Positions 1 to 64,000 of a stretch of DNA of 64,000 nucleotides are shown in pieces. Position 1 is the first letter of the stretch. The number at the start of each line of letters is the position of its first letter. The notes beneath the pieces were generated by a model. That model did not search any database and was not told the DNA's origin. It worked only from the letters and a program-made list of their open reading frames with translations. The position numbers and the translations under genes were made by a program. This DNA comes from Halobacterium sp. DL1 (GTDB taxonomy: Archaea; Halobacteriota; Halobacteria; Halobacteriales; Halobacteriaceae): the NCBI GenBank assembly GCA_000230955.3, contig CP007060.1, positions 1,302,001-1,366,000 of the forward strand. Reading direction: 5' to 3'.

Positions 1-360
1 GTACAGACCGAGCCGGACCACGCCAGCGGCGACGAACAGCGCACAGACGCCGACCGCGAGCAGCGCCCGGGGTTCTCCGAATCCCCAGTTGTCGCCCACG
101 TGGGCCACTACGAGGAACGCGGGCGCGACGCCGAACGACGCCACGTCGGCGAGCGAGTCGAGATGTTCCCCGGCAGGCGTCGAGCCGTACCGCCGCGCGA
201 GAAGGCCGTCGAGGCCGTCCGCGATGGCCGCGAGCAGCACCAGTCGCGCCGCGAGTTCTACGTCGACGGTCGCCGCGACGACCGCCACGAAGCCGAGCGC
301 CGCGTTCGCCGACGTGACGGCGTCCGCGACGCCCAACCGGCCGACGAACCGGGGGTGCAT
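1..360 (-). CDS. CDP-alcohol phosphatidyltransferase, probably archaetidylserine synthase (partial)
   Basis: The first 120 residues are present; the C-terminus lies beyond the window edge. Around residues 47-72 the protein shows the CDP-alcohol phosphotransferase signature: DGLDGLLAR, then G, then LDSLAD followed by VASFG, with the four metal-binding aspartates intact. Hydrophobic segments flank the motif, as expected of this integral membrane family, which transfers a phosphatidyl (here archaetidyl) group from a CDP-lipid to an alcohol. The DSLADVASFG stretch resembles serine-type enzymes (PssA), so archaetidylserine synthase is the best call; an inositol-phosphate enzyme is less likely. The ATG at 360 is the only plausible start and is divergent from the halocyanin gene. 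Confidence 0.8.
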   Translation of the reverse strand, partial: MHPRFVGRLGVADAVTSANAALGFVAVVAATVDVELAARLVLLAAIADGLDGLLARRYGSTPAGEHLDSLADVASFGVAPAFLVVAHVGDNWGFGEPRALLAVGVCALFVAAGVVRLGLY

Positions 361-454
361 GGTTCGCTCATGACGACAGGCGTGCTTACGTGTTTACATC
401 CGTGGTCCGCCCCGTCCGTGGCCGCCGCCCGCGCAGTCGACGCGGACCGCGGCG

Positions 455-463
455 CCTATATGG
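455..463 (+). promoter_or_regulatory. TATA-like box of the halocyanin gene
   Basis: The sequence CCTATATGG is centred about 26 nt before the ATG at 485, which predicts a leaderless or nearly leaderless transcript, common in haloarchaea. Confidence 0.5.
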
Positions 464-484
464 GTCACGTGCCGACTGTCGACT

Positions 485-934
485 ATGCAACGCCGGGCGT
501 TCCTCGCCGCCGGCACGGGCCTCGCGACGACTGCTCTCGCCGGCTGTATCGGCCCCTCTCTCGGCTCGACGGACTACGACATCGGGATGCAGTCCAACGC
601 GTTCGTCCCCGAACCCCGCGTCGAGGGCGAGGACCCGCCGACGTTCGCGGCCTCGGTCGGTGAGACGGTCGTCTGGGCGAACAGCGGCTCCCGCAACCAC
701 ACGGTGACCGCCTACGACGACGGCGTTCCCGAGAGCGCGGACTACTTCGCCTCCGGCGGCTTCGAGAACGAGACGGCCGCTCGCGAGGCGTGGGCGAAGA
801 GCGTCGACGGCGGCGGAATCGTCCGTCCCGGCCAGACGTACGAACACTCCTTCGAGTTGCCTGGCGACTACTACTACGTCTGTATCCCCCACGAGGCTGC
901 GGGGATGATCGGAAAAGTCGTCGTCAGCGAGTAG
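485..934 (+). CDS. halocyanin-like blue copper lipoprotein
   Basis: A 149-residue cupredoxin. The N-terminus has a twin-arginine start (MQRRAFLAAG) and the lipobox LAGC near residue 20, so the product is probably Tat-exported and lipid-anchored on the outer face. The type 1 copper ligands can be followed: a histidine in NHTVTAYD, then C, H and M within CIPHEAAGM near the C-terminus. The family carries electrons between membrane complexes. A TATA-like box stands about 26 nt upstream. The gene is monocistronic and convergent with rps3ae. Confidence 0.88.
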   Translation: MQRRAFLAAGTGLATTALAGCIGPSLGSTDYDIGMQSNAFVPEPRVEGEDPPTFAASVGETVVWANSGSRNHTVTAYDDGVPESADYFASGGFENETAAREAWAKSVDGGGIVRPGQTYEHSFELPGDYYYVCIPHEAAGMIGKVVVSE

Positions 935-955
935 TACGCGTCGGTCGAAGACCGG

Positions 956-1588
956 TCAGGCCTCGACTTCGTCTTCGTCGACGTCGACCGCGGTCTCCTC
1001 CTCCTCGTACACTTCTTCGGGGTGGGCTTCCAGCGTGGCCTTCTGGACCTCGACCCGGCGGAGTGGGTAGATGGTGTTGGCCTCGCCGTAGATTGCCGAT
1101 GAGAGACGACCCTCGATGACGGAGTCGATGAGCGCCTCGAAGGTGCGCTCCTCGCCAGCTTCCTCCACGAGGTCGATCATCGTGCGGCGGATGGCCTTCT
1201 GCTGGCTCTGGTCGGCCTGCTTGGTCGTGTAGGCGACCGGCTGGACCTTCACGCGGTAGTCGTCGGTCGTGAGGACCGTGATGGTCGCCTCGATCTTCGA
1301 CGAGCCGCGGCGCACGAGACTGCGCTTGTAGTCCCGCGTGAGTTCGTGCTTGACGAACTGCGTCGACGCGGTGTCGCTGCCGACGTCGCTCACCTGGAAG
1401 GTGAGTTTGACGTTGTTCTCGCCGCCGTCGGCGAGTTCGCTCATCGTCGTCTCGATGGTTCGGTCGTAGACCTGTTCTGGCTCCTCTGCGGGGGTCTCGC
1501 CGAGCTCCTGCCGGTCGAACTCCTCTGGCGCGAGCACGGTGTACCACCGCTTCTCCTGGTTCTGCTTGGATACGGAACGTTCGCTCAT
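956..1588 (-). CDS. rps3ae: 30S ribosomal protein S3Ae (eS1)
   Basis: A 210-residue protein beginning MSERSVSKQNQEK and ending in an acidic tail. It matches the archaeal/eukaryotic S3Ae (eS1) family, a small-subunit protein near the mRNA exit. Recognisable stretches include RRMIDLVEEAG-type helices and TIYPLRRVEVQK near the C-terminus. Longer upstream readings are possible in this frame, but the ATG at 1588 overlaps the pcc1 stop by 4 bp (ATGA) and gives the expected family length. It is the last gene of the operon rps15 - recJ-like - pcc1 - rps3ae, a conserved haloarchaeal order. Confidence 0.93.
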   Translation of the reverse strand: MSERSVSKQNQEKRWYTVLAPEEFDRQELGETPAEEPEQVYDRTIETTMSELADGGENNVKLTFQVSDVGSDTASTQFVKHELTRDYKRSLVRRGSSKIEATITVLTTDDYRVKVQPVAYTTKQADQSQQKAIRRTMIDLVEEAGEERTFEALIDSVIEGRLSSAIYGEANTIYPLRRVEVQKATLEAHPEEVYEEEETAVDVDEDEVEA

Positions 1589-1851
1589 GATTGGTGTGTT
1601 GTGTGTCGTTCGGCGTGCTCTGCAACTTCGGTCGCCACCGTGACGTTGACGACGTAGTCGTCGAGGGTCGACGCGAGGCCGGCGGTGTCGTCGCGCTCGA
1701 TGCGCGTGACGACGGTGCCGCTCTCGCCCGACGAACTGGCTTCGTCGCGCTCTACGCGCGTCTCCATCTCGGTGGTGTTGTCCGGGCGAACCGAGCGCGC
1801 GACGATCTCGGGGTCCGCAACGTCGGTGCGGACGGTCGCCGTGCGCGTCAT
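1585..1851 (-). CDS. pcc1: KEOPS complex subunit Pcc1
   Basis: An 88-residue protein with the Pcc1-type alternation of beta strands and helices (MTRTATVRTDVADPEIVARS at the start, ASTLDDYVVNVTVATEVAE near the end). Pcc1 is the dimerisation subunit of KEOPS, which with Kae1, Bud32 and Cgi121 makes the t6A modification of ANN-decoding tRNAs. The gene lies between the RecJ-like gene and rps3ae with 4-bp overlaps on both sides, the typical haloarchaeal context, and this supports the call for such a short protein. The other KEOPS genes are not in this window. Confidence 0.82.
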   Translation of the reverse strand: MTRTATVRTDVADPEIVARSVRPDNTTEMETRVERDEASSSGESGTVVTRIERDDTAGLASTLDDYVVNVTVATEVAEHAERHTTHQS

Positions 1852-2912
1852 AGTTCACCCCGGACGGTCTCTACGAGGGACGCTTCGTCCTCGACGCGCG
1901 CGATGGCGACGGACGGCGAACCGACGCCGTTCGGCAGCACGTCGCGCGCGTCTTCGTCGGTCGTCGCGAGCGCAGCGGTGCCGTCACCGACGACGAGCGC
2001 CGCGGGTTCGGCCGACCGGTAGTCTCTGACGAGACGGGCGACGGTCGGATTGGCCGTGTCGGCGTTCGCCACGACCACGCCCTTGTGTCGGGCGGGGTCG
2101 GCGGCGCGGACTGCTGCGTGCGCGTCCACGGCGTGCGAGCGCCACGCGTCGAGCGCGGGCGTGCCGTCGACGCTCCCGAGCGCGAGAGCGACCCCGAGGC
2201 CGGGGGCGTCCCACGCCAGCGCACCGAGCACGTCGGCGTACCCTTCGACCGTCTCGAAGGGGCCGTCCGGCGTCTCGTGCGGGCGGAGCGCGTCACTCAC
2301 GCGTTCTGCCGCGCGGGCCTCTCCCCCGTCTGTCGCGTCGAGCGCGACCACGGAGGCGAGTCTGCGCCGCGCGTCGTCGTCGAGGTCCGCCGGCAGGCCG
2401 AGTTCGGCGAGGGTCGCGCCCGCCGCCTGCTCGTCCCCCGAGAACGACGCGTGTAGCAACGTCGTGTGCGCCAGGCCCGCCGCGAGGTCCGCGGTCGGGA
2501 CGCCGACGCCCGGTCGCCGACCGAGGTCGGCGGCTTCGCGAACGTTGCTGGACGGCTCACCACCGTCGGCGAGCGCGCCCGCGAACGCCAGCAGTGGACT
2601 CGGTGACGCACCGAGTTCCCGGGCCGCGTCGTAGGCTTCGTTGGCGGCGTCAGCCGCGAACGATGCGTCAGCGGCCGGCGTCTCGACCCCGACAGTGACG
2701 TGGGTCGCGTCGGCGACGTCCGGAGCCGGAGCCGTTCGAGCCACGCGCACCTGGTACGGTGCGTCGCGCTCGTCGCAGGCCCCCGCCAGCATCGCGGCGG
2801 CCGCGAGGCTCCCGCCGGTCGGCGCGGCCGTCACGCGGACGAACTCCGCGTCGGCGAGCGCCGAGACGGCGTCGGGCTCCGTCGTCGCTGTACTGCGTCC
2901 CGTCGTCGCCAT
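1848..2912 (-). CDS. RecJ/DHH-superfamily-like protein without the canonical catalytic motif
   Basis: A 354-residue acidic, alanine-rich protein. Its place directly after rps15 and before pcc1 is where archaea often encode RecJ-like or GAN-like DHH proteins. The N-terminal strand-loop-helix (VRVTAAPTGGSLAAAAML, about residues 25-42) fits the position of the DHH motif I, but the usual H-x-D-x-D-G is replaced by AAPTGG, and no DHH triad is found further on. The family assignment rests mainly on context and fold pattern; if right, this is probably a non-catalytic partner or scaffold. It overlaps pcc1 by 4 bp and abuts rps15. Confidence 0.65.
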   Translation of the reverse strand: MATTGRSTATTEPDAVSALADAEFVRVTAAPTGGSLAAAAMLAGACDERDAPYQVRVARTAPAPDVADATHVTVGVETPAADASFAADAANEAYDAARELGASPSPLLAFAGALADGGEPSSNVREAADLGRRPGVGVPTADLAAGLAHTTLLHASFSGDEQAAGATLAELGLPADLDDDARRRLASVVALDATDGGEARAAERVSDALRPHETPDGPFETVEGYADVLGALAWDAPGLGVALALGSVDGTPALDAWRSHAVDAHAAVRAADPARHKGVVVANADTANPTVARLVRDYRSAEPAALVVGDGTAALATTDEDARDVLPNGVGSPSVAIARVEDEASLVETVRGEL

Positions 2913-3377
2913 CTACTCGAGCAGTTCCTTCGCGTTCTCGTGGGAGTACTTGAAGTCCTGGTCGAGTTCGTCGCCCCGGTAGTAGTTTACGAGGCGGCGG
3001 ATCTTCGACTGCGTGTTCTGCAGTGCGCGCTTGTTCTGGTGGTCCTGTCCGTTCTCCTCGACGTGCTCGTAGAGGCGGACGGCCTTCTCCAGGAGGTTCC
3101 GGAGGTCCTCGGGAATCTCGGCGTCTGCGTCGTTCTCCTCGAGAATCTCGGTGACCTTCTTCCCTGTCGCCAGTTTCACGTCCGGAACCGGCGTGCCCTG
3201 CACGCCCTCGTCGCGAAGCTTCAGGCCGATCTGGGAGGGGTCGTGCCCCTGCTCGGCCAGCTCCACGACGCGGTCCTCGACTGCGTCTTCGTCTACGTCG
3301 CTCCACTCCGGTGGTTCGTCTGCCGTCGGGCGGTCCGAACCGGAGGACCCGCGACGGCGCGTGTGCATTCGTGCCAT
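2913..3377 (-). CDS. rps15: 30S ribosomal protein S15 (uS15)
   Basis: A 154-residue archaeal S15 starting MARMHTRRRG. The archaeal N-terminal extension (PPEWSDVDEDAVEDRVVELA, then QIGLKLRDEGVQG) is followed by the core helices with KRALQNTQSKIRRLVNYYR. It is the first gene of the operon that continues into the RecJ-like gene, pcc1 and rps3ae. Two ATGs are close together (3377 and 3368); the upstream one is chosen because MARMHTRRRG is the usual archaeal beginning. The stop codon directly follows the start of the next gene on the reverse strand. Confidence 0.93.
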   Translation of the reverse strand: MARMHTRRRGSSGSDRPTADEPPEWSDVDEDAVEDRVVELAEQGHDPSQIGLKLRDEGVQGTPVPDVKLATGKKVTEILEENDADAEIPEDLRNLLEKAVRLYEHVEENGQDHQNKRALQNTQSKIRRLVNYYRGDELDQDFKYSHENAKELLE

Positions 3378-3610
3378 TGTTCGGATTGGAACTACACGAA
3401 ACGCTGGCGGCACCCGACGGTGCCACGACACTACCGCAGTCCCAAGCCGCCCCGGCAGCGTGGCGAACAAACGGTGCCACGCACCCGGCGAGCGGCGAGT
3501 CGGATCTACGGCCGTGTGGTTCCCTATCGTCTGCAAAACGCCCGGGCACGTAAAGGGTTTCCATCTCCGTACTGGAGCCCGACACCCCACGTCTGCCGTC
3601 GAATCGCGGG

Positions 3611-3618
3611 GTTTATCA
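3611..3618 (+). promoter_or_regulatory. TATA-like box upstream of tRNA-Ala
   Basis: An AT-rich island (GTTTATCA) in an otherwise GC-rich leader, about 35 nt before the mature tRNA 5' end. The spacing fits an archaeal promoter with a short 5' leader. Confidence 0.4.
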
Positions 3619-3649
3619 GGAACCCCGGGCAAGGAGGAAACGCGTTCGA

Positions 3650-3721
3650 GGGCTCGTAGATCAGTGGTAGATCATCCCCCTGGCACGGGGAAGGCCTCGG
3701 GTTCAAATCCCGACGAGTCCA
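3650..3721 (+). tRNA. tRNA-Ala (anticodon GGC)
   Basis: The cloverleaf folds cleanly. The acceptor strand GGGCTCG pairs with CGAGTCC (one G-U pair), the anticodon stem TCCCC/GGGGA encloses CTGGCAC with anticodon GGC, and the T arm is CGGGTTCAAATCCCG. The discriminator is A at 3721 and CCA is not encoded. A TATA-like TTTATCAG stands about 35 nt upstream. A stretch of accessory-looking genes starts just downstream. Confidence 0.95.
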
Positions 3722-3902
3722 CTCCCGTTCCTTCGCCGTAGTCGGTTTTCGGGTTTCAGCCTATAGCGGGCCGGACGCTCTAACTTTCGTTCGTTACAGT
3801 GTGCTACACACCGGCACGCCGGGACCACGACAATAAGATAAATAGTTGACGAGTGGCATCGAATCCAAGTGTCCAGGGGTCGAATCGAGAGGAGAATACT
3901 AG

Positions 3903-4304
3903 ATGGAGATTACAAATGGCTGTTCGCGACCGTCCGAGGAAGGGCCTGCAGAGTACTTCACCGGTGACGTTCGAATCGATCCCCTGTTCGAGCCGAACGA
4001 CGACGCCCGTGCAGCCGCGCTGAGCGTGACGTTCGAGCCTGGCGCGCGCACGGCCTGGCACACGCATCCACTGGGACAGCGCCTCGTCATCACGAGCGGC
4101 TGTGGGCTCGTCCAGCGCGAAGACGGTCCGATCGAGGAAGTGCGCGCGGGCGATGTCGTCTGGTTCCCGTCGGGAGAGAAACACTGGCACGGCGCACGAC
4201 CAGAGAAGGCCATGACGCACATCGCTATCCAGGAGGAACTCGACGGAGACGCCATCTCCTGGATGGAGCACGTCACCGACGACGAGTACGCGGGTAGCGA
4301 GTAA
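3903..4304 (+). CDS. cupin-domain protein
   Basis: A 133-residue single-domain cupin. Motif 1 reads [17 protein letters not shown] (about residues 52-68) with two histidines and G-x-G spacing, and motif 2 reads [16 protein letters not shown] (about 84-99) with further histidines, so a metal site is likely. It resembles small cupins grouped with quercetin- or mandelonitrile-type enzymes, but the substrate cannot be read from the sequence. An AT-rich stretch at 3831-3848 may hold its promoter. It is the first gene after tRNA-Ala and stands alone. Confidence 0.78.
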
Positions 4305-4637
4305 CGCCTGCTGGCTGATTCCCCGTCATTGGTCGCAACCGACGGAACTCGCGAGATGTCCCAGAACGGGTTGTGATTGTCGCGGTTCAGCTTCCGAACC
4401 TCTGGAGAGGCGGGTTGGCATCCTGGCCGCTGCATCCTCTGTTTTGAGGGCGGCATCTGTCCCGGATTTGAATCGGGTATCTTGGGGGCGTGCTGAATAG
4501 GGGTGCATCTCCAGCAGTGACGCTCGGCGGGACCGAGATTACCGCACTGAATAGTACAGCCGGAGTACCTGCCGCGGCAACAGAAGTACGGCTGGGCCTG
4601 CTACGGTGGTTCTCCGTATTCGTCTCTTGCCGACGAT
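4305..4637. other. intergenic region without a supported gene
   Basis: About 330 nt with no convincing coding region. A 60-codon reverse reading frame (4326-4508) shows no recognisable motif. A short T-arm-like palindrome lies at 4461-4477. The AT-richer stretch near 4545-4555 may contain the promoter of the following gene. The segment may be decayed accessory DNA. Confidence 0.4.
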
Positions 4638-4973
4638 ATGGGTATTGTCGCCGACTTCAGTGTCCCAACCGACGCCTGGTGTCTCGGCGAAACTCAGGCA
4701 GCGCTTCCGACGGCCACCGTGGAACTCGACCGCTTCGTCGCCCACAATCCAGAGTACGTAATGCCGTTCCTCTGGGTCCTGGACACCACTCCAGACGCGT
4801 TCGAAGAGGCAGTACTCACCGACCCGACAGTCGAGAGTGCCACCGTCACCGGCTCCTTCGATGGTGCCCACCTCTATCAAATCGGCTGGACAGACGTCGT
4901 GAGTGACCGCCTCCGCACTATCGTCGACCACGATGGAGTCATTCTCAACGCGCTTGGCTCTGGCGAACGTTGA
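4638..4973 (+). CDS. Bat-type (bacterio-opsin activator) regulator fragment lacking the HTH domain
   Basis: 111 residues that match the N-terminal sensing part of haloarchaeal Bat/HTH-10 regulators: MGIVADFSVPTDAWCLGE, then TVELDRFVAH and VMPFLWVLD. Full-length members run to about 215 residues and end in an HTH-10 domain; here the frame ends at residue 111 (LNALGSGER then TGA), and the following codons run into another stop within a few triplets. The DNA-binding half is therefore missing rather than frameshifted. It may be a gene remnant or a stand-alone sensor domain. A complete relative lies 660 nt further on, on the other strand (5635-6294). Confidence 0.7.
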   Translation: MGIVADFSVPTDAWCLGETQAALPTATVELDRFVAHNPEYVMPFLWVLDTTPDAFEEAVLTDPTVESATVTGSFDGAHLYQIGWTDVVSDRLRTIVDHDGVILNALGSGER

Positions 4974-5059
4974 ACGAAGCCATCGTAGTGGCAACTACTG
5001 GCAGGAAGCGAGCGTAAGGGCGGCTCTGCCAGTGGCTGCGAGTGGTTCTCTGGGTTCGT

Positions 5060-5200
5060 TCAGTCGTGGTTGCTTGGGATACTGAACTCGGTGCCGCCAC
5101 AGTTCGGGCACGCGTCGTGAACTGAAACGACCTCGCCATCCCGGGCTCGCGCCGCCCACCGCCGCCGGCAGTCGTCGCATCTGACCGTCAACGAGGCCAT
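5060..5200 (-). CDS. small zinc-ribbon protein (46 residues)
   Basis: A short gene of 46 codons plus stop. It reads MASLTVRCDDCRRRWAARA and continues to DACPNCGGTEFSIPSNHD. Two CxxC knuckles (CDDC near residue 8 and CPNC near 31) predict one structural zinc. Small CPxCG-type zinc proteins are numerous in haloarchaea and mostly uncharacterised. It lies 5 nt downstream of the HalOD1 gene on the same strand, so the two are probably co-transcribed. Confidence 0.6.
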   Translation of the reverse strand: MASLTVRCDDCRRRWAARARDGEVVSVHDACPNCGGTEFSIPSNHD

Positions 5201-5205
5201 CGTGG

Positions 5206-5559
5206 TTACGCCTGGGAGTCCTCTCCCGGTTCGACGATGACGGTTCCGTGGCCATTGACGGTGACGACCTGGTCGGCGTATTCGAAGGCGAGGGAGCTCT
5301 CACCCTGGCCTGGCCCGTCGGGTGCAGCGGAGAAGAGCCCATCGAGGGCGTCGGGGTCGAGAACGGAATACAGCGGCGGCAACTCCAGGGGACCCATTCC
5401 GGTGGCGGTCGCCACGGCGGTGACGACTGCCTCAGTTGCCGGGTGTGTTTGCTGGTCGAACTCCGCCCGATAACTCTCAGTCGGCTCGTGATACTCTATG
5501 TGGGTGGCAGCCGTAGAATCCGCGAGATCTCGACCGGCAGGTCCCTCTCCGAGAGTCAT
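5206..5559 (-). CDS. HalOD1 (halobacterial output domain) protein
   Basis: A 117-residue protein whose C-terminal half carries the HalOD1 pattern PPLYSVLDPDALDGLF, followed by a beta-strand stretch with VTVNGHGTVIVEPG at the end. HalOD1 is a putative output domain of haloarchaeal signalling; its biochemical role is unknown. The start at 5559 is chosen over a longer reading from 5616 because that upstream ATG lies inside a TATA-like box (5616-5622), which would place transcription initiation near 5590. The zinc-ribbon gene follows after 5 nt. The neighbouring Bat-type regulator is on the same strand, upstream. Confidence 0.75.
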   Translation of the reverse strand: MTLGEGPAGRDLADSTAATHIEYHEPTESYRAEFDQQTHPATEAVVTAVATATGMGPLELPPLYSVLDPDALDGLFSAAPDGPGQGESSLAFEYADQVVTVNGHGTVIVEPGEDSQA

Positions 5560-5615
5560 TGACCTAGGAGTATGCTTGAGCGCCGGGTGTAGATTGCTTC
5601 TTCGTGTGAGCGGCA

Positions 5616-5622
5616 TTTATAT
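5616..5622 (-). promoter_or_regulatory. TATA-like box of the HalOD1 gene
   Basis: On the reverse strand the sequence reads CCATATAAATG, a strong archaeal TATA box only about 12 nt past the stop codon of the Bat-type gene. It gives the HalOD1 and zinc-ribbon pair its own promoter and rules against the longer HalOD1 start. Confidence 0.55.
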
Positions 5623-5634
5623 GGAATGTGGTGA

Positions 5635-6294
5635 TCAGTCGGCGGAACTGGCCAGAGTGCTGCCGATGAGGTGATCAATGCCCCGTCGGAGGCGCGACCC
5701 GAAGGACTGCCCGGTAATCCCGACTTCAGCAGCGAGGTCCTTGAGGGAGGCCTCCCGTGGTGAGTGGTAGTACCCCCGCTCGTAGGCGAGCAGGAGCGCT
5801 TCTCGCTGGGCGTCAGTCAGGGCGTACTCGGCCCCGCTTCTGAGTGCGGCAACCGAGTGGAGCGAGGCCAGTTTGACGGGGATGCCGTGGTCGCGGCAGT
5901 ACTGCTGGAACGCGGAGATTCCCTCACGGGTGTCGCTCCGGACCTCGAACGTCCAACTCCCCTCTGACCCGGCGCCGGAGACGAGCGTCACGCTCGTCTC
6001 GGTGATGGCTCTGAGCACGCCGTGGTGAGTGGGGACCCAGTCGACGCGCAGCAGATACTCGTCGTCAATCTGGTCGACGAGGGTGACGGCTTTCACGTCG
6101 GCGTGGCTGGACGCCGTGGCTACGATTCGTTTCTGCTCCGTGGAGCTTGCCCCTCGAACCCAGACGTAGGGAATGAGCGCGTGGTTGGTCGGGACGATGC
6201 GCTCCAGTTCGACGGTCACGCTGGGGAACTCTGTGAAGAGGCTTCCCAGGGGGAACGACTCGGACGGGATCGTGAACTCGCCAACCGTCGCCAT
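5635..6294 (-). CDS. Bat-type HTH-10 transcriptional regulator
   Basis: A complete 219-residue haloarchaeal regulator of the bacterio-opsin activator type. The N-terminal sensor part (MATVGEFTIPSESFPLGSLF, TVELERIVPTN) matches the truncated gene at 4638. The C-terminus has the HTH-10 domain from about residue 160: LTDAQREALLLAYERGYYHS, then LKDLAAEVGITGQSFGSRLR. No PAS or GAF module precedes it. The ligand is unknown. It probably controls nearby genes, such as the HalOD1 and zinc-ribbon pair that starts just downstream. The ATG at 6294 begins the MATVGEF start typical of the family. Confidence 0.85.
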   Translation of the reverse strand: MATVGEFTIPSESFPLGSLFTEFPSVTVELERIVPTNHALIPYVWVRGASSTEQKRIVATASSHADVKAVTLVDQIDDEYLLRVDWVPTHHGVLRAITETSVTLVSGAGSEGSWTFEVRSDTREGISAFQQYCRDHGIPVKLASLHSVAALRSGAEYALTDAQREALLLAYERGYYHSPREASLKDLAAEVGITGQSFGSRLRRGIDHLIGSTLASSAD

Positions 6295-6557
6295 AGTCGA
6301 ACTACGGCGCCCGGTGTGATAAGGAGTGGCATGCAACTCATAGTCGTACGCTGGTTGCCCCTCCTGACGGGGTCACTGGCCCACTTGGACGTGACCGCGA
6401 AGCGACGACGCTATCACTTCCGACGACCGGAGAAGGAACAGTTTACGTCCCACTGGCCAGTAGCGCACCCAGTGACCGACCGTTCGAACCGGACGGGTGA
6501 CACCCGGGAACGGAGACGCAGGCGCCCTCCATTTCGGCCTCCGCTAGGGGTTCGGCG

Positions 6558-7082
6558 ATGAGCCTCGCTATCGAGGCTCTCGTCGAGGCGGCGACCGGAC
6601 CGCCGGGTCTCGTCCTCATCTTCGTCTACTCGGTGCTGGTCGCGTTCGTGCTCCCGCTACCTGGGGAACTCGTCCTGCTGCCGGCACCACAGATGGAACT
6701 GGGCGTCTCGCCGGCCCTCAGCATCGGGGTCGTCATTCTCGTGAGCGCCGCCGGGAAGGCAGTCGGGAGTCTCGCCGCGTTCCGCATCGGTCGTGGGGCG
6801 GCCAGCGCCCGTCCGGCGCAGTGGCTCCTCGACCGCCTCACCCCTGGTCACGGCGAACCGCAGCGTGGCGGGCCCCTGATGGCCTTCGTCCGCCGGTACG
6901 AGTACCCGGGGCTGGTGGCGCTGCTCTCCGTGCCGCTGATGCCCGACACAGTCGTCATCTACGCCTTCTCCATCCTCAGCGCCGACGACGAGCGACGCCT
7001 CTTCCTCGCCGCCTTCTTCGGCACAATCGGGCGACTGCTGGTGACGCTGGCGCTGGTGACTGGTGCGCTGGCTGTCGTCTGA
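6558..7082 (+). CDS. DedA/VTT-like membrane protein
   Basis: A 174-residue protein with about four to five hydrophobic segments. After an N-terminal membrane span it has PLPGELVLLPAP, like the amphipathic re-entrant loop of VTT/DedA proteins, and SAAGKAVGSLAAFRIGRG at about 63-80, matching the G-x3-G region of that family. These proteins are linked to lipid scrambling or small-molecule transport. The protein is shorter than most DedA members (about 200) but includes the core. The zinc-ribbon gene follows after 60 nt on the same strand. Confidence 0.72.
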   Translation: MSLAIEALVEAATGPPGLVLIFVYSVLVAFVLPLPGELVLLPAPQMELGVSPALSIGVVILVSAAGKAVGSLAAFRIGRGAASARPAQWLLDRLTPGHGEPQRGGPLMAFVRRYEYPGLVALLSVPLMPDTVVIYAFSILSADDERRLFLAAFFGTIGRLLVTLALVTGALAVV

Positions 7083-7142
7083 GAGCGGCCACCGCCGCGA
7101 CCCCGCGACACGCTTACGTGTTCGGTCGCTGTCGGTGGGCGC

Positions 7143-7322
7143 ATGTCCGAGGACCCGCTGTTCTGCGAGAACTGCGAGAAGCACCTGGCCCACGAGGAGG
7201 TTCACAGGGTGGACGGCGTCCCGCAACTCGACCCCGAGACCTTTGAGATGGAGAACCAGGTCGCGGAAGTGTACCAGTGTCGAGGCTGTGGACTCGTCCT
7301 CGGTTTCGACGCGCCCGCCTGA
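7143..7322 (+). CDS. small two-knuckle zinc-ribbon protein (59 residues)
   Basis: A 59-codon gene beginning MSEDPLFCENCEKHLAHEE and ending QCRGCGLVLGFDAPA. Two CxxC pairs (CENC near residue 8, CRGC near 46) predict a single zinc-ribbon. The ATG is well placed after a 60-nt gap and reading-frame quality is typical of haloarchaeal genes. The function is unknown. Confidence 0.62.
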   Translation: MSEDPLFCENCEKHLAHEEVHRVDGVPQLDPETFEMENQVAEVYQCRGCGLVLGFDAPA

Positions 7323-7404
7323 CCGGCGTACGCGGGACGACGCCGCGGCGTTCTGTGGGACCACCAACCTATTTCTCCCCGGTCGCGGAACTTCGGGACG
7401 AACC

Positions 7405-8769
7405 ATGGCTCCCTCCACCGATGCTGTCGAGGACACCGCCCGCGAGTTCGCCACGCGATTCGCCGACGAGTCGTTCGCGGCGGCCGCGGAACTGCTCTCC
7501 GAGGACGGCCGGGACGCGGTCGTCGAGTCGTTCCCAACCTTCCACATGGTGCCCGGCGAGGACGCAGAGACGGCGTTCCGGCGGTACTGGTACGGGCTGA
7601 CCGAGCAGTACGGCGCCTTCGAGTCGGTCGGCGACGTGACGGTCGACGACGACGCGGTGACCGTCGAGCTCGCGTTCGCGCAGGGCAGCCAGCCACTGGA
7701 ACTGTCCGTCGACGACGGCGCGGTGACGAACGTCTCGTTCCCGGTGTCGTACACGCCACCAGAGTACGCGGACGAGTCCGCGTTCACCGAGCGCGAGGTG
7801 ACCGTCGACGCTGGCGACGTCGAACTCGGCGGCACTCTCACGGTGCCCGCGGGCGAGACGCCCGTGCCGGGGGTCCTGCTGGTCCACGGCGCTGGCCTCC
7901 ACGACCGTGACGGGACCGCCGGCGAGAGCAGGATTCTGCAGGACCTCGCGTGGGGACTCGGATCGCGAGGTGTCGCAGTACTCCGGTACGAGAAGCGCCT
8001 CCTCGACCACGAGGACGAGATTCCCCCGGAGGAGCACGACCTAGACACCGTCGTCATCGACGACGCCATCGCCGCGGTCGACGAACTCGCGAACGCGGAC
8101 GAGGTCGACGCCGACAGGGTGTTCGTCGCGGGACACAGCCAGGGCGGCATGTGTGCGCCCAGCATCGCCGAGCGACACGGCGTTCGAGCGAGCGTAGCGA
8201 GCTCGAGCTCGGCAGGCTCGCAAAGCGAGTCTGCCGGCGGCGTCGCGGGCATCGTGAGCCTCGACGGGCCGGCCGATCCCGGGATCGACGTCGAGGCAAT
8301 CACCGACAACATCCGGTACGGCCTCTCGCCGGACGGCGAACTCACGGAGGCCCAGGCGGAGTTTCTCGCCGAGGAGCGGGCCGAACTCGAGGCGGCCGCG
8401 AACGGGGAGTACGACGAGGACGACACGGTACTGGGCGGCCCCGCAACGCTGCACGAGAGCTTCGTCTCGATGGACCCCGTCGAGACTGCGAACGACCTGT
8501 CGGTCCCGCTGTTCGCCGCCACGACCGAGCGAGTCGACCCCGAGGTACAGTCGGAGCTTGTCGAGTCGCGCCGGGAAGGTGTCGAGCAGTGGCGGGAAGC
8601 AGGGTCGATCGACGACGACCGCTTCGAGCACTACGAGGACGTCGGCCACTACTTCCAGCACGGGGAGACACCCGCGACGACGATGGAACACCTCAAATTC
8701 GGCGGGAACGTCGCCGACTACGTGGTCGAGGACGTCGCGGAGTGGGTCCACGAAGTGAGCGAGCGCTGA
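7405..8769 (+). CDS. alpha/beta hydrolase with N-terminal NTF2-like domain
   Basis: A 454-residue cytoplasmic protein without signal peptide. Residues about 1-110 look like an NTF2-like accessory domain (VEDTAREFATRFADESFAAA). The catalytic domain follows: an oxyanion segment VPGVLLVHGAGLHDRDG, a nucleophile elbow GHSQGG (serine near residue 249), and a late histidine in YEDVGHYFQHGE. It resembles the alpha/beta hydrolases that act on esters or peptides in bacteria; the substrate is unknown. Between RHGV and AGIVSLDGPA there is an insert of about 18 serine- and alanine-rich residues encoded by palindromic DNA (8182-8240). Confidence 0.85.
   Translation: MAPSTDAVEDTAREFATRFADESFAAAAELLSEDGRDAVVESFPTFHMVPGEDAETAFRRYWYGLTEQYGAFESVGDVTVDDDAVTVELAFAQGSQPLELSVDDGAVTNVSFPVSYTPPEYADESAFTEREVTVDAGDVELGGTLTVPAGETPVPGVLLVHGAGLHDRDGTAGESRILQDLAWGLGSRGVAVLRYEKRLLDHEDEIPPEEHDLDTVVIDDAIAAVDELANADEVDADRVFVAGHSQGGMCAPSIAERHGVRASVASSSSAGSQSESAGGVAGIVSLDGPADPGIDVEAITDNIRYGLSPDGELTEAQAEFLAEERAELEAAANGEYDEDDTVLGGPATLHESFVSMDPVETANDLSVPLFAATTERVDPEVQSELVESRREGVEQWREAGSIDDDRFEHYEDVGHYFQHGETPATTMEHLKFGGNVADYVVEDVAEWVHEVSER
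8199..8235. repeat. palindromic insert within the hydrolase gene
   Basis: Two palindromes lie side by side: the perfect 12-mer GAGCTCGAGCTC (8199-8210), and a hairpin with 11-nt arms GGCAGGCTCGC and GCGAGTCTGCC around an AAA loop (8211-8235, one mismatch). The insert keeps the reading frame. Hairpins of the same design, with GC-ended arms and a 3-nt loop, occur between genes at 30782-30800 and 32377-32401. Confidence 0.6.
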
Positions 8770-9023
8770 GGGCGGTCTCGCGGTGAGGGGACCGATTGTG
8801 GACCGACCACTTTGTCCCGTTCTCGCTCGGTTGCTCGCTCAGGCCTCAGCGTTCGACGCGAACTGGTCCGGAGAGTCCTCCTTGACGCGCCGTTCGGTGC
8901 GCTCCTCGCGCGGTCGCCCGGGTCGCTCCCGGTGAGACGGTCGAGCACCCACAGCACCGCGAGGAACGGGGCCAGCGGGAGGAAGAGCAGGAGCGACCCC
9001 GCAGCGACGGCGATGACGCTCAT
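8718..9023 (-). CDS. possible small membrane protein
   Basis: A 101-codon frame whose first 40 residues look genuine: MSVIAVAAGSLLLFLPLAPF, then AVLWVLDRLTGSD, a single transmembrane helix followed by a charged segment. The remaining half is arginine- and serine-rich, unlike the acidic proteins around it, and overlaps the end of the hydrolase by 52 bp in the opposite direction. The gene may be shorter, frameshifted near the C-terminus, or spurious. No family is recognised. Confidence 0.35.
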   Translation of the reverse strand: MSVIAVAAGSLLLFLPLAPFLAVLWVLDRLTGSDPGDRARSAPNGASRRTLRTSSRRTLRPERATERERDKVVGPQSVPSPRDRPQRSLTSWTHSATSSTT

Positions 9024-9168
9024 CTCGGCGTCGGGTTCGAAGCCACTCGCCGGGCCGACGCTGTTCTGGTCAGTCGTGGCACGTAGACGTAGGTGCGCCG
9101 AAAATACCACACGCGAGGCGGAGACGGAGAACAGGCCGGCGTGGAGTTTCCGGGCAGTCGCGCCTCGA

Positions 9169-9570
9169 TCAGGCGGGGCTCGGCGTCTGGACCGTGGAGA
9201 TGTACGAGGTGAGGTCCTTGGTGGTGATGATGCCGATGACGGTGTCGTCGTCGAGGACCGGCATGTGGTGGAACCCGTGCTCGACCATCGCGTCCGCGAC
9301 GTCTCGAATGGAGTCCTGTACGCTCGCGGTGACGACGCCCGTGGTCATGTAGCGCTCGACGGTCGTCTCGGCCTTCGGCTTGCTCTTCGCGACGATGTCG
9401 ACGAAGTCCGTGGTCGTGAGGATTCCCTCGAGGTGGTCCTCTTCGTCGACGACGATGAGCGAGCCGATGCCGTGTTCGAGCATCAGGTCCGCCGCGTCCG
9501 CGACGAGCGTGTCCTTCGAGACCGTGTGGAGGTCGTCCGACATCAGCTGGCCGACGAAAATATCGTCCAT
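9169..9570 (-). CDS. CBS-domain pair protein
   Basis: A 133-residue protein made of two CBS domains: VGQLMSDDLHTVSKDTLVAD to GILTTTDFVDIV (about 5-60), and ERYMTTGVVTASVQDSIRDV to GIITTKDLTSYI (about 70-125). CBS pairs bind adenosine nucleotides or S-adenosylmethionine and act as energy or methyl-donor sensors. It is divergent from the cystathionine synthase/lyase gene, and an inverted repeat lies between them, so a sulfur-amino-acid link is possible. A TATA-like CGTTTATC (reverse strand, 9595-9602) lies about 28 nt before the start. Confidence 0.88.
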   Translation of the reverse strand: MDDIFVGQLMSDDLHTVSKDTLVADAADLMLEHGIGSLIVVDEEDHLEGILTTTDFVDIVAKSKPKAETTVERYMTTGVVTASVQDSIRDVADAMVEHGFHHMPVLDDDTVIGIITTKDLTSYISTVQTPSPA

Positions 9571-9594
9571 GTGCGAACGTGCTACCGGACGTGT

Positions 9595-9602
9595 GATAAA
9601 CG
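9595..9602 (-). promoter_or_regulatory. TATA-like box of the CBS-domain gene
   Basis: Reads CGTTTATC on the reverse strand, about 28 nt before the ATG at 9570, consistent with a leaderless transcript. Confidence 0.45.
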
Positions 9603-9653
9603 TTGTCCGATTCGACCAGTCGCTGGGGCGAACGAGCGCGGAGTATGCGCCGG

Positions 9654-9681
9654 GATAATTCTCCCAGCCGGAAAAATTATC
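9654..9681. promoter_or_regulatory. inverted repeat, candidate operator
   Basis: GATAATT (9654-9660) and AATTATC (9675-9681) form a perfect 7-nt inverted repeat with a 14-nt spacer. It is a conspicuous AT-rich island in the divergent intergenic region, about 43 nt before the cystathionine synthase/lyase start and about 84 nt before the CBS gene start. The position suits an operator or an upstream promoter element; the regulator is not identifiable here. Confidence 0.45.
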
Positions 9682-9724
9682 ACATAGTCGAAACGTCTTA
9701 GTTGGCGTCTGTCGACGTTCACGC

Positions 9725-10942
9725 ATGGACGACCGCCCCCGCATCGAGACCCGCGCAGTCGGTCACGGAGAAGACCCCGGAGCGACGCTCCGTGGCGACG
9801 TCGTCTCCCCCATCCACCTCGCGTCCACGTTCGCCCTCCCGGAACTCGACACCAACCTCAGTCTGGAGGACGTCGACCCCGCCGAGGGACAGTTCCTCTA
9901 CTCCCGGCTCAACAATCCGACACGTCACGCCCTGGAGCAGCGCCTCGCCTCCCTGGAGGGCGGTGAGCACGGCTTCGCGTTCTCCTCGGGCACGTCGGCC
10001 ATCGCCACCGCGGTCATGGCGTCCGTCGAACCCGGCGACCACGTCGTCGCCTTCGACGACCTGTACGCCGGGACTCGGCGCCTCCTCGAGACGTTGTTCC
10101 GCGACAGACTGGGCGTCGACGTCTCGTTCGTGGACGCCACCGACCCCGACAACGTCGCCGACGCGGTCCGCCCCGAGACGACGCTGCTCTGGATGGAGAC
10201 GCCCACCAACCCGCTGCTGAAGCTCTGTGACGTCCGGGCCATCGCCGACATCGCCCAGGACGCAGACGCCCGCCTCGGCGTCGACAACACGTTCCTCAGC
10301 CCGTACTTCCAGACCCCACTCGACCTCGGCGCGGACGTCGTCGCCCACTCCACGACGAAGTACCTCAACGGCCACAGCGACTCCGTCGGCGGGGCTCTCG
10401 TCACCGACGACGAGTCGTTCGCCGACGACGTGGCGTTCCTCCAGCAGGTGGGTCTCGGCAACGTGCTCTCGCCGTTCGACGCCTACCTCGTGTTGCGCGG
10501 CACCAAGACGCTCGCACCCCGGATGCGCGACCACGAGGCGAACGCGCTCGCCATCGCGGAGTACCTGGAGTCTCACGACGCGGTCAGCGCGGTCCACTAC
10601 CCCGGACTGGAGAGCCACCCGCAGCACGAACTCGCTCGCGAGCAGACCGCCGGCTACGGCGGCATCCTCTCCTTCGAACTCGACGGCGACTTCGCGGACG
10701 CGAAGCGGTTCCTGGAGGCCCTCGAGGAGTTCGCGCTCGCGGTCAGCGTCGGCGGCGTCGAGTCTCTCGCCGAACTCCCCGCGGGGATGACCCACGAACC
10801 GATTCCCAAGGCCGAGCGGGATTCCCAGGGCATCACCGACTCGCTGATACGGATCTCCGTCGGGATCGAGCACGTCGACGACCTCGTCGCGGACCTCGAC
10901 CGCGGCTTCGCGGCGATGCGCGGCCAGCCAGTGGACCAGTAG
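9725..10942 (+). CDS. cystathionine gamma-synthase/lyase family PLP enzyme
   Basis: A 405-residue member of the Cys/Met-metabolism PLP family. The PLP lysine is in HSTTKYLNGHSD (K212), preceded by the phosphate-binding FSSGTSAIAT region (about 88-97) and WMETPTNP (about 157-164). The C-terminus ends with the conserved SVGIEHVDDLVADL. The family includes cystathionine gamma-synthase, beta-lyase, gamma-lyase and methionine gamma-lyase; sequence alone does not separate them. It acts in the cytoplasm in methionine/cysteine interconversion. The divergent CBS protein is a possible partner. An 11-bp tandem repeat covers the stop codon. Confidence 0.9.
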   Translation: MDDRPRIETRAVGHGEDPGATLRGDVVSPIHLASTFALPELDTNLSLEDVDPAEGQFLYSRLNNPTRHALEQRLASLEGGEHGFAFSSGTSAIATAVMASVEPGDHVVAFDDLYAGTRRLLETLFRDRLGVDVSFVDATDPDNVADAVRPETTLLWMETPTNPLLKLCDVRAIADIAQDADARLGVDNTFLSPYFQTPLDLGADVVAHSTTKYLNGHSDSVGGALVTDDESFADDVAFLQQVGLGNVLSPFDAYLVLRGTKTLAPRMRDHEANALAIAEYLESHDAVSAVHYPGLESHPQHELAREQTAGYGGILSFELDGDFADAKRFLEALEEFALAVSVGGVESLAELPAGMTHEPIPKAERDSQGITDSLIRISVGIEHVDDLVADLDRGFAAMRGQPVDQ

Positions 10943-10952
10943 TGGACCAGTA
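10931..10952 (+). repeat. 11-bp tandem duplication over the stop codon
   Basis: Two exact copies of GTGGACCAGTA are joined head to tail. The stop TAG of the PLP enzyme lies at the junction. This is a replication-slippage type duplication that leaves the reading frame end intact. Confidence 0.7.
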
Positions 10953-10975
10953 GTGATACGGGATAACCGGTTCGC

Positions 10976-12112
10976 TCAGGTCGCGCTCAGGGCGACCACG
11001 CGGCCATCGGCGTACATCACGTAAATCTCCGCCGCGCCGTCGCCGTCCGTGTCCGCGAGTCGTGGGTGGGTGTAGACGACGACGTCGCGGCTGTACGTCG
11101 CCACCACCTGGCCGTCCGACGGCGAGACGACCTTCACCATGCCGTCGTTCGTCGTCGCGACGAGTTCTCGGTCGCCGTCGCCGTCCACGTCGCCGAGCAC
11201 CGGTGGGGGCATCATCTGGACGTCCGCGGTCGTCAGTGTCGTCGTCCACTCCGTCTCCCCGCTCTCAGCGTCGAGGTTGCGGAGGACGCCGTCCGCCGCG
11301 GTGGCGTAGACCTCCAGTGTTCCGTCGTCGTCGCCGTCGCCGACCGCCCGGACCGCCGCCAGTGCCTCGAACTCGCGGGTCCACTCGGCGCGACCGGTGC
11401 GGCCGTCCACCGCGACGACGGACCCGCCACGCGTCGCCACCACTATCTCGCGCGCCGGGTCGTCGTCGACGTTCGCCGTCGTCATCCACGTTATCGACGT
11501 CTCGGTGAGGTTCGCCCGGTGCCAGACGGTCGACCCGTCCTGCTCGAACAGGTTGAGTTCGCCACCGCCGGCCACGCCCACGACGAGTTCCCGGTCGCCG
11601 TCCGCGTCGAAGTCAGCGACCGACGGCTGCCCCCAGGTGTAGGCGTCCAGCTGCCGCGTCCACGCTGCCGTCCCGTTCGCGTGGACGACCGATACCTCGC
11701 CGCGCGCGTCGACCACGACCACCTCCCGCTCGCCGCCCCCGACGAAGTCAGTTAGGAGCGGGCCGGAGTAGCCGTAGGAGGATAGCTCGTAACTGAACTC
11801 CGCGTCGCCGGTACGGGCGTCGAACCCGGTGACTCGCCGTTCGGTCGTCGCGACGAACACCTCCAGCGTGCCGTCGCCGTCGAGGTCACCGACGACGGGG
11901 TCCGCGACGGCGTGGATGGCGCAGTCCTCGGGCGCGACTGGGTGGCTCCACTCCCGGTCGCCGTCACCGTCCAGCGCGAACAGTCCGCAGTCGTCGGTTC
12001 CCTTTCGGCCGCTCACCGGCGCGAACACGAACATCTCGTCCCCGAGTCTCGCCGCCGCCGGCTCGTGGTGGGTCACGCGCACGTCGCGCCCGGTGTCGCT
12101 CACCCACGCCAC
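10976..12112 (-). CDS. FG-GAP / PQQ-like beta-propeller repeat protein (start uncertain)
   Basis: About 378 residues of repeated blades with the pattern DLDGDGTLEVFVAT, DFDADGDRELVVGV and DVDGDGDRELVATT, each with calcium-binding-like aspartates, alternating with GFDARTGDAEFSYEL-type strands. Such propellers are usually extracytoplasmic and bind proteins or cofactors. No signal peptide and no ATG are found: the frame stays open upstream, but the first sensible start codon is a GTG at 12112, and the divergent gene begins at 12189. Either the start lies inside the divergent gene or the N-terminus has been lost. It heads the membrane/metal-protein cluster that follows. Confidence 0.68.
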   Translation of the reverse strand: MAWVSDTGRDVRVTHHEPAAARLGDEMFVFAPVSGRKGTDDCGLFALDGDGDREWSHPVAPEDCAIHAVADPVVGDLDGDGTLEVFVATTERRVTGFDARTGDAEFSYELSSYGYSGPLLTDFVGGGEREVVVVDARGEVSVVHANGTAAWTRQLDAYTWGQPSVADFDADGDRELVVGVAGGGELNLFEQDGSTVWHRANLTETSITWMTTANVDDDPAREIVVATRGGSVVAVDGRTGRAEWTREFEALAAVRAVGDGDDDGTLEVYATAADGVLRNLDAESGETEWTTTLTTADVQMMPPPVLGDVDGDGDRELVATTNDGMVKVVSPSDGQVVATYSRDVVVYTHPRLADTDGDGAAEIYVMYADGRVVALSAT

Positions 12113-12188
12113 CGAGAGGTCGGTGCTGTCGCCGCCGGAACCGCCGAACGCGAGGAACGCGCCGCTCGCTCGGCGACGACTCTCCCGT

Positions 12189-13508
12189 ATGCGCTGGACG
12201 CGCGTCGTCGGTGTTCTGCTCGCCGTCCCGTGGCTGGTCGGCGTCGCCGCTGCCCACGAGGTCCCGGGCGGGCGCCTCGACGCGCCACTCCCGCTCCCAC
12301 TGCTGTTCGCGGGGGCCGGCTTCACGGTCGCGGCGACCGCGTGTTGGTTCGCCCGCGACGACCACACCGTCGACGAGCGAGAGCGACGCCAGGTGGAAGT
12401 TCCGTGGCTCCCGCTCGGCAGACACCTCCTCCGTGCGGTCGGCCTGGTGGGGTTCGCGGGCGTGCTCTGGTTCGGGCTGTTCGGGCTGCAGGTGGCCGCC
12501 GACAACCCCGCCACGCTGTTCGCGTGGGCGGTCGCGCTGAAGGGCGTCGGCCTCGTCGCCGTCGTCGCCGGGAGCCCGTGGCGCTCGCTGTCGCCCTGGC
12601 GAACCGCCTACGACGCGTTCGTCGCGCTCGAGGGCGACGAGCTAGCGCGCTTCGACTACCCGGACTGGCTCGGCGTCTGGCCCGCAGTCGTCGGGTTCGT
12701 CCTCCTCGTCGGCGTCACCGAGAACCTCACCGGGATTCCCCAGTCGCCACGCCTCACCGCGGGCGTCCTCGCCGCTTACGCGGTTCTGATGCTCCTCGGC
12801 GGACTCGCGTTCGGCCGCACGTTCTTCGACCGGGCCGACGCCCTGGCGGTGCTCTACGCCCTCCTCGGTCGGGTCTCGCCACTGGAGTGGCGCGAGCGGG
12901 GCGTCGTCGTCCGCCCACCCTGGGCCGCCTGCGCTCGCACGCCGTCGACTCCAGGCGTCGCGGCCTTTGTCGTCGCGGCTGTCTACACCGTCACCTTCGA
13001 CGGGTTCTCGAACTCGCCCGAGTACCAGACCGTCTACTTCGCCCTCCGCGACGCCACCGGCGCAGTCACGCCGCTCGCGCTCTACGTCGCGGGCCTCGCG
13101 GCGTTCCTGGTCGCGTTCGCCGTGGTCGCGCTCGCGGCGGACCGACTCGGGTCGGGGCGGAGCGTTCGGGGCGCGGCCGCCGCGTTCGCGCCGACCGTCG
13201 TCCCCATCGCGGCCGCCTACGAGGTGGCCCACAACTACTCGTTCGTCGCGCGGAACCTCTCGCAGTTGCTGTCGCTGGTCGACGGGGTCTCTGTCTCCCT
13301 GCTCGGCTGGCTGCCGCTGTCGGCGTTCTGGTGGTCGCAGGTGGCGCTCGTCGTCGCCGGCCACCTCCTCGCCGTGGCGGCCGCACACCTCGTCGTCAGC
13401 GCCCGGTACGGCAAGCACGCCGGTCGGGCCCACGCGCCGCTCGTCGCGCTGATGGTCGGCTACACGGTGCTCTCCCTGTGGGTCGTCTCCCGCCCGGTCG
13501 TGACCTGA
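12189..13508 (+). CDS. polytopic membrane protein, weakly like the 'fenitrothion hydrolase' family
   Basis: A 439-residue protein with a signal-like N-terminus (MRWTRVVGVLLAVPWLVGVA) and roughly ten to eleven transmembrane segments. After the first helix come AAHEVPGGRLDAPLPLPLLF and, near 120-145, SPWRSLSPWRTAYDAF. This layout reminds me of the actinobacterial membrane proteins labelled fenitrothion hydrolase, whose true role is unclear; the resemblance is weak and from memory. A conserved-looking AYEVAHNYSF lies near 350. It is divergent from the propeller gene and followed by a small membrane protein and a regulator. Confidence 0.62.
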   Translation: MRWTRVVGVLLAVPWLVGVAAAHEVPGGRLDAPLPLPLLFAGAGFTVAATACWFARDDHTVDERERRQVEVPWLPLGRHLLRAVGLVGFAGVLWFGLFGLQVAADNPATLFAWAVALKGVGLVAVVAGSPWRSLSPWRTAYDAFVALEGDELARFDYPDWLGVWPAVVGFVLLVGVTENLTGIPQSPRLTAGVLAAYAVLMLLGGLAFGRTFFDRADALAVLYALLGRVSPLEWRERGVVVRPPWAACARTPSTPGVAAFVVAAVYTVTFDGFSNSPEYQTVYFALRDATGAVTPLALYVAGLAAFLVAFAVVALAADRLGSGRSVRGAAAAFAPTVVPIAAAYEVAHNYSFVARNLSQLLSLVDGVSVSLLGWLPLSAFWWSQVALVVAGHLLAVAAAHLVVSARYGKHAGRAHAPLVALMVGYTVLSLWVVSRPVVT

Positions 13509-13546
13509 CCCGAGCGCTTAGCACGCTCCGGCCGCAAGGGACGGTC

Positions 13547-13879
13547 GTGATTCCCGTCGCGCACGCCCAGTCGGCTGGCCTGAGCCTCCCCCTGGTGGCG
13601 GCGCTCGCTGTCGCCGGGCTCGCCGCCGCCGTGCTCACGGGCGCGGCGCTCGCCGTCTTTCTGCGACGCAAGTCCCGCTCGCACCTGCTGGTCGCACTCG
13701 CGCTCGGCGCTCTGCTCGCCCGCACCGGCGTCGCCGCCGCGAGCATCGGTGGCGCGATGGCTCTCGACAGCCACCACCTCGTCGAGCACTCGCTGGACGT
13801 GGTGATGGCGGCACTCGTCGTCGCTGCGGTCTACTACGCCCGATCTACAGAGGTCTCCTCGGGAGGTGGGACGCGGTGA
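13547..13879 (+). CDS. small membrane protein coupled to a winged-helix regulator
   Basis: A 110-residue protein from a GTG start. It has an N-terminal segment like a signal anchor (VAHAQSAGLSLPLVAALAVA) and three hydrophobic helices with SHHLVEHSLDVVMAALVVAA near the end. The next gene starts with GTG overlapping the stop by 4 bp, so translation is coupled. Pairs of a small three-helix membrane protein and a winged-helix protein recur in haloarchaea and may form a membrane-linked sensor and regulator. The function is unknown. Confidence 0.65.
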   Translation: MIPVAHAQSAGLSLPLVAALAVAGLAAAVLTGAALAVFLRRKSRSHLLVALALGALLARTGVAAASIGGAMALDSHHLVEHSLDVVMAALVVAAVYYARSTEVSSGGGTR

Positions 13880-14385
13880 CGGCCGTCCGCGAGCGCGTCC
13901 GCGACCACGTCGCCGCGAACCCCGGCGTCCACTTCAACGCCGTCGTGCGACAACTCGACCTCGCGCCCGGGCAGGTCCAGCACCACGTGCGCAGCCTCCG
14001 CGACGACGGCGCGCTCGCCGTCGACGGGTTCTACGGCCGTACGCACTACTTCCCGCCGGAGACGCCCGAGTGGGAGCGCGCGGCGCTCGCGCTCGCCCGC
14101 CGCGAGACGGCCCGCGACGTCCTCCTCTGCCTGCTGGACACGTGCCCGTCGTCGCCGAGTGACGTGGCCGAACGCGTCGGAGTCGCCCGGAGCACCCTCG
14201 AACACCACGTCTCGAATTTCGTCGAGTGCGGCGTCGTGGAGAAGCGCCGCGACGCCCGCAACCGCGTGACGCTCGCACTCACGCGGCCTGAGGATACGGT
14301 TCGCGTGCTCGACGCGGTCCAGCCGTCGGTTCCGGAGCGCTTCGTCGACCGCTTCGAGCGCCTCGTCGACGACCTACTGGACTGA
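13876..14385 (+). CDS. double winged-helix transcriptional regulator
   Basis: A 169-residue protein with two winged-helix domains. The first (VRERVRDHVAANPGVHFNAV to QVQHHVRSLRDDGAL) spans about 5-50, and the second (ARDVLLCLLDTCPSSPSDVA, then GVARSTLEHHVSNFVECGVV) spans about 75-120. Archaeal proteins of this tandem type usually repress or activate adjacent operons. It is coupled by a 4-bp overlap to the small membrane protein and is convergent with the next membrane-protein gene (12-bp overlap). The nearby metal/haem-like cluster is a plausible target. Confidence 0.78.
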   Translation: MTAVRERVRDHVAANPGVHFNAVVRQLDLAPGQVQHHVRSLRDDGALAVDGFYGRTHYFPPETPEWERAALALARRETARDVLLCLLDTCPSSPSDVAERVGVARSTLEHHVSNFVECGVVEKRRDARNRVTLALTRPEDTVRVLDAVQPSVPERFVDRFERLVDDLLD

Positions 14386-15483
14386 CTGCGCGCGGCCGCC
14401 GCTGACAGCGCGAACGACGCTCCCGAGCAGCAGCACCACGCTCGCCGCGAAGAAGACGCCGCCGACGGGGGACGAGGGGTCGAGGAACGCCCAGTAGGCG
14501 GGCGTCGCCGCCGCGCCGAACAGCACGGAGAGCACGCCGTAGAACGCCGGCGCGCAACAGCAGCACGCGGTCGCGCCGGTCGTCGCCGCCATCCCGAGCG
14601 CCGACGTGCCGGAGCTGTCCCTGGTGCCAGTGGCCCACTGCTGGACCATCACGCCGACGTTGAGCGCCGCCAGAGTCCCGAGCAGGGTGACCAGGAGGAC
14701 GGTGCCCACCGAGAAGTAGCCTGCCAGCGGTACTGACGGGAAGACGAACTCGACGGCGGGCCACGCGACCAGCGGGTCCGCCACCGGCAGGAAGATGACG
14801 AGCGGTTCTGTGGGAGCGCCCACGCCCGGGTCCGGGTTCAGCGTGAGGGTGCCCGCCGAAAACAGGAAGAACACGGAGAATAGCGTCCCGGCGAGCAGTC
14901 CGGCGCCGAGCGGGCGGCGGTCCCGGCGGAGGCTCTGGAGGACGGCCCGCGCGTCCCGCCACAGGACGTAGCCGACGGCCAGCACGACGGTCACGACGAG
15001 CACGTGGCCGGCCGGGTTGTAGACGCCCCCGTTCGGCATCGCGACTGGGTAGACGACCCACGCCGCGAGGAGGATTCCCAGGCCGGCGTACCGCGGCCGC
15101 TGGGGCCACCTGAGTCGACCGACGACGAGGCTACCGACGGCCATCGCGACGCCGACGACGAGGCTCAGCGTCGGGTAGATGTCCGTGAGCGTCGGCGGCG
15201 TCTCGGCGACGACCTGGAGTTCGACGAGACCGACGAGTCCGAACAGTCCGGCGACGGTGGCCGTGAACGCGACCACGGCGCTCGTCGTGCTCTCGACCGC
15301 GCTGCGTCGGTAGGCGGCGACAGCGCCCGCCGAGATGCCGCCGCCCACCAGCACCAGCACGAACAGCAGCCAGTGGGGGGTTCCGGCGTGCGTCGTGCCG
15401 GAGTGGGCCGCCGCCGTACCGACGGCAGTGCTGGCCGCGAGACCGCTCCCGGTGGCGCGCGCGACGCGCCGGATCGTCTGCAT
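14374..15483 (-). CDS. polytopic membrane protein with a four-cysteine cluster
   Basis: A 369-residue membrane protein starting with MQTIRRVARATGSGL and a signal-like segment ending AAAHSGTTHAG, then about nine hydrophobic helices. Near residues 303-315 it reads GATACCCCAPAFYG, four consecutive cysteines inside or at the edge of a helix, which could bind a metal ion or haem. It lies divergent from the DyP-like and P19-like lipoprotein genes, so a permease role in the same system is a reasonable guess. I do not recognise the family. Confidence 0.62.
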   Translation of the reverse strand: MQTIRRVARATGSGLAASTAVGTAAAHSGTTHAGTPHWLLFVLVLVGGGISAGAVAAYRRSAVESTTSAVVAFTATVAGLFGLVGLVELQVVAETPPTLTDIYPTLSLVVGVAMAVGSLVVGRLRWPQRPRYAGLGILLAAWVVYPVAMPNGGVYNPAGHVLVVTVVLAVGYVLWRDARAVLQSLRRDRRPLGAGLLAGTLFSVFFLFSAGTLTLNPDPGVGAPTEPLVIFLPVADPLVAWPAVEFVFPSVPLAGYFSVGTVLLVTLLGTLAALNVGVMVQQWATGTRDSSGTSALGMAATTGATACCCCAPAFYGVLSVLFGAAATPAYWAFLDPSSPVGGVFFAASVVLLLGSVVRAVSGGRAQSVQ

Positions 15484-15585
15484 GGTCGGAGATAGCGAGC
15501 GGGCACCTTAACGGATTCTGGTTCGCCCGTCGAATTCGACGCCCGCACCAGAACCCCTTTTCAGACACGCCCGTAACGGTCGACC

Positions 15586-16860
15586 ATGCACTCCGACGAG
15601 TGCGGTATCCCCCGCCGCGCGTTCCTCAAGTCGGCAGTCGCCATCGGCGGCGCGAGCGCGCTGGCGGCCTGCGTGGACCGCGAGAGCGAGGTCTCTGTCC
15701 CGACCGGCACCGACGACCCCGCGTCCCTGCCCGCACGCCAGCACGCGTGGAACGACTACGCCGCCCGCGACGACGCCGGCAACGTCCTGCCGCCTCGCCA
15801 CCACGTCCTCCTCCACCTCGACTACGACGGCTCCGAACCGACGGCCGACGACCGCCGGACACTCGAGGACGCGCTCCGCTCGCTGGAGCGCGCCTACGAG
15901 TGGTCGAACGAGGGCCTGCTGTTCACGCTCGGCTACTCGCCCGCGTACTTCGAGTCACTCGGCGGGTCGCCCGCTGACGTAGACCTGCCAGAACCACGCG
16001 CCCTCTCGGAACTCGAAGACCCCGAGTTCGACACTCCTGACGCAATCCTCCACTTCGCGAGCGACCACGCGCAGGTCGTCCTCGCGGCCGAGGAGGGGAT
16101 GCGCGGGAACCGCGAGGCGCTCAACGACGGACCGGTCGACGCCACGCTGACCGACGCGTTCTCGGTAGCCGACCGTCGAACCGGCTTCGTCGGCGAGGGT
16201 CTCCCGGCCGACAACCAGGACACGGGCGGCGTCCCGGACTCGAAACCGGTCGACGAGGACGCCCCGCTGTACATGGGGTTCAAATCCGACTTCGAGAAGA
16301 GCCAGGCGACCGAGGACCGCGTCACGATTCAGTCCGGTCCGTTCGCGGGCGGCACCACCCAGCACGTCTCCCACATCGACCTGAACCTCCAGCAGTGGTA
16401 CGAGCAGGACGGCCGCGAGGAGCGCGTCGCGAAGATGTTCTGTCCGGCCCACGCCGACTCGGGCGCCGTCGAGGGGACCGGCGAGAATCTCGGAGATAGC
16501 CCCCAGCTAGACGACTGTGCGGACCCTCTGGAGGACGCCCAGCAGCGCGGCGTCGTCGGCCACGGCCAGAAACTCCAGTCCGTGCGCGAGGACGGCCGCC
16601 CCATCATCCTCCGGCGGGACTTCGACTCCACGGACTTCGACCACGCGGGCACCCACTTCCTCGCCCTCCAGCGAGAGCTATCGGACTTCGTCACCACCAG
16701 AGACGCCATGAACGCCACGGACATCACGGACCAGTCGGCAGTCGGACGGCGCACGAACAACGGCATCAGGCAGTATCTCTCGGTGACCCACCGCGGGAAC
16801 TACCTGCTGCCGCCGCGCGGGAAGCGCACGCTCCCCACTCCGGAGGGCGGCGATGCGTAG
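15586..16860 (+). CDS. DyP-peroxidase-like Tat lipoprotein
   Basis: A 424-residue protein with a Tat motif (PRRAFLKSAV) and lipobox LAAC near residue 29, so it should be anchored outside the membrane. The body resembles dye-decolourising peroxidases and EfeB: GLLFTLGYSPAYFESLG near 110, GFKSDF near 231 at the place of the GxxDG motif, GGTTQHVS near 255, a candidate haem-ligand histidine in GHGQKL (H326), then IILRRDF and HFLALQRELSDF. The usual distal aspartate and arginine seem replaced. DyP-like proteins oxidise dyes or act on haem and iron. The next gene overlaps by 8 bp. Confidence 0.72.
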   Translation: MHSDECGIPRRAFLKSAVAIGGASALAACVDRESEVSVPTGTDDPASLPARQHAWNDYAARDDAGNVLPPRHHVLLHLDYDGSEPTADDRRTLEDALRSLERAYEWSNEGLLFTLGYSPAYFESLGGSPADVDLPEPRALSELEDPEFDTPDAILHFASDHAQVVLAAEEGMRGNREALNDGPVDATLTDAFSVADRRTGFVGEGLPADNQDTGGVPDSKPVDEDAPLYMGFKSDFEKSQATEDRVTIQSGPFAGGTTQHVSHIDLNLQQWYEQDGREERVAKMFCPAHADSGAVEGTGENLGDSPQLDDCADPLEDAQQRGVVGHGQKLQSVREDGRPIILRRDFDSTDFDHAGTHFLALQRELSDFVTTRDAMNATDITDQSAVGRRTNNGIRQYLSVTHRGNYLLPPRGKRTLPTPEGGDA

Positions 16861-17911
16861 ACGCGACGTGCTAGCCGCGGCAGGTGCCACGGGCCTCGCT
16901 GCGTCGGCTGGCTGTCTCGGCTTCCTCGAGACGGAGCGCGCGAGTCGCGAACCGCCGGTCCCCGAGAACCGGCCGGACGCGCCCTACCTCCCCTCGCACA
17001 CGGAGGGAATGGAGATGGCGGGGATGGTCGCGAACGGGCGATACCGCTGCGCCCTGTCGTACACGTTTGCCCACCGCTTCTGGCTCGTGAACGGGGAGAG
17101 CACCGAGCGCGTCGACGTCGAGGACGGCGACGACGTCCACCTGATGGCGTCGGTGTGGGACGCCGAGGCGGGCGTCGCGCTCCCCGCGACGAGCCCCCAC
17201 ATTACCCTCTCCGGCCCGGACGGCGAGACCAGTTCGTTGGCCCCCTGGCAGATGCTCTCCCAGCAGATGGGCGTCCACTACGGCGACAACGTCGGCCTCG
17301 GAGCGGAGGGCGACTACGAGGCCACGGTCCAAGTCGCCCTCGGCGGGACGCGGCGGACGGACTCGGTCGAGACCCCGGACGGCCCGATACAGTTCTCCTT
17401 CTCGTTCACGTTCGAGCGGAACGCCCTGAACGAACTCCCCTACGAGGACATCCCGGCGGACCGCGAGGGGAACGAAGGCGCCGTCGACCCGATGGACACG
17501 AAGGCCGTGCAGGTCGGCCGAGTGCCCGCCGCGAACTCGTTCCCGATTCCGCTCCGCGGGAGCGGCGCGACGGAAGGCGTGGAACTGGCCGTCGGGGGCA
17601 CCGACCAGCGCGGCCAGTTCGCGACGGGGGACGACAAGTCCTACCTCGTCGGGTCGCTGCGCACCCAGCACAACCGATTCCCGCTTCCCGCCGCCACGCT
17701 CGTCGCGGACGTCGTGCGGGACGGCGAGACGCGCTACGACGGCCCGCTGACTGCGACCCTCGACCCGGAACTCGGCTTCCACTACGGCGCCACCGTTCCG
17801 TCGCTATCCGAGGTTGACGAAGTGACAGTCCGGATGCAGGCGCCACCACAAGTCTCCCGCCACGAGGGGTACGAGACGGCGTTCTTCGGCTTCGATTCGG
17901 TGCGGCTCTGA
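16853..17911 (+). CDS. P19/Tp34-like metal-binding lipoprotein
   Basis: A 352-residue protein with a Tat/lipobox N-terminus (MRRRDVLAAAG, then ASAGC). The first domain has EGMEMAGM and LSQQMGVHYGDNVGL near 135-150, matching the Met and His-Tyr-Gly region of P19/Tp34 periplasmic iron and copper proteins. A second HYG (GFHYGATV) occurs at residue 310, so the protein may hold two related domains. P19-type proteins deliver iron to permeases in FetMP and FtrABCD systems. It overlaps the DyP-like gene by 8 bp (translational coupling). An iron- or haem-uptake role is an inference. Confidence 0.65.
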   Translation: MRRRDVLAAAGATGLAASAGCLGFLETERASREPPVPENRPDAPYLPSHTEGMEMAGMVANGRYRCALSYTFAHRFWLVNGESTERVDVEDGDDVHLMASVWDAEAGVALPATSPHITLSGPDGETSSLAPWQMLSQQMGVHYGDNVGLGAEGDYEATVQVALGGTRRTDSVETPDGPIQFSFSFTFERNALNELPYEDIPADREGNEGAVDPMDTKAVQVGRVPAANSFPIPLRGSGATEGVELAVGGTDQRGQFATGDDKSYLVGSLRTQHNRFPLPAATLVADVVRDGETRYDGPLTATLDPELGFHYGATVPSLSEVDEVTVRMQAPPQVSRHEGYETAFFGFDSVRL

Positions 17912-18070
17912 GCGGCCGCTGTTCCCGGCTCGACGCCCGGACCGACAGGTCTGCACGCCCACCTATCGAAGCGGCCAGTAACGTGTAACCAAGTGGGGCG
18001 ATGTGGAAAGTAGAGCGTCGCTACCGGGTATTGCCACCGGATTCAACCGATTGGGCGTCGTAGCAAATAT

Positions 18071-18847
18071 ATGTCGACAATCGGGTCGGTCGTCAGCCTG
18101 GCGCGCGACCGAAACCTCACGTTCCTGGGGGCGGGTATCGCCTACTACGCGTTCGTCTCGATAATCCCGCTGCTGTTGCTCGCCGTGGTTGTCGCGTCGG
18201 TCGTCGGGGGCCAGGAACTGGCCGCCCGCGTGACCGAACTGGTCAGTCAGCAGCTCTCCGGGTCCGGTCAGGAGCTCGTGACCGAGGCGTTGACCAACAC
18301 CACCGGCCGCGGGGCGGCGTCCGTGGTCGGTGTCGTCACGCTGACGTGGACCGCACTGAAGCTGTTCCGCGGCCTCGACCAGGCGTTCGACGAGGTGTAC
18401 GCCGACGACATCGAGTCGTCGTTCCTCGACCAGGTCAAGGACGCGCTCGTGGTCGTAGTCGGTATCGGCCTCGCCGTCGGCCTCGTCGTCGCCGTCGGCG
18501 CCGCGCTCGCAATCCTGCCGCTAGAGATACCGTTCGTCAACGTCCTCGGGTCGCTTGTGCTGATTGCCGTGCTCACTGTCGCGCTCCTCCCGATCTACTA
18601 CGTGCTCCCGCCGGTCGACGTGACCGTCGTCGAGGTGCTCCCGGGCGCCCTCGTGGCCGCCGTCGGCTGGGTAATCCTCCAGGTCGGCTTCCGCATCTAC
18701 GCGGCCAACGCCAGCCGGTTCGCGGCCTACGGCATTATCGGCGCGGTCCTGCTGTTCGTCACGTGGCTCTACTTCGCCAGCATCGTCGTCCTCATCGGCG
18801 CGGCGGTGAACGCCGTCCGGCGCGGCGTGCGGACCGAGGTCGTCTGA
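18071..18847 (+). CDS. YihY/BrkB family membrane protein
   Basis: A 258-residue protein of the YihY (UPF0761) family with six hydrophobic helices. The family starts with a helix carrying FLGAGIAYYAFVSIIPLLLL (about 18-38), then TWTALKLFRGLDQAFDEVY (about 97-115), and ends with RFAAYGIIGAVLLFVTWLYF. The molecular function is not established; it is not an RNase despite some older labels. The TATA-like AAATATATG overlaps the chosen ATG, so the promoter may lie further upstream, but the start is required for the conserved first helix. Confidence 0.85.
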   Translation: MSTIGSVVSLARDRNLTFLGAGIAYYAFVSIIPLLLLAVVVASVVGGQELAARVTELVSQQLSGSGQELVTEALTNTTGRGAASVVGVVTLTWTALKLFRGLDQAFDEVYADDIESSFLDQVKDALVVVVGIGLAVGLVVAVGAALAILPLEIPFVNVLGSLVLIAVLTVALLPIYYVLPPVDVTVVEVLPGALVAAVGWVILQVGFRIYAANASRFAAYGIIGAVLLFVTWLYFASIVVLIGAAVNAVRRGVRTEVV

Positions 18848-18867
18848 ATCTGGATTTGCGAGCCCGG

Positions 18868-19143
18868 CTACGGTTCGGCCGACAGCCGGTTCGCCCGGAC
18901 GACGACGTAGAGGAGGACGAGGCCGGTGCCGACTGCGAGGACGAACTGGGTCGCGAGCGAGAACAGGACGGTCAGCCACGGGAAAATCGCCGGAATCTCG
19001 AGGAGCAGGACGCGGAGGGGAATCGGGACGAGCGCGGCGACAGCGACCGTGAGGACGAGCTTCGCGAGCGGAACCGCCTCCGCGCGCAACTGGGCCGTGT
19101 CTAACTCGCCGTTGGCGTCGAAGAACGGTCTGGAGGGCGACAT
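18868..19143 (-). CDS. small membrane protein, unknown
   Basis: A 91-residue protein with two predicted transmembrane helices ([20 protein letters not shown] and [20 protein letters not shown]) after a polar N-terminus [15 protein letters not shown]. It is convergent with the YihY gene (20-nt gap) and divergent from hpt. The reading frame has haloarchaeal codon bias. No family recognised. Confidence 0.6.
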
Positions 19144-19233
19144 GTGAAGCCATCCAGAGCCGCCTCGTATAGCTCTTCTGGAGGGCTGATGGCAACTCCG
19201 CTACTGTTTTGTCGCGGTCGACGAACGTGGCGT

Positions 19234-19800
19234 ATGGAACGACTCCGTGACTCCTTCGAGGACGCGCCGGTCATCGAGAAAGACGGTGGCTACGAGTACG
19301 TCGTCCTCCCCATCAGCAACGGCGTGCCGATGCTCGAACCTGCTCTCCTCCGCGAGGTGGTCGTCGGCGTGACCCGCGTCGCCGAACTGGAAGACGTCGA
19401 CAAGATCGTCACCCCGGAGGCGATGGGCATCCACATCTCTACGGCCGTGAGTCTCCAGACGGACATCCCGCTGACAGTCGTCCGGAAGCGCGAGTACGGG
19501 CTCCCGGGCGAGGTGTCACTCCACCAGGAGACGGGGTACTCCGAGGGCGAGATGTACCTCAACGACGTCGAGGCGGGCGACCGCGTGCTCGTCCTCGACG
19601 ACCTGCTCTCGACCGGCGGGACGCTGCGCGCGCTCACCGACGCGCTCGACGACGTCGGCGCCGAGGTGGCGGACGTCGTCGTCGTCATCCGGAAGGTCGG
19701 CTCCGACAGCGAGATGGCGGATTCGCCCCACGACGTGACCGCGCTCGTCGACATCGAGGTCGCGGACGGCGAGGTCGAAGTCGTCGAGGAGTACCAGTAG
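19234..19800 (+). CDS. hpt: hypoxanthine/guanine phosphoribosyltransferase (archaeal HPRT-like)
   Basis: A 188-residue type I phosphoribosyltransferase. The PRPP-binding motif [13 protein letters not shown] lies near 124-136, and [13 protein letters not shown] and [13 protein letters not shown] precede it. This matches the haloarchaeal HGPRTase-like family that salvages purine bases. Some haloarchaeal copies are named as HGPRTase-like with unverified substrate. The ATG at 19234 is chosen because [18 protein letters not shown] is the typical family start; the frame is open further upstream. Confidence 0.88.
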
Positions 19801-19924
19801 CGACCCGGTCGGCGACCGTTCTCCTTCCCGCTCTCGAACCCGGTTCTCCCAGCACGGTTACGTCGCTGGCGCACGTTCGTTCGTACATGACCGGCACCCA
19901 CCCGCTCGCCCAGCGGGGGCGACG

Positions 19925-20653
19925 ATGAGCGATGCGTCGCAGGCGGTCGAACTCGACGGTGTCTGGAAGACCTACCAACTCGGCGAGCAGACCGTCGACG
20001 CCCTCCGCGACGTCTCGCTGACGCTCTCCCGTGGGTCGTACACGGCCGTGATGGGGCCGAGCGGCTCCGGGAAGAGCACCCTGATGAATCTCGTCGGCTG
20101 TCTCGACACGCCAACGGAGGGTCGCGTGGACGTAGACGGTCGGGACGTCACCGCGCTCTCCGAGCGCGAGCGGACCCGGCTCCGCGGCCGGGAGATCGGG
20201 TTCGTCTTCCAGACGTTCAACCTGATGCCGCGGCTCACCGCCGCCGAGAACGTCGCGCTCCCGATGGTGTTCCAGGACGTCCCCCGGAGCGACCGCGAGG
20301 ACCGCGCCCGCGACCTGCTGGGCCGCGTCGGCCTCGGCGACCGGGCGGACCACCGCCCGAGCGAGCTCTCCGGCGGTCAGCGCCAGCGCGTCGCCATCGC
20401 CCGCGCGCTCGCTAACGACCCGGCGCTGTTGCTCGCGGACGAGCCGACCGGGAACCTCGACACGGAGACTGGCCAGCGGATCATGGACCTGTTCGCGGAA
20501 CTCCACGCGGCCGGCAACACCGTCCTCATGGTGACCCACGAGCGCCACGTGGCCGAGCACGCCGACCGCATCGTCCACCTCCTCGACGGCGAGGTCGAAC
20601 GCGAGGAACGGGTCGCGGAACCCCGCCGACCCCACGCGGGGGGTGAGCTGTGA
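19925..20653 (+). CDS. ABC transporter ATP-binding protein (MacB/LolD type)
   Basis: A 242-residue ATPase with Walker [11 protein letters not shown] (about 41-50), the Q-loop [18 protein letters not shown], signature [15 protein letters not shown] (about 144-158), Walker [13 protein letters not shown] and the H-loop VTHERH. The [17 protein letters not shown] stretch is typical of MacB/LolD-type exporters and FtsX-like partners. The permease gene overlaps the stop by 4 bp. The exported substrate is unknown. Confidence 0.93.
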
Positions 20654-21891
20654 ACCCAATCGAGAGCCTGCGGATGAGTCTGCGCGCCATCCGCGGCCAC
20701 CGGCTCCGCTCGCTGCTTACGACGCTGGGGGTCGCCATCGGCGTGGCCGCGGTCATCACGTTCGTCACGCTCGGCGCGAGCCTGCAGGCGGACGTGCTCG
20801 GCCAGGTGACCGGCCAGCAGACGCCCTCGATGACAGTCACCGCGGGGCCGACCGACGCGGGCCCCGGCTCACCGGGGCCACAGCAGGCCGTGTTCACGGA
20901 GCACGACGTGGCCGAGATCCGGAACGTAACGGGGGTGAGAGACGTCATCCCGATTGGGTCCGTCCCCATCTCGGGCATCCGCACGCGGGGGCAGACGCTG
21001 GGGTACAACCGGCTCACCGCAACCACGCCGAAATTCTTCGACTACCGGCAGGACGCCGAATTCGTCGCCGGGGAGCCGTTCGAACTGGGCGCCCGGGAGG
21101 TGGTCATCAACGAACCCGCGCTCGCGCTGTTCGATGAGAACGTCAGCCTCGGACAGCGCATCGGCGTCGTCCGACCGGACGGCACGCTGGTCAACGCCAC
21201 GCTCGTCGGCGTGGTCGAGAGCAACGGCGGTCCGTTCGGAGACTCGTCGTTCCCGGAGGTGTACGTCCCGACGGACCCGTTCTACACGAACCAGCTCGAG
21301 AGCCCGAACCAGGGCGTCGAACAGCGCGTCTACCCCACGCTGATGGTGGTCGCTACCGACTTCCCGACGGTCGAGGCCGTCGAGGGGCGCGTGGTCAGGT
21401 ACCTCAAGGAGGAGTCCGACGCCCGCGAACTGAAATCGGAGAGCTTCTCGTTCACCGTGCGGACGCCACAGGACCTCATCGACCAGATACAGGACCTGCT
21501 GAACACGTTCACGGCGTTCGTCACCGGCATCGCGGTCATCTCGCTGGTCGTCGGGTCCATCGGCATCGCGAACATCATGCTCGTCAGCGTCACCGAGCGG
21601 ACCCGCGAGATCGGCATCATGAAGGCCATCGGGGCGCAGAACCGCGACATCCTCCAGTTGTTCCTCGTGGAGGCGGTGGTGCTGGGCGTCGTGGGCGCCG
21701 TCGTCGGCACCCTGCTCGGCATTCTCGGGGGCTGGGCGGCGACCCGGTACGTCGAACTCCCGATGACGTTCCCTGTCGAGTGGGCGGGCATCGCCGTCGT
21801 CGTCGGCCTCCTCGTCGGCGTCGTCGCGGGGCTCTACCCGGCGTGGGACGCGGCGCGGACGGACCCCATCGACGCGCTCCGCTACGAGTAA
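20650..21891 (+). CDS. ABC transporter permease (MacB/FtsX type)
   Basis: A 413-residue permease starting with GTG, coupled by a 4-bp overlap to the ATPase. The N-terminal helix ([20 protein letters not shown]) is followed by a large extracellular MacB-type domain (about 50-270), then three helices of the FtsX domain with [20 protein letters not shown] and [16 protein letters not shown]. The C-terminus ends [20 protein letters not shown], the standard ending of this family. It lacks the fused ATPase of bacterial MacB. Confidence 0.93.
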
Positions 21892-21948
21892 CTGTCGTGG
21901 CTTCAACAGTATGGTAAACGGGCACAAGGGTTTTTCACGCTGGGGGGA

Positions 21949-24867
21949 ATGGACCCCCCAATGGCAGGGGACGACGCCGAGGACAACAGGGGTCCAGTCG
22001 GCGGCGAGGGTGGCGACGGGAACGACGGGTCAGCGGACGATACCGCCGGGGGTGGCGGTGGGTCCCGACGACCCGGCGGGAGCGCGGACCCCCCGTCCGA
22101 CGGCGACGCGGACGACGTGACGTTCGGAGCGGCAGAATCGACCGGGGAATCGTCGGAGGAGGCAGCAGGGGACCTGTTCGACGAGTCCGATAGTGGACGC
22201 GAGAGGTTCGACGAACTGGAACCCGCCGTCGAGCGCGTCCCGGGGACGGGGCGGGAGACGGCGCTGAACACCGACCTCGAACCCGCAGTCGAGCAACTCG
22301 TCGGCGAGGGCGGCGCGACGGTCGGCGACTACTCCTGGGTGGACTACCTCCAGGAGTACGGCCACTCGGCGGCCGCCCACCGGGTCGAGCAGCGCCGCGA
22401 GCGAGTGAAACACGAGCTCGCAGTGGTCGAGTCGGACGCCGAGAACCCGGAGAATCCGGAGAACCCCGAGGACCGTGTCGAACCGCCGTACCCGGAGTTC
22501 GCGGAGTTCGGCGCCGACCCGCCGCGCCCGAACTGGAAGCGCGTCGACGCCGACCCGACGGACGACTTGGGATTCGAGCCCGAGGCCCGGGACACTGTCG
22601 TCGGCACGGCGGCCCGCCGCGCGCAGAACCTCCACGACTACTTCGACGAGTTCACCGACCCCGAGACGACGCCAGTGAACTCCGAGGAGTGGATGTGGGA
22701 GCACTTCAAGCGGGAGTACTACTACGTCGGGGAGAACGACTGGACGCGGCCGCGCGACGACGACGGCGACATCGTGCGATTCGACCCCGTCGAATACCTC
22801 GGCTTCGACCCGGAGAACACCGCTCACTGGCTCTCCGTGAAGACCGAGGCCGCCGACGAGATGCTCGACCTCGAGGACGAGCGCACGGTGAACGTCCGCG
22901 ACGACGTCGACGAGGGCGCGTTCTTCTCGACGGTGGAGGGGCGGACGACGATGGCGAACCGCTACGACCTCGAGAAGGCGGTGTCGATGGAGAAGAAGAC
23001 CCACTTCAGCGAGGTGGAGCGCTACTGGGTGAACAAGCCGTACGCGTTCGTCCTCATCTTCCACTCCGACCGCGAGAACGAGAAGAAGTACTACCTCGTC
23101 GAACCGTACCGCAACCCCATCGAGACCGACCTCCAGTCGTTCCTCACGGACAAACTCCGGACCGCCATCAAGTACGCTAGCGAGGGCGTGATGGCCGCGG
23201 GCGACGACACCCAGCGCCGGTCGGTCATCGAGCGCGAGACCCGGAAACTGCTCGAGAGGTACGACCTCTACGAGGGCCCGCCAACCACCGCACAGTCCCT
23301 GCTCGACCGCCTGCTCGTCGCGCTCGGACAGCGCGACGCACCAGCGGTGCTCGACCCGGACGAGATAGATGGCATCCAGGCCCGGCCAGAACCGGTGGTG
23401 CTCGAGGAGGACGCCGACCAGTTGACGCAGTACCAGGTCGAGACGCTGCTGTACGTCCTGCAGCGCAACTTCATCGGCTACGAGCGCATCGACGGCATCA
23501 AGCACGACATCAACGTCGAGGACGTCTCCTGCGACGGCTACAACTCGCCGGTCTTCGTCTACCACACGGACTACGAGAACCTCATCACGAACGTCCACCA
23601 CGGCCAGGAGGACCTCGACAACTTCGTCGTGAAACTCGCCCAGCGCTCCGGGAAAGGCATCAGTAAGCGCCAGCCACAGGTCGACGCGACGCTCCCGGAC
23701 GGCTCCCGCGCACAGTTGACCCTCGGCAAGGAGGTCAGCGACCACGGGACGAACTACACCATCCGGCAGTTCAAGGACGTCCCGTTCACGCCGGTCGACC
23801 TCATCAACTGGCAGACGTTCAGCCTCGACGAGATGGCGTTCCTCTGGCTCGCCATCGAGAACCACAAAAGCGTCGTCTTCGCCGGGGGTACAGCCTCCGG
23901 GAAGACGACCAGCCTGAACGCGGTCTCGCTGTTCATCCCGAGCAACTCGAAGATTGTCTCCATCGAGGACACGCGGGAGGTCGAACTCCCGCAGCGCAAC
24001 TGGATCGCGAGCGTCACCCGGCCGAGTTTCGGGGAGGACGAGACGGGCGACATCGACGAGTTCGACCTGCTGGAGGCCGCGCTCCGCCAGCGGCCCGACT
24101 ACATCGTGATGGGCGAGGTGCGCGGCGAGGAGGGCCGGACGCTGTTCCAGGTGATGAGCACCGGCCACACGACGTACACGACGTTCCACGCGGACAACGT
24201 CGGCGAGGTGCTCAAGCGGTTCACCACCGAACCCATCAACGTCTCGAAGACGCTGTTCACCGCCCTCGACCTGGTCTCCGTGCAGACGGAGACGCGGGTG
24301 CGCGGCCAGAAGGTGCGCCGGAACCGCTCCATCACGGAAATCAACCGCTACGACCCGGAGAACGACGAGATCAACGTCAACGACGTCTTCCAGTGGGAGC
24401 CCGAGGACGACTCCTTCCGGCAGACGGCGGACTCCTCGACGCTCGACGAGATCAAGTTCGACCGCGGGTGGACCCAGGTCGAACTCCAGCGCGAACTCCA
24501 GGAGCGGCGTGTGCTCCTCGCCTACCTCATCCAGGAGGGGCTCAACGAGTACGCGCAGGTCGCCGCGACGGCGCAGGCGTACATCAACGACCCCGAGACG
24601 ATTCTCGCGCTGGTCGCCAACGACCGCCTGGAGGAGGCCCTCGAGGACCTCCGCGGGATGGAGAGCGTCATCATCGACGTCGACCCCGACAAGGAGGAGA
24701 TGGTGCCACGGCCCGACCCCACCGAGCAGGTCTTTGCGGAGACGGAGGCCATCCTGGAGGCGGCCCGCGAGGAAGACGGCGTGCTCACCGAGTACGAGGG
24801 CGTGACGCCGGACTCGCTGGCGGCCGCGCTCTCCCCGGACGCCGCCGATGACGACATCGTCGCCTAG
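21949..24867 (+). CDS. type IV pilus assembly ATPase PilB-like (ends at an in-frame TAG)
   Basis: A 972-residue type II/IV secretion ATPase, longer than usual (about 550) because of an acidic low-complexity N-terminus of about 100 residues and an extended middle domain. Walker A is AGGTASGKTTSLNAV near 644-657, followed by SIEDTREVELPQRNW, and the Walker B / His box region with YIVMGEVRGEEGRTLF and STGHTTYTTFHAD. Downstream is PilC (25092). The gene ends with TAG, but the same frame stays open for 75 more codons up to an ATGA overlap with PilC, so the TAG may be a nonsense mutation or error. Confidence 0.9.
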   Translation: MDPPMAGDDAEDNRGPVGGEGGDGNDGSADDTAGGGGGSRRPGGSADPPSDGDADDVTFGAAESTGESSEEAAGDLFDESDSGRERFDELEPAVERVPGTGRETALNTDLEPAVEQLVGEGGATVGDYSWVDYLQEYGHSAAAHRVEQRRERVKHELAVVESDAENPENPENPEDRVEPPYPEFAEFGADPPRPNWKRVDADPTDDLGFEPEARDTVVGTAARRAQNLHDYFDEFTDPETTPVNSEEWMWEHFKREYYYVGENDWTRPRDDDGDIVRFDPVEYLGFDPENTAHWLSVKTEAADEMLDLEDERTVNVRDDVDEGAFFSTVEGRTTMANRYDLEKAVSMEKKTHFSEVERYWVNKPYAFVLIFHSDRENEKKYYLVEPYRNPIETDLQSFLTDKLRTAIKYASEGVMAAGDDTQRRSVIERETRKLLERYDLYEGPPTTAQSLLDRLLVALGQRDAPAVLDPDEIDGIQARPEPVVLEEDADQLTQYQVETLLYVLQRNFIGYERIDGIKHDINVEDVSCDGYNSPVFVYHTDYENLITNVHHGQEDLDNFVVKLAQRSGKGISKRQPQVDATLPDGSRAQLTLGKEVSDHGTNYTIRQFKDVPFTPVDLINWQTFSLDEMAFLWLAIENHKSVVFAGGTASGKTTSLNAVSLFIPSNSKIVSIEDTREVELPQRNWIASVTRPSFGEDETGDIDEFDLLEAALRQRPDYIVMGEVRGEEGRTLFQVMSTGHTTYTTFHADNVGEVLKRFTTEPINVSKTLFTALDLVSVQTETRVRGQKVRRNRSITEINRYDPENDEINVNDVFQWEPEDDSFRQTADSSTLDEIKFDRGWTQVELQRELQERRVLLAYLIQEGLNEYAQVAATAQAYINDPETILALVANDRLEEALEDLRGMESVIIDVDPDKEEMVPRPDPTEQVFAETEAILEAAREEDGVLTEYEGVTPDSLAAALSPDAADDDIVA

Positions 24868-25095
24868 CGCCGCGGTCTCGACGCGGAGGCGCTCGAGGCG
24901 GCCATCGAGCGCGTCGCCGGCGACCCCGCCGACGGCTTCGGGGAGTTCGAACCGGCGAGCGCGAAGGCGGACGACGAAGTCGCCGACGGCGGGACACCGA
25001 AGGACTCCGCGGCGGACGCGAGCGACGGGCCACCCGCTGACGGCTCGTGGTCTGCGTCCGGCGGCCCGTCGGACGGGGAGGGCGGTACCGAATGA
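24868..25095 (+). other. in-frame 75-codon extension after the PilB stop codon
   Basis: Directly after the TAG at 24865-24867 the frame continues as RRGLDAEALEAAIERVAGD and an acidic, glycine-rich tail ending GEGGTE, then TGA at 25093-25095. That TGA overlaps the PilC ATG (25092-25094) by the usual ATGA. The codon use and acidity match haloarchaeal coding DNA, and no start codon with its own context is seen. It is best read as the lost C-terminal tail of the ATPase. Confidence 0.7.
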
Positions 25096-27104
25096 GCACG
25101 GGGTCCCGTACGTTCGGCGAGGGCGCGGACTCGCTCGCCGACACCTTCTACCCCCTCTACCGGTGGGCGTTCGGCGAGCAGAGCGACTTCGTCGCGGACA
25201 TCGAGACGAAGCTGGCGGAGGCCCGCATGGACGACCCCGCGGAGCTGTTCGTCTCGCGGGCCATCGGCGTCGGCGTGCTCGTCGGCGCGCTGTTCTGGCT
25301 GCTCGGCCTCGCCCTCGGCTACGTGCTGTTCTACATGGGGGTCATCGGGACGGCGTCGATAATCGGCCTCCCCGTCCCGAACGAGACGCTGCTGGCCATC
25401 GTGCAGGCCATCAAGATTCCCGCGCTCGTCGTGGCCACGGGCCTCGTCTTCGGCTTCATGGGGTTCACGGTCGGGTTCGGCGCGCTCGTCGCGTTACCGT
25501 ACATGCGTTCGAGCTCACGGGAGCGTGAGATCAACATGCTGCTCGCGGACTCCATCTCGTTCATGTACGCGCTGTCCATCGGCGGGATGAACCAGCTCGA
25601 GATTCTGGAGGCGATGGCGAAGGCCGACGACACGTACGGCGAGGTGGCCATGGAGTTCCGGAGCATCGTCCAGGAGACCGAGTACTTCGACACGGACTAC
25701 CGGACGGCGGTGCGGAATCGCGCGATGGAGACGCCCAGCGACGAACTGAGCCAGTTCCTCACGGACATGCTCTCCATCATCAACTCCGGCGGGGACATGA
25801 CGGAGTTCCTCTCGGACAAGAAGGACAAGCACATGCGAACCGCCAAGCAGCAACAGGAGCTAACCCTGGAGACCCTGGAGCTGTTCGGCGAGATGTACAT
25901 GACGCTGTCGCTGTTCCCGCTGCTGCTCATCATCATCCTCGTCATCATGAGCATGCTCGGGCAGGCCCAGATGCGACTGCTGTACGCCACGGTCTACCTG
26001 CTCGTGCCAATCGTCGGCCTCGGCTTTCTCGTGCTGGTCTCCACGGTCAAGGAGGACGAGGTCGGCGACGGCTACCTCGAACTAGACGACGGCGCGGACG
26101 GCCCCAAGGAGCCCGGCCTGCTGAACCTCGGTCTCGTCGAGCGCTTCGTCGGCGACTACGCCATCTTCGACCGGGTGAAGAGCCGCGAGGGGACCTACGA
26201 GACCAAACAGCTCATCCGCCACCCCGCCCGGTTCTTCCGGAACAACCCGCTGTTCACGCTCGCGTTCACCGTCCCCGTGATGGTGGTGTTCATGGGGGCC
26301 GCGGTCATCGGCGGCGTCGCGCCGACCAGCGTCGACGGGATGGTCGACGCCCCCATCTGGGGGACGTTCCTCTACGTCTACCTGCCGCTGTACGTCATCG
26401 GAACACCGCTCGCGTTCTTCCGCGAGTGGAACGTGCGCTCGCGGCGACGCATCACGGACAAACTCTCGGACAACCTCCGGAAGCTCTCCTCGGCCAACGA
26501 CACCGGGATGACGCTGCTGGAGTCCATCAGCATGGTCTCGGACACGACGGGCGGCAAACTCGGCGAGGAGTTCGAGGTGATGTACGCGAAGGTGAACTAC
26601 GGGACGAACCTCCGGCAGGCGCTCGTGGAGTTCAACAACAAGTACCACATCCCGCGGCTCGCCCGCACCGTGAAGCTCATCTCGAAGGCCCAGGAGGCGT
26701 CCAGCCAGATTACCGCCGTGCTCTCGACGGCCGCCCAGGCCAGCGAGAACCAGGACGACATCGAGCGCGAGCGGCGCTCGCGGGCCCGCATGCAGGTCGT
26801 CATCATCGTGATGACCTACCTCACGCTGCTCGCCGTGATGATCATCCTGAAGGTGAAGTTCCTCGGCACGATGGCGGGGCTCTCGACGTCCACGGCGGGC
26901 GGCGCCGGCGCGAACGCCGACATGAGCTTCGGCGGGGACATCGACACCGAACTGCTCGGCGTGATGTTCTTCCACGCCGTGACGATGCAGGGCATCATCT
27001 CGGGGTTCATCGCGGGCTACATCCGGGACGCGGACCTGCTGTCGGGCGTGAAGTTCGCGGTGGTACTGCCGACCATCGCGCTGCTCGCGTTCGCGTTCAC
27101 GTAA
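25092..27104 (+). CDS. type IV pilus platform membrane protein PilC-like
   Basis: A 670-residue GspF/TadC-type double-module membrane protein. It begins MSTGSRTFGEGADSLADTFY. Two homologous modules of cytoplasmic helices followed by transmembrane helices are visible: SISFMYALSIGGMNQLEILE near 155-175 and SSANDTGMTLLESISMVSD near 465-485. It forms the inner-membrane platform of the pilus driven by the ATPase encoded immediately before. The start at 25092 is favoured over an upstream reading because it forms an ATGA overlap with the extended PilB frame. Confidence 0.9.
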   Translation: MSTGSRTFGEGADSLADTFYPLYRWAFGEQSDFVADIETKLAEARMDDPAELFVSRAIGVGVLVGALFWLLGLALGYVLFYMGVIGTASIIGLPVPNETLLAIVQAIKIPALVVATGLVFGFMGFTVGFGALVALPYMRSSSREREINMLLADSISFMYALSIGGMNQLEILEAMAKADDTYGEVAMEFRSIVQETEYFDTDYRTAVRNRAMETPSDELSQFLTDMLSIINSGGDMTEFLSDKKDKHMRTAKQQQELTLETLELFGEMYMTLSLFPLLLIIILVIMSMLGQAQMRLLYATVYLLVPIVGLGFLVLVSTVKEDEVGDGYLELDDGADGPKEPGLLNLGLVERFVGDYAIFDRVKSREGTYETKQLIRHPARFFRNNPLFTLAFTVPVMVVFMGAAVIGGVAPTSVDGMVDAPIWGTFLYVYLPLYVIGTPLAFFREWNVRSRRRITDKLSDNLRKLSSANDTGMTLLESISMVSDTTGGKLGEEFEVMYAKVNYGTNLRQALVEFNNKYHIPRLARTVKLISKAQEASSQITAVLSTAAQASENQDDIERERRSRARMQVVIIVMTYLTLLAVMIILKVKFLGTMAGLSTSTAGGAGANADMSFGGDIDTELLGVMFFHAVTMQGIISGFIAGYIRDADLLSGVKFAVVLPTIALLAFAFT

Positions 27105-27105
27105 C

Positions 27106-27543
27106 ATGAGCCGCGCACAGACCACTATGGACTTCGCCACGGGCGTCAGCATCTTCCTCGTCACCGTGGCGTTCGCGTTCGCGTTCGTCCCCGGCATCAT
27201 CACGCCGTTCACCGGCACGAACGTCGGCGACCCCGTCACTGCCAACCGCCTCGCTGACGGCCTCGCGTCGGACCGACTCGCCGACCCCGGCGCGCCCTAC
27301 ACGCTCGACCGGGACCGAGTGGAATCGTTCTTCACCGACGGTACGGACCTCTCGGAGCGCCTCGCCGTCCCCGAGTTCCGTTCGGCGAACGTGACACTGG
27401 AGAACAGGTCCGGGGTCGCGAGCGTCGCGGGGGAATCCGCGACAGCGGGCGACCCGGTGCCGGACAGCGCGGACGTCACCGTCGCGTGGCGCTCCGTCTC
27501 CCTCGACGGCCAGCGCCACGAACTCGTGGTGCGGGTGTGGTAG
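27106..27543 (+). CDS. pilin-like protein 1 of the pilus operon
   Basis: A 145-residue protein starting 1 nt after the PilC stop. The N-terminus MSRAQTTMDFATGVSIFLVT has a short basic leader, a polar Q-T-T-M-D-F segment and a hydrophobic helix, as in archaeal type IV pilins and pseudopilins, though a typical prepilin-peptidase site is not clear. The rest is a soluble beta-rich extracellular part. It belongs to a run of four such genes with 4- to 13-nt overlaps or 1-nt gaps, so co-translation and a shared role in the pilus are likely. Confidence 0.72.
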   Translation: MSRAQTTMDFATGVSIFLVTVAFAFAFVPGIITPFTGTNVGDPVTANRLADGLASDRLADPGAPYTLDRDRVESFFTDGTDLSERLAVPEFRSANVTLENRSGVASVAGESATAGDPVPDSADVTVAWRSVSLDGQRHELVVRVW

Positions 27544-27544
27544 C

Positions 27545-28114
27545 GTGCGGGGGCAAGCACACACCCTGGAGGGCGTCGCCGCCGCGCTCATCGTCGTCGT
27601 CGCGGTGGCGTTCACGCTCCAGGCCACCGCCGTCACGCCGCTCACCGCGAGCACAGCGAGCCAGCACATCGAGACCCAGCACGAACAGGCGGCCGCCGGA
27701 CTCCTCGAGACGGCGAGCGCCGACGGGTCGCTGTCGGCGACGCTGCGCCACTGGAACGCGACGCGGGCGGGGTTCTGGAACGCCAGCCGCCAGGGGTACT
27801 ACGTCGGCAGCACGCCGAACACCACGTTTGGTGACGCCCTCGAGGCGACGTTCGGGGAGCGCTCTGTCGCGTACAATCTGAACGCCTACTACGTCGACGG
27901 CGACGGTGACCGCCGGCTCAGGCGCATCGTCTACAACGGGCAGCCGAGCTCCGACGCCGTCGCCGCGACGCGGCTCGTGACGCTGTACGACGACCAGCCA
28001 GTCACGGGCACCGACGGCGGGCCGACCCTGGAGAACGCGTCGTACTTCGGCCCCGACGACCCCGGGCCCGCGTACGGCGTCGTCGAGGTGGAGGTGGTCG
28101 TGTGGCGGATGTGA
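27545..28114 (+). CDS. pilin-like protein 2 of the pilus operon
   Basis: A 189-residue protein from a GTG start 1 nt after the previous stop. It begins MRGQAHTLEGVAAALIVVVA: a G-Q-A-H-T-L-E segment followed by a hydrophobic helix, close to the archaeal pilin core with a glutamate at +5. The extracellular part includes ASQHIETQHEQAAAGLLETA and TPNTTFGDALEATFGER. The position in the operon suggests a minor pilin or pilin-associated protein. The identity is inferred from the operon and from the N-terminal pattern. Confidence 0.7.
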   Translation: MRGQAHTLEGVAAALIVVVAVAFTLQATAVTPLTASTASQHIETQHEQAAAGLLETASADGSLSATLRHWNATRAGFWNASRQGYYVGSTPNTTFGDALEATFGERSVAYNLNAYYVDGDGDRRLRRIVYNGQPSSDAVAATRLVTLYDDQPVTGTDGGPTLENASYFGPDDPGPAYGVVEVEVVVWRM

Positions 28115-28548
28115 GCCGCGGCGTCTCCACGGCGCTGGGGTACGTCCTGAACCTCGGCGTCGCCGCCATCCTCGTCACGACGCTGATGCTGTCGGCCGGC
28201 ACGCTCGTCGACGACCAGCGTCGAGTGGCCGTCGAGACGGAACTGGAGGTCGTCGGTGAGCGGGTCGCCGCCGACCTCGCCTCGGCCGACCGCCTCGCGC
28301 GAGCGAGCGACGGCGGCTCCGTCCGATACGTGGTCGACGTTCCGACCCGCGTCGCGGGGACGACCTTCGAGGTGCAGGTCAACGAGAGCGGTAACGACCG
28401 TGTCGTCCTCGTCGCCGACCGGCCCCGGGTCCGGGTGAGCGTCCCCTACGACAGCGAGACGTCGATCCCGGGGGCGAACACGTCGAGTGGCCGGTTCGCG
28501 TTCGTCTACGACGCGGGCACGGACACCCTGGAGGTGGCGGATGTCTGA
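28111..28548 (+). CDS. pilin-like protein 3 of the pilus operon
   Basis: A 145-residue protein starting with GTG inside a GTGA overlap with the previous gene: MSRGVSTALGYVLNLGVAAI. An alternative GTG 9 nt upstream adds MAD. The N-terminus has the R-G-V-S-T-A-L-G-Y pattern of archaeal pilin-like proteins followed by a hydrophobic helix, then a beta-rich ectodomain with VVDVPTRVAGTTFEVQVN. It overlaps the next gene by 8 bp. Function is inferred from context. Confidence 0.7.
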   Translation: MSRGVSTALGYVLNLGVAAILVTTLMLSAGTLVDDQRRVAVETELEVVGERVAADLASADRLARASDGGSVRYVVDVPTRVAGTTFEVQVNESGNDRVVLVADRPRVRVSVPYDSETSIPGANTSSGRFAFVYDAGTDTLEVADV

Positions 28549-29266
28549 GCGGAGCCGTGCGGTGAGCGACACGCTGGGGTTCGTGCTCGTCTTCGGCATC
28601 GTCGTCTCCACCGTCGCCGTCGCCTACGTCGGCGGCTTCGACGCGCTCACGGGCGCCCGCGACGCCCAGCAGTTCGCCAACACGGAGCGGGCTTTCGACG
28701 TGCTGGACGCGAACGTCGAGGACCTGGCGGTTCGGGGCGCGCCGAGTCGGACCACCGAGATACTGCTCTCCGACGGCGGCCTACGGTTCGGCGACCCCGT
28801 GACGTTCAACGTCAGTGCGGGCAGTGACTACTACGCGACGACCGTCAGGCCACTCGTCTATCACGCGGACGACGGCAACGAACTCGTCTACTCCAACGGC
28901 GCCCTCTTCCGGCAGTACGGCGACCGCGCGATACTGTTCGACGAACCGCAGTTTGCCGCCGGCAACCGGACCTTCGTCCCATACGTCGTCACGCGCGCCG
29001 CCAGCGCCGACGTCAGCACGGACAACACCCGCCGCCTGCTCGTCCGGACCACGGTGTCGGACCGTGAGGTCAGGACCTTCGAGGATGTGAACGCGAACCT
29101 GACCGTCACCTCGCCGCGGGCGGCGGCGTGGGAGCGCTACCTCGAAGGCGAACTGGACGCCGACTGCACAGGTCCGGCCGACGGCGTCGACGGCGAGGTG
29201 CGCTGTCCGCTGGACGCCGCCGACGTCTACGTGCAGGCCGTCGTCGTGGACGTCGCGTTCAACTGA
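28541..29266 (+). CDS. pilin-like protein 4 of the pilus operon
   Basis: A 241-residue protein starting at an ATG that overlaps the previous stop by 8 bp. It begins MSERSRAVSDTLGFVLVFGI, with the S-D-T-L-G-F core and hydrophobic helix typical of archaeal pilin-like secreted proteins with a class III-type signal. The ectodomain includes YHADDGNELVYSNGALFRQY and a C-terminal CTG...RCPLDAADVY pair of cysteines. It is the last gene of the run and overlaps the convergent pilin-like gene by 8 bp. Confidence 0.7.
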   Translation: MSERSRAVSDTLGFVLVFGIVVSTVAVAYVGGFDALTGARDAQQFANTERAFDVLDANVEDLAVRGAPSRTTEILLSDGGLRFGDPVTFNVSAGSDYYATTVRPLVYHADDGNELVYSNGALFRQYGDRAILFDEPQFAAGNRTFVPYVVTRAASADVSTDNTRRLLVRTTVSDREVRTFEDVNANLTVTSPRAAAWERYLEGELDADCTGPADGVDGEVRCPLDAADVYVQAVVVDVAFN

Positions 29267-30584
29267 GCGTCACGTTGATGGCGTTCTCCGTGACGTGCAG
29301 GAACGTCACCACGCGGGAACTGGACGAGGAGTACTCGACGTTCCCCGTGGAGGCCTGCAGGTCGACGCTCGCGGAGTTTCCGGGGGCGTTGTTCTTCCCC
29401 TTCGACTCGACCTCCAGGTCCAGATTCGGTCCCAGTTCCGAGAGGTAGTGGTTCACGACGTCCCCAGTGGAGTTGTTCGAGAGCGGAGACGTGGCACCCT
29501 GGTACGTGACGTTCGTGGGTCCGGTGAGGTCGAGGTGGAGCGTCGGCGTATCGCCGTCACAGGAGTACGAGTACGTCGAACCGTCCGCGGTGAACGCGGT
29601 ATCGTTCTGCCACGCGTGGGTCGTTCCGCCGTCCGTGTACGAGATGGTCACCGTCGACTCCTTGTCCTTGCACGGGTTCGCGCCGTCCACGTTCACCTCG
29701 AAGCGCTCGGAGCCGCCGTCGTCGGCGACCAGCGACCAGTCGAGGTCGTTGAAACTCGAGGCCTTCTTCGGTTCGAGCGTGAACGACAGCGAGTCGATGG
29801 GCTCGTCGTCCCCGAGTCCGCGGAGTTTAACGGGGGTCTCCTGGAGCGTGAATCCGCCGCCCGTCCCCCGCGCGAGCAGTTCCAGTTCGACGGTCTGGTT
29901 CCCCTCGTGGATCGTCACGTTGCCGGTGCTCCGGTCCTCGAAGAACGTCGCCCACCCGCGGTAGTACTCGCTCTGGACGGTCACGACCACGGTGCCGTTC
30001 GAGAGCGGGTTCGACCGGTTCGCCGTGGGGAACTTCGAGACGTTGACGGTGTCGTTCGGCGTGACGCGCGCAGTCGGCTTCCCCATCACCGACGACTCAC
30101 CGCCAGTGACCCGGATGAGCGGCAGTGTCAGCGTGGCGTCCTGGTAGTTGAACTCCGGGGGCGACACCATCCGCGAGCCGGCGCCGTCCGAGCGCCAGAC
30201 GCCGCCACCCTGGTAGGCTACCTCCGAGTCCTCGTTCTCGTACACCACCGCGCCCAGCGACGCGTTCAGGATGGGGTCGCCGACCTGGTCACCGTCGCCG
30301 TCCTTTCGTATCACCGTGATGTGACCGGAGTCGGGCCGTACGTCGTAACTGCCGCCCGCGGAACCGGACAGCGACACCGTCTGACCGTCCGTCTGGCCCA
30401 GCGCTACGAGCGCGCCCCGCGCGTCGAACAGGCTCAGCGACTGTTCGGCTCGGTCGACGGACGCGGAGTGTTCTGCACTGTCGAGCGCGCTGCCGGCCAC
30501 GGTCACGACGACGCCGACGCTCGCCACGGTGATGGCGAGCAACAGCACCAGCCCAATCGTCTCCGACTGGCCGCGCGCGTCCAT
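29259..30584 (-). CDS. large pilin-like cell-surface protein
   Basis: A 441-residue protein convergent with the pilus operon. The chosen start gives MDARGQSETIGLVLLLAITV: a short leader, then Q-S-E-T-I-G-L and a hydrophobic helix like archaeal type IV pilins with the +5 glutamate. An upstream ATG at 30656 would add 24 residues and bury this motif, so 30584 is preferred. The ectodomain is Asn-, Ser- and Thr-rich with many N-glycosylation sequons (such as NVT, NDT, NST) and a few cysteines. A surface or pilus-linked role is likely. Confidence 0.7.
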   Translation of the reverse strand: MDARGQSETIGLVLLLAITVASVGVVVTVAGSALDSAEHSASVDRAEQSLSLFDARGALVALGQTDGQTVSLSGSAGGSYDVRPDSGHITVIRKDGDGDQVGDPILNASLGAVVYENEDSEVAYQGGGVWRSDGAGSRMVSPPEFNYQDATLTLPLIRVTGGESSVMGKPTARVTPNDTVNVSKFPTANRSNPLSNGTVVVTVQSEYYRGWATFFEDRSTGNVTIHEGNQTVELELLARGTGGGFTLQETPVKLRGLGDDEPIDSLSFTLEPKKASSFNDLDWSLVADDGGSERFEVNVDGANPCKDKESTVTISYTDGGTTHAWQNDTAFTADGSTYSYSCDGDTPTLHLDLTGPTNVTYQGATSPLSNNSTGDVVNHYLSELGPNLDLEVESKGKNNAPGNSASVDLQASTGNVEYSSSSSRVVTFLHVTENAINVTLS

Positions 30585-30764
30585 GCGACACCCCTTCACA
30601 GCTATCACGCAATAACCTGACGGGCAAGGTGAAGCGAGCTTACAGATACCAGTCAAAACGTCGAGACACTCGGAGCAACGAGCGTCAACCGACGGACAGA
30701 GCCGAAGTTACGAAAACCGGAGGCCGGAGCCGAAGCTACGAACGTCGAACAAAGAGGAGGAACA

Positions 30765-30777
30765 GGGCGTGACGGGA
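30765..30777 (-). repeat. short fragment of the tRNA-Arg 3' end
   Basis: The 13-mer GGGCGTGACGGGA is identical to the 3' acceptor and T-arm part of the tRNA-Arg gene (plus-strand reading). It is shorter than the copy at 30839, so it may be an older or truncated one. Confidence 0.4.
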
Positions 30778-30781
30778 CCGA

Positions 30782-30800
30782 GCGAACGCGGAGCGTTCGC
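30782..30800. repeat. perfect 8-bp hairpin with a 3-nt loop
   Basis: GCGAACGC and GCGTTCGC flank the loop GGA. The design, with GC-ended arms and a 3-nt loop, matches the hairpins at 8211-8235 and 32377-32401. Confidence 0.6.
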
Positions 30801-30838
30801 GAGGGTCGTCACGGCCGCGAACGAGCGCAGCGAGTGAG

Positions 30839-30860
30839 CGGGCGTGACGGGACTCGAACC
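30839..30860 (-). repeat. duplicated tRNA-Arg 3' end (candidate att scar)
   Basis: 22 nt identical to the 3' end of tRNA-Arg (compare 30957-30978): the acceptor strand, discriminator and T arm up to GACTCGAACC on the plus strand. The two copies are 118 nt apart. Integrases that target tRNA 3' ends leave such copies. Confidence 0.65.
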
Positions 30861-30956
30861 GGAGGGAGCCGGTCGGCCTCCCGTCGGTCGGCCGCTGCGA
30901 CTCCCAGGGTTCGAGCCCGGCGTGCCGGTTCCCTCGTCGCTACGCTCCTCGGTGCA

Positions 30957-31030
30957 CGGGCGTGACGGGACTCGAACCCGCGATCTAGAGGTTAGGAACC
31001 TCTCGCCGTAGTCCGCTAGGCCACACGCCC
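30957..31030 (-). tRNA. tRNA-Arg (anticodon CCT)
   Basis: On the reverse strand the acceptor GGGCGTG pairs with CACGCCC. The anticodon stem AGAGG/CCTCT encloses TTCCTAA, giving anticodon CCT, which reads AGG. The T arm is GCGGGTTCGAGTCCCGT, and the discriminator is G. CCA is not encoded. Its 3' end is copied just downstream (30839-30860). Confidence 0.94.
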
Positions 31031-31056
31031 TCGTCCGCAGTGAGGGCGGGCCATCG

Positions 31057-31061
31057 AAAAA
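31057..31061 (-). terminator. T-run terminator after tatA
   Basis: On the reverse strand a TTTTT run follows the tatA stop codon by about 8 nt. Archaeal transcription commonly ends in such U-runs. It would also separate tatA from tRNA-Arg. Confidence 0.4.
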
Positions 31062-31069
31062 CCGTTACG

Positions 31070-31351
31070 CTACTTCTCGGAGTCGGTGTCCGTGGACGCG
31101 TCGGTGGTGTCGGCGGTGTCGGCGGTCGACTCGGTGTCGCCCTCCGCGGAGTCGTCGGGGTCGCGCATCTCCTGGAGTTCGGTCTCGATCTCTTCGCGGC
31201 CCTTCTGGAACTCACCGATGGCCTGACCGCTGGAGCGTGCGAGTTTCGGGATCTTGTTCGCGCCGAACAGGAGGACGGCGATGAGCAGGAGAACTGCCCA
31301 CTCCATACCCCCCGGGAGTCCGCCGACGAACAGTGGTGTACTGGTGAACAT
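31070..31351 (-). CDS. tatA: twin-arginine translocase TatA
   Basis: A 93-residue TatA/E-type protein. A short N-terminal part (MFTSTPLFVGGLPGG) leads to a single transmembrane helix (MEWAVLLLIAVLLFGANKIP), a hinge and an amphipathic helix with KLARSSGQAIGEFQKGREEI, then an acidic, threonine-rich tail. This is the pore-forming component of Tat, the main export route of haloarchaea, and several Tat substrates are encoded in this window. No tatC is seen here. A second ATG at the start of the helix is possible but gives an unusually short protein. Confidence 0.9.
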   Translation of the reverse strand: MFTSTPLFVGGLPGGMEWAVLLLIAVLLFGANKIPKLARSSGQAIGEFQKGREEIETELQEMRDPDDSAEGDTESTADTADTTDASTDTDSEK

Positions 31352-31540
31352 CGCTATCTGGTGGTAGCCTACCTTCGATTATAGGCTTTATGCTCCTTTC
31401 AGGTTCGCAGTATCGACGCGCTCCGTGCAGGGAATGCCTACCTCGGGCGCCGTAGCGCGTGTTGACCCAGGCGCGTTCCTGCAGCCAGATTTCGACGGCG
31501 ATGCCTACGACTTTTTCCGTCAGCGGACGAATGACCGAAC

Positions 31541-32353
31541 ATGAGTGACGCCACTGAGTCAGACTCCGGATACAAGTACGACCCGGGAGAGGACCACGCG
31601 TTCCCTGACGAGCTTCTGAACCGCGTCCTGGAGTTCGTCGACGACGACGAGGAAATCACCGCCTACCTCGAGGCACAGAACGTCAACCCCGTGGTCAGGA
31701 AGGGTTACAACGACCACGGAGCCAAGCACATCGAAATCGTTCGCAACCGCGCGCTCAACCTCTACGACCTCCTGAAACGCGGCGGCGTTCACTTCAACGG
31801 CGCGAGCGACCAGGGCCTCGAGGAGGCCGACGAGGCGGTCATCGTCGCGCTCGCCGCGACAATCCACGACATCGGCCACGTCGTCCACCGCGACAGCCAC
31901 GCCTACTACTCGATTCCGCTCGCCGCCGACCTCCTCGACCGCGTGCTCCCGGAGTTCTACGACGTCGCAGAGTCGGTCCGGATGAAGGCCGAAGTCCTCC
32001 ACGCAATCCTCTGTCACCACACCGAGGAGGACCCGCTCACCACCGAGGCCGGCGTCATCCGCGTCGCCGACGGCCTCGACATGGAACACGGTCGCTCCCG
32101 ACTCCCGTACGAGCGCGGCGGCCGCGGCATCAACACCATCTCCAGCCAGGCCATCGAACGGGTCACCCTCGAGGAGGGGACCGATGTCCCCGTCCTCGTC
32201 GAGATCGAGATGCGCAACGCCGCGGGCGTCTACCAGGTCGACAACCTCCTCAAGGAGAAACTGCACCGCTCGGGCATCGAGGACGAGGTCCGCATCGTCG
32301 CGCTCAACACCGGCGGCGAGGACAACCAACTCGTCGAACGCATCGAGCTCTAG
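31541..32353 (+). CDS. HD-domain metal-dependent phosphohydrolase
   Basis: A 270-residue protein with an HD domain: H in NDHGAKHIEIVRNRAL (about 58-73), HD in AATIHDIGHVVHRDSH (H109, D110), and a late histidine pair in ILCHHTEEDPLT followed by VADGLDM. These residues would bind two metals for phosphate hydrolysis. Relatives act on nucleotides or second messengers; the substrate is not readable here. The gene is monocistronic, and a T-run follows the stop. Confidence 0.85.
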   Translation: MSDATESDSGYKYDPGEDHAFPDELLNRVLEFVDDDEEITAYLEAQNVNPVVRKGYNDHGAKHIEIVRNRALNLYDLLKRGGVHFNGASDQGLEEADEAVIVALAATIHDIGHVVHRDSHAYYSIPLAADLLDRVLPEFYDVAESVRMKAEVLHAILCHHTEEDPLTTEAGVIRVADGLDMEHGRSRLPYERGGRGINTISSQAIERVTLEEGTDVPVLVEIEMRNAAGVYQVDNLLKEKLHRSGIEDEVRIVALNTGGEDNQLVERIEL

Positions 32354-32361
32354 GCAGCCAC

Positions 32362-32366
32362 TTTTT
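32362..32366 (+). terminator. T-run terminator after the HD-domain gene
   Basis: TTTTT begins about 9 nt after the HD gene stop, followed at 32377 by a strong hairpin. The T-run alone is enough for archaeal termination. Confidence 0.4.
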
Positions 32367-32376
32367 GCGCTGACGC

Positions 32377-32401
32377 CGAAAGAGCGCGTAGCGCTCTTTC
32401 G
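32377..32401. repeat. perfect 11-bp hairpin with a 3-nt loop
   Basis: The arms CGAAAGAGCGC and GCGCTCTTTCG are perfectly complementary and flank the loop GTA. It lies between the HD gene and the convergent aminopeptidase gene and could act as a bidirectional terminator or be a copy of a dispersed palindromic element (compare 8211-8235 and 30782-30800). Confidence 0.65.
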
Positions 32402-32599
32402 AGATGACGAAGGCCGCCGGGGACGTCTCTCGAACCACGGGCCTTTGGCCGCCCTCGGCAAAAACTTGCGGAAAAAGCACTCCTCTCTCACTTCGCTACG
32501 CTCCGTTCGGTCGTCGGCCCGCGCTCGCATTGCTCGTGCGGCCAAACTCGGCTCCGCTTCGCTCCGCCGAGTATGCTTCCTTGACCGCTACAGCAACCA

Positions 32600-33691
32600 C
32601 TATTCCTCGAAGCCGTCTTCGAATTTGAACGTCCCGTTGCGCTGGACGACTTCGCCGTCCACCTCGATGAACGAGTCCTCGCTCATGTCCGTAATCATGT
32701 CCACGTGGATGGCCGATTCGTTCTGCTCGCGGTCCGGGCCGACGTTCTCCTCGTACGCGCTACCGAGCGCGAGGTGGACGGTGTCGCCCATCTTCTCGTC
32801 GAACAGCATGTTGTAGGTGAAGCGGTCGATGCCCCGGTTCATCCCGATGCCGAGTTCGCCGACGCGGCGGGCGCCGCCGTCGGTGTCGAGGATTTCCTCG
32901 AGGGCATCCTCCTTCTGGCGGGCGGAATACTCCACGACCTCACCGTCTTCGAAGGTGAGGCGGGCGTCCAGGATCTCCTCACCGCGCCACATCCGCGGCT
33001 TGTCGAAGCGCACGGTCCCCTCGACGCTGTCCGGGACGGGCGCGGTGAACGCCTCGCCGCCCGGCATGTTGTTGTCGTCGGCGTCGTTTCCGCCGATCAT
33101 GCCGTCGACGGACATTGTGAGGTCCGTCTCCTCGCTCGAGACGATGCGGACCTCGCTGGCGTCGTCGAGTATCTCCACCATCTGGGCCTGGAACTCGCGC
33201 TGGGCGTCCCAGTCGCGGTCGACGGCGCGGTAGACGAAGTCCTCGTAGGCCGCGGTGCTCATTCCGGCCTTCTGGGCGTTCCCCGGCGCCGGATACATCG
33301 TGCCGACCCAGCGCGTCTCCTTGAGGGCGTCCTGGAGGTCTTTGTTCTCCCGGCGCTCCGCGGTGACGTTCTCCGACGGGACGTCGCTCGTCTCTGCCAT
33401 GTTCCGTGCGCCGTTGATGCCGATGTAGGCGTCCGTCTCCTCGAGCAACGCCAGCGTGTGTTCGGGACGGGTGTACTCCTCGGGGTCCATCGCGCGACCG
33501 TACGCCCTGCTCGCCCGGGAGTTCCGCCAGGAGAGTGTCGGTCGCGCGCCGATTTCGCCGAGTTTCTCGTAGACGGCGACCACGAGGTCCTCAGCGACGG
33601 TGGGCGCGTTGACCCGCACCATGTCGCCCTGCTCGACCGTCGCGCACTGCTCGACCAGAATCTCCGCGTGCCGACGGACTCTGTCGTCCAT
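32600..33691 (-). CDS. aminopeptidase (M29-like, thermophilic leucyl aminopeptidase family)
   Basis: A 363-residue protein of the M29 metallo-aminopeptidase type. The C-terminal part has the expected pattern of metal ligands: GELGIGMNRGIDRFTYNMLF, GDTVHLALGSAYEENVGP and ESAIHVDMITDM. An N-terminal domain opens with MDDRVRRHAEILVEQCATV. The family removes N-terminal amino acids using two divalent metals. The enzyme is cytoplasmic. The haloarchaeal members are often annotated as aminopeptidase only. No operon partner is evident; a tandem of hairpin sequences lies downstream. Confidence 0.85.
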   Translation of the reverse strand: MDDRVRRHAEILVEQCATVEQGDMVRVNAPTVAEDLVVAVYEKLGEIGARPTLSWRNSRASRAYGRAMDPEEYTRPEHTLALLEETDAYIGINGARNMAETSDVPSENVTAERRENKDLQDALKETRWVGTMYPAPGNAQKAGMSTAAYEDFVYRAVDRDWDAQREFQAQMVEILDDASEVRIVSSEETDLTMSVDGMIGGNDADDNNMPGGEAFTAPVPDSVEGTVRFDKPRMWRGEEILDARLTFEDGEVVEYSARQKEDALEEILDTDGGARRVGELGIGMNRGIDRFTYNMLFDEKMGDTVHLALGSAYEENVGPDREQNESAIHVDMITDMSEDSFIEVDGEVVQRNGTFKFEDGFEE

Positions 33692-33832
33692 ACTTGTTGG
33701 GCCAGTGGACCGACCAAAAGCGTGTACATTCCAGACGTTCCGGCAAGGAGTCGCGGGTCGTCCGTTTCGAGGGACTGTGCGCGACCGGGTTCGGCGTCGG
33801 TGGCGAGATTGCTACTGGAGACCGACCGGGAC

Positions 33833-36226
33833 TCAGTCCTCTTCGACCCACTCGAAGCCGTCCGCTCGCGTCTCCTGGACGTTCTGGCCCGACTCCACGT
33901 CACCGTCGAGCGTCTCGCCAGTCGCGTCGACCTCGAAGCTGTCGACGCGGTCGCGCAGCACCTCTGCACGGTCCGACAGGGAGCGCGCCTGCTGGGTCAC
34001 CTCCGACAGCGTGCTCGCCTGCTCCTCGGCCGCCTCTGCCGCGGTCCCGGCCTCCTCGGCAGTCTCCTCGCCGAGGGTCACCACGTCGTCGACGGCGCCG
34101 GTGACGTCCGCCACGGACGACGCCTGTTCGTCCATCGCGCGGCTGATCTCCTGCATCCCAGTGTCGGCTTCCTCGACGCTCTCTACGATGTTCTCGAGGG
34201 TTACGTGGGTCTCCTCGACCGTCTCGACGCCGTCGCCGACGCGGTCCTGGATGGTCCCCATCGCGGCGACGCTCTCGTCGGTCTGCTCGCGCACGTCGGA
34301 CACGAGCGCCTCGATGTCGCCTGCGGACTGCCTGGTCTCCGCGGCGAGTCCCTTCACCTCCTCGGCGACCACCGCGAAGCCGTCGCCCGCCTCGCCGGCC
34401 CGCGCGGCCTCGATGGACGCGTTCAGCGCGAGGATATTTGTCTGCTCGGCGATGTCCGTGATGACGTCCACGATGGACTCGATCTCGGCCATCTGGGACT
34501 CCAGTTCCCCCACGGCCGCGGCGGTGCGCTCGGTCTCGGCCTCGATGTCGCGGAGCTCCGCGACCGCCTCGGCCGCCGCGTCGCGCCCCTCGTCGCCCAG
34601 GTCCGCCGTGGCGCGGGACGTTTCGGCCACCTCGTCTGCCGACGCGGCCACCTCTTCGATGGTCGCGGACATGTCGTCGGTCTCGACGGCCACGGACTCC
34701 AGTTCGTCGCGCTGCTCGCCGGTCCGGTCGCTGATGCGGTCGACCGACGACGACACGTCCCGGCCGACCCGCTCGACGGATTCGACGCGTGCGGACACCT
34801 CGTCGCTGGCGCCCGCCACTTCGTCGGCGAACGACGCGACGCCCGCGACCGTCTCCTCCATCTCCTCGGCCATCTCGTTGAACGACGCCGCGACCTCCGC
34901 CAGCGCGTCCTGCTCGACGGAGTCGTCGAGACGCACCGTCAGGTCCCCGTCAGCGTACGCGGCCATCGAAGCGGAGAACGACGCGGCCGTCCGCCTGAGT
35001 TCCTCGGCGCGGCGCTCTGACTTCCGCTTCGCCGCCTCCGCCCGCTCCGTCGCCGCCTCGGCGTCTGCGCGCGCCTCCTCCGCGGACTCCCGCTCGCGCT
35101 CGGCGGCGCTGATGCGTTCCTCGACGGTGTCCCGCAGGCCCGCGAACGAGTCGAACAGACCGCCGATCTCGTCCTTGCGGCCGACGTCGAGGTTCGTGTC
35201 GTACTCGCCGCGTTCGAGCGCGTCGGCCTTCCGACCGAGCACGTTCAGCGCGGTGACCGTTCCCCGACCGAGCGTGAGGCCGATGAACGCCAGCCCCAGG
35301 AGCGCGACGCCGACCATCAGGAGCACCCGCTCGGTCACGGTCGAGCGCAGCGCGTACGCCTCGCTCGTCGGCACGTGGAGTGCGACCGCCCAGTCGGTCC
35401 CCTGGACTGGCGCGTAGGCGACGACGTGGCCCTCGTCGAAGGCTTTCGCCGCTTCGCCGTCCCGCAGGAACCCGCTCCCGCCGCTGCCCGCCGCCGCGAC
35501 GACCGTCGAGTTGTTGGCCCCGGCGTACGCCTGCAGCGTCGCGACGGCACCGTCGTCGGCCAGCACCGCTCCCGACACGCTCACGAGTTGCGTGTTACTG
35601 TTCGTGGTGGGTTGGCGGAAGTTCGTCGTCACGGCCCCGAGGTCCGTCGTCAGCACCACCCCCGTCCGGGTCCCGAACTCGGCGGGGATGCGCGCGACGA
35701 ACGCCACCCGCGTCGCGCCGTCTTTCACGTACGGCTCCGAGACGAAGACGCCATCGTCGCCGAAGGAAATCTCCTGGGCGCTCCACGGCGCGCTCTCGGC
35801 GGTCAGCCGCTGTCGGCGCATCCCCGGGTCGGTGCTCGCGATGCTCTCCTGGGACTGGAAGTTGACGTAGTGGACGTTCCGCACGTCCGCTGGCATCCTC
35901 GCGAGTTCCTCCGCGAGGAACGACTGGACGCGCGTGTAGTTCCCGCCGACGAGGACGTCGTACTGCGCCAGCATCCGCGCGTTGTTCGTCCGCTCGTCGA
36001 GCCACTCGGAGACGGACGCGGCGCTCAACTCCGCGGCCGTCGTGTACTCCGAGCGCGACTGCTGTTCTAGCTGGTTCGACGTCTCGACGTAGGTCGCCGC
36101 CCCGACTGCTCCGATGCACAGCACCACGACGAGCAGCGCCACCCCGAACTTCGCGAGGTAGCTCCGGCGCACGAACCCCGGCGTGAGGCGACGAGTGACT
36201 CGGCTCGCCAGCGAACGAAGCGACAT
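33833..36226 (-). CDS. methyl-accepting chemotaxis transducer (Htr type)
   Basis: A 797-residue transducer. It has an N-terminal helix ([20 protein letters not shown]), a large extracytoplasmic dCache-like domain (about 50-300, with [18 protein letters not shown]), a second helix ([20 protein letters not shown]), HAMP domains with a linking coiled coil, and a C-terminal MCP signalling domain containing [20 protein letters not shown]. The ligand is unknown; dCache domains often bind amino acids or organic acids. A TATA-like box lies about 30 nt upstream. No che or archaellum genes are nearby. Longer upstream readings are rejected because they would run through the promoter. Confidence 0.93.
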
Positions 36227-36251
36227 CGTTGAGACGCCGACCGACCAAACA

Positions 36252-36260
36252 CATAAAGAT
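36252..36260 (-). promoter_or_regulatory. TATA-like box of the chemotaxis transducer
   Basis: The reverse strand reads ATCTTTATG, centred about 30 nt before the ATG at 36226, consistent with a leaderless transcript. Confidence 0.5.
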
Positions 36261-36442
36261 ACTGACGACGGTTTCACTGGTGAAAACCGACCGGGAGTCG
36301 GGCTGTGGGTGCCCTCCGACTCCTCCCTCCCCACTTTCCCGGGCCTACCATCGTTCTCCGGGAACGCTTCGCTCGGCCGCGATTCGTTCGGCCAATCTGT
36401 TTTGGGCGTAGAGCTATCCCACCACCTGTGGTACCATGTAGC

Positions 36443-36637
36443 ATGGATGGGATTCTGAACAAGACGACGAACACGGTACACAAACACGAGCTCAGGCAGA
36501 CCGAGGCACGAACTCCCTGCGGCGCCACTAAGTACATCGCCGACAGGCAACTCGACAGGGTCGACATCGCCGAGGCGGTCACCGACCACGAGGTGGACAA
36601 GTGCGGTCGTTGCTTCTCGGACGGCGGCGGCTACTGA
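36443..36637 (+). CDS. conserved small haloarchaeal protein with Cys/His pattern
   Basis: A 64-residue protein starting [19 protein letters not shown] and ending [16 protein letters not shown]. Residues with metal-binding potential are H in VHKH, C in TPCGATKY, H in DHEVDK, and CGRC, which could form a small zinc site. I believe similar small proteins are widespread in haloarchaea but do not know a function. The gene is monocistronic, between the transducer and tRNA-Gly. Confidence 0.65.
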
Positions 36638-36690
36638 ACGCTCGCCGAGAACAGCCACGCGTACTGAGGTCGCTCGACACGTTCGTTCGG

Positions 36691-36710
36691 CAGAAATGCA
36701 CCGACCGGGA
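36691..36710 (-). repeat. duplicated flank and 3' end of tRNA-Gly (outer copy)
   Basis: CAGAAATGCACCGACCGGGA is identical to 36868-36887, which contains the tRNA-Gly 3' end and its downstream flank. The copy lies about 177 nt away. Confidence 0.6.
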
Positions 36711-36760
36711 GTCTCGTGAGCGCAGCGAACGAGACGTCGGTCGGAAACGACCCCAGGGAG

Positions 36761-36782
36761 TGCACCGACCGGGATTTGAACC
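36761..36782 (-). repeat. duplicated tRNA-Gly 3' end (inner copy)
   Basis: 22 nt identical to 36874-36895, covering the discriminator, acceptor strand and T arm of tRNA-Gly. It is followed by GGAGCCAGACGTGC instead of the rest of the tRNA. With the outer copy it makes a ladder of tRNA 3' ends. Confidence 0.65.
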
Positions 36783-36873
36783 GGAGCCAGACGTGCTCGC
36801 TCACTCCGTTCGCTGTGCGCGACTGGCAGGGTCCAGAATCCCTGCGCATTTCGTCTCACTTCTTCGACAGAAA

Positions 36874-36944
36874 TGCACCGACCGGGATTTGAACCCGGGC
36901 CATGAGCTTGGAAGGCTCAGGTCCTGCCACTAGACCATCGGTGC
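36874..36944 (-). tRNA. tRNA-Gly (anticodon TCC)
   Basis: The reverse strand has acceptor GCACCGA pairing with TCGGTGC, anticodon stem TGAGC/GCTCA around CTTCCAA with anticodon TCC, T arm CCCGGGTTCAAATCCCGG, and discriminator A. CCA is not encoded. Two copies of its 3' end lie downstream (36761-36782 and 36691-36710). Confidence 0.94.
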
Positions 36945-37167
36945 GTTCGTTCCACTCGCGCACCGTGGCGCTCGAATCCGTCGGATTCGCTCACCATCGG
37001 CGCTCACCACCACTTTCCCTGCGTCGTTTATGGGCGTTTCCCTTCGGCCGAGGGTTCAAGTCCAAAGGCGAGACCAACCCGTCGCGTGCTCTGAGTGACG
37101 CGGTCGCACGGACGAGCGAAACGGCGGGTGCGCCGTGTGACCGGGAGCGAGACCCCGTCTGTACGCC

Positions 37168-37794
37168 CTATCTGGAAGCGACTACGGCGTAGCAGTTCCC
37201 GCTGGACACGAACGCGTCCTCGACGGCGAGCGCGCTCGCATCGAGGTCTGCGCGGAACTCCGCGGGGTCGTAGACGTGGTAGAATCGCGGGACCGTCTCG
37301 CCGCCGGGGAGCGTCCAGTCGACGGTGGTGTCGAAGCCCTCGTCGGCGTCGAATCGGTCGTGTTCAGTGCTCCAGGCGCTCACGAGCGCGGCAGCCCCGG
37401 GCGAGAGGACGCGCGCCAGTTCGTCGAGGCTGGCGATTCGCGATTCCCTGGTCGGGAGGTGGTGGAGCGTCGCGACGTACACTGCGAGGTCCACACAGCC
37501 ATCACAGAGGGGGAGTCGGGCAGCATCGCCCGCCAGAAGGTCGGGGTCGAAGTCTCGGGCCGCGGCGCGCTCGCGGGCGGCGTCGAGGAGGCCGCGACTG
37601 GCATCGAGGGCGAGCACGCGGTCGGCGCGCTCCGCGAGTAGTTCCGCGTGACGGCCGTTGCCGCAACCGACGTCGAGGGCCGTCTCCGCGGTGCGGTCCG
37701 CGAGGAAGGACTCCACCTCCGGCCAGGGGTACTCCCGGGTCTTCGAGAAGTGGTCGGCGATGCGGTCGTACGTGTGGTGGACGTCCCGGGTCAT
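37168..37794 (-). CDS. SAM-dependent methyltransferase, Trm9/ALKBH8-like
   Basis: A 208-residue class I methyltransferase. The N-terminus VHHTYDRIADHFSKTREYPW is characteristic of the Trm9/ALKBH8 group, which methylates wobble uridine derivatives in tRNA. The SAM site follows (ALDVGCGNGRHAELLA near 41-56, ALDASRGLLDAA near 65-76), then LYVATLHHLPTRESR-type motif IV residues. Start and stop overlap with the PilC-like gene by 4 bp (ATGA), so the methyltransferase is the last gene of the PilB-PilC-trm9-like operon. tRNA modification is probable from the family; the pilus link may be only genomic. Confidence 0.78.
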   Translation of the reverse strand: MTRDVHHTYDRIADHFSKTREYPWPEVESFLADRTAETALDVGCGNGRHAELLAERADRVLALDASRGLLDAARERAAARDFDPDLLAGDAARLPLCDGCVDLAVYVATLHHLPTRESRIASLDELARVLSPGAAALVSAWSTEHDRFDADEGFDTTVDWTLPGGETVPRFYHVYDPAEFRADLDASALAVEDAFVSSGNCYAVVASR

Positions 37795-39926
37795 CCGATG
37801 AGGACGAACAGTCCGTACGCAATGGTCAGCATCACGGCGGCGTGTTTCACGCCCGCCTTCACCGTCCCGTCGCCCATCTGTCCGGCCACCAGCCCCGAGC
37901 AGACCGTCTGCACCAGTCCCGTGTGGAAGAAGACGAGGCTGTAGCGGTCCTTGTCCGCTTGCGTGAGCTGCGTCGACTCGGAGAACGGGCCGGTTGAAAT
38001 CGCCTCGTCGGCGGCGGCCTGGGAACCATCGGCGGTGGCGGCGGCCGCCTCCGCCACCGGGATGTTCGGGATGAAGATCGTGTCCAGCGCGACGATGATG
38101 GCGAGGAACACGAAGAACGCGATGTAGATGACGACGACGTACGTGAGCAGTTCGTTCCGCCGGTCGCGTTCGAGTCGCCGCGTCGCCTTCGCCTCGTTCG
38201 CCGCGATGCGCAGCACCGGACCGAGGTCGCCGCTGGCGTTCATCGCGTTCGTCGTGAGCGCGACCACGCGGGAGATGGCCGGCGTGTTCGACCGTTTCCG
38301 GAACCGCTGGAGGGCGTGCTCGACGCGAGCGCCCCACTGGACGTCGGCCCACGTTCGCTCCAGTTCCTGCGTGAGCGCGCCGAGTTTGCTGCCCACCGTC
38401 TTTCCGAAGCTCTCGACGACGGGCATCCCGGCCTCGTTCGTGCTCGCGAACCGGTCGAGGAAGTCCGGAACCCCGGCCTCGACGGCCTTCAGCCGGCGAC
38501 GGTGGACCTCGTAGGCGACGGCGAACGTCCCCAGCACGAACAGCGCCGCGTGGATCAGCGGGTCGTCGTACGCCGTGATGTCGGTCGAACGAGCAGCCAC
38601 TAGCGGCCACCACTGGACGACGAGGTAGAGCGCAGCGACCGGCGCGGTCACCCAGAACAGCACCGTCGGCGTCTCCAGGACGACCGCGAACGGATGTCTG
38701 AGTCGGTAGAGGAGAGGCCGGAGCCGTTCGTGGACGTCGAGGCGTTCGCGGTTCGTCGTGTTCCCGGCGGTCGCGGGCGGTCCTGCGGTCACCGTGCCGC
38801 CGTCGCTGCGGACCGCCCCGGTCACCCGCGGGATTGACTGGAAGCGCGCGCCCGACTCGATGGCAGTTTCGTCCTCTTCAGGTCTGCCCGTCGCCGTCTC
38901 CGTGATGCTGTCGAGGTAGACGACGAAGCCGGCGGTGGCGAGCGGCACGAGGAGGTACGCGGTCACGCGGAGGAAGTCGAGGGTGTCGCCCATCGTCAGG
39001 CCGATGACGACGAGGATGGTGATGAGGAACAGCGGCCCCGCGACGAAGACGGTGACGTACGCCTCCGCGAGCGTCGCGAGTAGTTCGAGGAACTGCTTCT
39101 GCTTGGACTCGGCCTCGTCGGCGTAGTACTCGTACTCCTGTTTGAGGAACGACGGGAGCTGCTGGCCGCTCTTCAGGACGCTCGTGAGGTTCTCGGAGAA
39201 CTCCGAGAGGTCGTCGCTGGGCGTGCGGTCGCCGAGGCGTTCGAGCGCGCGGAGGATGTCCGAGCCGTACATGTCGACGTCCTTCACAACGATGCCCATC
39301 TCGCGAGCGCTCTCGCCGTACACCGACCGGTTCCGCGCGAGGATGCGCAACACCTCCGGTAGCGCCATCCCGCTCCGGGAGAGCGCGTACATGAACGCGA
39401 CGGTGCGCTCCATCGACGTGTCGATGCGCCGGGCCCGCTCGCCGGCCTCGTACCGCGGCAGTAGCCACCGCACCTTGCTGGTGAGCAACGCGCCGAGCAG
39501 GCCGAGCGTGGCCCCCGACGCCACGAAGATGCCGAACAGTTCGGCGACGGTGAAGTCGGCGACGCTCGTGGCGAACAGCCCCCGTACCGCGGCGGGGAAC
39601 TGCTCCTGGAAGCTCTCCGGTGTGGTCCCGACGAAGACGAGCACGCCCGCGACGAGGTAGACGCCCAGGATGGCGCCCGCGAGCGCCGCCGTCGTCGCGA
39701 ACAGGTAGGTGCGGGCGGCGTACAGCCGGTAAGTCTGTGGGACGTGAGCGCCACGGAGCGCGTCGACCTTCTCGGGGTTCACGTCCTGCTGGTCGCCCGC
39801 GAGCGGGCCGAACGTCGCGAGCGCGACCCGGGAGACAACCCGGTCGAGGGCGGGAACGACGGACGCTACCGCGAAGAAGAGCAGCGCCGCGAACACCGTC
39901 GCGAGTGGCAGGTAGACGAGGGCCAT
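37791..39926 (-). CDS. second type IV pilus platform membrane protein PilC-like
   Basis: A 711-residue GspF/TadC-type protein with two modules: SMERTVAFMYALSRSGMALP (about 182-200) and ASTNEAGMPVVESFGKTVGS (about 495-515), each followed by transmembrane helices. It is only distantly similar to the PilC-like protein at 25092. The start at 39926 (MALVYLPLATVFAALL) is chosen because it lies 1 nt after the ATPase stop; an ATG at 39941 would add five residues and overlap that gene. The upstream neighbour is the PilB-like ATPase, the downstream one the methyltransferase. Confidence 0.86.
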   Translation of the reverse strand: MALVYLPLATVFAALLFFAVASVVPALDRVVSRVALATFGPLAGDQQDVNPEKVDALRGAHVPQTYRLYAARTYLFATTAALAGAILGVYLVAGVLVFVGTTPESFQEQFPAAVRGLFATSVADFTVAELFGIFVASGATLGLLGALLTSKVRWLLPRYEAGERARRIDTSMERTVAFMYALSRSGMALPEVLRILARNRSVYGESAREMGIVVKDVDMYGSDILRALERLGDRTPSDDLSEFSENLTSVLKSGQQLPSFLKQEYEYYADEAESKQKQFLELLATLAEAYVTVFVAGPLFLITILVVIGLTMGDTLDFLRVTAYLLVPLATAGFVVYLDSITETATGRPEEDETAIESGARFQSIPRVTGAVRSDGGTVTAGPPATAGNTTNRERLDVHERLRPLLYRLRHPFAVVLETPTVLFWVTAPVAALYLVVQWWPLVAARSTDITAYDDPLIHAALFVLGTFAVAYEVHRRRLKAVEAGVPDFLDRFASTNEAGMPVVESFGKTVGSKLGALTQELERTWADVQWGARVEHALQRFRKRSNTPAISRVVALTTNAMNASGDLGPVLRIAANEAKATRRLERDRRNELLTYVVVIYIAFFVFLAIIVALDTIFIPNIPVAEAAAATADGSQAAADEAISTGPFSESTQLTQADKDRYSLVFFHTGLVQTVCSGLVAGQMGDGTVKAGVKHAAVMLTIAYGLFVLIG

Positions 39927-39927
39927 A

Positions 39928-41577
39928 CTACTCGGCGACACCCGGCGCGTCCACCACGACGTCCTCGTCCAGTTCCGCCTTCACGCGCTCGACGACGCGC
40001 TCCGGATTGGCGTAGTACTCGTTGATGAGCGCGGTGAACTGCCGGTAGTCTTCGACGTTCTGCTGGGTGAGGTAGTGGAGGACGCGCTTCCGGTTCCGGA
40101 GTTCCCGCAGTAGTTCGCTCCGCGACCAGCCGCGCTCCTCGCGGATGTCGTCGAGGACGACCGAGTCGCGCTGCGAGAAGGAGTCGTCGGCCGCCTGCCA
40201 CTCGAACGCCGTCGAGTAGTCGAGGTCGCCGGTTCGCTGGTCGATGCCCTCGATCTCGGCGATGACGCGGTTACGGCGGACGCGCTTGGTGCCGACGTGC
40301 GTGAGCGTCTGCACGCAGAGGATGTCGAGGCTCTGGATCATCGCCCGCGGCACGTTGATTGGGTCGTTCTCGAGGCGGTTGATGACCGTCTGCACGCTGT
40401 CTGCGTGCATCGTGGAGTACGTCGTGTGCCCCGTGTTCATCGCCTGGAACAGCGTCATCGCCTCCTCGCCGCGCACCTCGCCGACCACGATGTACTCGGG
40501 GCGGTGGCGGAGTGCCGAGCGCAGCAGGTCGTACATCGTGATGTCGTCGCCCTCGCCGATGGCTTCCCGCGTCACCGAGGAGAGCCAGTTCTCGTGGTAC
40601 AGCGACAGCTCCCGGGTGTCCTCGATGGTGAGCACCTTCGAGCGTGGCGGGATGAACATCGAGACGGCGTTCATCGAGGTGGTCTTCCCGGAGGCCGTCC
40701 CGCCCGCGAACAGGAGGCTCTTGTTCGACTCGATGGCGAGCCAGAGGTACGCCATCTGGTCGAGGTCGAACGTGTTGAGGTCGACGAGCCGCGCCGGCGT
40801 GAACGGGTCCTCGGAGTACTTCCGGATGGTGAACGCCGACCCGCGCGGGGTTACCTCCTCGCCGAGCGCGAGTTCGGCCCGCGAGCCGTCGGGCAGCGTC
40901 GTCTCCGTGACCGGGTCGCCGATGGAGATGTGGCGGCCCGACTGCTGGGCGAGGCGGACGACGAAGCCGTCCAGTTCCTCCTGCTCGTAGCTGACGTTGG
41001 TCTCGACGTCCGTGTACTCGGCGTGGTAGACGAACAGCGGCACCCCGTAGCCGTCACAGGAGACGTCCTCGATGTAGGGGTCCTGCATCAGCGGGTCGAG
41101 CTTCTCGAACCCCTCGAAGGCGCGGTGGAGGTAGTAGAACAGCCGGTAGAACGCGTTCATGCCGATCTCCACGCCGTACTCCTCGAGCAACTGCTTCATC
41201 TGCTCTTTCAGAACGGATTCGGGGTCCTCGGGTTCGTAGACGGCGTCGTAGATGAGCGCGTCACGGATGTCGTCGTACAGCGTCTCGAGGAGGTCCTGCT
41301 CGAAATCGTCGAGGCCGGGTTCGACGACGTGGTAGCGGTGTTCGTCGTTGGCCCCGTCGTACCCGATGTAGACGAACGCGTACGGCGCGTTCACCCAGTA
41401 CCGGTCGACCTCCTCGTACCCATCGAGCCCGTCGAAGGACACCAGTGGCCCGTGGGCCTGGGGCTCGTACTCCGTGACTTCGACAGCGGAGCCGCGGAGC
41501 ACCTCTGCGGCGCGCTTCGCGCGGTGTCGGAGGCGGTCCATCCGCCTGTCGAGGTCGGCGAGGAGGTCGTTCGACAT
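39928..41577 (-). CDS. second type IV pilus assembly ATPase PilB-like
   Basis: A 549-residue type II/IV secretion ATPase of standard length. Walker A is FAGGTASGKTTSMNAVS (near 285), followed by VLTIEDTRELSLYHENW, YIVVGEVRGEEAMTLF and NTGHTTYSTMHAD. The N-terminal part contains WVNAPYAFVYIGYDG, a segment also found in the longer ATPase at 21949 (WVNKPYAFVLIF), which shows the two are paralogues. The partner PilC follows after 1 nt. It lacks the long acidic N-terminus and the tail of the first copy. Confidence 0.92.
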   Translation of the reverse strand: MSNDLLADLDRRMDRLRHRAKRAAEVLRGSAVEVTEYEPQAHGPLVSFDGLDGYEEVDRYWVNAPYAFVYIGYDGANDEHRYHVVEPGLDDFEQDLLETLYDDIRDALIYDAVYEPEDPESVLKEQMKQLLEEYGVEIGMNAFYRLFYYLHRAFEGFEKLDPLMQDPYIEDVSCDGYGVPLFVYHAEYTDVETNVSYEQEELDGFVVRLAQQSGRHISIGDPVTETTLPDGSRAELALGEEVTPRGSAFTIRKYSEDPFTPARLVDLNTFDLDQMAYLWLAIESNKSLLFAGGTASGKTTSMNAVSMFIPPRSKVLTIEDTRELSLYHENWLSSVTREAIGEGDDITMYDLLRSALRHRPEYIVVGEVRGEEAMTLFQAMNTGHTTYSTMHADSVQTVINRLENDPINVPRAMIQSLDILCVQTLTHVGTKRVRRNRVIAEIEGIDQRTGDLDYSTAFEWQAADDSFSQRDSVVLDDIREERGWSRSELLRELRNRKRVLHYLTQQNVEDYRQFTALINEYYANPERVVERVKAELDEDVVVDAPGVAE

Positions 41578-41721
41578 CGATAGCTACCCCCATCTTCTCT
41601 CCCGTGAACTTAAAGACTGTCCGGTGGCGCTCGCTCGGCGCCGCCGCTGGGGGCTAGCAGCGTTCTGTGGTGAGGCGGGCGTTACGTTCATTTCCCCGTC
41701 GCCCCAACTGTCCGGTAGGGA

Positions 41722-42195
41722 ATGCGCCGGGATTACTTCGAACTGGACGTGACGGGCGTCGACTGGGTCGACGACGGCGGTGAGCCGAGCAAGCCGAACG
41801 TCGTCATCGAGTTCACGGGCGACGTCGACGACCTCCGCGACCGACTCACAGACCACGACGGTGAACTGCTCGACGCCAGCGAAACTGACGCCACCTTCCG
41901 CCTCACGGACGACGTCGAGGAACGGGGGGCGACGGGCGTCGTCGCGGTGACCAACCGCACCACGGGGGACTTCGTGCTCGAACTGAACGAGGACGCCGAG
42001 GACGTCTTCACGTTCATCCGTGCAGCGCGCCGCTACGGCGAGGACACGGACGACGACGAGGGGCGCTACCGCGTAGAGATACGCGTCGACGGCGACGAAC
42101 TGGTCGTCTACGAGAAGTCGACGTTCCTCGTCTACAGCCGGGACGGCGACCTCATGCGCGCGGACAGCCTCATACCGAGCGGCATCGAACTGTAG
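41722..42195 (+). CDS. haloarchaeal protein of unknown function (DUF5793-like)
   Basis: A 157-residue acidic soluble protein beginning MRRDYFELDVTGVDWVDDGG, with GVVAVTNRTTGDFVLELNED in the middle and a predominantly beta-strand pattern. It looks like the haloarchaeal family I recall as DUF5793; that name is from memory. No signal peptide or catalytic motif is visible. It is divergent from the pilus operon and upstream of the phosphohexomutase. Confidence 0.7.
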   Translation: MRRDYFELDVTGVDWVDDGGEPSKPNVVIEFTGDVDDLRDRLTDHDGELLDASETDATFRLTDDVEERGATGVVAVTNRTTGDFVLELNEDAEDVFTFIRAARRYGEDTDDDEGRYRVEIRVDGDELVVYEKSTFLVYSRDGDLMRADSLIPSGIEL

Positions 42196-42260
42196 CAGCC
42201 CCTACTCCTTCGACGCCCGTATCACCGGGAGCTAAGTGCGAGCATCCGCTCCCACAGGGC

Positions 42261-43622
42261 ATGGAACTGTTCGGTACGGCAGGCATCCGAGGGGACGCCG
42301 TCGAGCGCGTGAGTCCGGCACTCGCGCTCGCTGTCGGCACCGCAGCCGGTGGGGAGGCACGGGGGCACGGCGACCGCGAGTTCGTGGTCGCGCGCGACGG
42401 CCGGGAGACGGGGCCAGCGCTCGTCGCGGCGATGACCGCTGGACTCGAAGCCGCCGGTGCGCGCGTTCAGAACGCGGGCGTGCTCCCGACGCCGGCGCTC
42501 GCCTACGCCTCGCGTGGCCGCCGCGGGGTTCAGGTGACGGCCAGCCACAACCCGCCTGAGGATAACGGCATCAAACTGTTCGTGGACGGCTCGGAGTACG
42601 ACCGCCAGCGCGAGCAGGCCGTCGCCGAGCGCGTCGACGCAGAGGCGACGTACGCCTCCTGGGACGAGTGGGGCGACGCCGAGTCCGTCGAGGTGCTCTC
42701 GGACTACCGGGACGCAGTCGCCGCGTACGCGAGTGAGTTCGGCGCGCCACTCGACGGTCTGACCGTCGTCGTCGACTGCGGGAACGGCGTCGCGAGTCTC
42801 GCCACGCCCCAGGTGCTCCGGCGACTCGGCGCGCACGTCGTGACGCTGAACGCGAACGTGGACGGCCACTTCCCCGGCCGGCCGAGCAAGCCGACGCCGG
42901 AGACCATCACCGACCTTCGCGCGTTCGTCGCCGAGAGCGACGCCGCGTTCGGCATCGCTCACGACGGCGACGCCGACCGTATCGTCGTCGTTGACGGCGA
43001 CGGCGACGTCGTCCACGAAGACACGGTACTCGCGATTCTCGCCGAGCACTACACCCGGGAGAGCGACGCTGTCGACCCGGTCGTCGTGACGACGCCGAAC
43101 GCGTCGGCCCGCATCGACGAGCGCGTGCAGGACGCCGGCGGCCGCGTCGAGCGCGTCCGACTCGGCGCGCTCCACGAGGGCGTCGCGGACGCCGAGGCCA
43201 ACGGTGGCGACGTAGTGTTCGCCGCCGAGCCCTGGAAGCACGTCCACACCGGCTTCGGTGGCTGGATCGACGGTGTTGCGTCCGCCGCAGTGCTCTCGGG
43301 CCTCGTGGCGGACGCAGACGGCTTGGCGCCGCTCCGCGACCCGGTCACGGAGCGCCCATACCGGAAGGTCAGCGTCGACTGCGTGGACGCCCGGAAGGTA
43401 GCCGCGATGGACGAACTCGCTCAGACGCTCCCCGACGCGTACCCCGACGCGAGCGTCGACACCGAGTACGGCGTCCGACTCGAGTTCCCCGACGCGTCGT
43501 GGACGCTCGTGCGCCCCAGCGGCACGGAACCGTACGTCCGCGTCTACGCGGAGAGCGACGACGTCGACGCCCTGGTCGACGAGGTTGCCGGGGTCGTCGA
43601 GGACGCCGTGCGCTCGGCCTAA
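42261..43622 (+). CDS. phosphohexomutase (phosphomannomutase / phosphoglucosamine mutase family)
   Basis: A 453-residue alpha-D-phosphohexomutase. The phosphoserine loop is VTASHNPPEDNGIKLF (S95), the metal loop is AHDGDADRIVVV (near 235), the sugar loop lies in FGGWIDGVASAAVLSG, and the phosphate loop RPSGTEPYVRVYAES is near the C-terminus. The family includes enzymes for mannose, glucose, glucosamine and pentose phosphates; the start MELFGTAGIRGDAVERV fits archaeal GlmM/ManB. Its position beside a nucleoside uptake and salvage cluster makes a pentose-1-phosphate mutase role worth testing. Confidence 0.88.
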   Translation: MELFGTAGIRGDAVERVSPALALAVGTAAGGEARGHGDREFVVARDGRETGPALVAAMTAGLEAAGARVQNAGVLPTPALAYASRGRRGVQVTASHNPPEDNGIKLFVDGSEYDRQREQAVAERVDAEATYASWDEWGDAESVEVLSDYRDAVAAYASEFGAPLDGLTVVVDCGNGVASLATPQVLRRLGAHVVTLNANVDGHFPGRPSKPTPETITDLRAFVAESDAAFGIAHDGDADRIVVVDGDGDVVHEDTVLAILAEHYTRESDAVDPVVVTTPNASARIDERVQDAGGRVERVRLGALHEGVADAEANGGDVVFAAEPWKHVHTGFGGWIDGVASAAVLSGLVADADGLAPLRDPVTERPYRKVSVDCVDARKVAAMDELAQTLPDAYPDASVDTEYGVRLEFPDASWTLVRPSGTEPYVRVYAESDDVDALVDEVAGVVEDAVRSA

Positions 43623-43664
43623 CTAGTACAGCGAATTCGGCCACTCGCCCCCCCTGAAACGACG

Positions 43665-43673
43665 CTTTTATCA
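43665..43673 (+). promoter_or_regulatory. TATA-like box of the BMP-ABC operon
   Basis: CTTTTATCA is centred about 32 nt before the ATG at 43701, a good position for the promoter of the nucleoside transport operon. Confidence 0.45.
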
Positions 43674-43700
43674 GGGTACGTACTACTCTTTGAGGCAACT

Positions 43701-44855
43701 ATGTCCGACTTCGATCGGCGCGAGTTCATCAAGGCAACGGCGGGGCTCGGGGCAGTGGGTCTCGGCGGCATCGCTGGCTGTACCGGCGGCCCCTCGGACG
43801 GCGAGGAGGACACGACGACCTCGACGACCACGACCTCGGACGACTCGGGGAACGACACGACCACGGAATCGACGACCGCGGAGTCCGAGACCACCCACGT
43901 CGGGATGGTGTACGCGACCGGCGGTCTCGGCGACGGGTCGTTCAACGACCAGGCCCAGCAGGGCATCCAGCAGGCAGCCGAGGACTTCAACGTCGAGTAC
44001 CGCGAGACCCAGCCCGACGAGGCCTCGCAGTTCGGCAACTTCCAGCAGCAGCTCGCCAGCTCCACGGACCCCAACTAAGACCTGGTGTCGTGCATCGGGT
44101 TCCTGCAGGCTGACGCGCTCAGCGAGACGGCGGCGAACTTCCCAGACCAGGACTTCCAGATCGTCGACTCCGTGGTCGAGTCGGACAACGTCGGGAACTA
44201 CGTCTTCCAGGAGCACGAGGGGTCGTACCTCGTCGGCGTGCTCGCGTCGATGCTGACGTCCCAGAGCTTCGAGGCGGGCGCGGGTTCGACGAACCCCGAC
44301 AAGACGACCGTCGGCTTCGTCGGCGGCGTCGAGGGCGCACTCATCAAGAAGTTCGAGGCAGGCTTCACGGCCGGCGCGAAGGCCGCGGGCGACAACGTCG
44401 AGGTGCAGACGTCGTACGTCGGTAGCTTCAACGACCCGACTGGCGGCCAGGAGGCCGCCCTCGCGATGTACAACGACGGCGCAGACATCGTCTACCACGC
44501 CTCCGGCAACACTGGGACCGGCGTGTTCCAGGCGGCCCAGGAGCAGGGTCGGTTCGCCATCGGCGTCGACCGCGACCAGTCCGTCACCAAGTCCAGTTAC
44601 CAGGACGTCATCCTGGCGAGCATGGTCAAGCGCGTCGACACGGCCGTGTACAACGCCGTCGAGGCGAAGGTCAACGGCGAGTTCGCGGGTGGAAACGTCA
44701 CGACGCTCGGCCTCGAGAAGGACGGTGTGGCCTGCGTCTACGGCCAGCAGCTCGGCTCGGAGATCCCGGAGGGTGCGAAGAGCGCCGTCAGCGACGCACG
44801 CGAGGGGATCATCGCCGGCGACATCTCCGTCCCGCAGGACCCGTCGAACGTCTAG
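43701..44855 (+). pseudogene. BMP-family nucleoside-binding lipoprotein, interrupted by an in-frame TAA
   Basis: A Tat lipoprotein (DRREFIKATAG, lipobox IAGC) with a threonine-rich linker and the substrate-binding fold of the BMP/PnrA family, such as THVGMVYATGGLGDGSFNDQ and NTGTGVFQAAQEQGRFAIGV. The frame breaks at TAA (44076-44078) after SSTDPN, then resumes without shift as DLVSCIGFLQADALSE. A tyrosine (TAC or TAT) is expected at that point in the family. One nucleotide change explains the gene. Either a real null mutation or a sequencing error. The full protein would have 384 residues and serve the adjacent nucleoside ABC transporter. Confidence 0.88.
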
Positions 44856-44891
44856 GCTGGCCGACCTCTACCCCACTGGTATCTGTACGAA

Positions 44892-46460
44892 ATGAGCCAA
44901 ACGGACGCGGCTGTCCGACTCGAATCGATCACGAAGCGCTTCCCTGGCGTCGTCGCCAACGACGAGGTGGACCTGACCGTCGACCGCGGCACGGTCCACG
45001 CGCTGCTCGGCGAGAACGGCGCGGGGAAGACGACGCTGATGAACGTCCTCTACGGGCTGTACCAGCCGACCGACGGCCGCGTCGTCGTGAACGGCGAGCC
45101 GCGGGACTTCGACTCGCCGCGCGACGCCATCGACGCGGGCATCGGGATGATCCACCAGCACTTCATGCTCGTGGACCCGATGACCATCGCGGAGAACATC
45201 GCGCTCGGCAACGAACCCCGGAAGTGGGGCGGCCTCACCGTCGACGAGGAGGCGGCCCGCCGGGAGGTCGTCGAACTGAGCGAGCGCTACGGCTTCGACG
45301 TCGACCCCGACCAGACGGTTGCCGAAGCGAGCGTCGGCGTCCAGCAGCGCGTCGAGATTCTGAAGGCGCTCTACCGGGGCGCGGACATCCTCATCCTGGA
45401 CGAGCCGACGGCGGTGCTCACCCCCCAGGAGGTCGAGGACCTCTTCGGTGTGCTCGAGGAGCTCACCGACCAGGGGAAGACGGTCATCTTCATCACGCAC
45501 AAGCTCGGCGAGGCGATGCACGCCGCCGACGACGTCACCGTCCTCCGGGACGGCAAGCAGGTCGGCACCGTGGCCGCCGACGAGACGTCGCGTGAGGAAC
45601 TCGCCGAACTGATGGTCGGCCGCGAGGTCATCCTCGGGGTCGAGTCCTCCCCGGTCGAACCGGGGGAGCCGGTGCTCGGCGTCGACTCCCTCTCGGTTCG
45701 GGACGACCGCGACGTGCCGGCGGTGCGCGACGTCTCGTTCACTGTTCGCGAGGGCGAGGTGTTCGGCATCGCGGGCGTCGACGGCAACGGCCAGGCCGAA
45801 CTCGTCGAGGCGATAACGGGCCTCCGCGAGCAGGAGTCAGGCAGCGTCACCTTCGACGGCCGCGACCTCTCGGAGGACTCCCGCCGCGAGCGCATCGAGC
45901 GCGGGATGGCGTACATCCCGGAGGACCGACAGGAGCGCGGCCTCGTGATGGAGTTCGACCTCGTCGAGAACGGGATCCTCGGCAGCCAGCACAGCGCGCC
46001 GTACGCCGGAAACGGCCGCATCGACTGGGATCAGTCACGCGACCACGCCGAACACATCGTCGACGCTTACGACGTTCGACCGCCGAACGCGGACAACGAC
46101 GCCGCGTCGCTGTCGGGCGGCAACCAGCAGAAGTTCATCGTCGGCCGCGAGTTCGAGCGCGACCCGCGACTCGTCGTCGCCACGCACCCGACGCGGGGCG
46201 TCGACATCGGCTCCCAGGAGTTCATCCACGACCGACTGCTTGGCCTCCGCGAGGACGGCCGCGCGGTGCTGCTGGTCTCCTCGAAACTCGACGAAGTACA
46301 GGGGCTCTCGGACCGCCTCGCGGTGATGCACGACGGCGACCTGATGGCCGTCGTCGACCCCGAGGCCATCACGGAGGAGGAACTCGGCCTGCTGATGGCC
46401 GGGGAGTACCCCGAGGACTACCCGACCGCTGAGACCGCCACCCCGGGGGTAGAGTCGTGA
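44892..46460 (+). CDS. nucleoside ABC transporter ATP-binding protein (two ABC domains)
   Basis: A 522-residue protein with two ATPase domains, as in ribose, galactose and nucleoside importers. Domain 1 has Walker A GENGAGKTTLMNVL (about 38-51), AEASVGVQQRVEILKALY and Walker B ILILDEPTAVLT. Domain 2 has a degenerate Walker A (GVDGNGQAELVE), signature LSGGNQQKFIVGRE near 404 and ATHPTRGVDIG. Degeneration of the second site is normal for this family. It is probably the ATPase for the BMP-type binding protein encoded just before and for the two permeases that follow with overlaps. Confidence 0.93.
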   Translation: MSQTDAAVRLESITKRFPGVVANDEVDLTVDRGTVHALLGENGAGKTTLMNVLYGLYQPTDGRVVVNGEPRDFDSPRDAIDAGIGMIHQHFMLVDPMTIAENIALGNEPRKWGGLTVDEEAARREVVELSERYGFDVDPDQTVAEASVGVQQRVEILKALYRGADILILDEPTAVLTPQEVEDLFGVLEELTDQGKTVIFITHKLGEAMHAADDVTVLRDGKQVGTVAADETSREELAELMVGREVILGVESSPVEPGEPVLGVDSLSVRDDRDVPAVRDVSFTVREGEVFGIAGVDGNGQAELVEAITGLREQESGSVTFDGRDLSEDSRRERIERGMAYIPEDRQERGLVMEFDLVENGILGSQHSAPYAGNGRIDWDQSRDHAEHIVDAYDVRPPNADNDAASLSGGNQQKFIVGREFERDPRLVVATHPTRGVDIGSQEFIHDRLLGLREDGRAVLLVSSKLDEVQGLSDRLAVMHDGDLMAVVDPEAITEEELGLLMAGEYPEDYPTAETATPGVES

Positions 46461-47734
46461 CGGTCCGCGACCGAGCCCAGGACGCGATGGTGCGACTCGT
46501 CAACGCCTCCGGCTTCGAACGCCTGCTCATCAGCCTCTCCGCACTGCTGCTCTCCATCCTCATCGGCGCGGTCATCATCCTCGCCGCCGGGCGTATGACC
46601 GACTGCGGGTCTGCGGTGTACACACTCGCGTTCCCCGGCAGCCTCGTCACCGGACTGGTCGGCGGGGACGCGCTGTTCTCGATGGGGTTCTGTTACGACC
46701 CGTTCTCGGTGTACGACAAGCTGTTCCTCGGCGCGCTCGGAGACGTCCTCAACAACCCGACGAACGGCCAGTTCGCCACCACGCTCGCGGAGACGACCAT
46801 CCTGATGTTCACTGGCGTGGCCGTCGCCATCGCCTTCCGCGCGGGCATCTTCAACATCGGGGCGCAGGGCCAGCTCGTCGTCGGCGCGCTGCTCACCGCT
46901 GTCGTGCTCGTCTACGTCGCGCCCGCGTTCTCGGGACTCGGCGTCGTTGCGACGCTCGTCCTGCTCCCGTTCGGCCTGTTGCTCGGCGCGCTCGGCGGGG
47001 GCGCCTACGGGGCGCTCCCCGGCGCGCTGAAGGCGTACGCGGACGCCAACGAGGTCATTACAACCATCATGCTGAACTTCGTCGCCACCTCCGTCGCGCT
47101 CTACCTGGTGTCGGACCACTTCAAAGACCCCGAGAGTTTCGCCGACCAGACCGTGGCGATCCCCGACTTCTCGCTGTTCCCGTCGATGCTGTTCCGGGCG
47201 CGAGACGACTTCTCGCTGGTCGCGCTCGGCATCGGCGTGCTCACACTCGTCGGCATCTGGTACGTCCTCACCCGGACGTCGTTCGGCTACGACGTGCGCA
47301 CGAGCGGCCTCCAGCCGGACGCCGCCGAATACGGTGGGGTCGATGCAGACCGGACCATCGTGTCCAGCATGGCGCTGTCCGGCGCGCTCGCTGGCGTCGG
47401 CGGCGCAGTGTACGTGTTGATGATACTCGGGAACTTCCAGACTGGAGTCCCGTCGTACGGCTTCGACGGCATCACCGTCTCCATCCTCGCGGGCAACAAC
47501 CCGCTCGGCGTCGGCTTCGCTGCGTTCCTCTTCGGCGTCCTGAAGAGCGGGTCCATCGTCGTCCAGGTGGGCTCGGACGTGCCGCCGGAACTGGTGGGCG
47601 TGCTCCGCGGGCTCATCATCCTCTTCGTCGCCATGCCGGAGTTCTTCCGGATGGCTGGTCGGAAGTTCTACTCGGTCCAGCCGACGGGGAACCGCGCTGT
47701 CGCCGCGGACGGCGGAGGTGGTCACGATGAGTGA
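46457..47734 (+). CDS. nucleoside ABC transporter permease 1
   Basis: A 425-residue permease from a GTG start overlapping the ATPase stop by 4 bp. It has about nine to ten transmembrane helices and the family features AFRAGIFNIGAQGQLVVGAL (about 120-140) and ANEVITTIMLNFVATSVALY (about 195-215). This matches the YufP/NupP-type BPD_transp_2 permeases of nucleoside importers. It forms a heterodimer with the following gene product. The C-terminal tail is glycine-rich and acidic. Confidence 0.9.
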   Translation: MTVRDRAQDAMVRLVNASGFERLLISLSALLLSILIGAVIILAAGRMTDCGSAVYTLAFPGSLVTGLVGGDALFSMGFCYDPFSVYDKLFLGALGDVLNNPTNGQFATTLAETTILMFTGVAVAIAFRAGIFNIGAQGQLVVGALLTAVVLVYVAPAFSGLGVVATLVLLPFGLLLGALGGGAYGALPGALKAYADANEVITTIMLNFVATSVALYLVSDHFKDPESFADQTVAIPDFSLFPSMLFRARDDFSLVALGIGVLTLVGIWYVLTRTSFGYDVRTSGLQPDAAEYGGVDADRTIVSSMALSGALAGVGGAVYVLMILGNFQTGVPSYGFDGITVSILAGNNPLGVGFAAFLFGVLKSGSIVVQVGSDVPPELVGVLRGLIILFVAMPEFFRMAGRKFYSVQPTGNRAVAADGGGGHDE

Positions 47735-48920
47735 GGCGTCCATCCGCGGCCGCGCCGGGTCGGCAGTCCGGAACGCCCGCGAGCGACTCTTCGAGGGGCG
47801 CAGCCCTCTCCAGCAGATCGTCATCGCCGTCTCGTTGTTCGCCGGGGTCGCGCTGCTCGCGGGGGGCATCTTCGCACCGAACTCGACGGCCTCGGACCTG
47901 CTCACCATCTTGTTCGCGGACTCGACGCTCGCCGCCACGCTGCGGCTATCCGTCCCCATCGCGTTCGCCGCGCTCGGTGGCATCTTCGCGGAGAAGAGCG
48001 GCGTCATCAACATCGGCCTCGAGGGCCTGCTCATCATCTCCGCGTTCACGGGCATCTGGGCGACGGACATCACCGGCAGCGTCTGGCTGGGGCTGCTCGG
48101 CGGTATCGTCGCCAGCACGCTGCTCGCGGGCCTGTTCGCGGTGGTCTGCATCGAGTTCCGCGCCGACCAGATCATCGCCGGTCTCGCCGTCTGGCTCATC
48201 GCGCTCGGCCTCGCGCCATTCGCGTCCTCCGTCGTCTACGGCGGGACCACCACCGTCAGCGTCCCCACCTTCCAGACGCTGCCGAACATGAACGTGCCCG
48301 TGCTCTCGGCGCTCGTCACGACGCCGCTCGGCTTCGTCGTCGAACTCCCGGTCTTCGGCGTGCTCGACCTCGAGTCGTCGCTCGTCGGCATCCCGTTCTT
48401 CGGGGCGCTGTTCGATGCCAACCCCACTGTCTACCTGATGTTCGCGGCCGTCGCGCTGTCGTGGTACACGCTCAACCGCACCGCGTTCGGCCGGTGGGTG
48501 GTCGCCAGTGGCGAGAACCCGAAGGCACTCGACACCGCCGGCGTCAACGTCCACCGCGTGCGCTACGCCGCCGTCCTGCTGTCGGGCGTGCTGGCGGGCG
48601 TCGGGGGCGCGGCGCTCGCGCTCGGCATCGGCCAGTTCACTGGGAACGGCCCGACGATGGTCAACGGCAAGGGGTTCATCGCCATCGTCGCCTACCTGTT
48701 CGGGAACTACAACCCCATCGGGGCGTTCCTCTCGACGATGCTGTTTGCAGGCCTCGACGCCGTCCAGTTGACCCTCCAGGCGCGTGACGTCTTCCAGGTT
48801 CCGCGGCCGCTCGTGCGCACCATCCCGTACGTCACCGTCATCATCGTGCTCGCGCTGTTCGGTCGCACCCGCCTGCCGGAGGCGGCCGGCGACAACTACG
48901 AGTCCGGCGAGGGCGAGTGA
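47727..48920 (+). CDS. nucleoside ABC transporter permease 2
   Basis: A 397-residue permease of the YufQ/NupQ type. The ATG at 47727 overlaps the previous stop by 8 bp; a GTG at 47718 is possible but less likely. Family motifs are ALGGIFAEKSGVINIGLEGL (about 83-102) and FRADQIIAGLAVWLIALGLA, and the C-terminal part reads GFIAIVAYLFGNYNPIGAFL. It completes the importer with the first permease and the ATPase. Confidence 0.9.
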   Translation: MSEASIRGRAGSAVRNARERLFEGRSPLQQIVIAVSLFAGVALLAGGIFAPNSTASDLLTILFADSTLAATLRLSVPIAFAALGGIFAEKSGVINIGLEGLLIISAFTGIWATDITGSVWLGLLGGIVASTLLAGLFAVVCIEFRADQIIAGLAVWLIALGLAPFASSVVYGGTTTVSVPTFQTLPNMNVPVLSALVTTPLGFVVELPVFGVLDLESSLVGIPFFGALFDANPTVYLMFAAVALSWYTLNRTAFGRWVVASGENPKALDTAGVNVHRVRYAAVLLSGVLAGVGGAALALGIGQFTGNGPTMVNGKGFIAIVAYLFGNYNPIGAFLSTMLFAGLDAVQLTLQARDVFQVPRPLVRTIPYVTVIIVLALFGRTRLPEAAGDNYESGEGE

Positions 48921-49085
48921 GGCCGGCGTCGGCCCACAGACAGCCCTCCATCGGAACGGGTGATATGCAGCGCCCGAGGCGCCGTGTCGGCTCTGTCACT
49001 GGATTTCTGTGGAAACGACCGTGGTTCAGAAGTCACTGACTGCACACCACCTACTGTTTTGCCCGCGCCGGAAGAAGGCATAGGC

Positions 49086-49481
49086 ATGGACGAAGCCGAC
49101 CTGCTGTCTGCCGCGCGCGACTCGCTCGACGACGCGTACGTCCCGTACTCCGAGTACCCCGTCGGCGCCGCCATCGAGACGGCCGACGGCGAGGTGTACG
49201 TCGGCTGCAACATCGAGAACGCCAACTACTCCAACAGCCTCCACGCCGAGGAGGTCGCCATCGGGGAGGCCATCAAGGACGGCCACCGGGAGTTCGAGCG
49301 CCTCGTCGTCACGTCCGCCGAACGCGACGCGGTCACGCCCTGCGGGATGTGCCGCCAGACGCTCGCGGAGTTCTGCGACGACGAGCTGCCGGTGCTCTGC
49401 GACGCCGGCGAGGACTTCGAGCGCTACACGCTCGGCGAGTTGATTCCCGACACGATCACGCCCCAGATGCTCGGGAAGTGA
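49086..49481 (+). CDS. cdd: cytidine deaminase
   Basis: A 131-residue homotetrameric-type cytidine deaminase. The catalytic zinc motif is present: HAEEVAIGEAI (H-A-E near 54) and PCGMCRQTLAEF with two cysteines (about 83-94). The N-terminal PYSEYPVGAAIETADGEVYVG is also typical. It converts cytidine and deoxycytidine to uridine forms, which the uridine phosphorylase encoded further on can cleave. It follows the nucleoside importer genes and overlaps the convergent EamA gene by 26 bp. Confidence 0.94.
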   Translation: MDEADLLSAARDSLDDAYVPYSEYPVGAAIETADGEVYVGCNIENANYSNSLHAEEVAIGEAIKDGHREFERLVVTSAERDAVTPCGMCRQTLAEFCDDELPVLCDAGEDFERYTLGELIPDTITPQMLGK

Positions 49482-50364
49482 GCAGGTCGACGAACGTCGC
49501 CCTGTTCAACAGCACGAACCCCACCGCGACGACGACGAACCCGAGCACGGTGACTGGACCGACGCTGTGGCCGAGCACCACCCACCCGACCACGGCCGTC
49601 ACCACGGGCACCGCGTAGGAGACAAGGTTGGCCCGGACTGGTCCCACGACGTCGATGAGTTCGAAGTAGAACGGGTAGGCCAGCGCCGTCGCGACGACGC
49701 CCACGTAGAGAATTGAAACTACGAGCGTCGACGTGTCCGGGAGCACCTGCGACTCTCCGAGGAGACTACTGAGAACGTGGAGGAGAACTGCGCCGAGGAC
49801 GAGCCCCCAGGCCGTCTCCGCGAGCGCGTCGAGTCCGGAGTCCAGACGGCTCACGAGCACGCTCCCGAGCGCGAGGTTGGCGGCCCCGACGAGCACCAGT
49901 AATTTGCCGAGCGCTCCGCCCGTGAGTGCGGCGAACGACGGCTGGACGACGATGCCAACCCCCACCAGACCGAGCGCGAGGCCGAGGAACTCGACACTGT
50001 CGAGGCGGTCGGACGGGAGGAGGCCGCGCGCGAACCCCGTCGCGATGACCGGGGCCGTGCTGAAGAGGATGGACGCGACCGCTCCGGTGGTGTACTGCTG
50101 GCCGGTGAACAGGAAGGCGTTCATGAACGCCGCGACCAGCACGCCGTTCACAGCGACGCTCAGCACGTCGGCGCGGGTTCTCGGCAGCACGCGGTCCGAT
50201 AGCAGGAACGCCAGCGGAACTGCGGTCACCGCGGCGACGTCGAGGCGGAAGGCCGCGAACAGGACCGCCGGGAGCGCCGTCAGCCCCACGTCGATGGCCA
50301 CGTAGGCACCGCCCCAGGCGAGCACGACGACGGCGAACAGGACGACGGCGCGGTTCCGAGACAC
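49456..50364 (-). CDS. EamA/DMT-family transporter
   Basis: A 302-residue membrane protein with ten helices in two EamA repeats (AVVLFAVVVLAWGGAYVAID at the start; VLVSRLDSGLDALAETAWGL in the second half; LIDVVGPVRANLVSYAVPVV near 240). The family exports metabolites, including amino acids or nucleobases. Start: a GTG at 50364 gives MSRNRAVVLFAV; the frame is open further upstream but without recognisable sequence. It is inserted between cdd and the uridine phosphorylase, on the opposite strand. Confidence 0.85.
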   Translation of the reverse strand: MSRNRAVVLFAVVVLAWGGAYVAIDVGLTALPAVLFAAFRLDVAAVTAVPLAFLLSDRVLPRTRADVLSVAVNGVLVAAFMNAFLFTGQQYTTGAVASILFSTAPVIATGFARGLLPSDRLDSVEFLGLALGLVGVGIVVQPSFAALTGGALGKLLVLVGAANLALGSVLVSRLDSGLDALAETAWGLVLGAVLLHVLSSLLGESQVLPDTSTLVVSILYVGVVATALAYPFYFELIDVVGPVRANLVSYAVPVVTAVVGWVVLGHSVGPVTVLGFVVVAVGFVLLNRATFVDLLTSRASGA

Positions 50365-50472
50365 GCCGACGACAACGACCGCCACGACGAAGTGTGTTGG
50401 GCTCCCGGCACGCCGCCGGAGCTGCCGACGAAACGGCAAGACACTTTGTGTCGGGCGGCCGAATCGGCTGGC

Positions 50473-51294
50473 ATGCCCGGCGACAGCGAGGACCCGAACG
50501 ACGAGGTCCAGTACCACATCGAACTCGCAGAGGGGGACGTCGCGAACGCGGTGCTCCTCCCTGGCAACCCGGAGCGCCTCGACAAGATCACGCCGTTCTG
50601 GGACGACCACGAGGAGATGGCCTACCACCGCGAGTACCGCACCGCTACCGGTCGCTACGAGGGGACGCCCATCTCGGTCACCTCGACCGGCATCGGCTCC
50701 CCGTCGGCCGCCATCGCCGTCGAGGAACTCGCGCGGGTCGGCGCGGACACGTTCATCCGCGTCGGCTCCTGTGGCGCCCTCCAGGCCGACATGGACCCCG
50801 GGGACCTCGTCATCACGCGGGGCGCCGTTCGGCAGGAAGGGACCAGCGACGAGTACGTCCGCGAGGACTACCCCGCGGTCGCCGACCACGAGGTCGTCGC
50901 GGCGCTCGTCGCCGCCGCCGAGCGGCTCGGTCACGACTACCACGTCGGCCTCACGATGAGTTCGGACTCCTTCTACGCGGGCCAGGGACGGGCTGGGTTC
51001 GACGGCTTCGAGGCTGCGGGCAGCGACGACCTGGTCGACGAACTGAAGGCGGCGAACGTGAAGAACGTCGAGATGGAGGCGGCGGCCATCCTCACGCTCG
51101 CGAACATCTACGGCCTACGCGGCGGCGCCGTCTGCTCGGTGTTCGCCAACCGCGAGACCGGGGAGTTCCTCACGGAGGGCGAGACCACGGCGGCAGAGAC
51201 GGCGAGCCTCGCGGTCCACCTCCTGGAGAAGATGGACCAGAAGAAGGCCGAAGCCGGCGTCGACCGGTGGCACGCCGGTCTGAGCCTGGAGTAG
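50473..51294 (+). CDS. udp: uridine phosphorylase-like nucleoside phosphorylase
   Basis: A 273-residue member of the PNP/UDP phosphorylase family. The phosphate-binding N-terminus is AVLLPGNPERLDKI (about 28-41), then STGIGSPSAAIAVEELARVG and FIRVGSCGALQADM, and the nucleoside-binding NVEMEAAAILTLA (near 199). It cleaves uridine (possibly other nucleosides) to base and ribose-1-phosphate. Start at 50473 (MPGDSEDPNDEVQYHIELAE). Together with cdd and the ABC importer, it completes a cytidine-to-uracil salvage route. Confidence 0.9.
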   Translation: MPGDSEDPNDEVQYHIELAEGDVANAVLLPGNPERLDKITPFWDDHEEMAYHREYRTATGRYEGTPISVTSTGIGSPSAAIAVEELARVGADTFIRVGSCGALQADMDPGDLVITRGAVRQEGTSDEYVREDYPAVADHEVVAALVAAAERLGHDYHVGLTMSSDSFYAGQGRAGFDGFEAAGSDDLVDELKAANVKNVEMEAAAILTLANIYGLRGGAVCSVFANRETGEFLTEGETTAAETASLAVHLLEKMDQKKAEAGVDRWHAGLSLE

Positions 51295-51321
51295 ACAGCG
51301 ACCCCGTCCACTCTACTGGTT

Positions 51322-51477
51322 CTACCGTTCGGGGTCGACGTCGTCCGAGAGGAAGATGCTGTCCTCGCCCGAGTAGAACGTGTCCAGGGCGCGGAGCGCG
51401 CCGATGTACGCCCCGATTGCGACGACGGTGACGGCCACGAGGAGGCTGAACGCGATGCCGATGAGTTCGGAGACCAT
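51322..51477 (-). CDS. small single-helix membrane protein (51 residues)
   Basis: A 51-codon gene starting MVSELIGIAFSLLVAVTVVA, with one or two hydrophobic segments and an acidic tail ending FLSDDVDPER. The ATG at 51477 is favoured because longer readings have no better start context. The reading frame is coherent and haloarchaeal in composition. The function is unknown. Confidence 0.55.
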   Translation of the reverse strand: MVSELIGIAFSLLVAVTVVAIGAYIGALRALDTFYSGEDSIFLSDDVDPER

Positions 51478-51573
51478 ACCTGGGGTCCACGGCGCTCGGT
51501 CTTCAAATGGCGGGTTGGACGTCTGCGCGTGGTCCTTCCAAACTCCTAAACCGGCTGCCGGAGTGCTACCGGT

Positions 51574-51927
51574 ATGACTGACATCTGGGAGGACGGCGCC
51601 ATCTCCGGGGCGTTCGCGACCGAGTTCGAGGACTGGGCGACGCGGAACGGCGCGGAGATAGAGACGTCGACCGACGAACAACTGTTCTGCGAGTTCCCGC
51701 CAACGGAGTCTCAGATACGGATGCGCGTCGGCCTCTACGAGGCCAACGGGCGACACCTCCTCCGGTTCGATACGGTCCGCGAGGAAGTGGAGCTGAAGCT
51801 CCTGACCGAGTTCGAAACGACCGAGAGCAAACTCATCCTCCAGTCCGACAAGTCCAGTCGAACGTTCTACCTCGACGTGCAGGCCAGCGAGTGGCGCATC
51901 GAGAAGCGACCCGTCGCGCAGTCCTGA
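51574..51927 (+). CDS. hypothetical protein
   Basis: A 117-residue soluble protein (MTDIWEDGAISGAFATEFED) with an acidic N-terminus and a C-terminal half of alternating strands (LLTEFETTESKLILQSDKSS). It has no signal peptide, catalytic motif or recognised family. It is convergent with the NADH dehydrogenase-like gene. Confidence 0.65.
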   Translation: MTDIWEDGAISGAFATEFEDWATRNGAEIETSTDEQLFCEFPPTESQIRMRVGLYEANGRHLLRFDTVREEVELKLLTEFETTESKLILQSDKSSRTFYLDVQASEWRIEKRPVAQS

Positions 51928-51942
51928 CCCGCGGCGGTCCAG

Positions 51943-53112
51943 CTACAGCGCGTCCCAGGCCTTCATCGCACGGGGCCACGACGTGATCTTCGCGATCCAG
52001 CGCGCGGCGGCCCCCTTCTTCAGCATCTTCGCGGGCGTGCTGTTGAACGTGCGGACCGGGGCGGAGATACCGTTGACCTCGACCTCGTGGGCGAGAGCCG
52101 TTTCGCCCACGGAGATGAGCGTCCCCTGGTCGTCGTACGTCCACGTCTTCAGCGGGCGGTCGTCGATGGCGCGGGCGATGTTCTCCGCGGCGACGTCGGC
52201 GGCCTGCCAGGCGGCCTGCGCGGTCGGCGGCGCGACGTCGTCGTCACCCTGGTCGACGAGCGAGCAGTCGCCGACGGCGAACACGCGCTCGTCCTCGGTC
52301 TGGAGGTTCGAGGCCGTGCTCAGGCGGTTGTGCTCGGCCTCAACGTCGACCTCGCCGAGTTCAGACGGGCCGGTGACGCCGCCGGTCCAGAGGAACACGT
52401 CGTAGTCGAGGTCGTCGCGCTCGTCGAACTGAAGGCTATCCGCTTCGGCGGCCGTAATCGGGTCGTCGGTGAGAATCTCGATGTCGCGGTCTTCGAGGCG
52501 GTGACGGAGCGCGCCCTGGATCTCGCTGTCGCCCGGTGGGAAGATCTCGGGCAGCGCTTCGACGAGCGTGATGTCGATGGGGGCGTTGCGGCGGTCGCGG
52601 AACTCCGCGAGTTCGCCGGTGCTCTGGATGCCGGAGAGACCGGCGCCGCCGACGACGACCTGCGCGGGGTTCTCGCGGGTCGCCTCGCGTGCTGCCTCTC
52701 GCACCTGCTCGTGAATCTCGAGGGCGTCGTCGAGGCTCTTCAGCGTGAGCGGGTGTTCGTCCATCCCGTCGATGCCGTACGTCGCGGTGTCCGAGCCGAT
52801 GCCGACGAGGAGGTAGTCGTAGTCGACGTCCTCGCAGTCGGCGAGTTCGACGACGCGGTCGTCCGTGTCGACGTCGGTGACGGCGTCGTGGACGAACTGC
52901 GTCTGGCGGGACTTGATCTCCTCGACGGGGATCGTGATCTTCTCTTTCACGCCGGGGTCCCGGATGATGCGGTGTGCCTCGTGGAGGACGAGGTGGTAGT
53001 CAGTGTCGGAGATCCAGACGAGTTCGGTGCCGGAGTCCAGTTCGGATTCCAGTTTCGCTACGGCACCTGCGCCAGCGTACCCTGCGCCGAGAACGACGAC
53101 TCTCGTGGTCAT
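51943..53112 (-). CDS. type II NADH dehydrogenase-like FAD oxidoreductase
   Basis: A 389-residue flavoprotein. FAD-binding GxGxxG is VVVLGAGYAGAGAV near 5, the second nucleotide site is QVVVGGAGLSGIQSTGEL near 158, and a C-terminal FAD motif RVFAVGDCSLVDQG is near 285. A C-terminal membrane-anchoring amphipathic segment is likely (KMLKKGAAARWIAKITSW). The family transfers electrons from NADH to quinone without pumping protons. The halocyanin gene at 485 is not linked to it. Confidence 0.87.
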   Translation of the reverse strand: MTTRVVVLGAGYAGAGAVAKLESELDSGTELVWISDTDYHLVLHEAHRIIRDPGVKEKITIPVEEIKSRQTQFVHDAVTDVDTDDRVVELADCEDVDYDYLLVGIGSDTATYGIDGMDEHPLTLKSLDDALEIHEQVREAAREATRENPAQVVVGGAGLSGIQSTGELAEFRDRRNAPIDITLVEALPEIFPPGDSEIQGALRHRLEDRDIEILTDDPITAAEADSLQFDERDDLDYDVFLWTGGVTGPSELGEVDVEAEHNRLSTASNLQTEDERVFAVGDCSLVDQGDDDVAPPTAQAAWQAADVAAENIARAIDDRPLKTWTYDDQGTLISVGETALAHEVEVNGISAPVRTFNSTPAKMLKKGAAARWIAKITSWPRAMKAWDAL

Positions 53113-53172
53113 GACAAACGGTCGGGGGCCCTCGGATACAAAGGCTTTGAAACGCAGTCGGGCGGAGAGCTG

Positions 53173-53706
53173 TCAGTGAGCGGGCTCTTCGGCGGGCGCT
53201 TCCATCGAATCGATCTTCAGAATCAGGATGTTGCTCGTGTCGTCTTTCCCGTCGAGCGTGCCCGTGATGAGGAGCTTCGACAGCGGCGTCGGTCCGACGC
53301 GGAGTTCGTCGCCCTCGTGGAACTCCTTGACCGAGCCCCGGAGGTGTATCTCGGCGCGGCAGAGCTCCGGGTGGTGGACGCTCGTGAGGTCGATCTCCTG
53401 GACGTTCGCGTTCTCGAACTCCTCGCCCTCACAGAACACGGGAATCTCGGCGGTGGTGTCGAGTTGCTGGATCTCCAGGGCCTCGTAGGCGTTCGCGGTC
53501 GGCTTGTAGCCGCCCTTCGGTCCGGGGACGCCCTCCACCAGCTGGAGGGCTTTCAGGCTCTGCATCTGGTTACGGATGGTGCCCGCGTTCCGGTCTACCT
53601 CCCCGGCGATGTCCTCCCCCTTGATCGCCTCCTCGCGCTGCGTGTAGAGGTCGACCAGCGCCCTGAGGATGGTCTTCTGGCTAGAAGTCAGTTCGATTGA
53701 TGACAT
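53173..53706 (-). CDS. winged-helix transcriptional regulator with C-terminal sensor domain
   Basis: A 177-residue protein. The N-terminal winged helix (SSQKTILRALVDLYTQREEA, then GTIRNQMQSLKALQLVEGVP) spans about 5-65, and PGPKGGYKPTANAYEALEIQ leads to a beta-rich C-terminal part (about 85-170) that is probably a regulatory or ligand-binding barrel. I recall similar archaeal proteins in methanogens and haloarchaea without known targets. The ATG at 53706 gives MSSIELTSSQK. It is divergent from the sugar epimerase-like gene, with a possible TATA-like TTTTAAGAAA about 25-30 nt upstream on the reverse strand. Confidence 0.78.
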   Translation of the reverse strand: MSSIELTSSQKTILRALVDLYTQREEAIKGEDIAGEVDRNAGTIRNQMQSLKALQLVEGVPGPKGGYKPTANAYEALEIQQLDTTAEIPVFCEGEEFENANVQEIDLTSVHHPELCRAEIHLRGSVKEFHEGDELRVGPTPLSKLLITGTLDGKDDTSNILILKIDSMEAPAEEPAH

Positions 53707-53794
53707 GCTGTAGCATTCTCCACTGATTTTCTTAAAACCCCCGATGGCGGCGGTAGAACGGTAGACTTTACGGCACGTTAACCGAGCGTAGCGT

Positions 53795-54718
53795 ATGGAC
53801 GGAAACCGCGTGCTGGTCACGGGTGGCGCTGGGTTCATCGGGTCGAACCTCGCGAACCACCTCGCCGAGACCAACGACGTCGTGGCGCTGGACAACGGCT
53901 ACCTCGGGACGGCCGAGAACCTCGACGACGCCGTCGAGTTCGTCGAGGCGGACGTTCTCGACGACGACCTCCCGACCGACGTGGACGTCGTCTTCCACCT
54001 CGCCGCGTTCTCCAGCCGCCAGATGCTCGAGGAGAACCCCCGACAGGGCGCCCGCGTCAACGTCGAGGGGTTCGTGAACGTCGTCGAACAAGCCCACGCC
54101 GACGGCTGTGACACCGTCGTCTACGCCTCGACGTCCTCCGCCTACGGGAGCCGAACTGAACCCAGCCCGGAGGATATGGACCTGGAGGCCGCGACGGGCT
54201 ACGACGCGTCGATGCTCGGGCGCGAGCACTACGCCGAGTACTACAACAACTTCTACGACGACCTGGCCTGCGCTGGCACACGATTCTTCTCGGTCTACCA
54301 GGGCTACGGCGGCAACGAGGCCCACAAGGGCGAGTACGCGAACACGGTCAGCCAGTTCGCGGACAAGATAGCCGACGGCGAGTCACCGGTGCTCTGGGGC
54401 GACGGCTCTCAGACCCGGGACTTCACGCACGTCGACGACATCGTCCGCGGCCTCGTCACCATCGCCGAGCACGAACTCGCGGGCGTCTACAACCTCGGCA
54501 CGGGGCGCTCGTACTCGTTCAACGAGATGGTGGAGATGATCAACGACGCGCTCGGGACGGAGGTCGAACCGACGTACGAACCGATTCCGATCGAGAACTA
54601 CGTCCACGACACCTGTGCGGACATCTCGAAGGTGCGGGACGCGACCGGCTGGGAGCCGGAAATCAGCTTCGAGGAGGGCGTCCAGCAGGTGTGTGCGCCC
54701 TACGTCGACGGCGAGTAG
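53795..54718 (+). CDS. NAD-dependent epimerase/dehydratase with an atypical YxxxM active site
   Basis: A 307-residue extended SDR. The NAD site is VLVTGGAGFIGSNLANHLAE (about 6-25). Instead of the catalytic YxxxK, residues 136-140 read YDASM, followed by LGREHYAEYYNNFYDDL, so the lysine is replaced by methionine. The Ser/Thr helper (YASTSSAYG near 113) and the C-terminal sugar-binding region (LWGDGSQTRDFTHVDDIVRG) are intact. Relatives are UDP-glucose 4-epimerase-like; reaction unknown. The regulator at 53173 is divergent from it. Confidence 0.85.
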   Translation: MDGNRVLVTGGAGFIGSNLANHLAETNDVVALDNGYLGTAENLDDAVEFVEADVLDDDLPTDVDVVFHLAAFSSRQMLEENPRQGARVNVEGFVNVVEQAHADGCDTVVYASTSSAYGSRTEPSPEDMDLEAATGYDASMLGREHYAEYYNNFYDDLACAGTRFFSVYQGYGGNEAHKGEYANTVSQFADKIADGESPVLWGDGSQTRDFTHVDDIVRGLVTIAEHELAGVYNLGTGRSYSFNEMVEMINDALGTEVEPTYEPIPIENYVHDTCADISKVRDATGWEPEISFEEGVQQVCAPYVDGE

Positions 54719-54737
54719 TCGACGCAGCCGGCGGAAC

Positions 54738-55058
54738 TCACGAGTAGACGTGGGACCAGTCGATTATCTTCGTAATCGCCACGGTCAAGCCGAGGACCGC
54801 CCCGCCGAGGAGCAGGCCCGTCGCGTAGACGGAGCCCGCCCACGCCATCAGTTCCCGCGGGAAGAACAGGTAGAGCCAGGTAGCGACGCCCACGTAACAC
54901 GCCAGCGGCGTCAGCAGCAGGGCCGCCTTGCGGGGCCGGAGTCGTTTCAGTTCGCCCCACGTCCGTTCGTGGCGAAGGTTCCCCGTGAACGGCAGCCACA
55001 GCACCCACGCCACCACGCGGAGTCCCAGATAGTACAGTTGCTGAACCTTGGAGGGCAT
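54738..55058 (-). CDS. small membrane protein, unknown
   Basis: A 106-residue protein (MPSKVQQLYYLGLRVVAWVL) with two to three hydrophobic helices, basic loops (NLRHERTWGELKRLRPRKAA) and a short C-terminal tail. It is convergent with the epimerase-like gene and divergent from the arginase, with which it may share a bidirectional AT-rich promoter at 55083-55090. No family recognised. Confidence 0.62.
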   Translation of the reverse strand: MPSKVQQLYYLGLRVVAWVLWLPFTGNLRHERTWGELKRLRPRKAALLLTPLACYVGVATWLYLFFPRELMAWAGSVYATGLLLGGAVLGLTVAITKIIDWSHVYS

Positions 55059-55082
55059 GCGATTTCGTTGTAGTGGCTATCT

Positions 55083-55090
55083 TGTATAAG
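55083..55090. promoter_or_regulatory. AT-rich promoter between two divergent genes
   Basis: TTGTATAAG on the plus strand, TTATACAAG on the reverse. It is centred about 28 nt from the reverse gene start (55058) and about 61 nt before the arginase GTG (55148), so it can serve as TATA box for either or both directions. Confidence 0.45.
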
Positions 55091-55147
55091 TGCTTCCACC
55101 GAGGCGATACCCCGACGTACAAAGGGCCTCTCGTCGTATTGCCGGGT

Positions 55148-56098
55148 GTGACCCGAACTGTCCAACTCATCGGCGCACCGATGGACTACGGTGCGGACCG
55201 GCGCGGCGTCGACATGGGCCCGTCCGCGATTCGGTACGCCGACCTCGCCACCGAACTGTCGGACGCGGGCGTCGAAGCGGTGGACACCGGCGACCTCTCG
55301 ATGCCCCGCGCGGAGGAACGGGACCCCGGTAACGAGAGCGCGAAGTTCCTCCCCGAGATCGAGGACCTCTGTGGTCGCCTCGCGGACGAAGTCGAGGAGG
55401 CGATCGCGGCCGACCGCGTCCCGCTCGTCCTCGGCGGCGACCACGCCGTCGCCATCGGTTCGATGGCAGGGAGCGCGCGCGACGCCGACATCGGCGTCGT
55501 CTGGTTCGACGCTCACGGCGACTTCAACACGCCCGAGACGTCGCCCAGCGGCAACGTCCACGGGATGCCACTCGCCGCCGCGCTCGGCGAGGGCTCGTTC
55601 GCCGACCACCCCTGGGCCACTGCCCCCGGCCTCAAAGAGGAGAACATCGCCTACGTCGGCCTCCGTACCCTCGACGACCACGAGCGGGAGGCCATCCAGG
55701 ACAGCGACATGACGGCGTTCACGATGAGCGAAATCGACGAACGCGGCATCACTGACGTCACGGAGGAGGCCCTGGACGTGGCCAGCGCGGGCGTCGACGG
55801 TGTCCACGTCTCCTTCGACATGGACTGGCTCGACCCCGAGGAGGCGCCGGGCGTCGGGACGCCGGTCCGAGGCGGCGCCACCTACCGCGAGGCCCACACC
55901 GCCCTCGAGACGGTGGCCGAGCGGGACGCCGACGAGGAGATTCTGCGTTCGATGGAGATCGTCGAGGTGAACCCAATTCTCGACCAGTCGAACCGCACCG
56001 CGGACATCGCGGCGGAACTGGCGGCGAGCGCGCTCGGGAAACGAGTGCTGTACAACGCTGGGCGCGCGAGCCGTCGCCGGAAACGCGGCGAGCAGTAG
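55148..56098 (+). CDS. arginase/agmatinase-family ureohydrolase, probably arginase
   Basis: A 316-residue ureohydrolase. The start MTRTVQLIGAPMDYGADRRG is the arginase-type beginning, and all three dimanganese motifs are visible: LVLGGDHAVAIGS (about 94-106), VVWFDAHGDFNTPET (about 118-132) and VHVSFDMDWLDPEEAPGVGT (about 218-237). The N-terminal GAPMDYGADRRGVDMGP and the C-terminus favour arginase (arginine to ornithine and urea) over agmatinase. The GTG at 55148 is chosen because a longer reading from 55073 would run through the promoter. Confidence 0.88.
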   Translation: MTRTVQLIGAPMDYGADRRGVDMGPSAIRYADLATELSDAGVEAVDTGDLSMPRAEERDPGNESAKFLPEIEDLCGRLADEVEEAIAADRVPLVLGGDHAVAIGSMAGSARDADIGVVWFDAHGDFNTPETSPSGNVHGMPLAAALGEGSFADHPWATAPGLKEENIAYVGLRTLDDHEREAIQDSDMTAFTMSEIDERGITDVTEEALDVASAGVDGVHVSFDMDWLDPEEAPGVGTPVRGGATYREAHTALETVAERDADEEILRSMEIVEVNPILDQSNRTADIAAELAASALGKRVLYNAGRASRRRKRGEQ

Positions 56099-56142
56099 AA
56101 CTAGCGTCGTCGACCTGTTTCGGTACAGAACGGGAGTGAGGC

Positions 56143-58638
56143 CTACTCCTCGTCCGATTCGTCGTCAGCCTCGTCGTCGTTCTCGCTCGGGCGGTAGACG
56201 GAGACGGCGGCGACCTCGTCGCCCTCCTCGACGTCCATCACCTTCACGCCCTTCGTGTTGCGGCCGTAGGTCGATATCTCGTCGACCGGGAGGCGGATGA
56301 TCTGGCCGCGCTCGCTCATCGCGACGAGGTTGTCGTCGTCGTCGACGCTGTCCAGGGAGACCACGTCCCCGTTGCGCTCGTCGGTCTTGATGTCGACGAG
56401 CCCCTTCCCGTTGCGGCTCTGCTTGCGGTACTCCGAGAGCTTCGTGCGCTTCCCGTAGCCGAACTCGGTGACCGTCAGCAGCGTGCGCTCGTCGTCGGCG
56501 TCGACCGCCGCGACGCCGGCCACGCGGTCGTCGCCCTCGAGATTCATCCCGTGGACACCGCGGGCGTTGCGGCCCATCGGCCGGACGTCGTCCTCGTCGA
56601 AGCGGATCGCCATCCCCTGCTCGCTGCCGAGGATGACGTCGTCGTCGCCGCTGGTCACCTCGACGTCCGCGAGTTCGTCGCCGTCCTCCAGGGAGGTGGC
56701 GATGATGCCGGTCGTGAGGATGTTGCCGAATTCGCCCACGCTCGTGCGCTTCACGTAGCCGTGGCGGGTGGCCATCGTGAGGTACTCGTCGTCGGCCTCG
56801 AAGTCCAGGTCGTCGGCCGTGACGACCGCGGATATCTCCTCGCCGTCGTCCAGGTCGAGGATGTTGACCGCGGAGGTCCCGCGGGCGGTGCGGGACATCT
56901 CCGGCACCTGGTACACCTTCAGGCGGTAGACCTGCCCCTGGTTCGTGAAGCAGAGCAGGTAGTCGTGCGTGCTCGCGGTGAACACCGTCGAGACGCGGTC
57001 GTCTTCCTTCAGGTCGGTGCCGATGATGCCCTTCCCGCCGCGGTGCTGTGAGTCGAACGTGTCCGCGGGGACGCGCTTGATGTAGTCGCCCTCGCTGAGC
57101 ACGACCACGACGTCCTCCTCGGGGATGAGGTCCTCGTCGGTGACGGTGCCGGCGTCCTCGATGAACGAGGTGCGGCGCTCGTCGTCGTACCCGTCCTTGA
57201 TCTCGCGGAGTTCGTCCTTGATGACCGAGAGCAGTTCCTCCTCGCTGCCGAGGATCTCCTCGAGGCGCTCGATGGTCTCCGTAACCTCCTCGTACTCGGT
57301 CTCGATCTCGGCGGCCTCCATCGACGTGAGGCTGCCGAGCTGCATCCGGACGATGTGGTCGGCCTGGGCCTGCGTGAAGTCGAAGACCTCCTTCAGCGCT
57401 TCTTTGGCGCCGTCGCGGTCCTCAGCGCCGCGGATGGTCTCGACCACGTCGTCGACCTGGTCGAGGGCCTTCAGGCGCCCCTCGAGGATGTGCGCGCGGT
57501 CCTCGGCCTCCGCGAGGTCGTGCTCGGAGCGCCGGCGCACCACCTCGCGGCGGTGGGCGACGTACTCCGCGAGCATCTCCTTCAGCGTGAGCACCTTCGG
57601 CTGGCCGTCGACGAGCGCGAGGTTGATGATGCCGAACGTGCGCTCGAGGTGGGACTCCAGCAGCCGGTTCTCAACGACGTCCGTGTTCGCGTTCTGCTTC
57701 AGTTCGATGACGACGCGCACGCCGTTCCGGTCGGACTCGTCGCGGAGGTCGCGGATACCCTCCAGTTTCCCGTCGTTGACGTCGTCGGCGATGCGTTCGA
57801 CGAGCTTCGACTTGTTCTGCTGGTAGGGGAGCTCGGTGATGACGATAGTGTCGCTGCGGTCACCCTCCTCGACGTGGTACTCGGCGCGCATCCGGACGCG
57901 GCCGCGACCGGTCTGGTAGGCCTGCTTGACGTCCGAGCGCCCGACGATGTTCCCCGCCGTGGGGAAGTCGGGGCCCTTGACGTAGTCCATCAGGTCGACG
58001 ACGGTGCACTCGGGGTTGTCGATGAGGTGGATTGTCGCGTCGATGACCTCGCCGAGGTTGTGCGGCGGGATGTTCGTCGACATCCCGACGGCGATGCCCG
58101 AGGACCCGTTGACGAGCAAGTTCGGGAGCGCCGCCGGCAGCACTGTCGGCTCGGTGAGGCGGTCGTCGTAGTTGGCCTGGAAGTCGACCGTGTCCTTCTC
58201 GATGTCCTCGAGCAGTTCCTCGGCGATGGGGGCCATGCGGGCCTCCGTGTACCGCATCGCCGCGGCGGGGTCGCCGTCGACGCTCCCGAAGTTCCCCTGC
58301 CCGTCGACGAGGGGGTAGCGCATCGAGAAGTCCTGGGCCATCCGCACGAGCGCGTCGTAGATGGCGGAGTCGCCGTGCGGGTGGTAGTCACCCATCGTGT
58401 CCCCGACGATGTTCGAGGACTTGCGGTGGCTCGATCCGCTCGTGATGTTCGCCTCGTGCATCGCGTAGAGGATGCGCCGGTGGACGGACTTGAGGCCGTC
58501 ACGGACGTCTGGCAGCGCGCGACCCGCGATGACGCTCATCGCGTAGTCGATGTACGACTGCTCCATCTCCTCGTCGACGCGCACGTTCTTCACTCGGTCC
58601 GCCACGCCGTCGGGTACGTCAGGTGATTCCGAACTCAT
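56143..58638 (-). CDS. gyrA: DNA gyrase subunit A
   Basis: An 831-residue GyrA. The catalytic tyrosine is Y130 ([17 protein letters not shown]), within the winged-helix domain that begins [19 protein letters not shown]-like at about 31. The tower and coiled-coil follow, then the beta-pinwheel C-terminal domain with the GyrA box as QHRGGKG, in which the usual QRRGGKG arginine is histidine. The C-terminal tail is acidic. With GyrB it introduces negative supercoils. It lies 1 nt downstream of gyrB on the reverse strand. Confidence 0.95.
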
Positions 58639-58639
58639 C

Positions 58640-61294
<2,655 letters not shown>

Positions 61295-61380
61295 CTATCA
61301 GGCCCCGAGGACACCACTTTCACTTTCACCGAAGGTACCACGGTGGTTTTAACCTCGGAAGGGGAAAACAGAGGCACCGA

Positions 61381-63786
61381 ATGACGTCCTTCCAGTCGAC
61401 ACTCGCCGAGGGAGAAGGCATCGCGGAGGAGCTAGCCGCGAGCCAGCGGGAGATCTCCATCGCCGAGTTCTTCGAGAAGAACAAGCACATGCTCGGCTTC
61501 GACAGCGGAGCCCGGGGGCTCGTCACGGCCGTCAAGGAGGCCGTCGACAACGCCCTCGACGCCACCGAGGAAGCCGGCATCCTGCCAGACCTCCTGGTAG
61601 AGATCGAGGACGCCGGGGACTACTACACGCTCGTCGTCGAGGACAACGGCCCCGGCATCACGAAAGAACAGATCCCGAAGATCTTCGGGAAGCTGCTGTA
61701 CGGCTCGCGGTTCCACGCCCGCGAGCAGAGCCGCGGACAGCAGGGTATCGGCATCTCCGCTGCCGTGCTCTACTCGCAGCTCACCTCCGGGAAACCCGTC
61801 CGCATCGAGAGCCGCACGCAGGACAGCAACGTCTCGCACTACTACGAGCTCATCATCGACACGGACACGAACGAGCCCGAAATCGACATGGAGAAGGAAC
61901 TCTCCGCTGCCGAGAGCAACCTCCGCGGGACCCACGGGACGCGCATCGAGATGGACATGGAGGCGAACATGCGCGCCCGCGGCCAGCTCCACGACTACAT
62001 CAAGCACACCGCGGTCGTCAACCCGCACGCCCGCATCGAACTCCAGGAGCCCAAGGGTGAAATCAAGGCCGAGCGCGCGGAGGGCGCGGGCCTGCCCAAG
62101 GAGACCGAGGAGATTCGACCCCACCCCCACGGCGTCGAACTCGGGACGCTCATCAAGATGCTCGACGACACGGACTCCCACTCTGTTTCCGGGTTCCTCC
62201 AGGGGGAGTTCACGCGCGTCGGGAAGAAGACCGCAGACAACATCGTCGAGGCGTTCCTCGACCGCCACTACGGCCGCGAGATGCGCTGGCGACCGCCCGG
62301 CGTGGAGTCGGAGGTCGACCTCGAATCGGTCGTCGTCGACGCCGTCTCCAACAAGGGTGCCGCCGACACCGAGGCGTTCGCCGAGCGCGTCGTAGACGCC
62401 ATCGAGGACGCCGGCCGCGTCGGCCACTCGGAACTCCAGTCGCTCGTCGCGGACGCCGCCGATGCCACCGAGAAGGAGACGGGGAAGACGTTCGGCGACA
62501 CCGTCCAGCAGAACGTCGTCGAGGCGGTCTGGACCGAACTCACGGCCGACCGCGCGGACGATATCTTCGTCGCGGTCGACGCCGCGACCACCGCCCAGAA
62601 GGACGACGCCACCGTGCGCGGCCTCGCCGAGCGCATCGCCGACAAGTTTGGGGCGGATACGCCCAGCGACCGCGTCACCCGCGACCAGCTCTCGGAGTTC
62701 GTCGAGCGCGCCGCGGAGATGACCGAGGACATCGAGGACGCGACCATCGGCGACACCGCCCGCGAGAACGTCGTCCGCGAGATCTGGACGGAGATGGCGA
62801 CGGTGCCCGACGACCCGCCGCTCACGCGGGAGGTCGGCGCTGACCGCGACGTCGCCAGCGACCTCCTCGCCGCGATGGAGAGCGTGCAAGTGATGGCACC
62901 CCCGACCTCGTGTCTCTCCCCCATCGACGCGGACCTGGTGGAGGCCGGCCTCCGCAAGGAGTTCGACGCGGAGTTCTACGCCGCCTCCACCCGCGACGCC
63001 GACGTCCACGGCGGCGACCCGTTCATCGTCGAGGCCGGCATCGCCTACGGCGGCGAACTCGAGGCCGAGGGCGGCGTCGACCTGATGCGGTTCGCCAACC
63101 GCGTGCCGCTTGTCTACCAGCGCGGTGCGTGTGCGATTACCGAGGTCGTCAAGGACATCGGCTGGCGGAACTACAACCTCGACCAGCCCGGTAGCTCGGG
63201 GCTCCCCCAGGGCCCGGCGGTCATCATGGTGCACGTCGCGTCGACGAACGTGCCGTTCACCAGCGAGTCGAAGGACGCCGTTGCCCACGTCCCGGCCATC
63301 GAGGACGAGATCGAGCTCGCGGTGCGGGAGGCCGCCCGCGAACTCAAGTCGTTCCTGAAGAAGAAGCGCTCGATGCGCAAGCGCCAGCAGAAGCAGAACG
63401 TCATCATGGACATCCTCCCGAAGATGGCCACGAAGGTCTCGGAGATGACCGGTCGCGAGCAGGTGAACGTGAACGACTCGCTGGCACGTATCATGAACAA
63501 CGTCCTCGTGGAGCGGGAGGTCGAGGACGGGACGGTGACGCTCCGCGTGGAGAACCACGGGAGTTCCGCCGCCGACGTCGACCTCACCGACATCGTCTCC
63601 GCGGAGCCCGCCGACCCGACCGACGGCAACGTCGTGGAGATGGACGGCGAGTGGTTCGTGAAGTGGTCGCCGTCGATCTCCGGCGGCGACACCGAGACGC
63701 TCTCCTACGAGGTCGATGACGCCGACGCGACCTTCGACCTGAACGTGGACGGAATCGAGGACGCCCGACTCACTCTCAACCAATGA
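61381..63786 (+). CDS. top6B: DNA topoisomerase VI subunit B
   Basis: An 801-residue GHKL ATPase, the Top6B of type IIB topoisomerase VI. Motifs: [15 protein letters not shown] (ATP site, about 40-54), [20 protein letters not shown] (about 86-105) and [16 protein letters not shown] (about 118-133). It is longer than the roughly 530-residue thermophile proteins because of an acidic inserted region (about 335-520) before the transducer domain and an Ig-like C-terminus with [13 protein letters not shown]. It relaxes supercoils together with Top6A, whose gene overlaps the stop by 4 bp. Confidence 0.94.
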
Positions 63787-64000
63787 GCTACGCAGACACC
63801 GACGACGACGCCCGAGAACGCCTCATCGCGATGGCCGAAGAGTTCTACGACCAGTTCGAGGACGGGGAGATCCCCCGGATGACCCTGCCCACGCGCTCGA
63901 AGTCCAACATCGAGTACGACGAGGACGCCAACGTCTGGGTGTACGGCGACCGCACGAGCACGCGCTCGGCGAACTCCGTGCGCGGCGCCCGGAAGCTCCT
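63783..64000 (+). CDS. top6A: DNA topoisomerase VI subunit A (partial)
   Basis: The first 72 residues of Top6A (Spo11 family) are present, from the ATG at 63783 overlapping the top6B stop (ATGA). The N-terminus reads [20 protein letters not shown], then [18 protein letters not shown] and [20 protein letters not shown]. The last part is the first strand of the archaeal Top6A. The catalytic 5Y-CAP domain and TOPRIM domain lie beyond the window. Confidence 0.9.

Follow-up and report, generated by a model that had tools for sequence, protein, structure and literature searches.

The genes between positions 10,976 and 17,911 of the window (the whole analysed stretch of 64,000 nucleotides from Halobacterium sp. 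DL1) form part of a haloarchaeal module and regulon that is well supported: the gene set, its co-inheritance, a shared promoter element and the neighbourhoods in relatives are observed, and the folds are predicted. We consider the chances about even that the module handles copper outside the cytoplasm, with its genes tied together by a single promoter element. Copper as the metal and the direction of transport are what we infer, and the evidence favours copper over the uptake of iron or haem.

The gene cluster and its co-inheritance

A first-pass annotation had described a propeller, two membrane proteins, DyP-like and P19-like lipoproteins and a regulator pair in this region, and every one of these genes was found in its place:

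10976..12112, minus strand: PROP, an FG-GAP/PQQ-type beta-propeller (Pfam PQQ_2 2e-16, FG-GAP_3 3e-15)
12189..13508, plus strand: MEM1, the second large polytopic membrane protein (conservation, tree, neighbourhoods)
about 13547..13879, plus strand: DUF7471 small membrane protein (PF24283, E=2e-26)
13876..14385, plus strand: double winged-helix protein (PF24266 E=5e-32, HTH_24 3e-12)
14374..15483, minus strand: M4C, the Cys4 membrane protein (CCCC is residues 307-310)
15516..15534, minus strand: TTCGA-N7-ACCAGAA element for M4C (ACCAGAA at -39 from the M4C start)
15535..15553, plus strand: TTCGA-N7-ACCAGAA element upstream of the DyP-like gene (its ACCAGAA at -39 relative to the gene start)
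15586..16860, plus strand: DUF7405, the DyP-like Tat lipoprotein (its own Pfam model, E=4e-158; predicted DyP fold)
16853..17911, plus strand: DUF7350, the P19-like Tat lipoprotein with tandem P19-like domains (profile, Pfam, Foldseek)

The start of PROP is uncertain, with in-frame sequence open upstream to about 12172 and beyond. The DUF7471 and double winged-helix genes overlap by 4 bp. The 8-bp overlap that had been claimed for the DyP-like and P19-like genes is exact (ATG at 16853, TAG at 16858-16860), and it is repeated in three Halobacterium-like loci (L031, L075, L087) and in Halarchaeum.

Across 294 Halobacteria genomes, DUF7405 was found in 263 and DUF7350 in 256; 255 genomes carry both, 30 carry neither and 9 carry only one. 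The DyP-like and P19-like genes are thus co-inherited, and the outcome that the first-pass annotation had named as a refutation, scattered genes without co-inheritance in relatives, was not observed. Although the pair occurs in almost nine out of every ten haloarchaeal genomes, both of its families are unnamed DUFs. Of 87 loci with the DyP-like gene, 69 have a P19-like gene at most 8 genes away; within the same distance we found the winged-helix gene in 33, DUF7471 in 26, MEM1 in 16, PROP in 11 and M4C in 6. Gene order is shuffled between genera, and the linkage is therefore not simple synteny. In Halarchaeum sp. CBA1220, adjacent genes encode the DyP-like and P19-like proteins, a TauE/SafE protein, a MEM1-sized membrane protein, an HTH protein, a small protein and a PQQ propeller. 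We conclude that the cluster is genuine, and it hangs together better than was first supposed.

A shared promoter element

The element TTCGA-N7-ACCAGAA is located at about -39 upstream of many haloarchaeal DyP-like, P19-like and Cys4-membrane genes, and sometimes upstream of MEM1. The 3.16-Mb genome contains only two exact copies, placed back to back between the divergent M4C and DyP-like genes, where they make up a 38-bp imperfect palindrome; in the relative L075 the palindrome is perfect, with 20-bp arms. A matrix built solely from DyP promoters and then applied to other gene classes matched 34/97 P19, 5/16 M4C and 5/56 MEM1 genes versus 7/1955 unlabelled genes (p=3e-41 for P19 genes against the others). 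Generic palindromes upstream of DyP genes were rejected as the signal, being only about twofold enriched (10 versus a shuffled expectation of 5.5); the signal is the heptamer and its fixed position. Several exact matches elsewhere are intragenic or have no clear downstream gene start and look like chance.

In relatives, the element is also found upstream of a CopC-CopD gene adjoining a winged-helix gene, and upstream of NosL, DsbA-like, DsbD_2-like and HiPIP genes. Within this window neither MEM1 nor PROP was seen to have it upstream, so these two belong to the module by their linkage in relatives and not by a site. Only 40 of 91 DyP promoters gave a match to the element, so other clades may have a variant of it or a different regulator.

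The first-pass annotation had suggested looking for a winged-helix binding site in the M4C-DyP divergent region. A shared and widespread element is indeed present there, and the protein that binds it is so far a candidate. The double winged-helix protein, which consists of an HVO_0163-type N domain and a second wHTH, probably regulates the element, perhaps together with DUF7471. Its association with the element is loose, as the element occurs at 22 of 34 DyP genes with a winged-helix gene nearby and at 18 of 57 without. The element offers a direct handle on the regulon, and haloarchaea are amenable to genetics.

Protein families and the choice of metal

The DUF7350 protein is a P19 variant that carries two P19-type domains in tandem. 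Its profile matches FtrA (E=6e-6), PF10634 was matched in 29 of 30 members at E<=0.1 (best 4.5e-10), and Foldseek places it structurally closest to FetP, P19 and FtrA, with FetP as the best match (1.3e-6). A single P19-like sequence gave no phmmer match in the PDB. The relatives with solved structures bind copper; the copper ligands of FetP/P19 are HxE, Met, His and His. At the positions aligned with them DUF7350 has E46 in 28/30, Met129 in 30/30 and His137 in 30/30 members, but His44 in only 21/30; the last ligand His is missing from the first domain, and an invariant RH is found in the second. Some members additionally carry Met-rich or His-rich insertions.

The same family resemblance could mean iron uptake. 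In that case the DyP-like and P19-like proteins would oxidise or strip surface iron, and MEM1 or some other carrier would stand in for FTR1. FetP, FtrA and P19 are members of iron-uptake systems (PMC6083913), the closest mechanistic analogue is EfeB, the DyP of EfeUOB, siderophore-type binding proteins are encoded near some loci, and RefSeq names the P19-like protein 'iron transporter'. However, the FTR1/EfeU permease (PF03239) was detected in none of 79 haloarchaea, including this genome, while positive controls were detected. CopC-CopD and NosL are among the element-carrying genes, and MEM1 paralogues adjoin haem-copper oxidases and not iron transporters. We regard iron uptake as unlikely, although it is the most probable of the alternatives.

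The DUF7405 protein is, in its predicted structure, built of the two ferredoxin-like domains of the DyP fold. The AF2 model (pLDDT 84.6) was searched with Foldseek against the PDB, and 50/50 among the matches listed were DyPs, with E down to 7e-16. The proximal haem His (H326) and the distal Arg (R344) are invariant in 22 members and align with EfeB residues, in a profile alignment that is itself weak; the protein probably binds haem. The DyP N-terminal Pfam model had no match in this genome, and phmmer with a single DyP-like sequence found nothing in the PDB, so that profiles and predicted folds were required. The top PDB matches of the DyP profile, BurrH repeats, were spurious and came from the signal region.

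The catalytic Asp of the GxxDG motif is Ser in the window's protein and never Asp in the 22 members, the position being Ser, Ala or Thr across the whole alignment. A review counts this distal Asp among the near-universal active-site residues of DyPs (PMC7611857), and its absence despite the DyP fold weakens a plain peroxidase or oxidant-defence role. It is improbable that DUF7405 works at the surface as an active peroxidase or degrades haem, with the other proteins in support. The retained His and Arg and the thiol-redox proteins among the element-carrying genes would fit such a role, but it leaves the copper genes with the element unexplained. The first-pass guess of a metal, haem or oxidant-defence role is supported for the metal part, with copper favoured, and weakened for the oxidant part.

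The two membrane proteins are conserved to an unequal degree. The MEM1 family is present in 100 of 146 genomes, mostly as paralogues, and has invariant His348 and His392 and a near-invariant His400; no Pfam family above cut-off and no PDB sequence match was found for it. M4C is not widespread (19/146 genomes) and had no Pfam family above cut-off. It carries an N-terminal His motif (AHSGTTHAGTPHW) and an ACCCC(A/G)P run, of which CCCC is invariant in seven diverse homologues. Of 20 loci sampled for MEM1 paralogues, 11 have COX1/COX2 next to the paralogue, and most of the others have P19, NirK/halocyanin or P-type ATPase genes there. In this genome, MEM1 paralogues lie in two loci for terminal oxidases, and one of these loci includes a CtaA-UbiA gene. 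Many loci have PROP close to MEM1 or P19. Direct linkage of DyP-like and oxidase genes was seen in few loci only and was set aside as evidence.

Some DyP/P19 loci have halocyanin, NirK-like multicopper oxidase, P-type ATPase and CDF/ZIP transporter genes nearby. The ATPase motifs are mixed (CPH, CPC, Zn-type), and the metal is therefore not settled by them. General homeostasis of divalent metals such as zinc or manganese, with the copper genes as incidental neighbours, could draw on ZnuA, ZIP and a Zn-type P-ATPase near some loci, but is the least probable reading, as these are scattered single cases and the element was not seen upstream of sampled CDF and P-ATPase genes.

The copper reading is supported by the co-inheritance of the lipoproteins and the shared -39 element; by the same element at CopC-CopD, NosL and the thiol-redox and HiPIP genes; by the oxidase, NirK/halocyanin and ATPase neighbours of MEM1 paralogues; by the copper-binding P19 relatives, the invariant aligned Met/His positions and the Met-/His-rich insertions; and by the metal-related genes at some DyP/P19 loci. 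Against it speak the zinc and iron genes among the neighbours and the iron-uptake function of bacterial P19 proteins, as well as the limited share of DyP promoters with the element, the narrow distribution of M4C and the loose association of element and winged-helix gene. In such a module, the P19-like lipoprotein would bind copper at the cell surface and the DyP-fold lipoprotein would probably perform redox chemistry on the metal or a metal-bound ligand. MEM1, through its conserved His, and M4C, through its His motif and Cys4, would hand copper on to or across the membrane; in some species NosL, CopC-CopD or thiol proteins of DsbA/DsbD type would assist. The purpose would be copper supply to surface cuproproteins (halocyanin, haem-copper oxidase, NirK), protection from copper, or both. 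More tentatively, with somewhat less than even confidence, this could be a class-wide haloarchaeal copper system with its own cis-regulatory code that replaces FTR1-based systems, combining an Asp-less DyP-fold protein, a fused double-P19 protein and the new family MEM1, which would also serve haem-copper oxidases.

Comparison with known systems

The absence of FTR1 permeases from the 79 haloarchaea shows that the cluster is not EfeUOB, FetMP or FtrABCD. Our literature search found no paper describing a matching system, and the passages searched in papers on copper in haloarchaea are silent on these genes. The earlier claim that no known system has this composition is supported by the missing permease and by the lack of a matching paper.

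As in EfeUOB, a Tat-exported DyP-fold protein appears together with an extracytoplasmic metal-binding protein. The haloarchaeal cluster differs in having no FTR1-type EfeU, in the replacement of the EfeB catalytic Asp by Ser, and in its partner, which is a P19-type protein; no cluster gene matched M75 (EfeO) in Pfam. With the FetMP, FtrABCD and P19 systems it shares a P19-fold metal-binding protein and, in some haloarchaeal species, a DsbD-type protein nearby. Unlike them, it lacks an FTR1 permease and has tandem P19 domains in one chain, a linked DyP-like protein and membrane partners outside known families, and a P19-type protein is thus shown to occur without its usual FTR1 permease.

Haloarchaea use the copper protein halocyanin in place of cytochrome c, and to our knowledge the copper feeding of their respiratory enzymes is poorly known. 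We know of no described copper-supply system that includes the DyP-like, P19-like, M4C or MEM1 proteins. The likeness to copper supply of haem-copper oxidases and other cuproenzymes lies in CopC-CopD and NosL, which share the cluster's element in relatives, and in the MEM1 paralogues within oxidase loci, through which MEM1 ties the cluster to the question of how haloarchaeal respiratory enzymes are supplied with copper.

Gene content and conservation

Every gene that the first-pass annotation had assigned to the cluster was found, with coordinates unchanged, and the 8-bp overlap it had described between the DyP-like and P19-like genes is exact; the same overlap occurs in three Halobacterium-like loci and in Halarchaeum. 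The host replicon is a haloarchaeal chromosome (G000:C1:1302001-1366000), and the closest named relatives in the comparison are Halobacterium species. The DyP-like lipoprotein belongs to Pfam DUF7405 (E=4e-158), the P19-like lipoprotein to DUF7350 with an additional Iron_transport match below threshold, and the small membrane protein to DUF7471, and the regulator gene product combines an HVO_0163-type winged helix with a second winged helix. No Pfam family reached its cut-off for the second large membrane protein (MEM1) or the four-cysteine membrane protein (M4C). The propeller gene (PROP, window 10976-12190) is missing the clear N-terminal signal of its relatives; either the assigned start is uncertain or the 5' end has degraded.

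DUF7405 is found in 263 of 294 Halobacteria genomes (74/78 genera) and DUF7350 in 256; joint counts derived from the two genome lists give 255 genomes with both families and 9 with one alone (DUF7405 in 8, DUF7350 in 1), while 30 have neither. This co-occurrence is strong (Fisher p=1.6e-32, a value that takes no account of common ancestry), but the losses are spread over at least four families. Among the genomes without DUF7350 are several whose DUF7405 matches are the weakest (G012, G016, G103, G219, G280). In a whole-phylum sample, all 18 DUF7405 matches fell within the window's own order and none beyond it.

Gene order around the DyP-like genes is shuffled among loci. Within eight genes of 87 DyP-like genes we found P19-like genes at 69, winged-helix genes at 33, DUF7471 at 26, MEM1 at 16, PROP at 11 and M4C at 6. 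P19 or PROP adjoins MEM1 in most MEM1-like loci picked independently of DyP (L120-L131), and in Halarchaeum sp. CBA1220 almost the entire set forms an unbroken run, and a DsbD_2/TauE-SafE protein adjoins the P19-like gene. At a Halobacterium salinarum locus (L032), the DyP-like gene has retained the ACCAGAA box, but neither a P19-like gene nor M4C turned up within 10 kb. Another locus (L233, G114:C1:1551000-1569000) has transposase-like genes between DyP-like fragments, and a winged-helix gene and a NosL-like gene adjoin these; it resembles a cluster copy in decay.

The two lipoproteins

The predicted DUF7405 structure (pLDDT 84.6) matched only dye-decolorising peroxidases among the 50 PDB matches listed (best E=7e-16), and 12 of 22 family members matched the Pfam DyP C-terminal model (E<=0.1). 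Alignment with E. coli EfeB places the haem-ligand His at H326 and the distal Arg at R344, both invariant in the family, and the Asp of the EfeB GFKDG motif at a Ser, with no member of the family alignment having Asp there; the hhalign score of this map is low, and it rests on motif alignment and fold jointly. DyP active sites almost exclusively contain a proximal His, a distal Asp and a distal Arg (review, PMC7611857). With the His and Arg kept and the Asp replaced, haem binding by DUF7405 is plausible, whereas the usual peroxidase chemistry of DyPs is less plausible.

The DUF7350 profile matched FtrA-P19 (E=6e-6), Iron_transport was found in 29 of 30 P19-like members at E<=0.1 (best 4.5e-10), and the nearest structures to the predicted fold are FetP, P19 and FtrA. 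In hhalign, the C-terminal DUF7350 domain and the N-terminal domain align with each other (probability 96.8; E=3e-10 for a single comparison), which indicates two P19-like domains fused in one protein. Met129 and His137, the positions that align with the P19-motif Met and His, are invariant and E46 nearly so. His44 is missing in a P19-like subclass that often adjoins DUF7282 genes; this second subclass stands beside a secreted DUF7282 protein in L043, L064, L067, L093 and L114. Long Met-rich or His-rich insertions, which are typical of copper-binding proteins, occur in the P19-like proteins of L244, L246, L065 and L046.

A shared promoter element

The 102-bp divergent gap between M4C and the DyP-like gene contains a 38-bp imperfect palindrome, and in one relative the arms of such a site are perfect over 20 bp. 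The top enriched 7-mer upstream of DyP-like genes was ACCAGAA (31/91 against 2.9 expected, p=1e-23), and 54 of 64 sites place it at -38 to -40 relative to the start codon. The alignment of the sites gives TTCGA-N7-ACCAGAA and then a TATA-like run. This genome has only two exact copies, back to back:

15516-15534, minus strand: exact copy of the element
15535-15553, plus strand: exact copy of the element

A matrix trained on DyP promoters only and then applied to other genes matched 34/97 P19, 5/16 M4C, 5/56 MEM1 and 1/21 PROP promoters against 7/1955 unlabelled genes (p=3e-41 for P19 versus unlabelled), and none at 44 winged-helix and 19 DUF7471 genes. At least one exact copy is present in 198 of 294 Halobacteria genomes (67/78 genera), compared with about 14 genomes for the reversed pattern as control. 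In relatives, the element lies at about the same position at CopC-CopD adjoining a winged-helix gene, NosL, DsbA-like thioredoxins, HiPIP-like proteins, a DsbD_2-like protein (assigned by sequence motif), as well as at a small Tat protein from an unnamed family. An unnamed Tat-exported family (AAHFP..L.IDI) has it in its promoters repeatedly (L207, L214-L217, L220, L222, L206). A near-identical segment in three genera (L228, L229, L230) has two copies; in two of these loci an insert encoding a Cys-rich DUF411/CopG-like protein lies between the copies.

The motif was found at 22 of 34 DyP genes near a winged-helix gene versus 18 of 57 others. That difference would fit the winged-helix protein as a candidate regulator of the element. 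The first-pass annotation had proposed to look for a winged-helix binding site in the divergent region, where the palindromic element lies.

Oxidase links, copper and known systems

In 51 MEM1 family members Tyr344, His348 and His392 are invariant and His400 nearly so. The two MEM1 paralogues of this genome lie in both of its sampled terminal-oxidase loci; each locus has terminal oxidase subunits I and II together with DUF7546, and one also has a CtaA-UbiA fusion:

G000:C1:2167899-2169026 (L167): MEM1 paralogue at a terminal-oxidase locus
G000:C1:1150382-1151728 (L168): MEM1 paralogue at a terminal-oxidase locus

Each also has a small zinc-finger-like membrane protein (c77), with DUF7546 close. 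COX1 and/or COX2 lie near the MEM1 paralogue in 11 of 20 additional loci, and in most of the others its neighbours include P19, NirK/halocyanin or P-type ATPase genes. In the MEM1 tree one clade is tied to DyP/P19/PROP and the other is mainly oxidase-linked but includes a second P19-linked group; the association with P19 is therefore seen in two distinct branches. From these neighbourhoods and the tree we infer a role for MEM1 in copper or haem-copper handling.

The first-pass annotation had guessed at a metal, haem or oxidant-defence role. We favour copper handling at the cell surface, a reading with about an even chance of being right: the tandem P19 would bind copper there, the DyP-fold partner would bind haem, and the membrane proteins would move or present copper, to supply halocyanin, haem-copper oxidases and NirK or to limit the damage that copper does. 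Support is far stronger for the regulon and the module than for the identity of the metal.

A search of 79 haloarchaea, this genome among them, found no permease of the FTR1 family, although the control genomes matched. EfeUOB, FetMP and FtrABCD have such a permease and the 79 haloarchaea had none, and the cluster is therefore not one of these systems. Iron uptake via a new permease seems unlikely, oxidant or haem defence is quite improbable, and general divalent-metal homeostasis is the least probable reading.

A literature search returned no published description of TTCGA-N7-ACCAGAA. As far as we found, the gene combination, the DyP Asp loss, the fused P19, the FTR1 absence, the MEM1-oxidase link and the class-wide promoter element are all undescribed. 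The parts of the cluster are known folds, and its logic resembles that of the known P19/DyP metal systems.
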